Assembly (NCBI GenBank): GCA_009192285.1
Contig: CM018608.1
Location: 1,630,201 to 1,694,200, forward strand
Source of the DNA: Morchella semilibera
Taxonomy: Eukaryota > Ascomycota > Pezizomycetes > Pezizales > Morchellaceae
Length of the DNA stretch: 64,000 bases
Reading direction: 5' to 3'
The translations under genes were made by a program, and so were the position numbers. This document shows positions 1 through 64,000 of the stretch, in pieces. Below the pieces are notes generated by a model. The model made no database searches and was not told the origin of the DNA. It saw nothing but the letters and a program-made list of their open reading frames with translations. Within the stretch, counting starts at the first letter, position 1. Every line of letters starts with the position of its first letter.

Positions 1-2039
1 TTATCCCGGAGCTATGTAGCATATACTCATCATGACTGTGTGTGGAAGGAGGAGATGTGCAAAGAGTAGCGACAGAGGGGGGCGACGGTCGTTCATGCAA
101 CTCTATCGAGCAATCAAGGATCATCTATTATGTACTAGATTAACACTTTTGCGCGTTTTCTCAAGAGCTGATTGGCCGGATGTGAGAAACCCTAACCCAG
201 CATGGCAACCAGCCCACCCAAATCAAATGCTCCCAGTACCGGAGTTGGAGTTAATTCAACTACTAACTAGAACTATTGATATTATAAGGTAGGAGAAGGG
301 AGTGGAAGGATGGGGGAGCGGAAGGATGGGGGCGAAGTTAGGGGGAGGGGAGGGGGGAGGGGGAGGGGGAGGGGGGGGGCCATAGGCCCCTAAAAACAAC
401 TCATGTAGAGGCCCTGAAGGACTTGATATTGACATAGATACTTACATGTAGAGTCCTACAACTCGCGATCGCGGGGTGGCTACCCTAGTCATGTATGTAC
501 TTTAAAATAGAGTGGGGCTCTGGGAATGGTTGAAGACGAAGCAAAAGGACTGGCCATGGACTGACGTCAGATCTACCTACAAACACGGATCGGATTAGAT
601 TGCGTGTGCCAAGACAGGTTTACATAATCAAATGCGAATTATAAACCATTTCCACTATTGACGATTCATCTCAGTCAAAAGCATTACGAAAAAACGCTAA
701 AAACCAAACAGTTTATAATTCTAAGTATCTATGGTGGGTATTTGTGATCCTTCTCGTATCTCACAGCACACTACATGTACCTTACTGAAATTCGAATTGA
801 CATCTCCAGTTTCCATTTTGGAGCCCCATTATCCGTAAGTTCTTGAAATTGACAGTTGTCAAATACTCTCTAATTGCTTAGAACTATTATAATAGAAAAG
901 AATTGATCAGCTGTATCGCTAGGTTTTGGGCCGATGGAACTACTAGGGGCGATACCCGTATAAAATGCGAGGTATACAGTGTTTATAATGAATCTTTTGG
1001 TTTGAAGTCATGTATCTCGCGCGGTCTCCCTTGTATATAGTATAATAATATATTAGCCAAAAGCAATATAGTTTGGGTACTCAGGCGCATGAGATATAGC
1101 TCAGTAAGTGATCAGTAGATAGCTCGAAATGATATGATCTATAATACAGACGTGGGTGAAGCATATGCACATGGGCCGGGAGGAACTACAAGCAGGTATT
1201 GCACGTTTCATCAATGCCGATATAGAATTGAATTATTTACCAGAAGCTCTGTTTTTGTCGGTTTGGGAGGAAGCATAGGTGGCTATGAGACTTAGAACTT
1301 ATGTGCAAGCTTTAATGGAATAGAATTATTGCCCGAAAAAACTTGACATCATGGGCTCCATGCGGGTCTATCAAAATACATTGAATTTAGAATGTTTTTG
1401 TGCGCCTAGAATTTGTCGGGTTGGATTTGTCTTACCATGCGCAGGTTCCCTTCCCAATTGAATGGACAATGAGATATTCATTAGGCGCTATCACTTTGCT
1501 CACACATTCTATTACTTCTGAGTTCCGAAACCAGGTCTTTGTTTGGTCTTTACGCATACTCTCTTCAGAATCTTCTATACATGTAGTTACTATCCACGTG
1601 CTTATATTCCTTACAAAGTGGATCCGGGATAGTAAGTTCATTAATTCAAATTATCAACCAATGCCCAATCAACGCTATGACTAGATTATCTCTAGCAAAA
1701 AGTAAATTACTTTAAAATACGCAGTTCTCGGCCGGACGTAATTCTCCTCGACAGTCAGTCATTCGCACTAGGTCTGGACGCCAGCCCACTAGAGAGTACA
1801 ACCTTCGAAGAAACGCAATCCATTACCATAAAGACCACTTCTCACCCGGACAGCTAACATCTGTTCATCCTCCCTATCTCCCAGTTCTCTCACCCTCCAA
1901 GCTCCTCATCCTCTCATCTCTCGTTTCCCCATTATATTCGCACTTGACTCTACTGGTAAAGAGACTAGCTATCAAAGCCACAAGTCAATACTAACCACAG
2001 CTGAGAATAGCACCCAAATTTCAGTCCAATAACCCAATC
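1..2039. other. AT-rich intergenic region
   Basis: No gene is supported here. Short open frames at 32-292 and 1400-1684 have no recognisable protein character. The stretch holds a G-rich tract (296-379), TACATGTA palindromes near 443, 771 and 1577, and a pyrimidine-rich block at about 1860-1945. That block lies just upstream of the ATG at 2040 and resembles the CT-rich promoter or leader tracts common in filamentous fungi. Confidence 0.6.
296..379 (+). repeat. G-rich tract with many G-runs
   Basis: Almost pure purine stretch with at least eight runs of four or more G separated by one to several A-containing bases, ending in a nine-G run. The spacing fits the G3+N1-7 pattern used to predict G-quadruplexes. 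It is non-coding and about 1.7 kb upstream of the nearest supported gene. Confidence 0.8.
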
Positions 2040-2576
2040 ATGAGGATGCCCACAATCTATTACTCTTGTCGCTCTGCTAGCGCCGACCCGCTAGGAATCA
2101 GCACACAGTACTCGAGTAGTCGCCACTGTGGGGCTAACTATCCTTTATCCACTCCTCCCAACACCGCCGTGCTCCGCGGCCACTGCAAAATGGCGGCTAC
2201 AGAACCCGCCCATCAATACCGCCATGCTTCAACTTCTCAGAATAGTACCCAATATCCCAGAAGTAACCTCACGGTTGCTTCTCCATCCTCCCTGCCCCGA
2301 ACCACGAAGTCAGTGCGGTGGAAACCTGAGTACGAACTAGCAGACTTAATCGTGATTCCGAATAGGGAGCAGAATCGTGAGCTCGAAAGGAGGCTTCATG
2401 TGCCTGGACAGCTCCCCCGAAGCCACCATGGTCGAAGGCGAAGCCACAGCCCTCGCCCGTATATTCCGGATCAGGAGCCTATGAGGTACAGGGAGGGGCG
2501 CGGTGAAGTGAGGTACGATCCGCATGCTCCAGTCCAGAGTATGCTTGATGATAACGGCGATCCGTACTGGGTCTAG
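2040..2576 (+). CDS. hypothetical basic protein, 178 aa
   Basis: Single-exon open frame from ATG at 2040 to TAG at 2574-2576. I do not recognise a family. The protein is polar and Ser/Thr/Pro/Arg-rich, with a low-complexity first half, a charged stretch with acidic and basic residues at about residues 95-120, an Arg/His-rich patch near 125-135 (SHHGRRRSHS), and a C-terminus ending DDNGDPYWV. No signal peptide or membrane segment is visible. Support for a real gene is the length, a pyrimidine-rich block 100-180 bp upstream, and a protein-like C-terminal half. Against it, the antisense strand is also open for 85 codons and no homologue is known to me. It may be a lineage-specific gene or the visible exon of a larger one. 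Confidence 0.45.
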   Translation: MRMPTIYYSCRSASADPLGISTQYSSSRHCGANYPLSTPPNTAVLRGHCKMAATEPAHQYRHASTSQNSTQYPRSNLTVASPSSLPRTTKSVRWKPEYELADLIVIPNREQNRELERRLHVPGQLPRSHHGRRRSHSPRPYIPDQEPMRYREGRGEVRYDPHAPVQSMLDDNGDPYWV

Positions 2577-3263
2577 GATGTGATGGAAAGTTTTCTTTGG
2601 CATCTAAGAGCAGTGCGAAGGCGTTAGTTTCGGTTCCTTTAATTTGTTTGTGGGATGTTTTTCTTTGAGTACCACTCATGTGTGTGATACATGTGCGTAT
2701 GCCTTTTATATGATGCTTCTGCGCGCTTTTCCCCTGTTTCTCTCCTTCGGACGGGCAAGCCGCCCAGGTTGGTCTTATGTTACTCTGCTCGGCAGGTTTA
2801 GCTGCCCACGTACTTTCATTCTCGAGAATGTCTTTCCTTTTGCCAGCGTTAGTGGTTAGGCGTCGTGATGATCCTCGGCGGGGATAATAAGGTTTCTAGT
2901 TTCATGCTCTCTTTCCGTATTTGTGGTCTCTAGGCTGCGGTTCCGTATGAACAAATGCAGTTTAACACCATTCTATTTAACTTAAATTCTGTGAGCACGT
3001 GACCGCTTCAATCATGCGTCCCAAACCGTAACCACCGAAAACTCATCCCCTTTCACTTTAACATGAGATAGGCGATACTAGTCTATGCAGGGGACTTTTA
3101 CCCCACCTATACTGCCTATTTGCAACTCTTCAACGTGGGGTCAAATAACAACAACGGTATCGGGGGAGTGGTTGGTGAGAGATGGACTCAGATGAAGGAA
3201 GCCGAAGGATTTCTCATCAAAGTATAACCCCCCCTCATGCATGGCCAGCATATACTCGAGCAA

Positions 3264-3394
3264 CTCGGGGGGGTTGCCAAGGCACAAAACTGAAGACCAC
3301 CACCCCCAAAGGAAGTGATCAGAGGGGATTAAGCCCTCTACAGTAGAATCTAAGCCTAAGATAGTTTAGCAAACAGCCTTGGCAACTCCCCGAG
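3264..3394. repeat. inverted repeat, about 20-bp arms
   Basis: The left arm (3264-3283, CTCGGGGGGGTTGCCAAGGC) pairs with the right arm (3376-3394), with one G-run length difference. The arms are about 90 bp apart. This could be the ends of a small decayed DNA element or a hairpin. No clear target duplication was seen. Confidence 0.5.
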
Positions 3395-4210
3395 ATCTGT
3401 ACTTACATATAATGCAGCTGAAAGTATATCCGTGGTACGGTACAACGGTATTGCATAGACACAAAGTGCAGCACGTGATGCATGGGTGATTCAGGTGCAA
3501 CATTCCAGTTTTCGTACCGAACGCCCACGGGTATAGCCCCCGTCTCGACGGTCCTTGGTTTCAGTAGGGGTCTATCAGAAGCTTATTTGACGGACAAATC
3601 AGTCTAATGGGTCAAGCCTTGTAAAATATCCCAGGTTGTAGGGTAGGTCGGTTTTACGTAAATACAATCATTGACTTATATGATCTTGGTACTAAGGCAT
3701 CCCAGCTCACGCCACAGTCCAGTCACTGCATGCGATTGTTCCTATCTCAGAAAATAAAAGTTAATTATACTTCCTTTTTTTTTTAAAGGAAGAAAGACAT
3801 CCCAGCTAGGTGGTTGAAGCCGGCGTTCAAACCTTTAATCATTATAAGTTGCTTTTAGATATTGCTCACCTAGTACCTGCCGGCGCCGCGGCGCCCATAT
3901 ATAAATTGACTCCTCAGGTGCAGACCTTGCTTGCCATAGCCCTGGAGGCGTCAAGACACACCAGATCACTCGCAAGATGCAATGCTATATAGCCAATGGC
4001 GGATGTACTATCGGAGGCGTCCCTGCGCACATATCCGCCTGGAGCCCGCGCCCCCTCCCCCGCCACAGCGTCAGATAGTACCGGCGTAGCTAGAGCGATA
4101 CTTTCGCTGAAAACTGCGCACGTTCAAGGACTGATCTGTTGACTCGAAACAGAGGGGGCCGTGCTGTCTAATATTGCCCCTGGGTATAACGTGTATATAC
4201 ATATGTACAT

Positions 4211-4233
4211 GTATATATACAAGTATATATATA
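4211..4233. repeat. TATATACAAGTATATA motif, copy 1 of 4
   Basis: GTATATATACAAGTATATAT: the core TATATACAAGTATA recurs at 15174-15190, 20031-20053 and 37729-37750 within otherwise unrelated intergenic DNA. The core is nearly palindromic around ACAAGT. Confidence 0.7.
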
Positions 4234-7200
4234 ATCTGCGTATGCATACTGCTCATGGAAATGCATCCCGAGAGGCGGTTGAATCTATCTGAGCTCTGAA
4301 TCAGGATGGCAAAGCCTTGGAGTCGGGTGAGAAGATTCTGTATAGCTTGACGTCTGTGGCTAGAAAGTGAGTAACCTGTAAGGCCAACATATCAGTACGT
4401 ATGACACAACGAGCGTCCTTGTTATACAATATAGCTATAGGTCTATAGGACTGACATAACTGTAGTATGACATGAGCTGATATATGCCATCCACTACGTG
4501 TACGTACTTGTTAATCGAGGTAATGACATGTATCTAGCGCTGGGGGTCGTAGGGTTGCAAATATCATGATCAATATGGATGGGATTTAGTTGGGTGGCAC
4601 ACGTTAATTCGCTGAACTCATGCTCATGTGGCACAATAGAGGATAAGATCTTATATAAGCATCACGGCCTCCAGCTTGAGGAATTTAGGCAAATTAAATT
4701 GGTCCTTGCTATATATTATAATATTCCTGTTGGGCAATTAAATTAGCCATCATGTTCGATCTCTATACACCATTATGTCTTTTATACCAATCACATTTAT
4801 AAAAGGGTCCTATTTAGACCCTATATCTCTGGACAGGACGGCCATCTCCATTAACATGGATATATATGTAGCTCTATAAAACTATACGCCCTATGCTGCC
4901 AGCCTAAATTAAACCTTTAATTTCCCTCTCTTTTCCTTCAGCTTGTACATGCATACATGTTCGCCTACGCACCTAGCTGTGGACAGCGGTACAGCAGCTT
5001 CATCTCGATCACTAACATCCTTTCCGTAGCCCGAGCCGCTCACCCCTAAGAGTCCTCTTCGCCGGCAAAGGGTTTGAGAATATAATACTCCCCTCCGTTA
5101 GCTGTACTCTAAAACCCTAACCCTAGATTCTACGGCGGCATAGCACAAGAGCTTGCAGATCGATGTCTGCCGCTGCAGGGGCCAGGTCCGTGACCTGCCC
5201 GTACGTCCATGTTCTGCCCCCGCAACTTGACGGCCTCATCTTTTCACACCGCGCGGGTACTACTCATCTTGGGATGCGAAGGATCGAAGGCCGAGCTAGT
5301 GGTATAATAGTGTAATTGAATACCAGTATACCATGACCACCAGCTAATTCGAGATACTTGTGTGGGACACGGGAAGTATATCGATATCGATCGGCATCAC
5401 AAAATTCCAACTACATAATCGATCAGAATGCGAAACCCGAACGAATTACGAGTTACCAGCTGAGCATTTCTCGCGATGGGCGATAGATGTCAAACGCCGT
5501 CGACGTCGGGTGAGTAAAGGCCGTACGATGGCCATACCGAAAAAAAAAAAAAGCATTTGCACCGCCAATCACCTAATCACAAGCCATCACTCGCCCACTC
5601 CCGACCAAAAAACATCACCGCATTATGTCCCACACGAGATTCCATATATAGGCCCCAAGCTGCACGCGTCGAATGCCCTTCGTGATCGACACCAATAGCT
5701 GTCTGTCGCGTCGGCTGACTTGCAGTACGTACTGCATACATGCTTTGAATTTTTTTTTCATTTGTAAAGCCGCGTTCCCATTGGGTCGTGTCCCAGAACG
5801 TGGTGCAGAAATGTGAGGCGAGAATCTCACTTGTCGGAGAAATCTGGTGAGCTTTATGCGCTGGATGCGGGGTGCACTGCAATGCGGGGGGGGGGGGGAG
5901 TGGACAGCCTCTGGGGTGCCTTGCAAGGTTCTCGGCCGGCCCTTGCCTTTTTTTTTTTTTTTTTTCCTTCTTTTTTGTTTATAATTTTTATACCTACTCT
6001 GTGAGTAGTGGGATATATAGGCTGGTGGGTGCACATACACGGACCCGACTCGCTGAAGGAGCCTGCCTCTCTGCCATTCTATTCCATTCCACCTTTCCTC
6101 ATCAGACGGGCCAGCTAGCTCACCAACAACGAGAACATGAAAAAAATCCTTTTACCTCGATGTGTTTGGTTTCCCCGTCAGCATCTGGCTAACTTTTATG
6201 GGATGAGCATTTTTCTATTTGGTTATCCCTTCGTTCCGTATCACATTACGATAATTTGCACCCACGCACGATCCAGAACCACCACCACCACAGGCAAGGC
6301 TGAAAAAGAGTTCCAGTAGGCATACCTACCTGTATGTAGGTATATAGCACAGTAATTATAACTGACAGCCCCGAGTCGACCTTTGTTTGGGGGGCCCTTG
6401 ACTGGACCTGGATCGCCAGCACAGCTAGCTGTAGGTACAGGAAAAAGAAAGAGAGGCTGGACAGTCATATGTAGGTATCTACTCTCTAGCTATGCTCTAC
6501 AATATCATATACACCTAACCCACAGCGATGAGTGTGATGCCGCAGAGATGCGTCTACCGTGTCTGGGGTGCAAGAAAGAAAGAACGAAAGAAAGAAGAGC
6601 GGGTAAAAAGATCATCCCCCATCCTTCTGTTTTTAACCCTATTCCATAGGTAAGAAGTAGGCATGACGTTCTGCCTCCTCATGCCACGCATCATCATCAT
6701 CATCTCCTGAGTCGACGAACGAGGCGGGCTTACTCTGTCTCTCCTGTACGTACAGCGTGGATCTGGTTAGTGAGGGGGAGGGGAGAGGGGAGAGGGAGAG
6801 GGGGATGCTGTTGGTTGGCTACGGTTAGTTGCGTGGTGACTGTGACTGGAAGCTACATGTTTAGGGAAGACGGAGAGACAGCTGGGAAGAAAGAGTGCAT
6901 GGGGATTAAGGCTGGCAGAAAGAAGAAGGTACATAAGTACATACATACTTCATTGGAGAGGTGGGAGTAGGAAATGCTGTAGAGTAGACGGGTGAAAGTG
7001 TTTGTGCGGCTCTGCTCTTGTGTCCTCTATAGGCAGAAGAAGAAGACACTCTATTCATGGGCCACCAAACGGAAGAAGAGAACAAGCAAGCAAGCATGAA
7101 GTATGTATAATTATGTATGCATCCATCCACGTCACGCTGCTGCAGTGCATGAGAGGGTGACTCTGACTCTGATGTACCTTCTCAGAGTATGTGCATACCC

Positions 7201-7340
7201 TACTCTGCTCTTCCCTTCTCTTCTCTACGCTCTGATTATTACAGGGAAGGAGGTGAGGGGTCGTGTGGTGGGGGCTGTGACATTGAGTGGTTAGTTTTAC
7301 ATGTTCTGTAGAGAATGAATTAATTACTACTAGACTGTTC

Positions 7341-7442
7341 ATCTCTCTCTCTCTCTCACTCTCTCTTCTTCTCTCTTCTCTTCTCTCCCTTCTCTCTTCT
7401 CTCCCTTCTCTCCCTTCCCCCCCCCTCTCTCTCTCTCTTCTT
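7341..7442 (+). repeat. CT-rich microsatellite tract
   Basis: About 100 bp of almost pure pyrimidine built from CT, CTT and CCCTT units. It lies 670 bp upstream of the DUF7514 start codon and may be part of its promoter or leader. Open frames across it are simple-sequence artefacts. Confidence 0.85.
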
Positions 7443-7686
7443 CCTTATTTATTTGATTTTATCCGTGTTTGATCGATCTGTCTGTCTACAATCTACCCGT
7501 CAGAGAAGAAGGAGAGGAAAGAACAAACTAAAAGTGGAGGTATAAAACAAAAGTCTAGGTGAGTGCTACTAAAGTGCTGCTGTCCTTCTTTTCCCTTTCT
7601 TTTGCCCTCACCGGAAAGTGAAGACAGCACGCACAGGATAAGGATAATAATTCCCTTCCCTGGGTTTGATTGTAAACAACCAAAAT

Positions 7687-7688
<2 letters not shown>

Positions 7689-7718
<30 letters not shown>

Positions 7719-7736
7719 GCACACACACACACAACA
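7689..7736 (+). repeat. CA microsatellite
   Basis: A (CA)n tract with a single CG interruption, about 370 bp upstream of the ATG at 8109. Reading frames through it on both strands are low complexity and are not called as genes. Confidence 0.85.
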
Positions 7737-8108
7737 AATATACCACACACACACTCCTTCCCTGCGCATAAACACACTGAGGCCTTTATTGCTAACGCTT
7801 GATTACCCTCGCTCGCAGTACGGTTCAGCACACCCGGGTACTTTAGCACTCGGACGCCTTCCGCGCTGTTGCTTCCCCGCTCAACTTCAGTCGCTAGTGA
7901 TAGCGGCATCCCCGAGCAAGAAACCCCCCCTCATCAGAGCCAACAGAGTATCACACACCATCAAGAACATCGAGAACAATATAATCTACAGAGTCAACAG
8001 AGTATCATACACCATCAAGAACATCATAATCTACATCAGGATCAACCGCTCCCAACTATCGCGGCATCCCAACAGGAGACTTCAGAGGAAGCAATATACG
8101 CATACCTA

Positions 8109-10896
8109 ATGTCCGCCCACGGACATTACTACAGTGGAGGTGGTGGAAGGAATAACGATGGAGGTGGTGGTGGAGGTGGTAATGGAGGAGGGGGAGGTGG
8201 GGGACTGCCACCGCAGTCCCCGTTCTATGCTTCTCAAGGGGCTCATCATGGACTATCCTCTTCCTCTCATCAGCAGCAGCAGCAACACCAACAACACTCG
8301 TATGCCCCAAATACGGCCACATCGCCCGTATCAAGCTACTCGAATTCTCCCCCTCAGCAGCAACCTCCCCCCATCCGTTCTCACACTGCTGCCCCATTCA
8401 GCTCTGGTGGTTATGCCCCACCCTCGAATCAAGCTCCAGGAGGTGGTTACTACGGTCACAGCCAACCCCCGCAGTCAGCTGGTCCCCCAATTTCCTCTCA
8501 GAGCACCTACAGGACCCAACATGGTGGTGGAGGAGGTGCAGCTGGCAACACTGGCTCAGGTGGTCGCCAGGACCGTCCTGATTTTTCACCACCACAGCAG
8601 AACCAGCCCCTCCCTCGTACAGGGTACGGCCCTCCTGTATCAGCAGGGGGCTACTCCCCGGACCTCCCAACCATAATAGCAAACACACACAACCTCCCTC
8701 CAGAGGTCGTGCAGCGTCTCGCGGAGGACCTCATGCGTAGTATCCAGCTGGGAGGGGCAGGAGTCGGAGGAGGAGGGGGTGTAGCACCAGCGAGTGCTGC
8801 ACCGTTGCTCGCGCAGCCCCTCGCCCCCCACGGCCAACAACGCCAAGGTTCCCCCGCTGTCGCAACGGTCCCTGCTCCCCCGCCACCACAGCCACCAATG
8901 ATGGGGAGTGCTGCCCAGACACAGCCACACTATGGTATGCAGTCCGCACCCGGACCCTTCCAGGGTTATGGGGGACCGGGTGGGCAGGAGCCTCCGTCCG
9001 CCCAAGGTCCGCCCCCGCCTCACCATGGACAGAAGCAGAGTCAGTATGGTCCGCCCCCGGGTCAGTCTGGTTATTTCCCGCCCCAGCCCGCCCCGATTGG
9101 GGGAGGGTCAGGACCGCCGCATATGTCTCCAAAGGGACCAGCAGCGATGGCCTTGAGGGATGAGAGCTTGGGGAGAAAGCCATCGCATAGGCAGTCAAAG
9201 TCTAACGCGACGTCCTCATATATACCGACCCCAGGAACCTCTGCGTCTTCGGCCGCGTCGGGGAAACCAAAGATGGGTATGGATGACGGGGCAATCTTTT
9301 ACGAGCTGTGGGGAGATTTGGTTGATAGGGAGCCCGGAAGGGAGCCTAGGCCCAGAGAGAAGCTTGTTATCCTGTTGAGGGAGACTGCAAACTATATGGT
9401 ATGTCCTATATATGTCAGTGTATACATACAGTCCTAACATTTCCACAGATCAAGGAGCGCCCTGTGAAGGAGAGTATCGTCATTACCCCCGAGAAGATGG
9501 TCGACTTCTACACCACCAACGCCGTCGACAAGGAGCCACTCGACTGGAAGGCCTTCTTCACCGCCCGCACTCTGACCTCGCTGTCGTCAATCTACCGGGC
9601 CCTCAACTGCGAGCACTTTTACATGCCACCTGCGTCGGACCAGAAGCCATGCATCCCAGCCCTCACCCCCCGCGGGTTCGAGACCTGGATGTTTACGCAG
9701 CTCATGTCCAACCCTGACCGCGAGTCGCAGCGTCTGCAGAGGCTGGTTTCAAACTGGAACATCATGAACACAAAGACCGGCCAACTGTTCCCCAAGTCGA
9801 TCCCGAGACGGTGCTTCCCAGACAAGGAGGACAACATCATCGCCAACGGCTGGTGGAGAGTGTGGGGGGAGTTCCCGCCCGACTACAGCGAAGAATCGGA
9901 GGAGGAGGAGCCGCTCGCTCTACCTGCCCCTGCAGGCCATCACTATGGGCCACCAAGGGAGCAGATGACGCCCCCCGAGGGTATGGACGGTCCGTTTATC
10001 CCCTCGGGACCACCCCACAGGGGTGGCGGTGGAAACAAAAAGATCCCCATGACCTCCTCCCCCTACCCTCCGGAGGACGACGATGAGGACGACCGCCGTC
10101 ACGGCCCACCAAAGGGCAAATCCAGCAAAGCACCTCGCAAGCCCGACCCCCACTGGCGCGAAAACGAGCTCAACCCCCGCCCCATCCTGGGCGAGGAAAG
10201 CCGCGCAAACCCCCCAACACGCCCCCACACCTCCCACGGCCATCATGCCAGCGTGGACAACGCCGAGAAGCCTCGCTCGCGCCAACGCGACCGCTCCGAG
10301 TACCGCCACCGGCGCCACCACTCACGGCACCACTCAAGGCCCCGCCGCGAACGCTCCCCCAGCCCTGACGATGGTGACTGGTCCGGATCCTCTGGCATCT
10401 CCGCACGCACGCCGGGCAGCGGCGACGGACCGCCGCTCGATGCGCCGGCACCACCACCCCCTGGCGGCGGCGGCAGTAGCAGCAAGAGATCCGAGGATGC
10501 GCAGCGTGAGGCCATAAGGCGGTTCGAGGCACAGAACCCGCGCGGAGGATATATCGACAACATGTACCCGGATGAGTTTGTACCCCCTTCTTGTCCTTCC
10601 TGCTATTGTTGTTGTTCCTACTCCCACTCCCCGTACGCACCGCAAGCTAACCTTGCTGATCTGACGGTAGCTTCGAGGAGTACCGACACTCGCGCGAGCG
10701 TGACAGGGAGAGAGATGACCGTCGCGTCGCCGAGTACGCTTACCAGGATGAGTTCGAGCGCGATGTGCGACGGACATCTACCGGAGGCGCGGGGGGAGGC
10801 CCGGCGCCGGCCCCCGGCGGAGGCGGCAGCGACGGCGGCAGGAGGAGTCATCGTGGTGGTGGGCGGAGGGAGGACCCCAGTGGCTTCTATAGGTGA
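8109..10896 (+). CDS. DUF7514 domain protein with Gly/Pro/Gln-rich N-terminus
   Basis: Spliced model: 8109-9398, 9449-10563, 10671-10896 (876 aa). The first in-frame ATG is at 8109; the frame is open further upstream but has no ATG. Intron 1 (50 nt) has GTATGT, CTAAC and ACAG and joins in frame. Intron 2 could instead run 10580-10677, which is also in frame; the chosen form gives a C-terminus with FEEYRHSRERDREDDRR and ends GGRREDPSGFYR. Residues 1-410 are low complexity (Gly, Pro, Gln, His), as in RNA-binding or condensate-type fungal proteins. A folded domain follows at about 415-570, starting FYELWGDLVDREPG and containing ALNCEHFYMPP and NGWWRVWGEFPPDY. I match it from memory to the DUF7514 family of ascomycetes. 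A disordered acidic then Arg/Ser-rich tail follows. The molecular role is unknown. Splicing near the 3' end is the weak point. Confidence 0.85.
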
Positions 10897-12822
10897 TGCG
10901 GGGACGATGGTGCGGTTTAGGGAATGGAAGGGTGTGGATGATGGATTTTTTTTATAGGTGTAGTGGGGTGGAGTAGCTTGTATGTGGGTGTTTTTTTCTC
11001 TCTCTTTTTTATTTATTATTATATAGGGTGGGCTTGGTTATGATATCCGGGTTTTGGAGCCTTGTTTCTTGCGTTCTTTGGTGGCTTTGGTTTTTTATAT
11101 GTTTCTCTTGTGAGTATTCTTTTTTTTTTTTGGTCGAGCGAGCGTTACGAGGTCATGAGATAAAAAAAAGTGCTTTGTTTTTGGTTGGTTATGATGTCAT
11201 GACACAAATGCGAATAAAAGAGCTTATGATCAGACGGTGAATTCTGTGGTGGTTGACAGACATGTTGGGGTGCTGTAATTTGGGACTTTGATCAACTGTG
11301 GTGCTCCATTGAGCTGTGATTGTGGTGGGTTGGAGTAGTGAGGTGAGATGAGGTTGGGGGTGCTGTAGTGGTGGCCACGGTGGGGTATTGGGGATGGCGG
11401 TATCTAGCTAACTACATACAATCTGCTATAAGGATATGGAAATGTGGCGGTTCTGCGTCTCAACATCTTATCCCTATAAGGAGCTCTCTGTTGGCTGCGT
11501 ATCTTTGTAAACCGAATTGATATCCATATAGATTGTCTGTAGGAGCTTGGCTAGAAGTCGGCGGTGGGATCTGAGGTATCGGCGAGGTTGGTGGTGAAGT
11601 AGTAGGTACATGTATGTACATGTAGCTACTAGCACTGCAGTTGTAATCAGCAGGCTGCGTGGGGGCGGAGATTAAAGAAAGATTAGTAGATTGGAGTTAA
11701 CCACGTCTCGTTGGGGGTGTCAATGATTTCCGGGAGGGCTAGTTACACAGCTGGGGATAAGGGGCCGTTGTATGTAAGCTAGCTAGCTAGTTGTAAAAGG
11801 GGTCTGGTTAAACATACATGCATACGAGAGACAGGTATTCATCCTAGTGGTTGAAGTGCATGTACCTTTTTTTGTGGAGGGCGTTCGCGGGGATGATGGG
11901 AGTGTCATGTAGCTAACGTTGCATGGCTATGTCTTAATCTGGACCCTGTGTGTACTCTAAATACCCCACAGTCAGTCAGTGAGTGAGAGGGGCGGAGCTA
12001 TGGAGAATCCTCAGGGGGGGGGGCCTTAATTGTCCGTGCGTGCCCTTCTTCACCCCTTCTATGTGGCCACGTGGGCCGGGCCATGACACTGTCAATACTG
12101 TCAACACTGTCTGTCGTCAACGGGACCGTTGGGTAAAAATGTGGAAGCTAGTATAGTTGGCATAATACTGCCTTCCTATTACACAACTGTTGAGTGCAGG
12201 AGACATGGCTGCATCCGCAGAGAAGGGTCAATGCTGAGAAGGTTAGAGTCCCCCCTGAAACGGGAGGGGGCTATGGATAGCTGCCACTAATTGAATGGGG
12301 CATCATCTTGGACTGGCAGGTGGTGGTACTGGGAGGTCGAGTGATATTCTGTGATTGGGATGTCAGGGTGCTCCGGGGGGTTGCATGGATGGGTGTGGTT
12401 AGAGGATCCTTTGGTGCGGGAGGGGGAGGGAGTGTCTTTGTGTCAAGCAGTAGTGTGCTTTGTGTCATATATATGGGTGAGCAAAATATAAAATGGCTGA
12501 AGCAGTACATACCGCATAATCTGGTATGTACTACGTATACTCGCGCGGTTATTAAACTGTCGGAGGTTGTACCCCGGGCCGGTACATACGTTAGGCGTTT
12601 TTCATTTCATTTCGTTCCCAGGAGCACGCATTATCACTCGTGGAATTAAATGCGCCACTCGTCCTGTATGTGTTAATTGCATGTATGTAGTGCCCTGAAT
12701 TACAAGTCCGCGGAAGTTCAGTACATACTTGCAAACCGCCGACAACATCTCAAGCCGAGCCGAGTAGGTATCATGTATCGGTCTGCAGCAGTCGAGGTCG
12801 GAGTTCTTGCATGAATGTTCCA

Positions 12823-12875
12823 CTTTTTTTTTCTTCTTTCTTCTTCTTTCTTTTTTTCCCTCCTGCTTTTTTTCC
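12823..12875 (+). repeat. T/C-rich simple tract
   Basis: Poly-T with scattered C, of CTT-repeat character, ending CTTTTTTTCC. The antisense Lys/Arg-rich frame through it is an artefact. Confidence 0.75.
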
Positions 12876-13222
12876 ACTAGTCTGATTGGCCGCCGGCGAT
12901 TGCCTTCGTAACATTCATGGCGCCACAATATCGACACCAAACCAACCACCACTGCACGCCCTTTGAGACCTACACTTTTGTTGAGAATCGAACGGAAACT
13001 ATATAGGGTCTTTCATGAGGAGGGGGATGGGTATAAGGTTGGTTCGAATGTATACAAGCTGTATCTATGGGTATGGGGTTGAATGTTGGGGAGCTAGAGA
13101 GGAGAGCTTCCGGAACATATTGATACATACTCTGTTCAGGAGTCATGTCTACCTACCCCGCTCGAAAGACGGCCGGCATGAATGTTTTCGGGGGTTGCTT
13201 GCATGAAGAGGGACTCCGAGCA

Positions 13223-13281
13223 CTCGTGGTGGTGGTGGTGGATCGACAGACCGCCACCACCACCACCACCACTTCCACGAG
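13223..13281. repeat. triplet-repeat hairpin (GTG)n / (CAC)n
   Basis: A run of five to six GTG/TGG units starting CTCGTGG is followed, after about 15 bp, by seven CCA/CAC units ending CCACGAG. The two arms are reverse complements, so the site can fold into a long stem. It lies in non-coding DNA. Confidence 0.75.
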
Positions 13282-14113
13282 GTTACGGCACGAGATTCAT
13301 GCATGGAAGATCGGGCTACCTAGATCATATGCAATAGAATATTAGTTTTGTGTTCTAGTGCAAGAGTGGGGTACGTAGGGGGTACTTTGCATGTGATTTT
13401 TTTCTCAAAATCTTGTTATTGTGCACACAGACCCAGGGCGTTATGGGGTTACGAGTAGGTAGCATGGGAAGCACAGAAGGAAGGTGCGGGCTTAATGTGC
13501 CATACGCTAGTTCTTTGTGAGAGACAGGGCTCACCGCAATATTCTTCTCTAGCTATGTAGTTAGCTGGAGGCATGGTTCTTGGCGGGAGGATTTACTTAA
13601 TTCAGGTCTTCTTACTACAAAGTCTGGACCCGCTTGCACAGCTATGCCCCTATATAGCGGATCTCATTGAATCTCTACTGCTGGATGGGAGCCGGCCAGC
13701 AGGGAGAGGAAGAGCCTAGAGTGATATATACTGGTACGAGAACAGAGATGTACAGGGGTACTATATTATCCAGAAAACTAGAACATACTGCCTTGGTTCG
13801 GGTCTGGGGGACTTTAGAAAAGTAACTTTTCAATACTGTGCAGGTGTATATCCCTTGGCAGAATGAAGCAACGGGTATTCTGAAGCTAAATATTTAGTTC
13901 CTGGCGGCAGTTTCTGGTGTGAAAACCCCAAAACTTGGAAAACAGGGATTGGCCAAATCGCTCTATCATAAATTCATAAAGCTTGTCAGAACTGCCGGGG
14001 ATATGGGGCGGTAAATGTGTAAAAGGTAATTTTACCAACAGTAGTAAATTATTCTAGCATCTGTGCCTTATAATGCCAATTTTTATGATAAAGACCTTTG
14101 GCCAAGTGGGCTC

Positions 14114-14260
14114 TATCCCTTAGGTTGTCAGTAAATGCTGCCCCCCCAGAAAAAAGCAAAAGTTGATAATAGATCTTATTATCTCTCTTATCAAATATTT
14201 GACCCATGCGAATTCTCACACTCTATTATAGCGGGGGCAGCATTGACAGCTTAAGGGATA
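14114..14260. mobile_element. MITE-like element, TA-flanked, TIR TCCCTTA(A/G)G
   Basis: About 147 bp including the TA at each end. The left end TATCCCTTAGGTTGTCAG continues to TGCTGCCCCC; the right end, read in reverse complement, is TATCCCTTAAGCTGTCAA and also continues to TGCTGCCCCC. The arms are about 30 bp and match except for a four-base gap and two or three substitutions. Both ends begin with TA, the duplication made by Tc1/mariner-type transposases. There is no coding capacity. Confidence 0.7.
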
Positions 14261-14727
14261 GCAGAGTTGTCCACCAGTGAGAAGTTTGACTGGTGGAGGG
14301 TATCTCACCACCGGCGGGAAGCTTTCGTGAGTTGGCATTAATGATTGAACATTTGCTAATGTTGTATAGCACAGCATAAAGACTTAGGTTCAGTTTTCAT
14401 ACTAGCGCGAGTACTGGGATTCAGTACTTGTACCACCGGTGGGGAATAATTTACTACCATTGGTAGAATCACTTTTGGCACATTTACCGCTCCTGCGGTA
14501 TATATAAGTTAATGAGGCTAGTTGTTGAAATTGGAAAGGTCAACAAACTCTGCTGGGCTTAGACATCATCTTGCGCAGCAATGAGTGTCTGTAGTACCCG
14601 TTCTCCCTAGTGAGTGGGTAAATGATATGTTGTTGGGTTCAGGGCTTCCCTAACCCTGACCACAACACCCTAGCACTGGATCAAACACGTTTCTGGGTGT
14701 AGGTGGGCCATTTGCGGGCCTCGGGGT

Positions 14728-14804
14728 GGTTTCATGGCACTGTAGCTGGTTATCACACAAGTCTAACACATTTGTGGTCCCCGGTTCGAACCCAGGCGAA
14801 ATCA
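14728..14804 (+). tRNA. tRNA-Val(AAC)-like sequence, possibly a pseudogene
   Basis: It starts GGTTTCATGGC and ends GGCGAAATCA, as fungal tRNA-Val does. The anticodon arm has a 7-nt loop CTAACAC (anticodon AAC) closed by CAAGT/ATTTG. The B box GGTTCGAACCC fits the consensus and an A-box-like TGTAGCTGG is present. A T4 run follows within a few bases. Against a working gene: acceptor pair 7 is A/C, the T stem has a C/A mismatch, and there are about three extra bases (CAC) before the D arm compared with the usual tRNA-Val. It may be a decayed copy or a tRNA-derived repeat head. No intron is evident. Confidence 0.5.
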
Positions 14805-16866
14805 TTTTATTGGCCGTGATCCTGACATCACCTGTTTTGAAGGTTCAGAGAATGAGACTTCGCGTACATAGGGGTGGGGGGGGAGGCTGGCTGGCCTACA
14901 GCCTACAGGGCTCGGCAAGGGGTCTGTGTTTTTGTTTCTCATCTATGTCTTTTTTCTACCACGCGAGGCTGATTTGTCAACACATGGTAATGGTATTCTA
15001 TGTATCTAGACCTAAAGCACCTCATTCCAGAACCGGCCAGAGCCAAGTATCGTTGAGTCTGCAAAAGACCTAGAGCAATAGGTCTTTGAAGGGTTGGGGT
15101 AGGGAAGGTGCTTGCGCTTGCGCATGGAAGAAATGGTAAGAATATCATACTACATGTACTTATAGCTCACCGCTATATATACAAGTATACAGGCATGTAT
15201 GTGGTCTCCAGCCCTTGAGACTGGCTAGATACGTGTAGCTATACAGAAGGTAATATCCGGGGAAAACAATATGTAGCCTTTCCTTCTGTTTTGACGGGCT
15301 TGACCTGAAAATACGTGGTAGTAATGGAGGTGTTGTTGGTCTTTGACTTTAGTCTTTCAAAGAAAAAACACGCTCCTCAGGGATCGAAGCAGGCATTGGC
15401 CCGATGCTATCCCAAGCCGGAACATAATATTTTCCGATTTGAGACTTACAAGGCCGGGTTCCTGGCAGGTTAATTAGACTGGTAAATATGTGTGTCTCAT
15501 CGTAGGAGGCCCGAGAATATGTCGCTGTCTCGCGTGGTGTCCTTACCTAGCCTTCTTAGGTTCTAGACTGTGACTGGACTACAAGGTGTTATTTGTAGTG
15601 CTCAGGGGTTTTGGCTCGGACGGGGGGGCCCGGAGACTTCTCTATATTGTAATCAAGAGGAGGTTGTGCTTTATATCTGCTCCTGATAACCAGCAGGTAC
15701 TTGGACTCGTAATATTGGCGAGGAGATCAGTAGCGCGAGTCTTGGAACTAGAAACGAGCATATATATATTCCTGAATGTTGATCAGATAATATCTAATTC
15801 TTCCACATTTCAGCGGGCCAATTTCGAAATTTTAGATAGATACCGTTAACGCAGGGCGTAGTTACAAGGGCAGTCAGGGGACTGCTTTATGGGATTCGGG
15901 ACCCGGCAAGTTAACATTGGTGAAGGCGCGGTATACGTATCTATAATCAATTACTAAATTTCTTTGGTGACTTTCTTCGGAGCAATTCCTACATATGAAG
16001 TTTTAACTTATCCTATTCAAGATAGACATTCTATGTATACCAGTATCTATATGTATATATCTAGATTAGAAAAAAGCAACCCGAGAAACCCCAACTGCCA
16101 TCCCCTTAACCGCCTTAATCATGATTTCAAAGGGGTTGTTGATAATTGAGCACTGACCAAGAAATAACTTTAAATGTCCCAGGGACCCGTAGGTCGGGGC
16201 CTGCGACCCACGTAAGGCATAGTGGGTTATAATCTTTTTTTATTTGGGGAACCGTCCTGCAGGTGGGGATTTCCCCACTCCCTATGAGGCGTAGTGCAGG
16301 ATAAGGCGCTCTCTATTGGGGTTGCTCTGCCTAGCTGTCGTTAATTAGATCGAGATCGAAATTTTACCTTCCTCCCGTGCATATGTACTAATACCTTTTT
16401 ACACGACCTGCGGGAGTGTGTGGCTTTTTGTGGCTTTCTGTGGGGTTAGTTAAGGGTTTTTCCATGAGCCCTTTACTTCGTCATATCTATATATATGGCC
16501 AATAACTTAATTAGTTGGTGCCCACTGAAACATATAAATTCCTATATAATGGGCGACGTTTCGATCCAGGGATTAGTTGAAGAAATAGAAGGTTTCACCC
16601 AGATCGAAGATTAATTCGACCTGCGTACCTATGACCTAATGGCCCCAATTTGATGTCGTTTGGTCTAATGTCATGATTTCTATGCGCCTACAAGTAATCC
16701 CGTCCGCTACAAAAGATTTGTTAGAATTACACTAATCAGTATCAATCGTCGCCAAAATAAGGTATCTACAAAAAGAACCAGGAAGGAAGAAAAGGGAGGA
16801 AAGAAGGGAAAAACGTATAAAAAAATGTTCAAAATAGGATAAATTTCAATCGTTCGTCAATATAAG

Positions 16867-18659
16867 TTAGCCTTTTGAATTCTCTACGTATAAATTACTA
16901 CTATTCAAAACTTCTAATCGTATACCTCCCTCCGTTTCCTGCAATGTATCCCGCGAGTTTGTCAGGGCTAGCTCGTTCTGGCTTTCTAGCGTCATGACAA
17001 CGTCCGTTCTCTTCATGATACCCGTACCCATTTCCTCCTGAATAATTCTCTCGTCGCTGTCGCACTCTCCGTAAAAACTTCTATCCTTAGAAGAAGTAGT
17101 ATGTTTTGAGGCTTGATGTCCAGGTGGTAAGGGTGCTATAACGCCTTCAACAAATCTCCGACCAACTCTGTGCGTGGTGCTATTACTCCCATCTGGTCCT
17201 TGATACATGTCGGAGTTTTCGGGGGTTTTGGGGCCGAGTAGGCCGGGGACGTACTTTCGAATTAACGGTTTTAGTGATGGCCCACAGGCTGCTATGACGA
17301 TGAGTGTGCTTTCGACGTAATACCATACAATTGCATCTGTTATATCCCCTGTTGAAGGAATTAATAAACAAGGCTCCAGGAATCATAACCCAGGTGTCTG
17401 ATTGCTCTGTCAATACATACAAGTGATATCCTTGCTTTTGTTGAGCGCAGGTAACTTTGCGACCCTCACTAAGCTGATAATGCAAACCCTAAATTCACAG
17501 GAATTAGAAATGCGCCGCGTTGGACCTGGAGGGGGAAAATGGCGGACTCACACCCCTCCCAATGAAAACAACCCACATAAACCTGCTTTCTGCCTTCTCG
17601 GGAGCTCACTATATTGGCCTATGAGTGATGCATTCGGGTTGGTGACGTTGATAAAGAAACTCACAGTGATAAGACGAGCGGCATAGGAAGTATGGTAATG
17701 ACCACATCGAGAAAGATGTTTAAGCCGGCGTGAATGAAATAGAACACCACAAGATCCCAGCACTTTCCCTGGGGGTCCGCACTCGGAAACAATCGATTCC
17801 ACTGGTAATTGGCTGGTTTGCACTGGAAAATGATGATCACTACGCTTATAACGCCAGTAGCAATCGTGATAGCAATGAGGATGATAGTTGATATTCTGAA
17901 CCAGGTTGGCAAGCCACCGCAACGAGGACCTCCGATCCGGAGGTAGAAAAATAAGAGTGACAGTTTGGCAAACATTATTTGGGCAGTGTAACTCTTCCCT
18001 TGCCCATGATAATTAGACATAGGCCAGCTTAGGCTCTAGAAATTTGTTTACTCACAAGACTACTCCCCCAATTTGCCTGATTAGAGGTTAGTCATGTTCC
18101 TTTTTTTTTTTTTTTTATTTATTTATTTAAATGCGTGGCTTTCTTGATGGAGGGAGAAATAGGTTACCTGTATAGTTTTCCTTATGTTATCGGGGGTAAG
18201 ATCTTTAAGATGCATTCCTAGTCCATGACTTGCAGCTGGCATTGGTAAAAATCAGTCAAAAAGAGCACATGTATATGGACATGGGCTTATACATACCCAC
18301 AAGGATACAGACAAGATATGATAACACTAACACCTATTCCAACAATCAACTAGCCGCACACTTCCCAGGTTCTCAGGATGTTCTGTACTTTTTACATGCG
18401 ACGATGGGGGCTAGGCTTTGTGGGAGAGATTGTCTACCTACTTCCGCAATCACAATCAACACTATTTTGAACATTGATTCTCAGCATAATTCATCGGTTA
18501 TAGAGGATAGCAGAGGGGGGGGGGGGGCTTACTATCATCAAAACCAAACGATCTTATTAATATAGACCGCGTATAGACTCTTAATGATGTTGCAACGAAA
18601 CTGATGATTCCAAGTACTGGGCCTGCTACCCATACCATATGCTGTTTACTTTCAACCAT
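16867..18659 (-). CDS. fungal rhodopsin-domain (SAT4-type) seven-helix membrane protein
   Basis: Nine-exon model: 18659-18533, 18461-18442, 18333-18297, 18235-18168, 18076-18056, 17993-17665, 17608-17552, 17488-17421, 17336-16867. The sum is 1197 nt (398 aa) with every junction in phase. It belongs to the large fungal family of integral membrane proteins with a conserved rhodopsin-like domain (also called SAT4 or PTH11-related), whose ligand and function are mostly unknown. Visible hallmarks: helix 1 followed by RVYTR and SFGFDD; HGLGMHLKDLTPDNIRKT; FAKLSLLFFYLRI; IFQCKPANYQW with GKCWDL; ALNIFLDVVITILPMP; RRQKAGLCGLFSLGG; SKDITYAIVWYYVEST; CGPSLKPLIRKY. The C-terminal 115 residues are a polar cytoplasmic tail. 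Exons 2 (20 nt) and 5 (21 nt) are microexons, and the acceptor of exon 6 is the least certain site. No disabling change is seen. Confidence 0.85.
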
Positions 18660-21600
18660 TTTCCTCACAGATTTTGAAGTAGAATTGGAGGCCAAGGTGC
18701 TTATGAAGGGTTTTTTCCTTTTTTTTCTCTTTTTTCTTCCCCGGGGCTTTCGCCGCGGGCCGACTTGGGGGTCTGGCACCTTTTAAGCCTGTATCGTCCA
18801 TCGTATGGTTGAGGTACACTTCTTCAAGGACACGGACTCTACAAGAGTGCCAAGAGAGCTCGAGTGTCAGGCGAAATATAGCAAATCAGGGCCTTATCTC
18901 AACGCATGTAGCAATCGGTCCCCCAGGTTCTTGTGTTAGCAAGAAAAGTGAAGAATTCACCATGGCCACCCTCGCGTCCCCTGACCAAAATTACAGCGGT
19001 CATCCCTATTCTGGAGTGATGATCTTCAAAATGTTACCAATGCTAAACATCATCAATCAAATCAAGAAGCAGAGACTGGGACCGAATTTGCGTTAGCACA
19101 ACCATTATCGAGACCACCCAATGTTTGAAGGGAAGAGTGGGGAAAAGGGAGAGCTTAACCAAGAAAGGTTAGAAAAAACCTTGTAGTACCTCTGACTTTC
19201 GGACAGGTTTCAGGGGGGTGGATGAGCGTGGAATATTACGCGAGAGGAGAGGAGGTATCAGACGCATTTATGAGCTCTTGATTATATTAATTGACCTAGC
19301 TATAACGCGCACGGAAAATAAGGTTACTTGGCTCTTGGTGTCTGACAGTGGTTGTTGGGATTAATTGGCATTGGCTCATGCATGTTCTCACTATTATGTA
19401 CCTACTCTATCTGTACGTGGACCATGGCTATGGGTCCTAGCTAGAGTAGAGTCATGCATGGTCTGACTTAACTTCTAGAATATTGTATCGATGAGAGAAA
19501 TAAGAGTAGGTACATATAAGTCAAGTAGATAAAAAGTATAGGTACACAGCGTGCATGTATGTATGAATCATGCCATGAAATACTCCGCACATACTGATCA
19601 TTTATACGGGGGAGTTCTAGACTACATGTACATGTATGATAAGTTTAAAAAAGATAGTTGGATCGTTAATGGGCACCACGAATCACGATATATTCCGAGC
19701 GAGAACGGTGGTCATTTCAAGCATCAAGACGCTTCATGTAGCTTTTAGTGACCACGTTTGACATTGATATATAAGACATCGAATCCTTCATTTTGGGCGT
19801 AAGTAAGCTGTTGTCTGGTGTGTATATGCATGTGTAAAGTAAGTCCAAGTTACTATAAGTGCCAAGTATAATAATAAGGCAACGTCACAGCTGCGCACTC
19901 GGCTATTTCGTTTTATAGATACCATTCAGAAAAATGGCTGCAGTGAACCCATGGTTAGCGGCACTGCATGTAATCAATGAACCTGATTTACTTAAATGGG
20001 GTTATTACAGGTATTCAGTATGCGTTCGCATATATATATACAAGTATATATATTTGTTTTGGTTTTGGTTTTCGTGTCATTTACTAATTAAGTACCTGGG
20101 ACCCCCGAGAAGTTGAGTACATATATACATGTACATGTACATAAGTACATGTAGCTGTGTTACTACATGTAGTATAACTCAGGTGCATACATGTATGTGG
20201 TATGATGCCGATCGCAGGTCGGCTCATGATAAGCCAGTTAAGACCAAAGCTGAAAAGGTTGGCGTATTTATCTGACGAACAGGATTTACGTATCCCTTGT
20301 GTTATCATTTCTTCTGTCTTTGACTTTCCTGAACCACTGTATACATTCTCTTATATACATACAGCTTTTCCATGTGTCTGTCGGCCCTGATGTCTTGGCT
20401 GATATATGACATTAATGGGGCTTCTTTAGCTAATTAGACGCTGCTGAGATTAGAAGCATTCTCCCGTATCTACTTTGGTTGTATACCAAAGGCTGGATTG
20501 ACGGTTTACATAACAGGGATGTCCTTGCGGTACTAGGTTTCGGCTTCCCCGCAAATCACCCCCCCCCCCGGGGTTGAGTTGTGCTTCAGCATTCCCGTGT
20601 TATCAGAGGCCGTGCCTGGCTACGACTAGCTAGTACAAGAACAGACGCTTTGCGTCTGACGGCATTTTGGCTAGTAATATCGGGAGGGAAGTTATGTACA
20701 TACATACCTTATTGGCTGGAGTATCAATTTGGCGTTTGTGAAAGGGTCTATGTATAGTAATGGAAGGGTCTAGGTATAGTAGTGATAGGTCTGTGGGCAT
20801 TGAATATCCCAAAGTAGTGGCGGCTGTACCGCCCAATGATAATTCCCTCTTTGAAGACACTGGGCCGTCAACCTCGAAGTACCTAGACCTTCGTATTTAT
20901 TGAGGAACAAGGGAAATGCGCTTTTGTGTTTTTTTAAAAAAAGAGCTCGACCCGATACCTGAGGGACGTCTCCCTAGAACAGTGGAACAGGGAATTGATG
21001 TCTAGAGATCGTAGGGGCTCGCTACTCCTCCAGAACCACATATCGTTGGTAGTGTTGAAATAGTTAAAAAGGAACTTCCTTGGATTATAACCGGACTGAA
21101 TGATAGCAATTACAGGATCGATTCTTTGGTGTAGAAGATCAATGAGGTGAAATTTAGAGAACTCATCAGACCAGACCCATCAGGCGAGAAACTAATACCC
21201 CAAATCATTTTGCTAGGCAGTGTAAATTCTTCCCTTCGAAATAAAATGTTTTAGCACCGGGGCCCAACCGTATCGATTTTATTTGCATACTGATCAATTC
21301 GCAATTCCGCTGTACCCACGTGGGGTACTCCCTGTCTGCGACCTGAAAACCTGACTGGTCAGGACCTATCCGGAGGGGATATCTTGTCTTTGGGGCCACA
21401 TGGGGGCAGACATAGAGCGAGAAGATCGTTCCAACGATTGTTAGAATCGTCCGGAGCCTTAAGTTGTCTTCCTCCCCATGCCGTTCTTTGTTTCGGGTTC
21501 CGGCCCTATGGAGAGAGCTATTTGTGAGTTTCGAAGGATCCATATAAGTGTTATGTTGCTAACTCCGTTTGTTACATGGTAGACACGCGGGGTTCAGGTA

Positions 21601-24600
21601 ATTCGCCATCATTCCCACAGGACTCACTTAGGCCATAGGTCATGGTTCCAGGATTGGCATCAGGGACTTTGACCCCGGTTCGTCAACGAGCAGACAACCA
21701 GTGACTTTAACCGGTGCTTCTGTAAGACTTACGACGATAAAAGAGGAAATAAAGAATATTATAGTTTTAGAAAGCCCTATATATATATCAGGATAACTGT
21801 CGGCGAGAAACCTATTAACGTGGATGCGTGTTCATCGTCCTATAAGACTGAGTTACTAGGATCCAGTATTATACGCATGTCGACCCTAAAGTGAAGTACC
21901 CCGGATATTGTGATGTTGATAGGTTAAGGTGGATTTTACTTGGTTGAGGTGGGAACCCCCTCGCCATATTATAGCCAGGTTAAGAGCATGGTTTAAGAGA
22001 GCAGTGGTAATGATACAGGATCCCGTCAAATTCCTTATTCATTACTCCTATAGGTTGGCCAATTGGGTTTTTTTTTTTACTGTGGGGCCCTTATATTGTA
22101 GATATGCATTCCCGATGCCATCTCCGGCCCCGACAAGCTCTGGTTTGCGCTCTATATATTGGGGAAACGTCGGCTGCAACGAGTTAACGTTACCCCGTGG
22201 GATTTTCCCGAGGCGGATATTTTTTCTCGGCATATGGTTGATGAAGGTACTGAAGGATTTGACGTTAATTTGTCGGAGAATTGTACAAGTACGTACACAC
22301 CTCCCCAGTCCGTGATACACAGCAAAACCCAATCCCCAAACTTGATACTAACCAAACCCAGCTACAGCCAACAGAAAAACTCTCCCGTCAGATTTGCGCA
22401 ACCCGCGAAGCCGGCTCAAGGAATCGACGTATGTCCCTCTAAGGGAGACAGTTCTAAATGCTCAATTAGCTAGACTAATAGAGCCCTGTAGTATATTAGA
22501 ATGCCCCTGGAATCTCTTTAATAAGTGGGGGGGCGCCAAGGGGCGTAAGGGTGCTGTGTCATCAGACATCAGACTCATGATCAACTTTAGAGACGTAGAG
22601 AAGAACGAACGCGATATCATGGATGATCATGCGTGGGAGGAGGCGTGGATGTATAATTAATCCCTCGTGTTTGTAGCAGCCTGCAATGCTCCTTAGCGCT
22701 TGCAATTGGGGAGAGGTGGGGGGGATTCATGGTTGAGGTTCCCGGAGATCACGTGGCTAGCTATAGGACAGTTGAGTTCTCATTATTCCTGCTCACATTG
22801 GCATCAACCACGTACGTCCCTTTTTTTCCCAGTATATAATAGAGATATTCGAGGGGAACAGGCCTTTCTAGGACCGCGACTGGTTAGTATAACGTAACAC
22901 AGGGGATTAAAGTAACGGGAATACTCCGCATAAAGCTCAGGCTGAACTCCAAAAGCCTCAGATCCTACATATATATGGTACTCGGTATATATTGGATGGC
23001 GTTAAGAAAAGGGGTGGGGGGGGGGGGGGGCGGGGAACATTTGCGTTCGAAGAATTTTGTAATGGCCAGAACGAGAGGAATTAATCTAGCTACACGTAGA
23101 ACTAACTTTATACTGTACTCGTCATATCTGGAGCTTCTAATTGAATGGAGGAAAATATCAACGATAATCCTCACCGCCGGCACTGACCTAGTAAATCCTA
23201 ATCATACGAGCCAGAACACATAGTCGGAGCTTATTCAGATAGAAAATAGATGAGTCAGGACCCCAACCCGATGCCACCCGGATAGAATTAGCCAAAGAAA
23301 GACCGCGGACATAATTCGGTTCATTAGAACTACTTCTTGTTTATAATCTTTGATAAGCAGGAAGCTAGATGATCATGGGTACTAGTATAGTATCGTCCCG
23401 GACTAGTACTGTGGTAATTTCTTGGAGCTAATGATCGTTTGGTTGTGGGTGAGGGCTAGGCGGGTTGGGATTTGAATAGGAATATTTGCGTAAGACCACC
23501 GCCCCGATGATTGACTACATGTAGTCACCAAGGAACCTGGCCCTTGGGCTCAAGGACTAGGTGAACCCGTCGAGGGGTGGTCTGCGAGGAGTTTTTTCCT
23601 ACCGAGACGACACTTCCTTCTGTGATATTAATCTAATAAGGTACAAGTAGGTCACGTCACGTCAGTAGACATAGGGATTGGGTTGTATTGTAGGTCTGGA
23701 GATGTCAAGTTGGAGGCACCCATTGTCACGCTTCTCACTTTTTTCCTGCGGGCCGGGTGTACTACCACCATACTCTCTGTACGAGTGATATATTGTAACG
23801 TGCTGTACTGTTTCTAGGGATAAGACTCTGTAACAACCACTGAGGTAGATCTGATGATCGGTTAGGATATCGGGATTATAAATCATAGAATATCACTCGA
23901 CTCTTGTAATTTCTTTATTATAGTTGTACTTGAGCCATTGACTGTAGTGCCGGGGGTGAGGGTAGCATTGACCTTTTTGACCGACTACGTCCATGTCAGA
24001 CCTTGAATAGAGAGCCTTGTGGAAACAGTACGTACCGAATTAGAGGATTCTAAGTATGAGATAATAATAGTACGAATGTCAGCCAAATGTTGTATAAAGT
24101 ACATGTAGGGATATATTAACATTAATATATATAATCCCCGACGGAAATTTTATATTCTGCGGGGGACGTCGGTCGCGATCGACTGCTTCGATCTCGCTTA
24201 TCGCGATCGTACCACACTAGTGGTAAGACCCGGGGCCCCCACGCACAACACAATTGATCAATATTGCAATTGAACGTCGTCTGGGAAATAATATCGATAT
24301 TCCGTCTCAAGGGGTACGTGGGCCGCGGGCGTGTCAACTTGTGAGGATCTTTCTTTGTAAGGGAATTGATTAGAGCAAATTTTAACCCGTAGGCTGATTA
24401 AAGAGCTCGTACTATTATATATATGGGAGTAGCGTAGATCTCCTAGGAATTGAAGCAAATTGCAAAGCTAGCTGGCATTAACCAAGACCAAATTGCAAAA
24501 GTGTACCTACTTATATATGTATAAAGTAGGAAAGCGTTTTTAGTAGAGAACGCTCTCCCGTGGAGTAAAATGGATAGTCGAGCTACGACGCAACTAGGGA

Positions 24601-24868
24601 CATATGCAAGTGGTTCAGAAGTAAACATAAAATTCGTAAATATCGTATAGTACATACATTATATGTATGTGCACGGGTAACATGCAAAGAGTAGGTTCTT
24701 GAAAACCGCAACTAGGAAATCCAAAATCACAGAAAGTAATAATACGAATAAAAACAATCAATTACAACAACATCCGAAAGACAGGAATTTAAGCTTGTGC
24801 CTTGAAAATCACCCAAATCTAGGCCTCTTTGACCCCGCATACGGATCTAAAATTTATCCTAATGTCAA
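18660..24868. other. gene-free AT-rich region
   Basis: No supportable gene. The antisense frame 21543-21205 (112 codons, ATG start, one hydrophobic stretch) is the only plausible small protein and is not recognised. The stretch from 19550 to 20200 is dense in TACATGTA palindromes and has a TATATACAAGTATATA motif (20031-20053). A 14-bp palindrome GACTACATGTAGTC lies at about 23513. G- and C-runs occur near 18516, 20560 and 23017. Confidence 0.55.
21205..21543 (-). CDS. possible small membrane protein, 112 aa (doubtful)
   Basis: Open frame with an ATG start (MDPSKLTNSS), a hydrophobic stretch at about residues 33-50 (TILTIVGTIFSLYV) and a polar C-terminus. I recognise no family and see no adjoining exons that extend it. 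It is listed only because it is the most protein-like frame in a 6-kb desert, and it may be chance. Confidence 0.2.
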   Translation of the reverse strand: MDPSKLTNSSLHRAGTRNKERHGEEDNLRLRTILTIVGTIFSLYVCPHVAPKTRYPLRIGPDQSGFQVADREYPTWVQRNCELISMQIKSIRLGPGAKTFYFEGKNLHCLAK

Positions 24869-27375
24869 CTATCCCGCTGGGTAACTCACATATACAGGAA
24901 GAATACTCATACCTGGTATCGGAGTATCATATGTTGTGGCAGGCGTAGGCGCAGTACTCATGACTGGGTCCAGTGGAGAATCATATGAAAACTCGTCTCG
25001 CGGCTGCCCTGAGATTCTCTGGGCACGCCATGTCGGATCAACAAACCTCAAAACTTTCTGAATATGCGCGTAGGTAAGATATTCCTCACGCTCCATGGCA
25101 AGTGAGCGGCCGAGGGATACTGAATGCTGGATCTGATGCAAGGCAAAGAGATAAAATACTGATTAGAATACTTGAAAAAACACATGGTCGCTGGGAGTTG
25201 ACTATAAGCTTACCATTCTACCATTGAACTTGAGATCAGATAGACGGCTCAGGTCCTCGCTAGAAAATCCCTGATGTGCGCCGTGGAGGAAATAAGTCCA
25301 GAGCTGCATCCGTGCGCCTCTGTCAAGCTCATTGAAATGAAGGTTGAAATGAACCCGACCTGGCTCACCATTAGTTATAGCCCAAAGAAATTTCAACGCC
25401 GGGAGAAAGAAATAAGCGGTTGTTACTTACTCTCAAGTGCTTTGTCAAATGTCTCGACTCTGTTACTTGTGAGAATAATAATCCCAGTGTAGTATTCTAG
25501 TTGTCGAAGGAAGATGGAAACTAAGGCGTTTCGTTTGACATCAAAGCTCGTTCTTTGCTCTAAGAAGACGTCCGCTTCATCTAGTAGCAAAACAGAACCC
25601 CACAAGGCACCTCGCCGCAGGATCCTTGCTAGGTTTCCATCCAACTCACCCGGTTCACACCCCAGTTCACTCGCCGATATAGAATATAGTGGTCGACGCG
25701 ATATCTCTGCCACAGCCTCCTACTAGTTGTCAGGCCCGGAAACCAACCACGATTCTAAAACGGACTCTATCTGCGATAGAATGTAGTTATAATAACAAAG
25801 GAACATACAGCGGTGATAGTCTTTCCCACACCAGGGGGGCCTGTAAAGAGCATAATAAGTCCCACGCCTTTTCCAGGGACAATTTCTGGTCTCCCCACAG
25901 AGGTATGTGCAGAGACGAATCCACGAAGCAAGTCTTTTGTTGTTTTATCGATCACAACATTGGATAGCATGTCAGTTGCCCATGCTATATCCGTGATATG
26001 AGAGATTTGCATAAATCCTGTTGCAAATCGCGGCATTAGAGGAATATCTGTCTTTAGACACTTGATATGTTGAAAGAAATACCCCATCTCTTATGCTTCA
26101 TGATGAAACCTGGCAAAGAAGCATTACACAGTTTGTAGTGATTGTCGTCAAGGTAGCCAACAATTTTTTCAATAGAAGGCATTCTACCCGAGCCCTCACT
26201 TTTCCAGTACATTGCCGGGTCCAACATGACCCGACTGTCAAAATCAAGCTTGCATGGACGTATAATGTTAGCGGGATGGTCCCCATCTGAGAAAAAATCT
26301 TTGGATATATGTAGTTCATGGAACCATAAATCTCATCTACATACGAAAATAAAAGGGAAAGTACTTGAGCTTTATCTCCAGATCCTTCAACTCGTCCCGT
26401 GCAATGAACATAAACACGGCCTGAGTTACGAGTGCATAGTTCAGCAAATTTGCGTCCTCTGTTCACAAGTTCAGTTTCTAGCCGAGCCGAATTTGGATGG
26501 AATTCAAGGGGGCAAGGTTCAAGGCCTGCAATTTCCTGAAGGCCTGTGAATTTTGCGATCGTGAACTCTTTTGTTTGAAACCCTAAGTTTGTACCGTCGA
26601 AGTTAACCGACTTACAAAGGAGAGTTATATCTGTACCTGTCATCTCGAGAGGCCTTAGAAGAAGATACAAACGATGAGATGGATCGTCTGTATCTTTACT
26701 GAGAAGGAGAATGTTAGGCTGGAAGATAAGCCACAATAAGTTGAACGTTATCTGGGGTCGTGGGTATGTGAGGAGCTGGTTGAAGAAAACAACCTCAAAC
26801 CTATACTCCGTAGTGAGGAAAAGGATTAGCGCTCCAAGGTGCTCCTTCGCCTTATTTTCATCTCCAATGAATGTAATGGCAGTTAGATCAAAGGCTTTGA
26901 AATCATCTATAAAGTGGTAAAGAATCTGGGGATATATCTAAGCAATTATTAGTATGGGATGGTGAATGGGCTGGCGGTGTTGAGGTATACTTCTGAGGAC
27001 TGGCCGATTATACCCAAACCCTCCACTCCCGCAAGAACGAGGGTTATCACTGCCCCGAGCTCCTTTGACTTTATAATAAGTTTCTTTTCTTTTCTATCGT
27101 CGGCGTTGACCCGACAAACAAGAAATGCCATGTTTGCGTATTGATCCGAAGGCCTCGTGGTTGGGGTTGGGTAGAGGCCACCGTACTCGCTTTGGAGAAA
27201 AAGGGGTATTAGCATCTATTCTATGCAAATTATGAACATGTATACTTTCACACTACCCTCTATCAACACGCCTAAATAATGGATGTTGCTTTCTAGATGC
27301 TACTTCCTCACCCGAATCATTGGCCACATCTTCGTCTTCAGTTCCATTTTCGTATTCACTTTGGGTCGCTTCCAT
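24869..27375 (-). CDS. AAA+ ATPase with N-terminal DUF7025 domain
   Basis: Eight-exon model: 27375-27257, 27189-26991, 26937-26345, 26234-26062, 26017-25809, 25719-25431, 25359-25214, 25132-24869 (1992 nt, 663 aa, all junctions in phase). An acidic N-terminus leads into a DUF7025-like region at about residues 110-330, with ITFNLLWLIFQPN, VNFDGTNLGF and LEFHPNSARLE. The AAA+ module follows: Walker A GPPGVGKT at about 421-428, Walker B LLLDEADVF at about 475-483, sensor 1 ILTSNR, arginine region ESRVHF, then a lid (DLKFNGRM, joined to IQHSVSLGRSLA). Both nucleotide-binding motifs are intact, so ATPase activity is expected. Substrates of this fungal class are unknown. The intron at 26061-26018 (44 nt) is short, and a 35-nt alternative also fits. 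A TA-flanked MITE lies 285 bp upstream of the start. Confidence 0.87.
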
Positions 27376-27659
27376 TGTGGGTCGTTAGTTGGGTTTTGGC
27401 TTTGATCGTGGGTAAGTATTTTTGCTTTGGGAGTTGGTTAAGCTAATTATTGGCCGGTAGAACTAGCTGTTGGGAGCATAGTATACTAAAGGTTCGAATG
27501 TAGCAAGAGTTGAACTTCATATATTGCGCAGTCGACGTGTGCGCACCAGCCCCGCACCAAATGAACATGTGCGTATTCGTGTTCCCGTGCTCACAACTGG
27601 CAAATCAAGGCTCCCGCATGCTGCCTGGACGCGACTGAATCATGACCGCAGGCAGACCA

Positions 27660-27803
27660 TATAGACCAGCTTGCCCATCAGAGAGCGCGGCCCCTCAACG
27701 AGCGTACACCCAAAATTTGGTGGGTAGCATCCGTTGCAACGGGAAAAATAGCAGGCAACGCTCGCTGATGGGCCGTGCTCGTTTATGGGCAAGCTGGTCT
27801 ATA
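27660..27803. mobile_element. MITE-like element, TA-flanked, TIR TAGACCAGCTTGCCCAT
   Basis: The left end TATAGACCAGCTTGCCCAT is repeated exactly in reverse complement at the right end. Similarity continues inward for about 45 bp (GAGCGCGGCCC versus GAGCACGGCCC, then ATCAGCGAGCG-like). The element is 140 bp between TA dinucleotides at both sides. There is no ORF, as expected for a non-autonomous Tc1/mariner-type element. Confidence 0.8.
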
Positions 27804-28322
27804 GACTAGTGTAAAGTAGGCCGTCCATCTGGTCTGACGTGACTATATATGGATTGCATGGGTGTTGCCTAAGTCAATGCTTTCTTCCTACTACTCGCAG
27901 CAGGTAAGAGGTACCCGAATATGCAAGTCTTGAGATGTAATTCTTATTGGATTAAAAGAGGGGTACTTGTTACCTGTCGCGAGTAGGTTGAGGTGGCTCC
28001 AAACTGGAGTTCATAGAAAATATATATGTATCTCCATAGTCAAAGAGAATTAAAATAATCCCAAATCATACTCTTCAACCTCCATGTGGATGGATATTCA
28101 TTTAGTTACTATAAACATCATAATAAACAAGATCACTATACTCTTTTAGGCTATTATGTAGTCTACAGTCCGTCCAAAAGGTTAACGGACTGGCTTGGCT
28201 GGACCGTCACCGTCACCGTCAATGACACTTCAACTTCAACTTCAAAAGTCCGCGGTCGACTGCAGTCCACTGCAGTCCGTGTATGTAGTCCGTCCCAATT
28301 TTTGGACTGCTCGTCAGGCAAC

Positions 28323-28453
28323 GAGACACCTAAACTCTTTCTGGTAATCGTGATATAAACAGCGCAATGAATTGAAACAATGTTACAAACTGTCACGCAT
28401 GCAAAAGCTGCCGCCTGAATACTCGTTAAATTCATAAAGGGTTTAGGTGTCTC
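28323..28453. repeat. inverted repeat GAGACACCTAAAC, 18-bp arms
   Basis: GAGACACCTAAACTCTTT at 28323-28340 is matched with one mismatch in reverse complement at 28436-28453. The span is 131 bp. It is probably another short DNA element, but a flanking duplication is not obvious. Confidence 0.65.
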
Positions 28454-28647
28454 AGATCCAAATTCGGCCTGTCGAGTTATCAGATACCTAGAGTATTAGG
28501 TACACGAGTTGGACGAGCACTTGGACAGAAAGTCCTGCACCTCTCATTGGCTAAATCCTTGTAAGTCTTTGCCTAAAACAGCTAGAATTTCTGTGCAACC
28601 CGGCCTGTCCGACTTTCTGTTCTAATAAAGTACTCTACTTAGGTACA

Positions 28648-28809
28648 TACAGTCTCTCACAGCTGCAGTCACTTGACGAATACTGCTAGTTGACGATTCA
28701 CAGGAGACTCTGGGCTAATAGAAGTTGACTGGAGATCTCGCGGCTTGGCTATTTCTTGCCATACTTGGAATCCCTGTTCGTCAAGTGGCAGTATTCGTGA
28801 AAGACTGTA
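28648..28809. mobile_element. MITE-like element, TA-flanked, TIR CAGTCT(C/T)TCAC
   Basis: The left end is TACAGTCTCTCAC followed by CAGTCACTTGACGAA. The right end in reverse complement is TACAGTCTTTCAC followed by CTGCCACTTGACGAA. The element is 162 bp including both TA. The CAGTC start is typical of Tc1/mariner and pogo-type ends. It is non-coding. Confidence 0.78.
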
Positions 28810-28958
28810 TATATGTAGAGATCTGCAATATAATCGATATATAACAATTATATACTAAACCCCTAGGCCCTAGTTACGAATCACCATCCCCTTGCTATTC
28901 CCTACGCGGTATACAAGATAATATGAACCCAGAAAATATCAAAATGCAAAAATATTTA

Positions 28959-29595
28959 TCAAGAATCCTCTTTAGGAACTAAAACCTCTGGAAGTACAGA
29001 ACAATTCTCAGATGCATCGCATACCAGGAACCTTTGCATCGGACTCATTGACTGAAGAACAAGAATTCTTCTCTTTTCAAGTTCAAGTGCGTCCAGAAGT
29101 TCACTCCAGTCGTATGACTCGGGTAGAGAATTTTCTGTTTCTTCATCGGAATTCGCGATTGCCGAGCCCTCTAAATTATTTGATGGAGAATGGTTGTATT
29201 CAGACTCGCTCCTAGACATGGTTTGTTGACCGGAACTGGAATGTCTTGATGCCGTGGCTATGACTACCTGATGCTGATGAAGGTTGGTGTTTTCTGGAGT
29301 CAAAAACATGCTAGGTTCGGAGTGGTTCTGGTTTGGCTGTGGAGGCGGAGGAGTGTTATTGGTGGTGGTTAAGCTTCCAGTTGGGGACAAAACATAACTG
29401 CTGGTCCCGACTGATGTTGTAGACCTATTATAAACGGGCTTAGTATCTGAACTGTGGTGCCCAGAGAATATATGCGTAGGTTCTCTCCTCTAACTAACGG
29501 AGCCCCAGGAGTATCAGAACTTACACCCGATCCCAGGAGTTGTTATCAGACGTAGTGACCCCAGAAATAGACTCTTGTTCGAATTGGGAAGACAT
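28959..29595 (-). CDS. hypothetical Ser/Asn/Gln-rich protein, 199 aa
   Basis: Two-exon model: 29595-29527 and 29489-28959, in phase. Exon 1 begins MSSQFEQESISGVTTSD and the second exon has no early ATG. The protein is polar and probably disordered (TPPPPQPNQN, HQHQVV, SRSESEYNHS), with one predicted amphipathic segment near the C-terminus (DWSELLDALELEKRRILVLQ). I do not recognise a family. The proposed intron is only 37 nt, below the usual fungal minimum, so either the splice is different or exon 1 is wrong. Homology cannot be judged from the sequence alone. Confidence 0.45.
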
Positions 29596-31908
29596 CGGCG
29601 TGGTAATAAGTGGTAAAGGAGATAATTTGGTATGCTTGTTGGTGTATGAACAGAATAGTCGTAGGGCACTGTACTGGGTTTTCGGAGGGCTTTATATATT
29701 AATTGGATTGCCCAGATTTTGTGAGCTGGCCTCCCGTGGAAAGGCAGTGCCGGTAAAAAGGCGGTCCTTGATAGCAATCACCGCCTTTTTGCGCAGAGGA
29801 CAATATATGATAATCTAGTACTAGCTGCTATTTTCCCTTCTCTTTTGGAAAGGGCGGTCCTAGCCTATTGGCCGCCTCCTGCTCCAAGAGCAGATGTACG
29901 GTGGTCATGCCCTCATATTTTACGTTTTCTGTTATAAAAGGCGTTTGGGGGTTCGGTCATTGACCGCCCTTTTGTGCAAGGCAGAAAGTGCGGCCCTGAT
30001 CGGCGGTGTCTATATGTAGTTATGCTGGGGAAATAGCGGCCTTGGGCCGTTGCCGCACTCTACCCCGTACACTGTTAAAGCTACCAACTTTAATTTGTCA
30101 AGTCTCTTGTTTCAATTCTGTGGCTTACGCTTGGGGGCCTCCCCTGGGGGGGGGGGGGGTGGTTGCCTGAGGTTATATGTTTCATGATCGATGCAGCACT
30201 TGAGAGTTTATGGGATTGAAGCTAACTTTCATACTGGTATTATCGAATGGGAATCAATTCAGCGGTCGTACTCTAAGTAGCTAGGCGCAGAGTGATTTTG
30301 AGAAGGGGCGCCACAGCTAGCGCTAGCGCCCGGAATCATGTCGAGTGCAAATAATTAACACCAGCTTCAAAACAGTAATACCTATTGAAGCCAACACCAC
30401 CTAGTACCCTATCGGCGCTATGAGCGGTACGTGGGTGATCGTACCTAGGCCGAGAGTCAGCCTGGTGCCGCTCCTTCACGTGCGGAATTTTTCTTCATGT
30501 ACATATGTACGTAGATAAAGGGGTCAGGATGTGATCCTTCCGTATTGCTACCTCCTCTATCATTTACTGACTCGCTGTGGCTTGGAACCGTAGGTCGATC
30601 GATTGAGAGGCTTTTGGCCAGTTAAGTCAGCTCAGTACTGTTTTTACAAATGGTAGTTGGTACCGCGAATGATGGTCCACTCGCCGTGATGGTCCACTTT
30701 CCATTTTTCTCGGCAGCGACATTTGGAGGTGATATTAGTAAAAAGCTAGCCTGATATGTCGAGTGAACCATCACGGCGGTGGACCATCATTCGCGGTATA
30801 GAGTAGATATCGCTATAGTGTGTTGTGCAGCAGCAGTTGCAATTAACCAACTAGATTGATTGCAATTGGTATCGTAAAATACGATACAGTAGGCATAGAG
30901 TGTAGGTACAGTCATATAGAGTATGTAAAGTATGGACATTTATGTCCGGACTGGAATACCTATGATATCAATACTGCTTGTATGTATATACTGATCTTTT
31001 GACATGCATAGATATAGCGTGATTGAGCATGGGGCGGCTCAAACGTCCCCATTATGAGTTGAGCTCATGTGAAGAGTTGATCGGGTTCCCTGCCTGGGCT
31101 CCAGCCTGGGCTCCAGCCTGGTGTGATCCTGCCCTGGTCGTCCTTATCGTTTATCTTATTACTGCCTATTCTAGGATATGTTTGGTGTTAGATAGATCGA
31201 TCTAAAGTATAGCTATATCTATGACGCGCAAAAAAAATGGCGGTTACACCAAAGGGCGCAACAACGAGGGGGAGGTCGAGGAGGAGCTTCTAATTACGGA
31301 CTATCAGTAGGGCTATCGCATGAGAGGGTCCGTTCCGTACCTACCGATAGTCCGTTGCAACAGATGCCCTGGCTTATTCCAGAACTTTTCGAAAGCGACT
31401 GTATTGTTACACGAAAGGGCGCTGCTTTCTTTCGGCCAGGGAGGGCCAGGGAGGGCCAGGGAGGGCATCCAGTCAGTGCCCAACTGAGAGGGGGAAGAAG
31501 ACACGTTTGACGTGGTCTTAATTCTCATACTCACTCACTTAGGTACATGTATCTTGTCCCCACTCCTGAAGTATGTACATACTCTACTCTTAGCATCAAT
31601 ATGCATGAAGCAGTAAGTTGATCAACTGATACTTGGTGTTTTCTGCTCATCTACAACTATAGCTAACCAACCCTCGATATTCCCAAACCCCACCCCCACC
31701 CCTCAACCACCAGCCCACCTACCCTATGGACATTTTACATACCGTCGTTTTCGTAATTAAACTTATCATCTTTCTAGTACATATTAGCCTTATAAATACG
31801 AGAACAACTCCCTACGATTGAAGTTCGGATTAAACCCCAGGCCTCCGGAATATACCGATATTCAAATTTGCAAGGTCGCGTACTCGATTAAACCAGATCA
31901 TACCCAAC
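29596..31908. other. intergenic region, hairpin-rich
   Basis: No gene. From 29740 to 30060 there are several GCGG/CCGC-containing stems (for example AAAAAGGCGGT at about 29755 pairing with ACCGCCTTTTT near 29790). A TIR element lies at 30661-30798. Small tandem repeats occur near 31090-31121 (12-bp unit GCCTGGGCTCCA) and 31434-31466 (10-bp unit GGCCAGGGAG). The last 200 bp, AT-rich with C-rich patches, probably hold the promoter of the Clr5 gene. Confidence 0.6.
30661..30798. mobile_element. MITE-like element, TA-flanked, TIR CCGCGAATGATGGTCCA
   Basis: The left arm starts TACCGCGAATGATGGTCCAC and continues CGCCGTGATGG. The right arm in reverse complement is the same over about 36 bp with one indel and one substitution. 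The word GATGGTCCA is used twice within the left arm. The element is 138 bp including TA at both ends. It is non-coding and about 1.1 kb upstream of the Clr5 gene. Confidence 0.82.
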
Positions 31909-34106
31909 ATGACCCATGGATGGCGGCCAGAGGTGAAGGCTCGGATTATTGAGCTCTATATAGGACAGAATATGCCTCTAAAGGAGGTTATAAAGATTGT
32001 GAACGAGGAGTTTAACATGAATGCAAAGTAATGACGTGAATTCCTTTCCCACCACACTTTACATATAACTACAGCTTTAGATCCTTGATGTATTAGACTG
32101 GGCGCTGACCGTTACCATAATAGATTACGTACCTATCAAAAACGTTTAAAGACGTGGAAAATTACCAAAGAGAGGGTCCATCACGCTCGTCGCGGTGTGC
32201 CCACAAAAGTATGCCCCAGCCATGATCAACAGTATGCATGCTCTACCGCCGGAAACCATTCGCCCTATCAAGGCCCATTGAGTGACTCTGCCCGTGATTG
32301 CAGCAGTTCTTCCGGTAATGATGACCTTGATCGACATAACCGAATGGCTACTCTACTCTCTTCGCAAAACCCGGCTCATACCGATAACCTGGAGTGTTTT
32401 CATGATGACCTTGGGACCATTCCGGGGGTTGAAAGCAGTAGTGCAGGACTGCTTTATGTTGAAAGTTCTAGTAACGAAACAGCGGCTCTAGAATACCTAA
32501 TGCCCGGATTGACGGACCATACTTACTCAGATGGGCATCGGGTAGAGATGGGGGACGGTCCCTTTCCGCAGCAAGCCTCCGTAGGGGGCAGATCTCAAGT
32601 TGGTGACTTGACGGAGGGGAACATAACTATCAATGCCACCCTGCCTACTATTTCAAATCTCTTTTTGAGTGCAAGTATGTCTAACTCTTCCATTAAAGCG
32701 ACACCTGGAACAGCCCTGAGATGTATAAGAGTCTAATGTGATAAAAGATCTAGAGAATCTACTCGATTTATCACCGCTAGCCACCCAAATTGCTTCTGCA
32801 TATATGGAAATCAATGCTATAACCCCATCCTGTTATGCAAAGCTCTGCGATGAAACATTTCATAAGCTACAGAGCGCGGAAGGAGTCTCCCACGATACCG
32901 CGGTACTCGAGATCTCAATATGTAACCTATCAGCCGAAGACCACTATACGTTGCGTTTCTGTTCATTTTTAGGCAGTGCCAATATTACGTTGGAAGAATT
33001 GGATTATTTTATGAAAAAGCCTCGTGAGCGTATGTATCTCCTATGTGATAGGAAAGTGCCAAATATCTATCACTGCGTGTCGAAGTGGTGGTATAATTAC
33101 TAATGACTAGATTATAGTAATCGATAATTCTCTTGGAAGACTGCTACGCTACCGGCTTATTTCACAGCATCTTCAGTACTCGAAGAACATTTCAATTGAT
33201 AGAAGGATCCATGACTGGCTATGGGATCGAATTACCCTCATAGACCGGCCTCCAATCACACGCGAAATGATGATCAGGGTCAGCAATTCCATCAATCTTG
33301 GTTACGCCCCGTCGAAAGAGGTGTGGGAACTTGCAAGGCTATCCATCCCTCATATTAGGAGATGGGCTGGGACCATTTTGGATAACCCAAGCTCCGGATC
33401 TTTTTGGGACAAAGAATCTTTCAAGGCCGCTGTTATTATCGCCAAGGTTGCTAGCAAAGTTGGCAGAAACTTAGAATCTAAAAAGATTCTGGGGCACATC
33501 GTCCCTCTGATGGAGAATATCCTTGATAAGGGAGATCCTTTAACCCTCAGTACCATGAACAACCTATCTGTGACACTCATCAGCAGCCAGAGCTGGATAG
33601 AGGCAGAAGCTATTCTCTGCAGGCTTATAGACATTCTAAAACCAGGCCCCACAAACGAAAGCTCCTATGTTACAGCACTAAGTAACCGAGCACGTGCCTT
33701 AGCCCAACTCAACCGGCAGGAGGAGGCCGAGGAAGTGCTTCAGCTCATTGTTGATCGGGGTAAACACTTGCGGTTCGGGGATTTTGACGAGAAAATGAGA
33801 TATAATACCAAGCTCGCGGAGACGTTTAGGTTTTGTGGTCAGTCAATGAAAGCAGAGGGTCTTCTCTCGTCCATACTCCAAAAAAGTCGGACTATCTTAG
33901 GAGAGAGTCATCCCAGAACTCTCCGCGTACTAGAGCTCTTTTGTTGTGTGTACTCGGATAGAAAGGAATGGGCACTGGCTGAAAACCACAGTTCTAGATT
34001 AGTAACACTCAGTGAGTGCACGCTTGGCGAGACACAAATAGATACAGTTAGAAGAAGGAAATTCCATGAGAAGATGAGCAAAAGAAGGGGTAAACTAAGA
34101 GAATAG
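31909..34106 (+). CDS. Clr5-domain protein with NLR-like C-terminal half and TPRs
   Basis: Four-exon model: 31909-32027, 32124-32674, 32730-33029, 33118-34106 (1959 nt, 652 aa, every junction in phase). Residues 1-55 form a Clr5 domain (WRPEVKARIIELYIGQN ... TYQKRLKTWKITK), a fungal N-terminal domain named after a fission-yeast heterochromatin factor. Residues 60-220 are low complexity. From about 225, the segment LSPLATQIASAYMEIN, then SAEDHYTLRFCSFL, then LGRLLRYRLIS and IHDWLWDRI resembles the region after the nucleotide-binding core in fungal NB-ARC/NACHT proteins (helical and winged-helix parts). The C-terminus carries TPR-like repeats with ILGESHPRTLRVLELF. No P-loop (GxxxxGKT) is present, so this is not a complete NLR. 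Introns 1 and 3 have good GTAATG/GTATGT donors; intron 2 is the least certain. The role is unknown. Confidence 0.7.
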
Positions 34107-37100
34107 AGCAAATACATGTATTTAATAATAAATGATCCATTGCAAGACCGAGTACGATTTACAAATATGACGGTATTGGGCATTTATTGTACTAGATTAA
34201 GATACCTTTATTATTAAACGTAGAACTAGCATTCGAACTTTATAAATTTTCTTTACCGAGGGGCTAGGGAGGCCTGAAAATGTACGCATCTGCTCAACTA
34301 GACCCACCCCTACATGGTAATGCTATATGCATATGAAAATAAGATAAATCCCAATCACCTTTCTAGTTTGCCACAGCCAAAAAACTCCATGAAATTAATG
34401 AATTAAACAAAAAAACCCTTTGTAGTTTATGTTACTGTAATAATTGTGGCAAGGTCTTGACTACTTTTGCATTATGCCGTTGTTGCTTTTTGCCAGGCTA
34501 TTAATTATTGTTATAAAAGGGCTACCAACCCCTCCTATATTAAAAAAGACAAGTCAAGAACTACCTCTGCAAGGGTCTAATATTGCGAGGAGTTTACCAA
34601 ATTGAAGGGACGAGTGATATTCTATGATTTGGGACGTAAATCTAGCTATGAGATATTTTCTTCCTCCTCTATATATAACTCTTTCAGGCACTCCCCGTGC
34701 CCTTTTTATCTGTGTGTATCGGGCGGATTATGCTGAGCACATGGGTTGACTGCTCTGAAGCGACGAGTATTACAGCAGAATCTTATTATAACTTGGTGTC
34801 TTAGGTCTCTGCTAATGAGGCCGGCTACACTCTCCCACAACAAACTGCAGGTATCTCCCTAGGTCATCTGCCGCTTTGATCACTTCGAGCTCGGTTTCCT
34901 TTTTGCCTGATAACGTACTAATCTAGTCCAGGACCGGATCGAGAAAACAAGCACTACTCCTTCTACTTTCTTTGATGCGGGAAAACTCCAAAACTATCAC
35001 CTGCAACTGGCCGTCTACAGAGTTTGAGTTGACGAAGAGATGTCATACCCTAAATATGAGAGTGGCTCTATAGTCGTTATGTTATATCGAAGCTGCAGGG
35101 AAATCTCAGGGCCTAGGGTTAGGGTCATCTATGTAGAAGCCCCGCCTGACACATTTCCATCCCTTATCTATCTGATGATCCGGGCCTTGGCCGTTTATTA
35201 CATGTAGTTAAAGCGCTTAAGTAATTCACATAGGCCAGGAAGAGGTATTCTCGGTAGATCCATGAGTTAGGAGAGTTGAAGACGTCTGAAAATTAACCTG
35301 TACATACATTAATGATTACTACTCTGCTAGAATTAAAATGCCGCTTGCATACATGTATGTACTTGATCCTTTATTAGATTCTCGCCCACTAACGACCCCC
35401 TTGGCACCAGCCTCCTCGATCGGTTGTTGGCAAAACCCGCAACTGATAATTAATTGCCAAATTAGCCCCAACCGGCTTTAAGACCGGGATTAATATAGGG
35501 GGCTTATATTATGTAATTATGCCATGCACCTTCAGTACTTGCAAAGGAAATGCATACATGCTAATGACCCGCTGTGTCTACTTGTACGTGGAGGGATCCA
35601 GTGCAGCTCTAAAATTCACGTAAAGGACATAGTGTGGGGATAGGTGGTCGTTGATTCCCAATTAAATGCATGCTGCTCAAACTATTGTTTAACATCCATT
35701 ATAGAGTTCCTTCGACAGGACCAGGAATTAATTCATGTTTGTTGCTTAGCCTATATATAGCTAGACTATAATTTAAAGAAATCGCGTTTCATATTATATA
35801 TTGCGGTAGGCTAAATAAGGAATTATAAAGCTTGAGAGTAAGTACATAATGTAGGTACCGCATTAATCCGTCTCAGCGGACACTCATATTGACGTTGAAG
35901 TTACTTGTTTTGGTCATTTGTCTTACAAACGCCCCTCTAATCTTGCTGTAAAAGGCAGCTTCGACGACTGTGTAACCGTCCGCTGAGACGAATTACAGCG
36001 GTACTAGACTATACTATATTATATGGACGATTTATATATACCCCTTTTGACGTAAGCTGCATAACCGGTAGCAGTAGAGCAAATACTATTAAAATACACT
36101 ATTGAAGGAAAATGCAAAGCAGAAGTATCGTAGGTTGTTCGGTTTGGCCGCTGTTCAGTGTTTACTGGTGAGAACGATTCATAGTGTTTGTATGTACTTT
36201 ACATTGCGGGGGTTTCTAGTGCAACTTATGTGCAAAGTCCCCTTATCCCTTAGACTACTGGTGAGACTCCCGAATTTACTGGGTTTCAAACCCCAAACAT
36301 GAGGCTTACACACGCGAGGCTTGGAGCAGGAATCAGTAATAACATGATATATCCCCACTGGTGTCTAAGCTACTCAAACTACTATGGTTAGGGTCTTTCA
36401 CTAACTTTCTGAGCTAGAGCTAGCAATATTTCATAAAACAGTCTTGAGTTCGATAAATCATGTCGCTCCTATTCCCGATGTATCGCAATTTTCTGATTCC
36501 TCACAGCTTCAGCTGTATTAATAATGATGGTCAATCTATGTTGTTGAAATCCCGATTGAAAGAATATCAATAAAAGGCAATCTAATCCTCATGGCGCTGC
36601 AAAGAGAATTTTTCTCCGTATTAGTGATTGTTATATGATTGGATCGGGTGTGGGTACCCGGTCACATCCGTTCCCTAAACGGCTGTGCAATTGTGTTTGT
36701 CGTTGGCATTGCTGTCCCGGGCAGCGCTCGGGCTTTACAGCTGCCTTCCCTATGATCGATCGCGAGGCTTCTCCTTTCCGTGTACCAAGACCTAAAATTC
36801 ATAGGATTTGGAAGCACGATGCGTGGCAAATGATAAAACAACTAACTGGTCAAGTTTCCCCGCATTGTTGACTACCCCTAGGCTTGCGGAGGGGTTGCAC
36901 CTCGCCCATATATATAGGGTGTGGGGGGAACCTCACTAGTGGGGGAGAAATTTGGGGGCTGATCGATCATGATTCAAAACCTAGAACTTGATCGTACTTA
37001 TTCTTGTATCTTACAGTTTTTGTGGAAGCGCGCTTCAAAAATCCCTAGTCATCTAAACCTATGAGGGGGAAACCTGTATAGTATGAAGGAAAGGGGCGCT

Positions 37101-40100
37101 GTGCGTCGGGGCAGATGAAGTATGTGTATCAATGGAGAGAAAACCTCGGACTTCAAGTTAGATTGTTATAACTTTCGGGCTATATGCATGTATCAGTTAT
37201 CAATCAATCAACTTCTAATCGGAATAGTGTGACGAGTGATATCCCGTGATTTGGCCGAACAAAATTCAAGAAAGGCTAAGCTATAAAACCCCACGGTCTT
37301 ATAAGATAGGTTGGGTAGCTTGTCTCCCAAGAGTATAGCTTTAGGCTGGAGCGCGGGCATGATCACCAATTGCAACTACTTCGCTGACAGTTCCTACCTC
37401 TCGATGGCCGAAAACGCTGCACAGACCGAATATTCTGGATGGTTATAATTGATTTAGCAGCCTTATCCGGATATTTATGAATCCTTACGCAGTGGGTCGG
37501 GGAAAATTCATCTTTCAGGTTTCAACCAATACACCAAATGCCACTCGGTCAACTTCGGCCTCGAAAACCAGATGATTGATCTAAGATAATATAGTATTAA
37601 TAGATCGCCTTGTAAGTACCGGGGCAGGCATCTCCCTCTCATTGAGTGGAAGGCGTTAAGCGAATTAAAGAACCATATTCCCCAACGGCTACAAATAGTC
37701 GCCCATATACTTTATGGTTGAGCATCGATATATATATATATACAAGTATATTGGGTATCAAGTTATAAAGGCCTGTTACTAATACATACTAAAGTGCACC
37801 TATATGCTCAACCGGGCACCTGAATACAACAGAGACAAATCTTGGGGACGGGATAACATACAACCGAAAAAAACCATGGTATTAATCCAACAAGCCCTAA
37901 TGCATACACGTATATAAGTACCATCAAGGGATGATTGGGGATACGTTTTTGGGAAGGGACCAACCAACGTAATAGCCTCCCCCTCCCCCTCGCATGGGTA
38001 TTCTTGCGGACAGTTGGAGGACATGGGTGGGAAAGGTTTTACTAGAGCCTACTACAACTGCCGAACGGATCACTTCTATATGCGTGAACTTCAGAAACAT
38101 GGGTGTAGATAGCCGCGCGAAAGAACCAGTCGCTTTTAATATAGTGACAGCTGCATACAGTTAGGGGGGGAAGCCTGGGCGCTGCAACTTTAATTCGGGT
38201 GAATTCCGCATATTATATTCCACTATAGGTATCTACTACTTCAGGAAAGTATGGGAAGATTAAGAGTCCTAGATCCTATTGGCCAAATCAGCCATTCAAA
38301 CCCTGTTTTGAGACCCCTGTTTCTATCTCTCGCTGTATACCAAGCCTCGTAAAGATCTTGGATATTGCCAGTACTCAGTGGACATGGCCAAGGGTCGAGG
38401 GCCTGATAGACGGGGAACCATCACTTAATTATAAATGTAGTTAGGATTAGTAGAGATTCCCGCCCCCTCCCCCACCCCCTGCTGAAGAAAAGCAGACCAT
38501 ACCTGCTGTATATAGAAGTACATACATGCACCTACATTGGGCCGTACTCTACTCGAGCTCTGCGTATACTCTAGAGTACCTACACATACACATACTACTT
38601 AAGGAATTGTTAGTACGTATACACTTATATGTACCTACATGTACGTATCTATGTAGGTACCTTTACTAGATGCTCTGCCCCACGGAAATTAAATCTTCCG
38701 AGGTTCTCAGAGCCGAATAGCTCGGCGATTAATTAACGTACGGAAAGCCGGAAGCTTAAGGGCTGTACTATACTACTATACATGTCCGGGTCGATCGCCG
38801 CCACACACCGACAGTTAAGCGAGGGAAAACGGCTGATCTGCATGCAGAGAACCAGAGATCCGCATCAACACTACGGCGCTAAATAAATGAATCTTCATTC
38901 TTTAGTTTGGTTGAGACCGTTATGGGGTGGGGATGGACAAATTGCAAAGTGATAGGGTAAATACTGATCTCCCGCGTTTGCAATGATTCTACTAGACTCT
39001 GTACATGTATGTACGTATTTCAAATCCCCAAATCTTATTGGTACATACATAGAATAATATCAGTTCGACATACAGTCGTACTACATGTATCTAACCCCCA
39101 GAAACACATACATCGATATCTCCTTCTCATTATGCTTGCTACCGGAGTTCCTAGCTAAAGATTTAAGAGAGTATATATGGAGACTTGTTATTCCTAACAT
39201 GTTTATACAATAGTAAGCTGGTAGTACATATATATTAGACTAGAGGGACCACCTCGCGAGGTCTTGCTTTTGCTTGTGATGTTTCCCCCCCCCCCCCCCC
39301 AATACAACACAGTTAATTAGCCATATGCATATCTGCCCATGGCGGTTTGACCATGGCCACCTCCCGGTACGTAATCATAATGAATTTTTCCACTTAAAAC
39401 ATGCACCCCCAATGCCACCCCTAATCAATAACTATACCGTCCAGTAGTCTACCAGTATCATTTTCCTGGGGGAGCCGGTTGCATTGCTAGAAATTTGAAC
39501 TTCCTAACTACCCTGTCACCGTCAACTAATCAGAGTGAAAAAAGCTTCAGAAAACCCAACGATAGTACATATATTATAGATAGAAGATATATAATGAATG
39601 TAAATATACCCATATAATGACTCATCACTGCGTGACTCATGTGAGTAATACCAAACTTCGTAACCCCATCCGTATATATACTATTGCTCATTCGCGATCG
39701 CGAGCGCATAATGACTATAGCTATATCAAGACTAGAAACCTTCCTCCGCGGTCCGGAGGAAACTGGGGTATGTATACAAGGGTATTGGAATTTAATCTAT
39801 GCACGGCGTTCTACACTTGTAGAAATATGTGAATACCATCGGTGTCGGTGAACGAGGCCTCACAATGAGAGGTTAGGTATTATTATCTTCCTAGGGACGG
39901 GATAGGAAGAAGCCCTGGGCAGGCGCTAGTCTTGCATTTTGATTCAGCAGACACCAGCGTAACCTGTTCTGTCATTTTTATTACTAAATGTTTCCCCGTA
40001 GAGAGAGTGCATCTTAATTTGATGGTGAGAATTCATGTTTTATTTTGCGTTTGACCTGTAAATCTCCCTCCCTCCCATAATCAACCGAAGAAAGATTTCC

Positions 40101-40685
40101 ACCTCACTATTAGGTCTTCGCTCTAGACTTGAAATCCCCCATAGAACCACTGAACAATTCGGAACCTGGAGGTCTCGATATTAGGAACCCCCCCGGCCCC
40201 CCAATGCCCATGGCTAGCCTTATCTTACCAAGCCTGGATTCCTCACGATTACTGATCAATTATATGAGCAATATAACTTCCCAGAGAGTCTGTTAACAGA
40301 TGTGGCGGCATGGATACCTGACCTCCGCAACTTTATTTACTCCCCGTGGCTGTAATCCGGAGCGGTAACTTCAGCTTCCGTCCTGTATTAATCAATACTT
40401 GGATCGCGGGTTTGCAGCTATCGGACATGAGGTGTTAATCAGTGCCTATCATTATCATCATGCATCCCATGTTTGTTGTGTCATAGATGCTCATTGCGTC
40501 AAAGATGCTTTCTCCCCTAGAATTCCAGATTGATCCTAGGAAATACGCCAGCTCAATATTGAGATATAAAGGATACCAAGATTCTGCTTAAACCATTGAT
40601 ATAAAATCTGTTCTTAACCTTCCCTCATCTTGAGAGAGCAGTGATAGCCGTATTCAATACTTGCAATTCCGATATTTCATCCAGT
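34107..40685. other. gene-free AT-rich region, 6.6 kb
   Basis: No protein gene is supported. It contains a TA-flanked TIR element (35856-36003), TACATGTA palindromes near 35199, 35351, 38639, 39002 and 39084, a TATATATACAAGTATA motif (37729-37750) and a 16-base C-run (about 39286-39301). The short frames at 36635-36871 and 38024-37800 have no protein hallmarks. Confidence 0.6.
35856..36003. mobile_element. MITE-like element, TA-flanked, TIR ending CGTCTCAGCGGAC
   Basis: The left end TACCGCATTAATCC continues CGTCTCAGCGGAC. The right end in reverse complement, TACCGCTGTAATT, continues CGTCTCAGCGGAC. That is 23 of 26 bases identical, with TA at both outer ends. Total 148 bp, non-coding. Confidence 0.78.
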
Positions 40686-42706
40686 ATGGGTTCTACACTA
40701 TCGCGTCCGGAGGAACTTACTCCATACTTGACATATACAAACTTTCTTTCTCTCACAGCAGTATACGTGTGTTCTCCCGCAATGGATCAGAGTTACTCAT
40801 ACCTCTTTAAAACATACTAATCTAGAGTGGCAGTGTACTATTTACTTTGTTGTGGAAGCTTTCTATAACCTCTACATTAATCCTCTCTCAAGATTCCCAG
40901 GCCCAAAACCTGCCGCAATCTCAAAGGTACGTAGGTAACGAAGATCTCTAGCAGTAGGTATTAATACCCTTTTAGCATTGGGTTTCTATTCCCTGGGTAG
41001 GCCAGGACTATCCTCACTTTATTAGGGCACTCCACGACAAGTATGGCCCTGTCGTCCGTACTGGCCCTAACGAATTATCCTACAACTCTGCAACCTCTTG
41101 GAAAGACATCTACGGACATGTTAGCGGTCGTAAGACATTTCTGAAGAGCGAATTCTATAGCGATGGCACAGAACCGTCGATTGTCAGTGAGCGAGATCCC
41201 CACAAGCATGGTAGAGTACGTCGCCTCTTGAGCAATGGTTTCTCGGCGAGATCATTGGCAGAGCAGGAGCCCTTAGTACATGACTATATCGACAAGTTCA
41301 TCTCGCAAATCAACGACTATGCCACCGGGACGCAGGGTGACGATATGGTCAAGTGGTATACCTTCGTGGCATTTGATATCATTGGTGATTTGGCGTTTGG
41401 CGATCCCTTTGGAGGCCTAGACCATGGTGGGTGGACCCTGTTGGCTGAAAGAAAACTCGTGCCAAAATTAATATTGTCGTGAATGGTAGGAAAATCGCAC
41501 TTTTGGGTGGAAAATGTAATGAAGGGAGTGGCAGCAGGAAAGTGGATATTCGCTTTCCAGAAGAACTGGATTCTGAACAAACTTATCCCTCAACTGGTAC
41601 CAAAAAATCTCAAAGTAGCAAGGGAAAAGACGTTTGAGTACTGTGATGGCAAGATCAATAAGTAAGTAAGCCTGGATTTTCACCCACTTAGGTATTAGCC
41701 CGACATGAGCTGTGCTAACGGTGCTGTTCTACTACCTATAGACGCCTCGGGGAAAAAAGCCCCAAAAAGGATCTCCTAACAGTTCTTGTTGCCAAGCACA
41801 ATGCTGGAGAACGTTTCACGCCTGGTGAAATGCGGAGCAATTCCCAGGTTCTAATGTACGTAATTGATTTCACTCTCCGTTTCCGTGTTCTTTCCAGATG
41901 ACCAGCAGTGTATAAATATACTAAGCATACACCTCACTTCTTCTAGTCTTGCTGGTTCCGAGACCATTGCCACTTTCCTTTCTGGCGCCTCCTTCTGGCT
42001 CTGCCGCAACCCGGCCACTTACAAAAGGCTTGTCGACGAGATTCGCGGAGCCTTCACCAGCTATGACCAAATCACCGGACCGGCTACCGAACGCTTAACA
42101 TATCTCAAGGCGGTCATTGATGAGACCCTCAGAATGTACCCTCCGGTTCCAATGGGTATGCCAAGAGTCAGTCCTGGTGAGACAGTAGATGGTCAATACA
42201 TCCCCGAAGGAGTAAGTCTCACGGTACCATTAATGACCTGTATATTTCTGCACACATCTTGGTGAAAAAACACTGATTCCTGTGCTGCTAGACTGTGGTT
42301 ATGACATCATCATTCGCCGCTACACATTCCGAAGTCAACTTCCATCGGCCCGATGACTTTCTACCTGAGCGATGGATCGACTCCAACAGCACGGATAAAA
42401 TAGAAGCCAGCCAACCTTTCCTCCTCGGTTCTCGTGTCTGTCTGGGGCGAAGGTAAGTCTTATTATTCGTCTGACCGTCGCGTCCTCTTTCTAAAGCTGC
42501 CAACTAACGGTGGATAAATTAGCTTGGCCCTTCTTGAGATGCGCTTGATCCTCTGCAAGATGCTTTGGTCTTATGACGTGCAGATGGTGAACCCGGAGCA
42601 GGAGTGGTTCAAGGACAACAGGTTCTCCATGCTTTGGGAGAAGCCAGACCTTAATCTCAGATATACCAGGCGTGAGGGCATCGAGATTCCTCCAATAGGT
42701 TGTTAG
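40686..42706 (+). CDS. cytochrome P450 monooxygenase, CYP65-like
   Basis: Eight-exon model: 40686-40766, 40834-40926, 41006-41426, 41490-41661, 41742-41855, 41947-42211, 42292-42452, 42523-42706 (1491 nt, 496 aa, all in phase, usual P450 length). The N-terminal hydrophobic anchor lies at about residues 18-40, followed by the hinge PLSRFPGPK (45-52). The I-helix AGSET is at 296-300, the ExxR motif ETLR at 353-356, the PERW motif at 407-410, and the heme loop FLLGSRVCLG has the ligand Cys at 432. The overall pattern (GLDHGKSHFWVE, FTPGEMRSNSQVLM) recalls CYP65-type fungal enzymes such as isotrichodermin C-15 hydroxylase, but the substrate cannot be inferred. It is an ER membrane enzyme needing a P450 reductase. 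All key residues are present, so it is likely functional. No biosynthetic backbone gene is nearby. The start in exon 1 is inferred from phase and the hydrophobic anchor. Confidence 0.92.
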
Positions 42707-45533
42707 ACTTGTTGCTTCTTTAGCTGATAGGAACGAGAGGTGCTCCAGTATGTACTTTTAGATATTGTGGTAAAGAATTATGGGTTATCAAACCTCTTCA
42801 CTTATATATTGACCTGGTAATCTATAAATGATAAAGTGATGCAGTTGGAAGCAGTAGATCAAGGTTTCGGGGTTGGTTTTTGTAGACTCGACGATTTCTG
42901 ATGAAATATATACTTCTATTTGTTCTGGAAAGTCAGCTAGATATATAGAGGTTCAATTGTCCTTGGAGATAATTACTCCTGAATTTGGAATTAATTATAT
43001 AAGCCAGTTAATTGGTGGCCATGGCGAGGAAGTTAGTCTCTCGAGATATGGCTCTTCAGCGGCACCTAATGCCGATTCCCGGATCCCGTGAGAATTTTAA
43101 TACAAGCTCTTCTCCTTCCTCTATAGCTCTACCAGCGCAAAAAATGCATCACTTGATACATTTCCTATACTAGAATGGTGCATGAATGCATCGGTTGATG
43201 CATAAACGTGTCGAGGCCTCTGAAATGTCGTCTATTGATGACTTTATTGATGACTTTATTGATGACTTTATTGACATGACGCGACTTTATTGATTACTTT
43301 ACTTGAACTTCTCAGTTTACTGGTATAGTTCTTAGCTCTAGTATATCAACCAGTAGCTTAGGCGGTGTGGTATGGGCTTGAGAGGCGTAATAGCACAGGT
43401 TCGAAACTTTTGTATTTTTATTGATATATTATATTGAACTCTTGGCGAAATGACACTGTGATGCATTATCTATACATTATGCGATGCATTTTTGGGGTGG
43501 TAGAGCTATCTGCGAGTACGGACTTCCTTTCTCCTCATCAGAGACTTACAACCCCGACCTCAGTATGGACAGCCAGAGGTTCTAAACCTTGGGCACGGAA
43601 ATAGTTGATTCATGGACTTGCGAGTTCACGTAGCTATCCAAGTAATTGCTTCGGAATGTGGGGGGGGGATTCAAACCGGTGGTACGAGTGGGTTTAGTAT
43701 AATTGGGGTTTGAGTAAAAAGGAGGGATCGAGGGTGTTGAGTAATATATTCTCCTGCTTTCGGCCAGTCGCACCGGTGTCAATTGCAAACGACAACGCGC
43801 CTCACCTGTCTATCAGTTTGGCCGTGTGTACCTGTGCTGAGTATACTCTCTAATCTTAAATAAAAGCAGCATTTTGGTCAGTATGTGGAGTAGATACATA
43901 TACTTACAAGTGCGGGGGTATTTGAATGGAAAATATCCACTCTCTAGGCAAGAGGTCACAATTAAGCAGCAAAGACATGTCATAAAAGCCCCAGAAAAGC
44001 ACTGGTACCGGACGTACCCCTTTTTATCTTCTTATCATGAAGGACATCCATACACTCATATTTAAATTGAGATAGTCTTGCGTAGAAACTAATTAATTCC
44101 TGTGTGATTGTGAAATCACCAAATATGCATCACTTTCCTGTACCCTTAATGGTACATTCTTGGTACAGGTGCACGCGGTGTACTCTTTATTGGAGCGGTG
44201 TGTCGGGCCGACTTCTAGCTTAGCAGATAAGAACCTGCCAAAATGCAAAGTGGTTCAGGATGCGTGCAGGGTGAGGAAACCTGAACTACGGGCATGGTGG
44301 ATACATGTATATATATGGGGAAAGCAGCGTACATTAGAATTGAGAGAGGTCTATAAATCACATGAAACAGGGAGCCATATCCATATATATACCCTGTCGT
44401 TCCCTTCAAATTTGAAGCAAGAGGAGGAGAAATAATTGCAATATGTAAGAAGTATAGGACTACTAATAAAGTATAAGTATTCCAATAGAATCGCCCGTAC
44501 ACAGAGCTTTGATATAGCCCTAACCCACCTTCATCGGCACACCTACAATTAATTGCAACCGACTTTCAAAAGAAAAATTCAGATAGGATAGCTCGGCGTT
44601 TTTAGCTAGTAGAGCCACCTTCTGGTGGGTACGGTGAGTTTGAACACCTCAAAATCCGGAAACCGGAAAAGGATGTTATTCAGATTTCTTTGCGATATCC
44701 TAGGCTAGGGGGTCAGCTTAGTACTTGTTATGGAAAAAGCATCATACAGCAGGAGAAGAAAAGGCCGTCGATCTTCAATATATAAGTCGTTGATATTTAG
44801 CAACCAGCTTCATGCTCTTTTTTATACCCCTCTATTCTTTCGAGCCGGGCTATGCCTTATCTTTATATAATTATGCCCTATATATTTTGTAATATTTCTA
44901 TAGAGTATAATCGTCCTGGATACATGGGTACACAGTTAATTTTTTACCGGTAAAGAGAAAAATAAAATTCACTTGGACTAGATGGAAGGATAAAGATAAG
45001 CTGGTTTTAGGGATAAAATCCAGTTTCTGGCCGCCTTGTAGCTACCGGTGTTCCGGGCATAGCTTAGGGCACCTTTATACCCGCGGCCGGGCAGCGCCGC
45101 CCAAAATCCAAATGTTCAGTTGTCTATATCCGGTCTGGACTAGTAAGGTTGTCACCACAAATCGAATATTTTCTTGAAAGTTCAATTTCTTAGAGAAGTT
45201 CCTTAGTCCCTCTGGCTTGTGAACCCTTGATACTTATCTGGGATAGAGAGAAAGCAGTTCCACCCTGTAATTCGATGTAAAGCTTTATTCATCCCGCATA
45301 GAAAGACATACGTTAAGGCTAATAATTTGGTTCTAAACACGTAATGCGCGAGAGGAAGGATAGATGTTTGATTAATTAAGACATTTTAGTAGATTAGTTT
45401 CTCTCGTAAGATGACCCTGTAAGCTAGCCCTCAAATACCGTCCACCCTCATACAAAGAGACATCCACCCTTACAGGCAATTTAAATAATTTAAACAATGG
45501 AGTGTCCCGCAATTATTTACCCCCCTTGGTTCC
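42707..45533. other. intergenic region with a TIR element
   Basis: No gene. It contains the element at 43122-43510. AT-rich DNA follows, with a TACATGTA site at about 44304 and a G-run near 43662. Around 44640-45100 it is mixed sequence without recognisable features. Confidence 0.6.
43122..43510. mobile_element. TIR element with internal Pol III-like boxes
   Basis: The left end TAGCTCTACCAGCGC continues AAAAAATGCATC (from 43124). The right end in reverse complement is TAGCTCTACCACCCC then AAAAATGCATC (to 43508). The outermost TA pairs could be the target duplication. Inside are three to four copies of TTGATGACTTTA (about 43228-43290). Also inside is an A-box-like TAGCTTAGGCGG (43354-43365), a B-box-like GGTTCGAAACT (43398-43408) 44 bp later, and T-runs directly after. 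Sequence at about 49800 and 50110 (AAATGCATCACTTG, GATGCATAAAC) looks distantly related. It may be a MITE carrying or capturing a tRNA-like promoter, or a SINE-like repeat with terminal inverted repeats. Confidence 0.65.
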
Positions 45534-46083
45534 CTACGTTAGGCGCCTTACCCACCACCTGTTTGGGACATCCTCGCCATCGTCGGAAACTGCTGATACA
45601 GGTATCATGGGAGGCGGCGTCGGGACCCCGCCGGCGCCGCGGCCGGCCGTCAGGCACAGCTGTGGAAGTGGGGTACTGCAAAACTTATATAGATCCCTAC
45701 CAATCTCAGTTCATGCGTATTAGCCTTAGCCCTCAAAGATATGAATATTGGTATAAGCCACGGGAAACTCACGGAGCTACTTTGTAACGGCTCCAGAGCT
45801 GTAAAGCGTTTTCCCCTTGTAATTGTCCCGGCTTAAGCAAAACCTCCATTTCCCCACTGTGGGGTCCGTTGGGGCTGGGGTTGAGTGTAAGATAGCCACT
45901 TTCATTCGTAGGGCCGTTGGCATCGTAAAATTGTATTAGCACGGAGTTGGGGCCGGTTTCTAAGATAATCCATTGATGTGGTGGTGCTATGTCGTGTGAA
46001 GGACTAACAACCGGTCTCTGGTCCGGCGAGATCGCGAGTTGGCCATTATAGTGGACGTTGTACAGTATGTTGACAAGAGACAT
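45534..46083 (-). CDS. small protein, possibly beta-trefoil (lectin/inhibitor class)
   Basis: Two-exon model: 46083-45773 and 45696-45534 (474 nt, 157 aa, in phase; intron of 76 nt with GTGAGT and TAG). The start ATG begins MSLVNILYNVHYNGQL. No signal peptide is visible. The Trp spacing (PPHQWIILETGPNS, LQLWSRYKV, PNRWWVRRL at the very end), the QW-type turns and the ~157-aa size suggest a single beta-trefoil. Fungal ricin-B-like lectins and cysteine/serine protease inhibitors of this size are cytoplasmic and often defensive. This assignment is inference from pattern, not a firm match. A TA-flanked MITE sits about 410 bp upstream. Confidence 0.55.
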
Positions 46084-49000
46084 CTCGAACTTCAAGTGCG
46101 TGGAATAAAGAGGGTAAGATTGTGAGGTGGATGGCTTAGTGATAGTTGTTGTTCGAATAGTGGTGAGGAAAGGCGAGGTTTGGGAGATTATATATATACG
46201 TTAGATGAAGTGGGTTGCATGGGTGAAGGAGTAGTTATAATTGTGTAATAAGCGAATATCATGGGTCAAATCGCCGAGCTCCTGCGCTGGTGTGTTGGCC
46301 GGCGAAGAGTCTCAAAATTATATATGTGTACATTGAATGCCTATTTTGTTGTATTCGTATGACGTCCTACCATTATAGAGGTGTTACCTCCGAGCTGAAG
46401 TACGGAACCAACATCCACCTGTATACTAGGAGGAAGAAAAAAGAAAAACAAGACCTGCGTGATTTTGAATAGGGTACAATAGCCGTAAGACATACAGTCG
46501 CAACTCAATATGCCGGATTGCCAAGATTCTAAGGCTTTCGTACGGGGTAGCAGATGATCCGGGATAGCAAATTAATTTTGCAGTAATAAGAGTAAAAATC
46601 CCAGAGGATTTCGTACGAGACAGCAAGGGATCCGGGGTATTGAGATCCGGCATATCGAGTTGCGACTGTACTAAAGTTATTGTGAATATCTGAGCTAGAA
46701 ACTTCGCGTCATAGATATATCTATCCTTGGACGGATGAAGTCGTAGCTTGCCTTTTTGAGCTGATACTAGCTCAAGCAGGTAGGTAACAGCTATTTTTGA
46801 TTGGCTCTATGGTTATTATCAACCATTAAGAGCAACGAGTATACCCAACTCAGTGCGTGCACGGCCCAGGCTGCGATTTCATCCGTCCAAGGGATAGAGT
46901 ACGTATTCTCGTTTACAGGAATTAACAGGGCACGATAGTCAAGGCACCATTTCTTGTGTTGTGAGTACTTGGGTGTGAACCAAAGTGATCAGAACTCTAC
47001 GACAATTAGTTGAGAATATGTGGGTGCAACAGGCTGGGGCCAATAAGACCTGCCAAGAATTCTTATCTTGAATGGGGGAAAAAAGTCATCAGAACTTTTC
47101 CAAGATCCTCATCAAAAAATCCAAAAAAAATCCAAAAATATATTTAAAACATTGTATCTATCAGCACCTTCTCTATATGCTATTTGGGTACAAATTTGGC
47201 TGTGTAGAGAAAACTTTCAGGAGGCAGCAGTAAAATTGAGGACCAAGTTCTGGCCTCTGAAGTTTCCTGGGGCACACGGTTGATATAAGTCCAGGGTGGG
47301 GCCAACTTGGCACTCCAGGCCAACCAGACCAACCAGGAGCAGTTCTGATCACTTACCCTCAACACCCGGTACATGTAGGTATCGCTGGACCGTCGTTGGA
47401 TTTAGCTCATGGGCCGTGGTTTGGATTAAAATGTTTATGTACTCGGCTGAGGTACGAGATCTGGTTTGGCTCGTCTGGATCTACGCTAATCAGGCACAAC
47501 CTAGGCACGTATCCCTTTATAATTAGCTGTGAGACATGCAGATTTCCTTAATGGGAGGGCCACCCGGTTTTGATGCGTGTACCTACATACCTTTAGGATG
47601 CCATGTCTCGCATGCTGTCCGTGGACTTCTGGGACCATATGGTACTCTTCATCGTTGCCATGGCAGACGCCTCCTAACCAAAAAGTCAGTTTGTCTTTGT
47701 ATTGTAAGGCCCAGGAAGATTCTTTTTTCCATAGGATTTAGGTTCAATGAATTCAATCATTATACCCACTAGATTCGTCAAGGTATCTTTGCCTATTGAC
47801 TCATTCTATATAATGCCTTTACCTGTCGTCCCAGTTCATTTTGTTGCTATCGTGCTATTTCCCTCCTGGGATTCTCTCATGCCGGGGTCCAGGATTGGGC
47901 TGTAAGCGAACACTTTAGTTTTATGGTATACAAAAGGATCGTCTCGAGTAGATTACCGTTGTAGGGAAAGAACTTCGGGCTGTTTTATGGAGAGTTCTGC
48001 ATGCTATGTACTGGAGTTGAAGGAGAAGATCATGACGCCAGGATTGTTGAGGGTCGGCATATACCGCGCACTGGTGCAAATGAGGTTCCACGAGACGTTC
48101 ACAATTCCCAGTCATGGCTAGAGTACGTCGTTTTGTTCTCCAGCATCACCAAGGAAACAGAAATTCGGGAAATAATGGATTGCATGCGGATTACACGTGG
48201 AGCAGCAAGGTTAGCTAAAGCCGTTCTAATCACCGATCGTAAAGAACAATATCAGTGGAATCTTGAACGTAGTAATCCCAGTGTACATGTCTATACTCAT
48301 GGTGCCAGAATTAAGATGCTGCCGATCAACCTCAATTAAGTACTATTTGGTGGTGAAATATTAAGTAAAGGGCGCTATAATTTTTGCGTCCAGATAGCCT
48401 CAAAAATGCATGAGCAATTAAGAACCTTGCTTGATTTACTATTGACCTCATCCTTGTGGGGTCACCTTGGGGTCACCTTGCTATTGTGTGGTGTGTCAAG
48501 GTTAGGGTTGTGCCAAGTAAACTACACTTACAGCTAGTCAAAGGTGAGAAATGAAGAGATATAGGGATACGTATGATCTCCATATGAGAACAAAATTCTG
48601 GTGCTTTCTTATTTCTAAGTACTACATTCTCTATCTTGGTGACCGTTGGGTATAAGCCCACTCAAGGCGACTGCACGGGGTTTAATATTTTAGAAACTGA
48701 ATTTCATTTGATCAAGCGGAATTTAGCTATAGCTATCAACTTTTACTGTGTTTTTTCGAACTATATTGTATTTATATATATCCCAGCAAGAGTTCGGGCA
48801 GGAAAACAGATTTTACCTACTCAGAGACAAGGGGAAATACTCGATGTGTGGTAGGGGCTGCGGGTTCAGGGTTAGGTTTGATTAGCACTAAGCTGGCACT
48901 AAGGAAAAGAAGTCCCCCACGCACCCACAGTCCTACCCACGCTCTCTATTTCCTATTATTTCCTATTTCCTACAGTATACAAGGACTCTATTTTTGTATG

Positions 49001-50219
49001 TAGAAGAAGCAAGCAAGTTTACCTGACGAAATTCACAGATGTGTGCTTGGGAGATCATGTGATTAAAAGTACCGAAATGAAGGCGATACGTATATACCAT
49101 AGAATATAGTAGCGGGGAAATAAATGAAAGAAGGAAGCCCTTGACTATTCAGATTTCATGATGAGCCTCCGGACATATATATCAAGTTCTACTTCTATGG
49201 TACTTCGCTGCGACCAAACTTTGTAGGGGAATGCAACTTCATATATCGCCTTACACCGGCCATAAGAGAAATAAGACAAGGGATTTCAATTTTATGGTCC
49301 TCTATAGTTTTATGGTTTAGGGTTTTAATACGGGCTCAAGGGCGGCACCCCCAAAATTTGGTTGAGGCCATTTGCTTGGTTGCGAGGCTGGTTTCAGGCT
49401 ATTTTTGATACCACGAATTACCAGATGGAGTTGAGTTACTTATATCGGGAATTAATGCCAAGCATTCAAGATACAAGCAGGGCCCCAGATTTTTACCTCT
49501 TGCCCTCTCCCCTAGGCCTGGAGAAGTCACGGAGGGCGAGTGCAATAACCGAAGTCGAAATTTTGGTGGTAAAAGGGGGCCGATAATGCGAAGTGAGATA
49601 CATATGGCCATGGTTACTTATCCTCGACCAAGACCTCCGGAGATAGCTGTATCATAAGTACATGTACTAAAGCTAGCATCGGCCAATATCTCGATATAAT
49701 TCCAACCCCACGCATGCTACACTCACACCGACCCTAAAATACATTGATTTCCTCAAATAGGCTCAAAGATATCTGTCTACTGCTCTTCCGGAGGTGCGAG
49801 AAATGCATCACTTGGTTCATACACGGTTCTTAGCTTTTAAAGATGGCCCTTTTGACGAGTTTTACGATTCATTTGGAGATAGTCTCCTACTTTAAGCACT
49901 ATATTAGGTTTTATGGGGGCGAGGTATAACAAATAAAAATACTAATTGATGTTATTAAATAACAGTTATAATTATATAAGTTATAAAGGAGAAGGGAAGA
50001 CCGTGAGTTCAACCCAGTTGGAACCGTTTGTTTGATTCTTGGCATAGCAATAAAAGCCTCAGTAAATGTGTAAAATGGGACTCGTGTTGCATTTGCTTAT
50101 GCATTTACTGATGCATAAACAAACACAACTACAGTACTATTTATAGGGAGAAGGATGATTATTTCCTGATGTAGTAGAGTTGGTAATCCACGCAATATAA
50201 GTCATACTTAGCCATGAGT
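46084..50219. other. intergenic region
   Basis: The MITE at 46493-46670 is the clearest feature. A 112-codon ATG frame at 48001-48339 is somewhat protein-like but unrecognised and has no partner exons. Degenerate tRNA-like boxes lie near 50165-50235. A possible relative of the 43122 element spans roughly 49790-50130. TACATGTA occurs near 47370 and 49660. Confidence 0.55.
46493..46670. mobile_element. MITE-like element, TA-flanked, TIR CAGTCGCAACTC(A/G)ATATGCC
   Basis: The left end TACAGTCGCAACTCAATATG continues CCGGAT. The right end in reverse complement is identical over 26 bp except one A/G difference. TA lies at both outer ends; the element is 174 bp between them. The CAGTCG... start and long near-perfect TIR are typical of fungal pogo/Fot-type ends. 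The near-identity of the arms makes it the youngest-looking MITE in the window. Confidence 0.85.
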
Positions 50220-52484
50220 TTAATTCCTGGTCTTCTTAATCAGGTCTGCTGCCTACATAATCATAATATGTATTAGCATTTCTATCTTGTTATAATAGAC
50301 TATCATTATACTGACCTTCTCCGCCACCGCATAAATAGTGGCCTGTAAATGCGCCGCAGGCACCACTGGCACTACCCCGGCATCTATTACCCTCAATCCT
50401 GCGACACCATACACTCTCAACTTGTCATCTACTACTCCTCCTATGTTTTTTGGCATCATTGGGGTCGTGCAACACACATGCGAGAAGCTTGGTGACATTG
50501 TTTCTCTCAAGTACTCCACAATCTGCGCATCCGTCGTTAGATTTCTAGTGGTAGAGGTCTCTATGGCACCAAGCTCTACCATGGCCGGCGTTAGCATTAA
50601 TTGCCGTCCAGCTCGGAAAGCGTCAATCATCAGCTGCATATCCAATGGGTTCGTGAATGCCCGCCAGTCTACTGTGGGCGGCGTGAAGGGGTCAAGAGAC
50701 GAGGCACGGATGTCACCACGAGAGAGAGCATGCGAGAGTGAGATGACCAGAGGGCCAGCTGAGCCAACGCTATATTCAATTGTCGCCGCGTCATTGGAGC
50801 CCCAGACATCGAGGAGGAGCTCGCGCTGCTTCTGGTAACCGGTCGATACGCTTGGGTTAACTTCGGAATTGAGATAGGTCTCGTTCTGATGGCGGCCCTG
50901 TGAGACAAGGTATGCTGTGCGGTTGGTAAATGAGTTTGTGGAGATAAACGCAAGTGCATTGCCGGCGGAGACAGTGTATGGGCCAGTCTTGGTCGTATTA
51001 TAGAGTTCACGGTAGTAAGCTGCCAGTGCGGCGTCTGCGGTGAGATTTTGGGGACTAAAGGCGAGGTTTGTGACTTTTTGGGGTCAGTTAATTATGGTGA
51101 TGTGGGGTTGTTGGGGAGGTTGTCTTACAAGTGTAGGGTACTATCAGGGAGGGGTGATCCTGAAAGTTACTCCCTACGCCAGGGAGGTCTGATACCATCT
51201 CGATATCAAGCTCCTCAAGCATCTTTTGCGGCCCAATTCCGGAGAGCTGTAGCAGCTGTGGTGTATGCACAGCACCGGCAGCAACAATGACTTCAACAGT
51301 AGCATTTACAGAATACCTTGATTGACTACTGCCAGCCGAATACTATAATATCATAGAATTAGCATAATATAGCTACCAGCTAATCACAACTGAGGAAGGA
51401 TATAAAACCTCAACACCGTAAGCCACCGCATCCTCCATCAGAATTTTAGTAACCTGATTTCCAGTTAATAAATGATAATTGGGACGAGCGACCGCCACAT
51501 CATGGTCATCAGGGCGAGTAAATGAGCGGGTCATGCTGTTGGGGTTTAAAGAGTTTGGGAGGTAGAAGACACCGACTGCGCTGGCAGCTTGATCCTGAGA
51601 GGTTGCAACACCCATCTGGTTCAAGGCTAATATGAAGTTCTCTAGGTACGGATAAAGAACCGGAGTTAGTATCACTAATACATGTAGTGTGGCCATGGTA
51701 CTTTGAGAGACACACTTGTTTGATTGTATATGAACGGTGGATAACTGGCATGGACGGAACCATTGAAACCATGCACTGAAGGTTCATATGTGATACCGAA
51801 TTCATTGACAAGCTCCTCCGGTGGGGGAGTGAATCTCTCGCTCTATAACCCATAACTGGTCAGTATCTACACCACACAGCATGGAGTCAAATGATGGTTG
51901 AACCTTTATAAAGTACGGCAGTAACCCTTCCCACCCCCAACCCTCATTACCCAATGCCTCCCATATATCGTAATCGGCCGGAGAGCCACGATGAAACAGC
52001 ATCCCGTTCAAGGCACTACCCCCACCGACAACTTTACCAAGCGGAATTGTAATATTACCGTTTATCAGGACATCTTGTGGGACTGTAGGTACTTGCCAGT
52101 CGTAGGAGGTCCCTAGGGTCCCACCAACATCACCGGGGACGTAGATGCTGTCTTCGTGCTTGTCACTGTTGTTGTTGTCAACCTTCTCTTGGGTTCCTAA
52201 ATATACACGGCATTGGTCCACTTACAGTTCGCCTGCTTCAATCACGAGTACCGTTGCTGTATGAGTGCTTAGAAACAAGACCAAATCAAATTTGAGAATT
52301 ACCGGGCACAGAACATACTAGTCAAGTCCTCCGTCAGTCGATTCGCCACAACTAGCCCTGATAACCCGCCACCAATAATGACATAGTCGTACTCATCACG
52401 CAGGTCCTCGCGGCGTTCAATTGCTAGATAGGCGGAGGCCGTAGTTACGGCGATGTATAGGAAAGAGAGTTGATTCCAGAGCAT
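50220..52484 (-). CDS. secreted GMC family FAD-dependent oxidoreductase
   Basis: Eight-exon model: 52484-52319, 52256-52226, 52165-51904, 51842-51716, 51641-51391, 51342-51129, 51073-50316, 50252-50220 (1842 nt, 613 aa, all in phase). A hydrophobic N-terminus ending TTASA (residues 1-18) looks like a signal peptide, so secretion is likely. The FAD-binding Rossmann motif VIIGGGLSG is at about 35-43, followed by TTVLVIEAGEL. GMC hallmarks follow: VPGDVGGTLGTSYDW, GKVVGGGSALNGM, the signature AAGAVHTPQLLQLSGIGP (300-318), and the C-terminal PAAHLQATIYAVAEKAAD with the catalytic His at about 592. Relatives include glucose, choline and aryl-alcohol oxidases/dehydrogenases; the substrate is not predictable. 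Exon 2 is 31 nt. The nearest acceptor for exon 3 would break the frame; the AG at 52166 restores it. No defect is seen. Confidence 0.92.
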
Positions 52485-54080
52485 TGTCTGTTATATCAAC
52501 GTGGGCGGTTATAGAATTAATGAATTAAACAGAAAAAAGAAAAAAAAGTAGTTTATTAACCATGACATATGGGGGAACCTGTCCTTTTTATGCACAATCC
52601 ATCCCCGCTAGTGCTATGGCGACTGCACTCCCCATGCAGGTAGTTGGTTCCTAATAGATCCTCGAATTAATTTATTTTCCAGGGACAGGCCTAGGTTAAA
52701 TAGTACAACCAGACCAAACCGGGCTCCCCTAGCGTCGCTTAGCAGGGTCAGATGAATAACTTATATATATATATATATGCGTGCCCAGAATCCTTGCCTA
52801 GCTGAGCATGAGATGCCAGCTCGCGATCGAGTTTATTAGGGCTGACAGCAGTGGAACCCATCGCCGTAGCCGTGAGGCTGCATGCGAGTATATGCTTATG
52901 GCGCGAGAAGGCATATATATAGGGGGTGGGTGTGTAAACCTCAGAGGAATTTTTTTTGTATGGGAATTAGACCGTTAGGCTAGGCACTAGTACAATTATG
53001 GGAGTAGATCTCCCAATTTCTATAGACTGATTGGCTGCAAACGTACGCTGAAGTTTACACACCTACCCTCCATAGCTTCTCGAGCCATACATGTATGTAT
53101 GGGAAGAAGAGCTACCAACCCTGTAGCCTACCCCCGTCTCCTATCCTCGTAGAATACCAAAAGAAATACCAGTTGGTTAGGATCTGATCTGCTGTTATAA
53201 TATATTTCAGTAAAGAATTATGTTAGTGCACCCCCCCCCCCGGTGTTTTGCTAGCTGTGGACAGAATATACAGAATATATATATAGAAAACTGCAACTTA
53301 ATGCGTTGCAGATGGCACTCGATATTGCTTTGTGCGGTCTATACTCCTTCCCTATAAGCTATATAAGCTAGCCCCAGCCTTGCAGAAATAACAGTAGTTA
53401 ACCCTCAATTACTTTATTACTAGATTTTATCAACTATTTTCTTTATTTTACACTATAGCGCTAGCTATGGCGCCTCCGGAAAGTGACCAGGAAGTAGCAT
53501 CTCGGAAGCCAAAGAAATGAAAGCGCACCTGACCTCAAACAATTAAGGCGCTCCGATAAAACACCACCGCAAGCTATCAGTATTCAAGATGCTTCCAGTA
53601 CTGATGCCACGGAGTAGTCTTGATCAGAAAGAACGCATAGGCAGACTCTACAAGCTGGTTAAGCACCCTACAACAAGAAACAACCCCGCTGCCATGACAA
53701 GAACCATCTACCACCAGATCGCTGCACCGATCTGCATACCCCCGTGTAGTGTACTTCCTGGAAGCGCGTTAAAGTATACAATTTCACGCTTGTTGGGGGG
53801 AGAATGTATTGGAAGAAATGCCGCGGGCGGCAGGCCCGTCTCTGGTCCTTTCGCATACATCAACAACTAGGATAGGGTGGAGCGTCTCTACCCGGATAGC
53901 CGCAGCCGCGGATATATCGAGCTCCCAACTTGATCCCGCTCCCACCATACTGGTCTCACCACCGACAATGATTGTCTGAACTTGGGGAACCTGGATATGC
54001 GGCGCGCGCTGGAGTAGAAGATTATCCCCTTTAAATAAATGAATGGTTGACGTTTCTTTCCTTCTATCTCGTAGATACCG

Positions 54081-54100
54081 GTTAGGGTTAGGGTTAGGTT
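54081..54100 (+). repeat. interstitial telomere-like repeat (TTAGGG)3
   Basis: GTTAGGGTTAGGGTTAGGTT: three near-perfect copies of the fungal telomere unit within the window. A shorter CCCTAACCC match exists near 5113. Such short tracts are often left by double-strand-break repair. They do not show that this is a chromosome end. Confidence 0.8.
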
Positions 54101-56574
54101 TATAGCATATATGCATTGATCGATTTATAAGGCCTCGCTGTGCTGTGGCTCTACGCTTGGGAATAAGTTCTATCTTGTATGTAATGTGAGCATGAGTGGG
54201 CCCGAGACGAGCCCCGAGCTGTACGGCTCGGGTTGTGACAAAGAAGCATGTTCGAGCTTTAGAGTATGGCTCGAGTTAAAGAGCAAGGGTCTTTTTTGCT
54301 TCCTTTTTTTAATTCATCAACCGCATAAAGATCAAGGGTCAAATAGTTTGTCTAAGAATAGTTATCTTTGTATACAGTAGTGCCTGAAATCAGCTATGGA
54401 AACGTTTAGGAACATTGGTACCCTTATGTTGGCTCAGGTAGTAGGAACTACGGGCTAAGGCTGGAGGGTCAAGTTGATCAATTGAGCAGGTCACGAACCA
54501 TCATCTATCCCTACGAGTCCTCCCAGTGCTCATTAGTTCACAATCTTTCAAGCATTTGATAATATTTTTCTTTATTTTGAAATAATCCAGCACGTTTACT
54601 GATGACCCCTCAAAAAGACAAATTCTTATGTGGCTTTTACGAACGGGTCCTGGTATCTATCTTATCAAATAATAGATCCCCATACAAATCCGCTTTCTAT
54701 ACTAGAGGGGGTCAACATGCCAGGCTAAGGCATATCAGTTGAGTCGCTGCCGCAGGGCGGCGGTGGCCGCGGCCACACATAGTCCCTATCCTATTCTCCT
54801 GCCCGCCTACTGCCTCTATAACAGTTTTCCTTTATCTAGATCAAATTAGGTAGGTTTGTACACGGATAGCACATCGCCGGAATGACGGGATGCGGCCGTG
54901 AGGGATTATCACTCGGACATAATATATCACTCGGTGTCGCTATCGGTATATCGGTTTTTTTTTTTTTTGTTTACTTCATTAATTACATCCAGCCTTTAGG
55001 CTATGGTAATACCCTCTCCCTCTGGAGAAGCCTATTTTCCTCCCCTCATCCCGCACTCTATCAAAAGCAAAAACATACAAAAGAAAACAAAAAACCCCAA
55101 CTTCTACAGCGCTCGCCAGCCTGGTGCGCTCACTATCTCGAGCCTCATCATTCACCAGGTAGGTCCCCCTGAACTTTTCATTTCACCCTTCCACTTCCAT
55201 TTATCAATTTCTTTCCAGCCCACCCCATCCCTATTGTAATTCCCTTTCCTCCCTTTCCTCTTCCATATCCCTCTCGCCCGCTCGATATATCGTTTGAGTG
55301 ATTGATTATATTTTGTTGTTCTATTTTCTTTTTTGTATACCATTAACTGTAAAGTGATTGGTTCGTTGGTTAGTTTCCTAATTGTACACCATTTGAGAGG
55401 CTCGTGTTAGGCGTACTGGCTATTGAGAACACATTATGAGGGCCGGGGCTGGTATATACTTGGCAAAAAGATCTTCTGAGTATGAGCCCAGCTGCATGGG
55501 GCTCGTGGTTGTCTCCTCTGAGGTTATGCCATGTAAGAGGAAAGGTATCTGACCTGTAAGCTGGTGAAGTAGTGAGTGAGAAAGCTTATTCAGAAGGACA
55601 AAGATTTTAGGGAGAGAGTGTATCGGGGACACGATATTAGAGAATAGATTATGATTACTCAGCAGAGCTAGCGCCAAGGCTGAGCCTGGACATCCAAGTT
55701 CGAGGCTAAGTCTAAGTCTAGCTTTGGTCCCAGGCTCGAGGTTTGGTGCGCTATGTATCTCAGAGCCTGGTGAAATTGGAGCTAGCGCACGACCACGAAA
55801 ATAAAAACCCCGCGAAAACATACAGTTTTCTCTCAGATAATTTTTTAAGCAGCAGTTATTTGTGCCTACTATTTGAATTTTCTACGCGAGCCCTGGTTGT
55901 TGAAGGTTTGATTCACTGTAGAGAGATGTAAATAAAGGATGAAGGTTTTGATTCACTGTTTACACTATTCAAGATGATAACCTAATCATGAAACATGTAC
56001 ATACCGTGATGATATTGTTGGAACGAGAGACAAAAGGAAACGAAACGGAGAACCACCGGTGACGCCACGTGATCGCTACCGCCGCCAAGAAGCCAAGACG
56101 CGCGCTGATCTCTAGCCGCGCTCTCGCTCTCGCTTACAAACATGGGTGGCCTGACTCATGCCCCACAGCGAAGTGAGAAGTTGTGCTGAGGTAAGCATAA
56201 CCTACATCACACAGGGTATGGCGAGGCTTGGCAGTTTTTACTATTCCCATTCGACGTCACAATAACTCCAGTTGGTGATTTTTCTCCGCCTAGGCTTGCC
56301 CGTATCATGAACAAGGGATCAAGTAGCACCCAAATTTTTTAAAAAAGTGATATTACTCTTCCCAGAAATTCGATACAGGTAATGTATGTACCTACCCTAA
56401 AGCTAACTTTCATGATTCTACCGTCCCATATATATATATACCCTAGGGTACATCGATTTGTATGGTGACACGGTAATCTATCCTGGGTACAGGGATAAGA
56501 AATGATAATTCTGCATGTTTTGGGGTCAAAAAGTGAAGTTATCTTTCGTACTGGATATAGACCGATATATATCC

Positions 56575-56690
56575 TCCTATCAGGATAGGTGTTTCTCGAG
56601 AGCATGGATATCCTGATAGGACGATATGTATATATATATCCTGATAAGACGATATATATATCTTGATAGGATGATATATCGCGGCTAGCT
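56575..56690 (+). repeat. AT-rich minisatellite, about 24-bp unit
   Basis: Four imperfect copies of a unit containing ATATCCTGATAGGACGATAT, with variable TA-dinucleotide spacers. The unit is partly palindromic (ATCCT...AGGAT), so single strands can fold. An antisense ORF across it is an artefact. Confidence 0.75.
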
Positions 56691-57059
56691 GCCGTGCTCT
56701 GCCAAGCCATCACGAACTTTTTCAGCTTCATCACCCAATCATCACTAAACTACTATATGCATCACCGCCCACATCAATAGCACCTTCAGATCATCTCATC
56801 CATCATTGGGCTTGCCAGAGTTGGGGAACACAATAACTACAAGAAGTATTTGCACATGAATCCGAGCAAAACAGGTTGGGGTTTATCTACTACTGTTCTA
56901 ATGATCTTGATAGTTGGCATTCATGATGGTGAAGATGAGAAGCTGATGGTGATAGTGATAGCGATAATGATGATGATGGTGATGATGTTGATGTTGATGG
57001 TTCAACTTGCTGCCCTGCCGTCTCCCCGCCGCCCTGCCATCTCCCGCCGCCTGCCTCTG

Positions 57060-57226
57060 CCCCTCCCGCCCCCTGCCGTTCCCGCCACCCTGCCGCCCTG
57101 CCGTTCCCGCCACCCTGCCGCCCTGCCGTCCCCGCCATCCTGCCGCCCTGCCGTCCCCGCCACCCTGCCGCCCTGCCGTCCCCGCCACCCTGCCGCCCTG
57201 CCGTCCCGCCATCCTGCCCCCTGCCG
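57060..57226 (+). repeat. GC-rich minisatellite, 25-bp unit
   Basis: About six tandem copies of CCTGCCGTCCCCGCCACCC plus TGCCGC, with T/C variants. The 25-bp period is not a multiple of three, which is why long Ala/Pro/Cys or Gly/Arg frames run through it in several frames of both strands. These are not called as genes. It is very GC-rich in otherwise AT-rich surroundings and sits 210 bp from the LINE insertion. Confidence 0.88.
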
Positions 57227-57439
57227 CCTGCATGATAGCTTATACCCCCCTATATGATAGCTTACCATACAGCAATGATAGAAGGGCTCTAGATATCGGG
57301 GAGTGGAGATATGCCTATCCCGAAAACTCGTGAAAGTGCACGAGTTACGCAACTAGAGGTATAAAGCATCCTTGGTTTTAGGATACATTAGTATGGGAGA
57401 TTTTCATCCTCTATAGACAATAAGTTATCTTTTCGACTC

Positions 57440-57455
57440 GTGTACCACAGGGATA
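57440..57455 (+). repeat. target-site duplication of the LINE, 3' side copy
   Basis: GTGTACCACAGGGATA, identical to the copy at 59044-59059. It directly abuts the T-run at 57456-57466, which is the poly-A tail of the minus-strand element. Confidence 0.9.
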
Positions 57456-57648
57456 TTTTTTTTTTTAATCAATTGTATTTGTTTAAGGTACAAAACATTG
57501 CATAAAGTTAAAACTATGGCATAAAAAACCTCTGTGCCTCCTCAAAACGACTGTCCCCTTAACGAAATAAATCAAAACCAACTCCTACAAAGGAAATAAA
57601 CATAAGAACTAAAATTTGGCTTTAGGCCGGTGCCTTCAGTAGGACTTT

Positions 57649-59043
57649 TTAGGACGCGTATATTGGGTCGAATGGGAGACCCAGTATTTGTGATTCGGTT
57701 GTGGACATTGTGGTTAGAGTGGAAATTGATGTCCCTGAGTGTGGTGGTGAAATCTCGTGTGGTATTGGGTAATTAATTCTCGCGGCCACAATAAAGCCGC
57801 TGAGGATTGTGGAGAGGTGTGGGTTTGTCCAAATCTCTGAGAGAGAGGTAACGGAGGCGATTTCTAGTGGCCTAAGGTTTTCGATTTTTGTGCATCTCAG
57901 AATAATGTGCGAGGGTGTCTCGTCTTCCAAGTTGCATCTAGTGCATAGTGAGGGGAGGTGGATATTGATCCATGACATCAGCAAACTCAACTTGTGACTG
58001 GAGTCTCCCAACAGTCTCCCAAGTCTCCTGAGAGTCTCCTGAGACCCCTTGATATTTTTTGAGTCTCATGAGGCTCAGGAGACATCAGGAGACAAATGAA
58101 GTCTTGCTGATGGATTTTTGTCCGCGTAGGTAACTTTTGCCTGCTCTCATTTGGTGTATGCGAGATGCAACAAATTTGTGAAGATTGGTAAAGAAAGGCG
58201 GCGTTGTTGTTAGGGGGTATGGGTAGTAAGCTGGTGGTGGGTAGTGGTAGTTCCAATTGGCTATGAGTTGAGACTTTGCTCTGGCGGCCATCTTATTGGG
58301 GGGGACACCTTCTTCAATAAGTGGTCTAAGAATTGAGCAGAGGTGTTCGATTGGGAGATGGTTAACTCCTTTGATTGCTTTGGAGTTCCATTTCTTGGGA
58401 GGGTTGGGTAGTGCTTTTAGCAATGATGTATGGGAATAAAATCTGTCGGAAGTTGTGGTGGGAAAGGATTGAGAAGTCCTGCCTGTAACCGGATTGGCCA
58501 TGGGGGGAGCTTGTAAAATTCTGATGGCGTATTTGCATTTCAGAAAGTGTAGATAGAGGTCTAGGGGGGGTGAACCGGCTTCTGCCCATAGTGCGCGTTG
58601 ATTCGTAGATCTGAAGCATCCTGTAGTCCATCGGAGGACTGAGTTCCAGAATGTGTTCATTTCTTTGATTGCTGATGTTGGGGTGAGGACTGCGCCTCCG
58701 TATGTGAGCATGGGTCTTATCGCCATGAGGGCGATTTTTCTGCAATTTTGTGACGATAGGCCTTTCCCTGCAGAGGAAAAGCGTTGAATTATACCGAAGG
58801 CGGCCCTTGCTGCGGCAAGTCTTCGTTTGTAGTGTTCGTTGGGGTTGAGTGAAGAAGACAGCCAAAAACCTATCCATTTTACCTGACTTGAGGGTTGGAT
58901 TACTTGGCCCTCTAGGTTGATTGGTAGATAACACACTTGGGAGCGGTCCCTGGGGGTTCTCCATTGAATTATATCGGTTTTCGTAACTGAGAAAAAGATG
59001 TTATGAGGATGTGCTAATTGGATTAGCTTGTTGTAGTGTTGAG
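57649..59043 (-). pseudogene. LINE ORF2 remnant (RT C-terminal part and zinc knuckle)
   Basis: The first segment (about 59043-58085) encodes ITKTDIIQW-like, VKWIGFWLSSSLN, MLTYGGAVLTPTS and HQMRAGKSYLRGQK motifs of the post-catalytic RT region of LINEs. It has no ATG of its own. It ends in a block of repeated GAGACTC-type words (about 57995-58090) that breaks the frame. The second segment (about 58011-57649) carries the zinc knuckle CTRCNLEDETPSHIILRC. The catalytic domains and endonuclease are absent, so the copy cannot move by itself. Confidence 0.8.
57990..58095. repeat. GAGTCTCCTGA-type repeat block inside the LINE ORF
   Basis: AGTCTCC/GGAGACT words recur at least eight times in about 100 bp, on both orientations, so parts are self-complementary. 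It interrupts the LINE reading frame between the RT part and the zinc knuckle. It could be a post-insertion expansion or an insertion. Confidence 0.6.
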
Positions 59044-59059
59044 GTGTACCACAGGGATA
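59044..59059 (+). repeat. target-site duplication of the LINE, 5' side copy
   Basis: GTGTACCACAGGGATA, identical to 57440-57455. It marks the truncated 5' end of the minus-strand element. Confidence 0.9.
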
Positions 59060-61019
59060 GTATAACACAATTATATACTAATGTTACATTGACATAAGAA
59101 CTCATACCAAACGAGGTGTTATAATTTTTACGAATTATCAGGATAATATCTCCATTACAAGCTGCATATGTGTCATGTCTTTATAAATCTCTTGATTCAT
59201 TATGTGCCTCTTGACGCGGTTCTGTCTCATGTGCCGGTCTCTTGCGCAACATCGGCGGAAGGCATACTCCTAATGGGGGTCCAGCGTTGAGGTATGCATA
59301 CGAAAACTCGAGGAGTTGGGGCATACATACCACGTGAGAATTTGCCACATACGAAATCCCGATCCTTTTGGGTGACCCCAAAGAGCGGAATCTCTGGAAC
59401 TCATAAGCCGTAAGGGAAAAATTAATTCTGATACTCACAAGGAAGCTTTCCAGCATCTACTCTAAATTAATAACACGATTACAGTACATCTCTGTGTTCC
59501 TCCAGGATTCCCCATATATATTTACTCAACACTTATTGGTCTAGTCGATACAATACAAGAAACAAGGCATTGAGTTTTGTACTACCACACTTATCTAACT
59601 CATACACTCACTTTCTTCCTCGATGGCACTTCTCCGCGAGATTCCCGCCCGGACATGCGCGTTCGGGGTGCTTGTCCATATACAGTAGAGTATGCATAGA
59701 ATGTAACATCCGCATACGCAGTAAACGCCTTGCGCAGCCGAGTACTTTTTCCACGCACGCGTTTGTGCGTCATCGGATCCTATCATAACAACCCATGAGG
59801 TCCATCAAGCGGTGCCAGCGCATCCATAAGAGCACCGGTACAAGCCTGTTCAAAATATGACACGTCAACTCAGCTTATGTTGATTTTCAGTAATGCCTAG
59901 CTTGTATAATGGTGCCGCATATGAATCGATCAGAACTTATAATTAGGCCCTAGCTTTGCGCAAAAGACTCTAGAGTCTTTTTCCGGTAGCCTGGCCGGTT
60001 CCTATCTTCCCATCAACCAATCACACAAGTGGGGGAAGGCTCTAGTGGAGTCTTTTGCGTAAAGGGCATATTATCCCTTAGACGGATGAATTTTGTCAAT
60101 TCTCTGCTTAGATCAATTCTCTGCTTAGATCGTGCACGCACTTAGTAAGGGAATGTTTTAGGTGACGGTTTCCAAACAACCAATTGAAATTTAGAGTCCG
60201 TTGCCACGTAAAGCTGGAACCCGCTCAAAAAGGCATGCAGCGAATTGGCAAGATCTATCCGTCCATGAGATACAGCTTCATTTACTTGGGGCCTCTCCCC
60301 TATCTACTCAGCTCGCTAGCTGCTTGGCCTAAATTAAATTAATCTAGTCAATCGGGATTAGATTGCCCCTTCTATTAATTAGATCCATCCATTGGGTACC
60401 CGTCTTGGGTAATAATTGATAGCATACCTATGAGAAGGGATTTTTTTGGAGCCCTTGGGTAGGGTGGGGGCCTGAGAGCATATCTTAAGCTGTCAATGCT
60501 GATCCCCTATAATAACAATTCAAAGTTTGTATGGGGATCAATTATTAAATGTGAGGATAGCAAATGTCAGGAATATTTTCTTTTTCTTGGGGGGGCAGCA
60601 TTTGCTGGCGGCTCAAGAAAGATATATTCTGTATGGGATGCCTACTTGTACTTGTGGGTTTGACAAGCTTAGGAAGGGCTCTCAACATCACTTGCGGGCA
60701 GATAATATTCGAATTTCATAATCGCCTCCTACTCCTATTAAGCGGCCTTGGTCCCCTTCAAATATAGTCTATACTTTTACCACGAATCTTCATTTTCACG
60801 TTGGAGTTTGGAGGGGTCCCGGGTGTAGTGAATTTTAGATTTGAGCTTTTGACTATCTATTTGATTTCATCAACCCTTTTGTTTCAAACGTGAGCTATGT
60901 CCCGCTTTAATCAATTGACACTCTGCATGATATATACTGACATAACCTGATTGCCCGTTACAGATAATTGAAACGTCCTTTGAATACTCTCATACCCGTA
61001 TATCACACCCGCGTACCCG
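59060..61019. other. intergenic region
   Basis: No gene. It includes an inverted repeat (59947-60068), a 15-bp direct repeat CAATTCTCTGCTTAG near 60098-60130, AT-rich DNA, and the likely promoter of the membrane-protein gene starting at 61020. The frames at 59456-59181 and 60527-60767 lack protein features. Confidence 0.6.
59947..60068. repeat. inverted repeat GCGCAAAAGACTC, possible MITE
   Basis: The left arm GCCCTAGCTTTGCGCAAAAG continues ACTCTAGAG. The right arm in reverse complement is GCCCTTTACGCAAAAG then ACTCCACTAGAG. The arms match with small gaps over about 25 bp, and the span is 122 bp. There is no clear TA duplication, so class assignment is open. Confidence 0.6.
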
Positions 61020-62791
61020 ATGGATCCCTACCTCCTGTGTAGAGCGCTCCCCGTGTTGCTCCTTTCTTTGTTCATAGAGGCCTTCGTTTTGGCTCTCCCT
61101 TTTCCGGGCTCTCTTGATGAAACGGCCGTTCATTACCACAACAATGTGATCGGAGAAATCAGATATCATGCTGAGCCAGTTGGCCGAGGAACCCTTGGAA
61201 TTCTCTTTAGCTGTACAGCTACCTATATCTTCTGCGTGTGGACCTGTTTACATCCAAATATACTCCCCGAGGTCTCCGATGGCATCAGGATATGGTACAA
61301 GGTGGTGTTGATGTTTATGTCTGTATTGGTGCCTGAGGGTATTATCATCTGTGCTTTTGGAGAATGGAGGCAAGCGGTGGAACTCGAGAAAAAATGGAAG
61401 GCAAAGATGAAGGCCGACAATAAGCCGAAAGAGATCCAGGAATGTCTAGGGATGGATGGAGCATTCTTCGTCCTCATGGGGGATTTCGCGTCAGCAGGTT
61501 CGAACATGGTCCCCCAGGGGGTTCGCAGGGCAGTAGTGCTGCCGCAACAACTCATTCCGGCGCCGTTCCACCCAACTCCAGTTCTATCGAGCCTGCACCA
61601 GCATCGGATAAGAGCCATGTAGTATCTAATTCACAAGGGGCGCAACCTCCTTATGATACTTCTCTAGAACCCGGCGTTTATAGGACAGTTCTCACTCCCG
61701 CTGGTTTCATTCATTGTTTAGACAATGGTTTGATAGATGAGACTTCCTTCGATAAGCGTGCCATCATTGATAAAGGAAAAGCAAACCGAATTGCAAAGCT
61801 GTTGGCGTTCTTCCAGGCCCTATGGCTCATTGTCCAATCGTTTGCCCGCTGGCGGGATTTCCGTCATTTACCACTCACCTTGCTAGAGATTCATGTTCTC
61901 CTTCAAGTGGTCTGTACCACTTTTACGTACTTCTGCTGGTGGTCGAAGCCACTCGATGTTTCGGAACCGGTCTTTATAACTCTTGTGAAGGGGGTTGAGA
62001 CCAGCGCCGCCCAAAGCCAACCACCCGCAAGCACCTCTCACCTGCCAGATGCTATAAGACCCGACACCACTGCGCCTAGCGTTACTAAAGCGCAAACAAC
62101 AGAATCCGGACGCAAGCTCCAAGATCCCCCTCAATTTAGAGAAGCTTGGGAAATCAAAGAACTACTTGAAAGGAGTCGGGAAAATAAGGGCCTTCACTAC
62201 CTAACAACCCCAAAACCGAAATCGCATACGATTTGGGTTATGTTAAAGGCCCTGTCTGACGTTACAGCTCAGATTAACTCGGAGGCAAGCCTCGGTGTCT
62301 ATTCAATAGTTGCGGAGGGAGTTCTTGTGCTAGTATTTGGAGGTATGCATTTTCTTGCGTTAAACTATACTTTCGCTACCAAAATCGAAAGAACCTTATG
62401 GATTGTTGCTTGTTCCGGTGTCCTCATTCTGCCAATGATTGTCATTTTCATCGTTATCTTTACCAGATATGAAAGAGAACTATTTCGTATCATATGGGTG
62501 GTTCCTTTTGGTGCGATGGGGGATGACAACCTCCTGGTGTATGCCTTCAAGAGTATCCATGGGATATGCACCAGTAGAGCGGAGAAACACCGAGGAAGTC
62601 AAGGGAGGGACCTCCTATATCATGTATGGGTCTTCTATCACTATATTCTGGTTTGGACATGTATTATTTTACTTATTACTGCTCTTTCACTTTCTCTTTT
62701 TCTTACGGTGGAATCCTACATAAGTATGAGGTGTCCGCCTGAAGGGTCATTTGATACACCAAGGTGGAGTGACTGGTGGCCACATATATAG
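61020..62791 (+). CDS. multi-pass fungal membrane protein of unknown function
   Basis: Two-exon model: 61020-61497 and 61602-62791 (1668 nt, 555 aa, in phase). The intron position is uncertain within 61498-61620 because the surrounding sequence is variable. The N-terminus (residues 1-26) looks like a signal peptide or first helix. Then GRGTLGILFSCTATYIFCVW and LHPN are hallmarks of a widespread asco- and basidiomycete family. So are TLTPAGF-like VLTPAGFIHCLDNG, the DKGKAN segment, FFQALWLIVQSFARW, LTLLEIHVLLQVVCTTFTY and WWSKPLDV. Four or more C-terminal hydrophobic segments follow (about 290-530). Function is unknown in the family. The final residues are SDWWPHI. No disabling change is seen, and no neighbour suggests a role. 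Confidence 0.75.
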
Positions 62792-64000
62792 AGAGCAATG
62801 AAGCTAGATGTCAACTTTCATGCTAGATGGATATACTTCGGAAGGGTCTGATAGGAATTGAGAAATGATTTCTTATATATACGCTATCCCTCATTTTTGA
62901 TACCTTGAAGTGACTTCTTCCCAATGGAGCAGACATTTAGTATCCAGAGATCTCTAAGCACGTACTAGGCAATGGTAGAGAGAATAAATACTTGAAATTT
63001 CCCCAAGCAACTATTTTGTGTTGAGGTATTTGGGCGCATTTAGGTGTTGTCAAACACCATGGGTACACGTACATCTAGCTAGAGAGAAGGCTGAGCAATG
63101 TACGTACGAGCAGACTATCTCGGGTGAACTGTTTGCTGGTATATATATACGCGCTCTGGTGGCGCCTGGCTGGGCCATCCACATGCAACGTCAATCCAGC
63201 CATTTATAGTCCCTTACAAAGATTCAATGACCGTCAAGTTTGATATCAAATTGACACCCCACATAGCCCCAAGCGCAGAATCTGTTCATAATTTCAGAAA
63301 CCAATAAATATGTATTTTGCCTTTCAGATTTTGTGTGGAAAACTGTCGGATCATTCTACGTATATTTAGCTGGCTAAACCTCCACTTCTTATATTCTGTA
63401 ATTCACCAGCATCAAACCTCTCAAGGTGATGGGTATGGTATTCTGCCAGCTAAACCTATCTTACAACCTCTCTCGTCCACGCAAGAGCACATTTCTATAT
63501 ATGGTGTGGCGCGTCTTGAAGATCGGTATTTCGGCTGGAACACTCTTGGCTACTCCGAATGCTTTTGAACCAATTAGAGCATTGTAATCCAGCCACTTTA
63601 TGGCAGGAAGCAACATCTTAGCCACAACTCTGTAATGAAGGGGTATAAATGGGTATAATAAGGTTCTATTTTACTAGGTCTTGGCGTTTTTTATATACAA
63701 AAACAGGTAAATGGCATTGTTAATAACCTTTCAACAAGACAAGATATCAAAAATCTATGAAGCCAAAATCTTTATCATACCTATACCTACAATTTGGCTT
63801 CATAGATTTTTGATATCCTGTACGTCTGGTTGAAAAGTTATTCGCAGTGCAATTTAAGTCACCTTTAAGGTGTGCCGCACCATACCAGCTAGCACAAACC
63901 TACTAGCCCGAGATGGGCCAAGCGGACCTTGCGGGGCAGACTGCTATGCTGCCACATAGATGCTAATCTTTAAACCTATAGTAACCCCGGATCTCGTGCA
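62792..64000. other. 3' flank and intergenic DNA
   Basis: Non-coding. The frames at 63018-63209 and 63317-63568 lack protein character. It contains a strong inverted repeat (63711-63852). The window ends inside intergenic sequence. Confidence 0.55.
63711..63852. repeat. long inverted repeat, near-perfect 25-bp core
   Basis: GATATCAAAAATCTATGAAG followed by CCAAA at about 63743-63767 is matched exactly in reverse complement at about 63792-63816. Outer parts also pair (AATAACCTTTCAACAAGAC versus AATAACTTTTCAACCAGAC), giving arms of about 60 bp and a loop of about 25 bp. It would form a stable hairpin and is probably a MITE of a further family. A target duplication was not resolved. Confidence 0.75.

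Follow-up and report, generated by a model that had tools for sequence, protein, structure and literature searches.

Fungal NB-ARC-TPR NLRs, which combine an NB-ARC domain (PF00931) with a DUF7779 region and TPRs, have an ARC/winged-helix region, W...PHI helices, TPRs and two phase-1 introns in common with a candidate gene of Morchella semilibera that lies in a window of 64,000 nucleotides (the whole stretch of DNA analysed here). These NLRs have an NB core extending from the P-loop to the sensor, whereas the window gene is without one, and its N-terminal domain, Clr5, is not among the eight N-terminal domains that the accessible text of a survey of Sordariales NLRs (PMC12258605) lists as canonical for that order. 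As far as that text goes, the survey started largely from the NB domain, with some NLRs lacking an annotated NB domain added by similarity, and what is available of its main text mentions Clr5 once, for an excluded orthogroup. Because fungal NLR surveys begin largely from the NB domain, NLR tails carried on foreign heads may be overlooked. On the side of the head, proteins with a Clr5 domain (PF14420) share with the window gene the domain itself, a phase-2 intron at the same codon and a repeat tail; several of those encoded in this genome end in ankyrin repeats, whereas the window gene continues into an NLR winged helix and TPRs. Further afield, the post-NB region of the bacterial STAND regulator AfsR gives a weak match to a profile that includes the window protein. 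AfsR has TPRs and a DNA-binding head, and both AfsR and the FxSxx_TPR proteins keep their NTPase core. The FxSxx_TPR family (NF040586, NCBIfam) matches the TPR part of the window protein at 51.6 bits (5.4e-14, the better of two TPR stretches), far below the family cut-off of 300 bits.

Gene model and the Clr5 head

The candidate gene occupies positions 31909-34106 of the forward strand and comprises four exons and three introns that encode 652 aa, with the stop codon at 34104-34106; the coordinates and the open spliced frame given in the preliminary description hold, all three introns having GT-AG borders. The domain order of this 652-aa model is Clr5, a Ser-rich linker, a middle of about 180 aa, and TPRs; its exons, introns and domains, described next, all lie on the forward strand. 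Exon 1 (31909-32027) supplies the start codon and the first part of Clr5 (aa 1-40), and intron 1 (32028-32123, phase 2) splits this domain, which spans 31930-32169. Exon 2 (32124-32674) carries the end of Clr5 and the Ser-rich linker (aa about 56-223), and is followed by intron 2 (32675-32729, phase 1), the proposed site of the Clr5/NLR joint, for which other possible acceptors would start the next exon at 32748, 32754 or 32781. Exon 3 (32730-33029) encodes a GLPLA-type helix, an ARC helical bundle and the beginning of a winged helix, all of the NB-ARC NLR type. Beyond intron 3 (33030-33117, phase 1), which lies at or near the position of the second NLR intron, exon 4 (33118-34106) encodes the rest of the winged helix, the W...PHI bridging helices and a TPR superhelix before the stop, the TPR region (TPR_12, TPR_10) running from 33429 to 34028 (aa about 428-627). 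An alternative acceptor for intron 1, with exon 2 starting at 32097 and a protein 9 residues longer (661 aa), was rejected, the Clr5 match scoring 39.8 bits as against a gap-free 49.3 bits with 32124. The 661-aa model or pieces of it were used for the 39.2-bit profile test, the DUF7779 comparison, the genome search with the tail and the 39.8-bit Clr5 scan, and the 652-aa model for the leave-one-out, nine-NLR profile, NB-core, FxSxx_TPR and 49.3-bit Clr5 tests; the two models are identical from exon 3 onward.

Exon 4 is open over 329 codons, for which P is about 1e-8 (about 7e-5 expected per 64 kb), and the open frame is therefore not a product of chance. The codon-use score of the whole frame is 0.035, as against -0.055 and -0.080 in the other two frames, and exceeds -0.015, the 99% point for random stretches of the window (n=2000; the highest of these scored 0.063). 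Exon 2 taken alone does not stand out in codon use (-0.044 vs -0.042 and -0.094 in the other frames), and a genome search with its Ser-rich linker gave no relative. Among 10 long ORFs of the window that were scanned, four had matches (P450, GMC oxidoreductase, DUF7025 and DUF7514) and the other six gave no domain match. A 138-bp MITE-like element with perfect inverted ends of 20 bp (TACCGCGAATGATGGTCCAC) is present at 30661-30798, 1.1 kb upstream of the gene; this end has eight genome matches at up to one mismatch, two of them in the window element, and a second inward-facing pair of such ends occurs on contig C11 (166618-166751). Also upstream of the gene, at 31434-31466, GGGAGGGCCA-like units are repeated in a short tandem array.

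The Clr5 N-terminus proposed in the preliminary description is supported by a Pfam match over aa 8-55 (49.3 bits, 5.3e-13), above the Pfam cut-off of 22.3. The genome searched (56.8 Mb in 23 contigs) contains 15 Clr5 matches, including that of the window itself and one pair on doubled contigs; the contig pairs C9/C10 and C12/C13 show the same matches at nearly equal coordinates and are likely to be allelic or duplicated contigs in the assembly. Thirteen other Clr5 loci were examined, and six of these (L055, L060, L061, L062, L063 and L065) head transposon-like genes in which an integrase-like core was recognized by eye (VPGPNWVWSI.GHLK...AYSRYI), the remaining seven being gene-like. Ankyrin-like frames, as judged by eye, follow Clr5 in four of the seven gene-like loci (L054, L056, L057 and L059), with Pfam confirming ankyrin in the two of these that were scanned (L054 and L057). 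A phase-2 intron at the codon of the window's intron 1 is found in five of the seven gene-like loci, the other two having given no model; of the transposon-like copies, four of six pass this site in one open frame and two contain stops. Pairwise scores place the window head no nearer to the gene heads (five compared, z 3.6-12.8) than to the transposon heads (three compared, z 9.7-10.7), and only the intron separates the two kinds. Clr5 is common to mobile elements and Clr5-ankyrin genes, and the domain may have a transposase origin. Binding of DNA or chromatin by the head would be expected from the presence of Clr5 on transposon-like genes together with the link between fission-yeast Clr5 and silencing, as reported in the accessible part of PMC7608984.

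The NLR-like middle and the TPR tail

By profile comparison, and not on the basis of the intron slots considered below, the middle of the window protein and the post-NB (ARC/winged-helix) region of the genome's own NB-ARC NLRs are homologous. A profile made from 10 NLR loci, covering the GLPLA helix to the end of the winged helix and leaving the window out, gives the window protein 39.2 bits (6.7 for the best of 5000 shuffles), and a longer profile from nine NLRs gives it 41.8 bits, with decoys at 11.6 or less among 5000 shuffles and 2000 block shuffles. Exon 3 ranks first, at 30.2 bits, among 707 frames from the window and the 13 Clr5 loci, and exon 4 second, at 6.8 bits, the next and unrelated frame scoring 5.7. 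Alignment of the middle with the NLRs by hhalign yields Prob 97.5 and E 7e-12 over 178 columns, at 22% identity. The likeness to a post-NB-ARC helical and winged-helix region that had been noticed from the letters alone is, by the profile tests and hhalign, real homology. When each NLR was left out in turn, all 10 (44-174 bits) outscored the window (39.1 bits), which lies near the most divergent of them, so that the tail must be much diverged; its identity to the NLRs of the genome is about 16-27%. DUF7779, the Pfam model of this region, matches all six local NLR pieces (E 2e-6 to 0.0025, one of the six above the cut-off), whereas the window protein gives no match to it at E up to 10. For the MHD-type His, one alignment sets a D of the window protein against H in eight of nine NLR rows, though an I-H-D four residues on could be the motif.

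Searched against the PDB, a profile that includes the window gives seven matches, weak ones (E 0.0047-0.41), all in the matching region and all to proteins that we take to be STAND ATPases (PH0952, AfsR and NRC2); by sequence, then, the middle did not align to an unrelated fold, the result that the preliminary description had named as telling against its reading. The NLR-only profile finds PH0952, two AfsR sequences and a plant resistance protein, RPP13-like 4, along with two unrelated weak matches, and a fold search with exon 3 alone has no NLR structure among the matches listed. For the end of the protein, the tetratricopeptide repeats proposed from the sequence are confirmed by a Pfam TPR_12 match (1.7e-13) and by a model of exon 4 that is confidently a TPR superhelix (pLDDT 80.9), the first 25 residues, which form the rest of the winged helix, staying below 50. 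The best Foldseek match of this model is to KLC-like TPRs of Podospora anserina (E 7.1e-7). The genome has NB-ARC genes with TPRs; matches of the tail in the genome besides itself are 19-31% identical and all lie within the TPR part, and the genome search gave no close paralogue of the tail or the linker.

The P-loop/Walker switch is absent, as had been claimed. A profile of nine local NB cores found nothing in any frame of 30001-36000, where the best frame scores 0.8 bits as against 75-229 bits for the true cores, each left out (n=9). The spliced window protein does not occur among the 20 matches listed for the NB-core profile, and Pfam NB-ARC or NACHT has no match in it. When the post-NB exon of one NLR was used as query against the genome, 12 places were found, namely the query, ten at eight loci (E up to 0.0012) and one on contig C8 (E 0.8), and an NB core is present at all eight loci, seven of them among the profiled cores and the eighth, L046, with a P-loop frame seen by eye. 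This search did not recover the window gene itself and may therefore have passed over other NB-less tails that are equally old; no NB-less NLR tail besides the window gene was found, but the genome may hold more of them.

Intron positions and the proposed joint

A change of frame before exon 3 forces some intron there. A phase-1 acceptor exactly 14 residues before P-L-A/G occurs in six of the seven NLRs that need an intron at this site (L041, L042, L043, L048, L049 and L052; in L041, where an earlier P-L-A is present, the 14 residues were counted by eye), and an AG stands at the corresponding distance from P-L-A in the window. The seventh NLR, L050, has acceptors solely at 18 or 11 residues, and L040, L044 and L046 are without an intron at that site. 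The slot was chosen among several acceptors, that of the window having been picked before the comparison with the NLRs, and in the window and L052 another acceptor outscores the 14-residue one, which in L041, L048 and L049 is tied with others. Of the 25 phase-1 slots near the window acceptor, 4 contain AG (about 0.16), so agreement in this slot is weak when taken alone and could be due to chance. The second NLR intron is also of phase 1 in the models of L041, L043, L048, L049 and L052, and the donor of intron 3 shares its alignment column with those of L041 and L048, the others lying no more than some codons away. In the L042 NLR, the ARC/winged-helix exon meets a stop before the next exon, and no simple intron bridges this junction. 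The simplest reading of these intron positions is that both parents would have kept their introns and been joined within intron 2.

Origin, role and alternative readings

The sequence comparisons thus make it very probable that the locus is a single gene made of a Clr5 head and an NLR tail without an NB core. We propose that a Clr5 gene gave its two-exon head and an NB-ARC-TPR NLR its last two exons, and that the joint fell in the intron preceding the GLPLA exon, which would have left out the ATP-binding core. In the resulting protein, the Clr5 head would serve as the anchor to DNA or chromatin and the tail of winged helix and TPRs as the binding site of a partner, either that of the parent NLR or a like NLR. 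As there is no nucleotide switch, NLR-style oligomerization would not be expected, and rather than serving as a cell-death switch the protein might be a fixed adaptor through which either a TPR ligand or a sensor NLR is tied to chromatin. A nucleotide-independent TPR adaptor anchored on DNA or chromatin would be its most likely function; the account as a whole, from the two-parent join to the chromatin-anchored adaptor with its mechanism, is offered tentatively, at somewhat less than even confidence.

Compatible with this account, and a possibility to which we give less weight, is that the gene belongs to an old and widespread fungal family of the type Clr5 - winged helix - TPR that is already in protein databases. 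The low identity between the tail and the NLRs, about 16-27%, suggests an old join, and Clr5 heads also stand before ankyrin repeats (at two loci by Pfam and two by eye), so that Clr5 followed by repeats recurs; on the other hand, Clr5 together with tetratricopeptide was not found in the literature searched. The main alternatives are decay and decoy function. A degenerate NLR offshoot that is becoming a pseudogene, in which the fusion would be real and the protein without a role, is unlikely. Such decay would fit the tail and linker having no close paralogue in the genome search, the low score against the gene's own NLR family and the weak codon signature, poorest in exon 2, but 652 codons are open across four exons and three GT-AG introns, the 329 open codons of exon 4 by themselves have a P of about 1e-8, and the TPR fold is confidently predicted. 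Rather improbable, too, is a decoy or dominant-negative role, in which the tail would mimic an NLR surface for a pathogen factor or an NLR and Clr5 would serve only for location or stability: winged-helix and TPR homology to NLRs has been kept while the NTPase is missing, and the accessible text of PMC12258605 considers integrated decoys in connection with fungal NLRs that carry non-canonical domains, but the tail has no close NLR sibling to mimic, the genomic matches being 19-31% identical and confined to the TPR part. Two adjacent genes, one of them a short Clr5 gene whose end would be at 32736, where the frame of exon 2 stops if intron 2 is left unspliced, and the other an NLR-tail gene beginning at a later ATG, are highly improbable. 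There is no intergenic room, the donor of intron 2 reads GTATGT and this intron can be removed with the NLR slot as its acceptor, and with a later ATG the second gene would lack the NLR-aligned helix that precedes P-L-A.

A Clr5 head on a switchless NLR tail is an unusual combination, and the joining of the two parents may have turned part of an immune sensor into a chromatin-bound adaptor. The locus is a worked example in which introns point to both parents, and it suggests the post-NB exon profile, not the NB core, as a way to find more of its kind. Provided that the protein is functional, it would link chromatin regulation with the immune-receptor toolkit. A bolder reading, which we consider improbable, is that the protein is a chromatin-targeted, nucleotide-free NLR descendant, in which exon joining cost the ATPase switch and supplied a chromatin head, and a signal sensed by the TPRs would be linked directly to gene silencing or expression; if true, this would represent a route from NLR to nuclear regulator.
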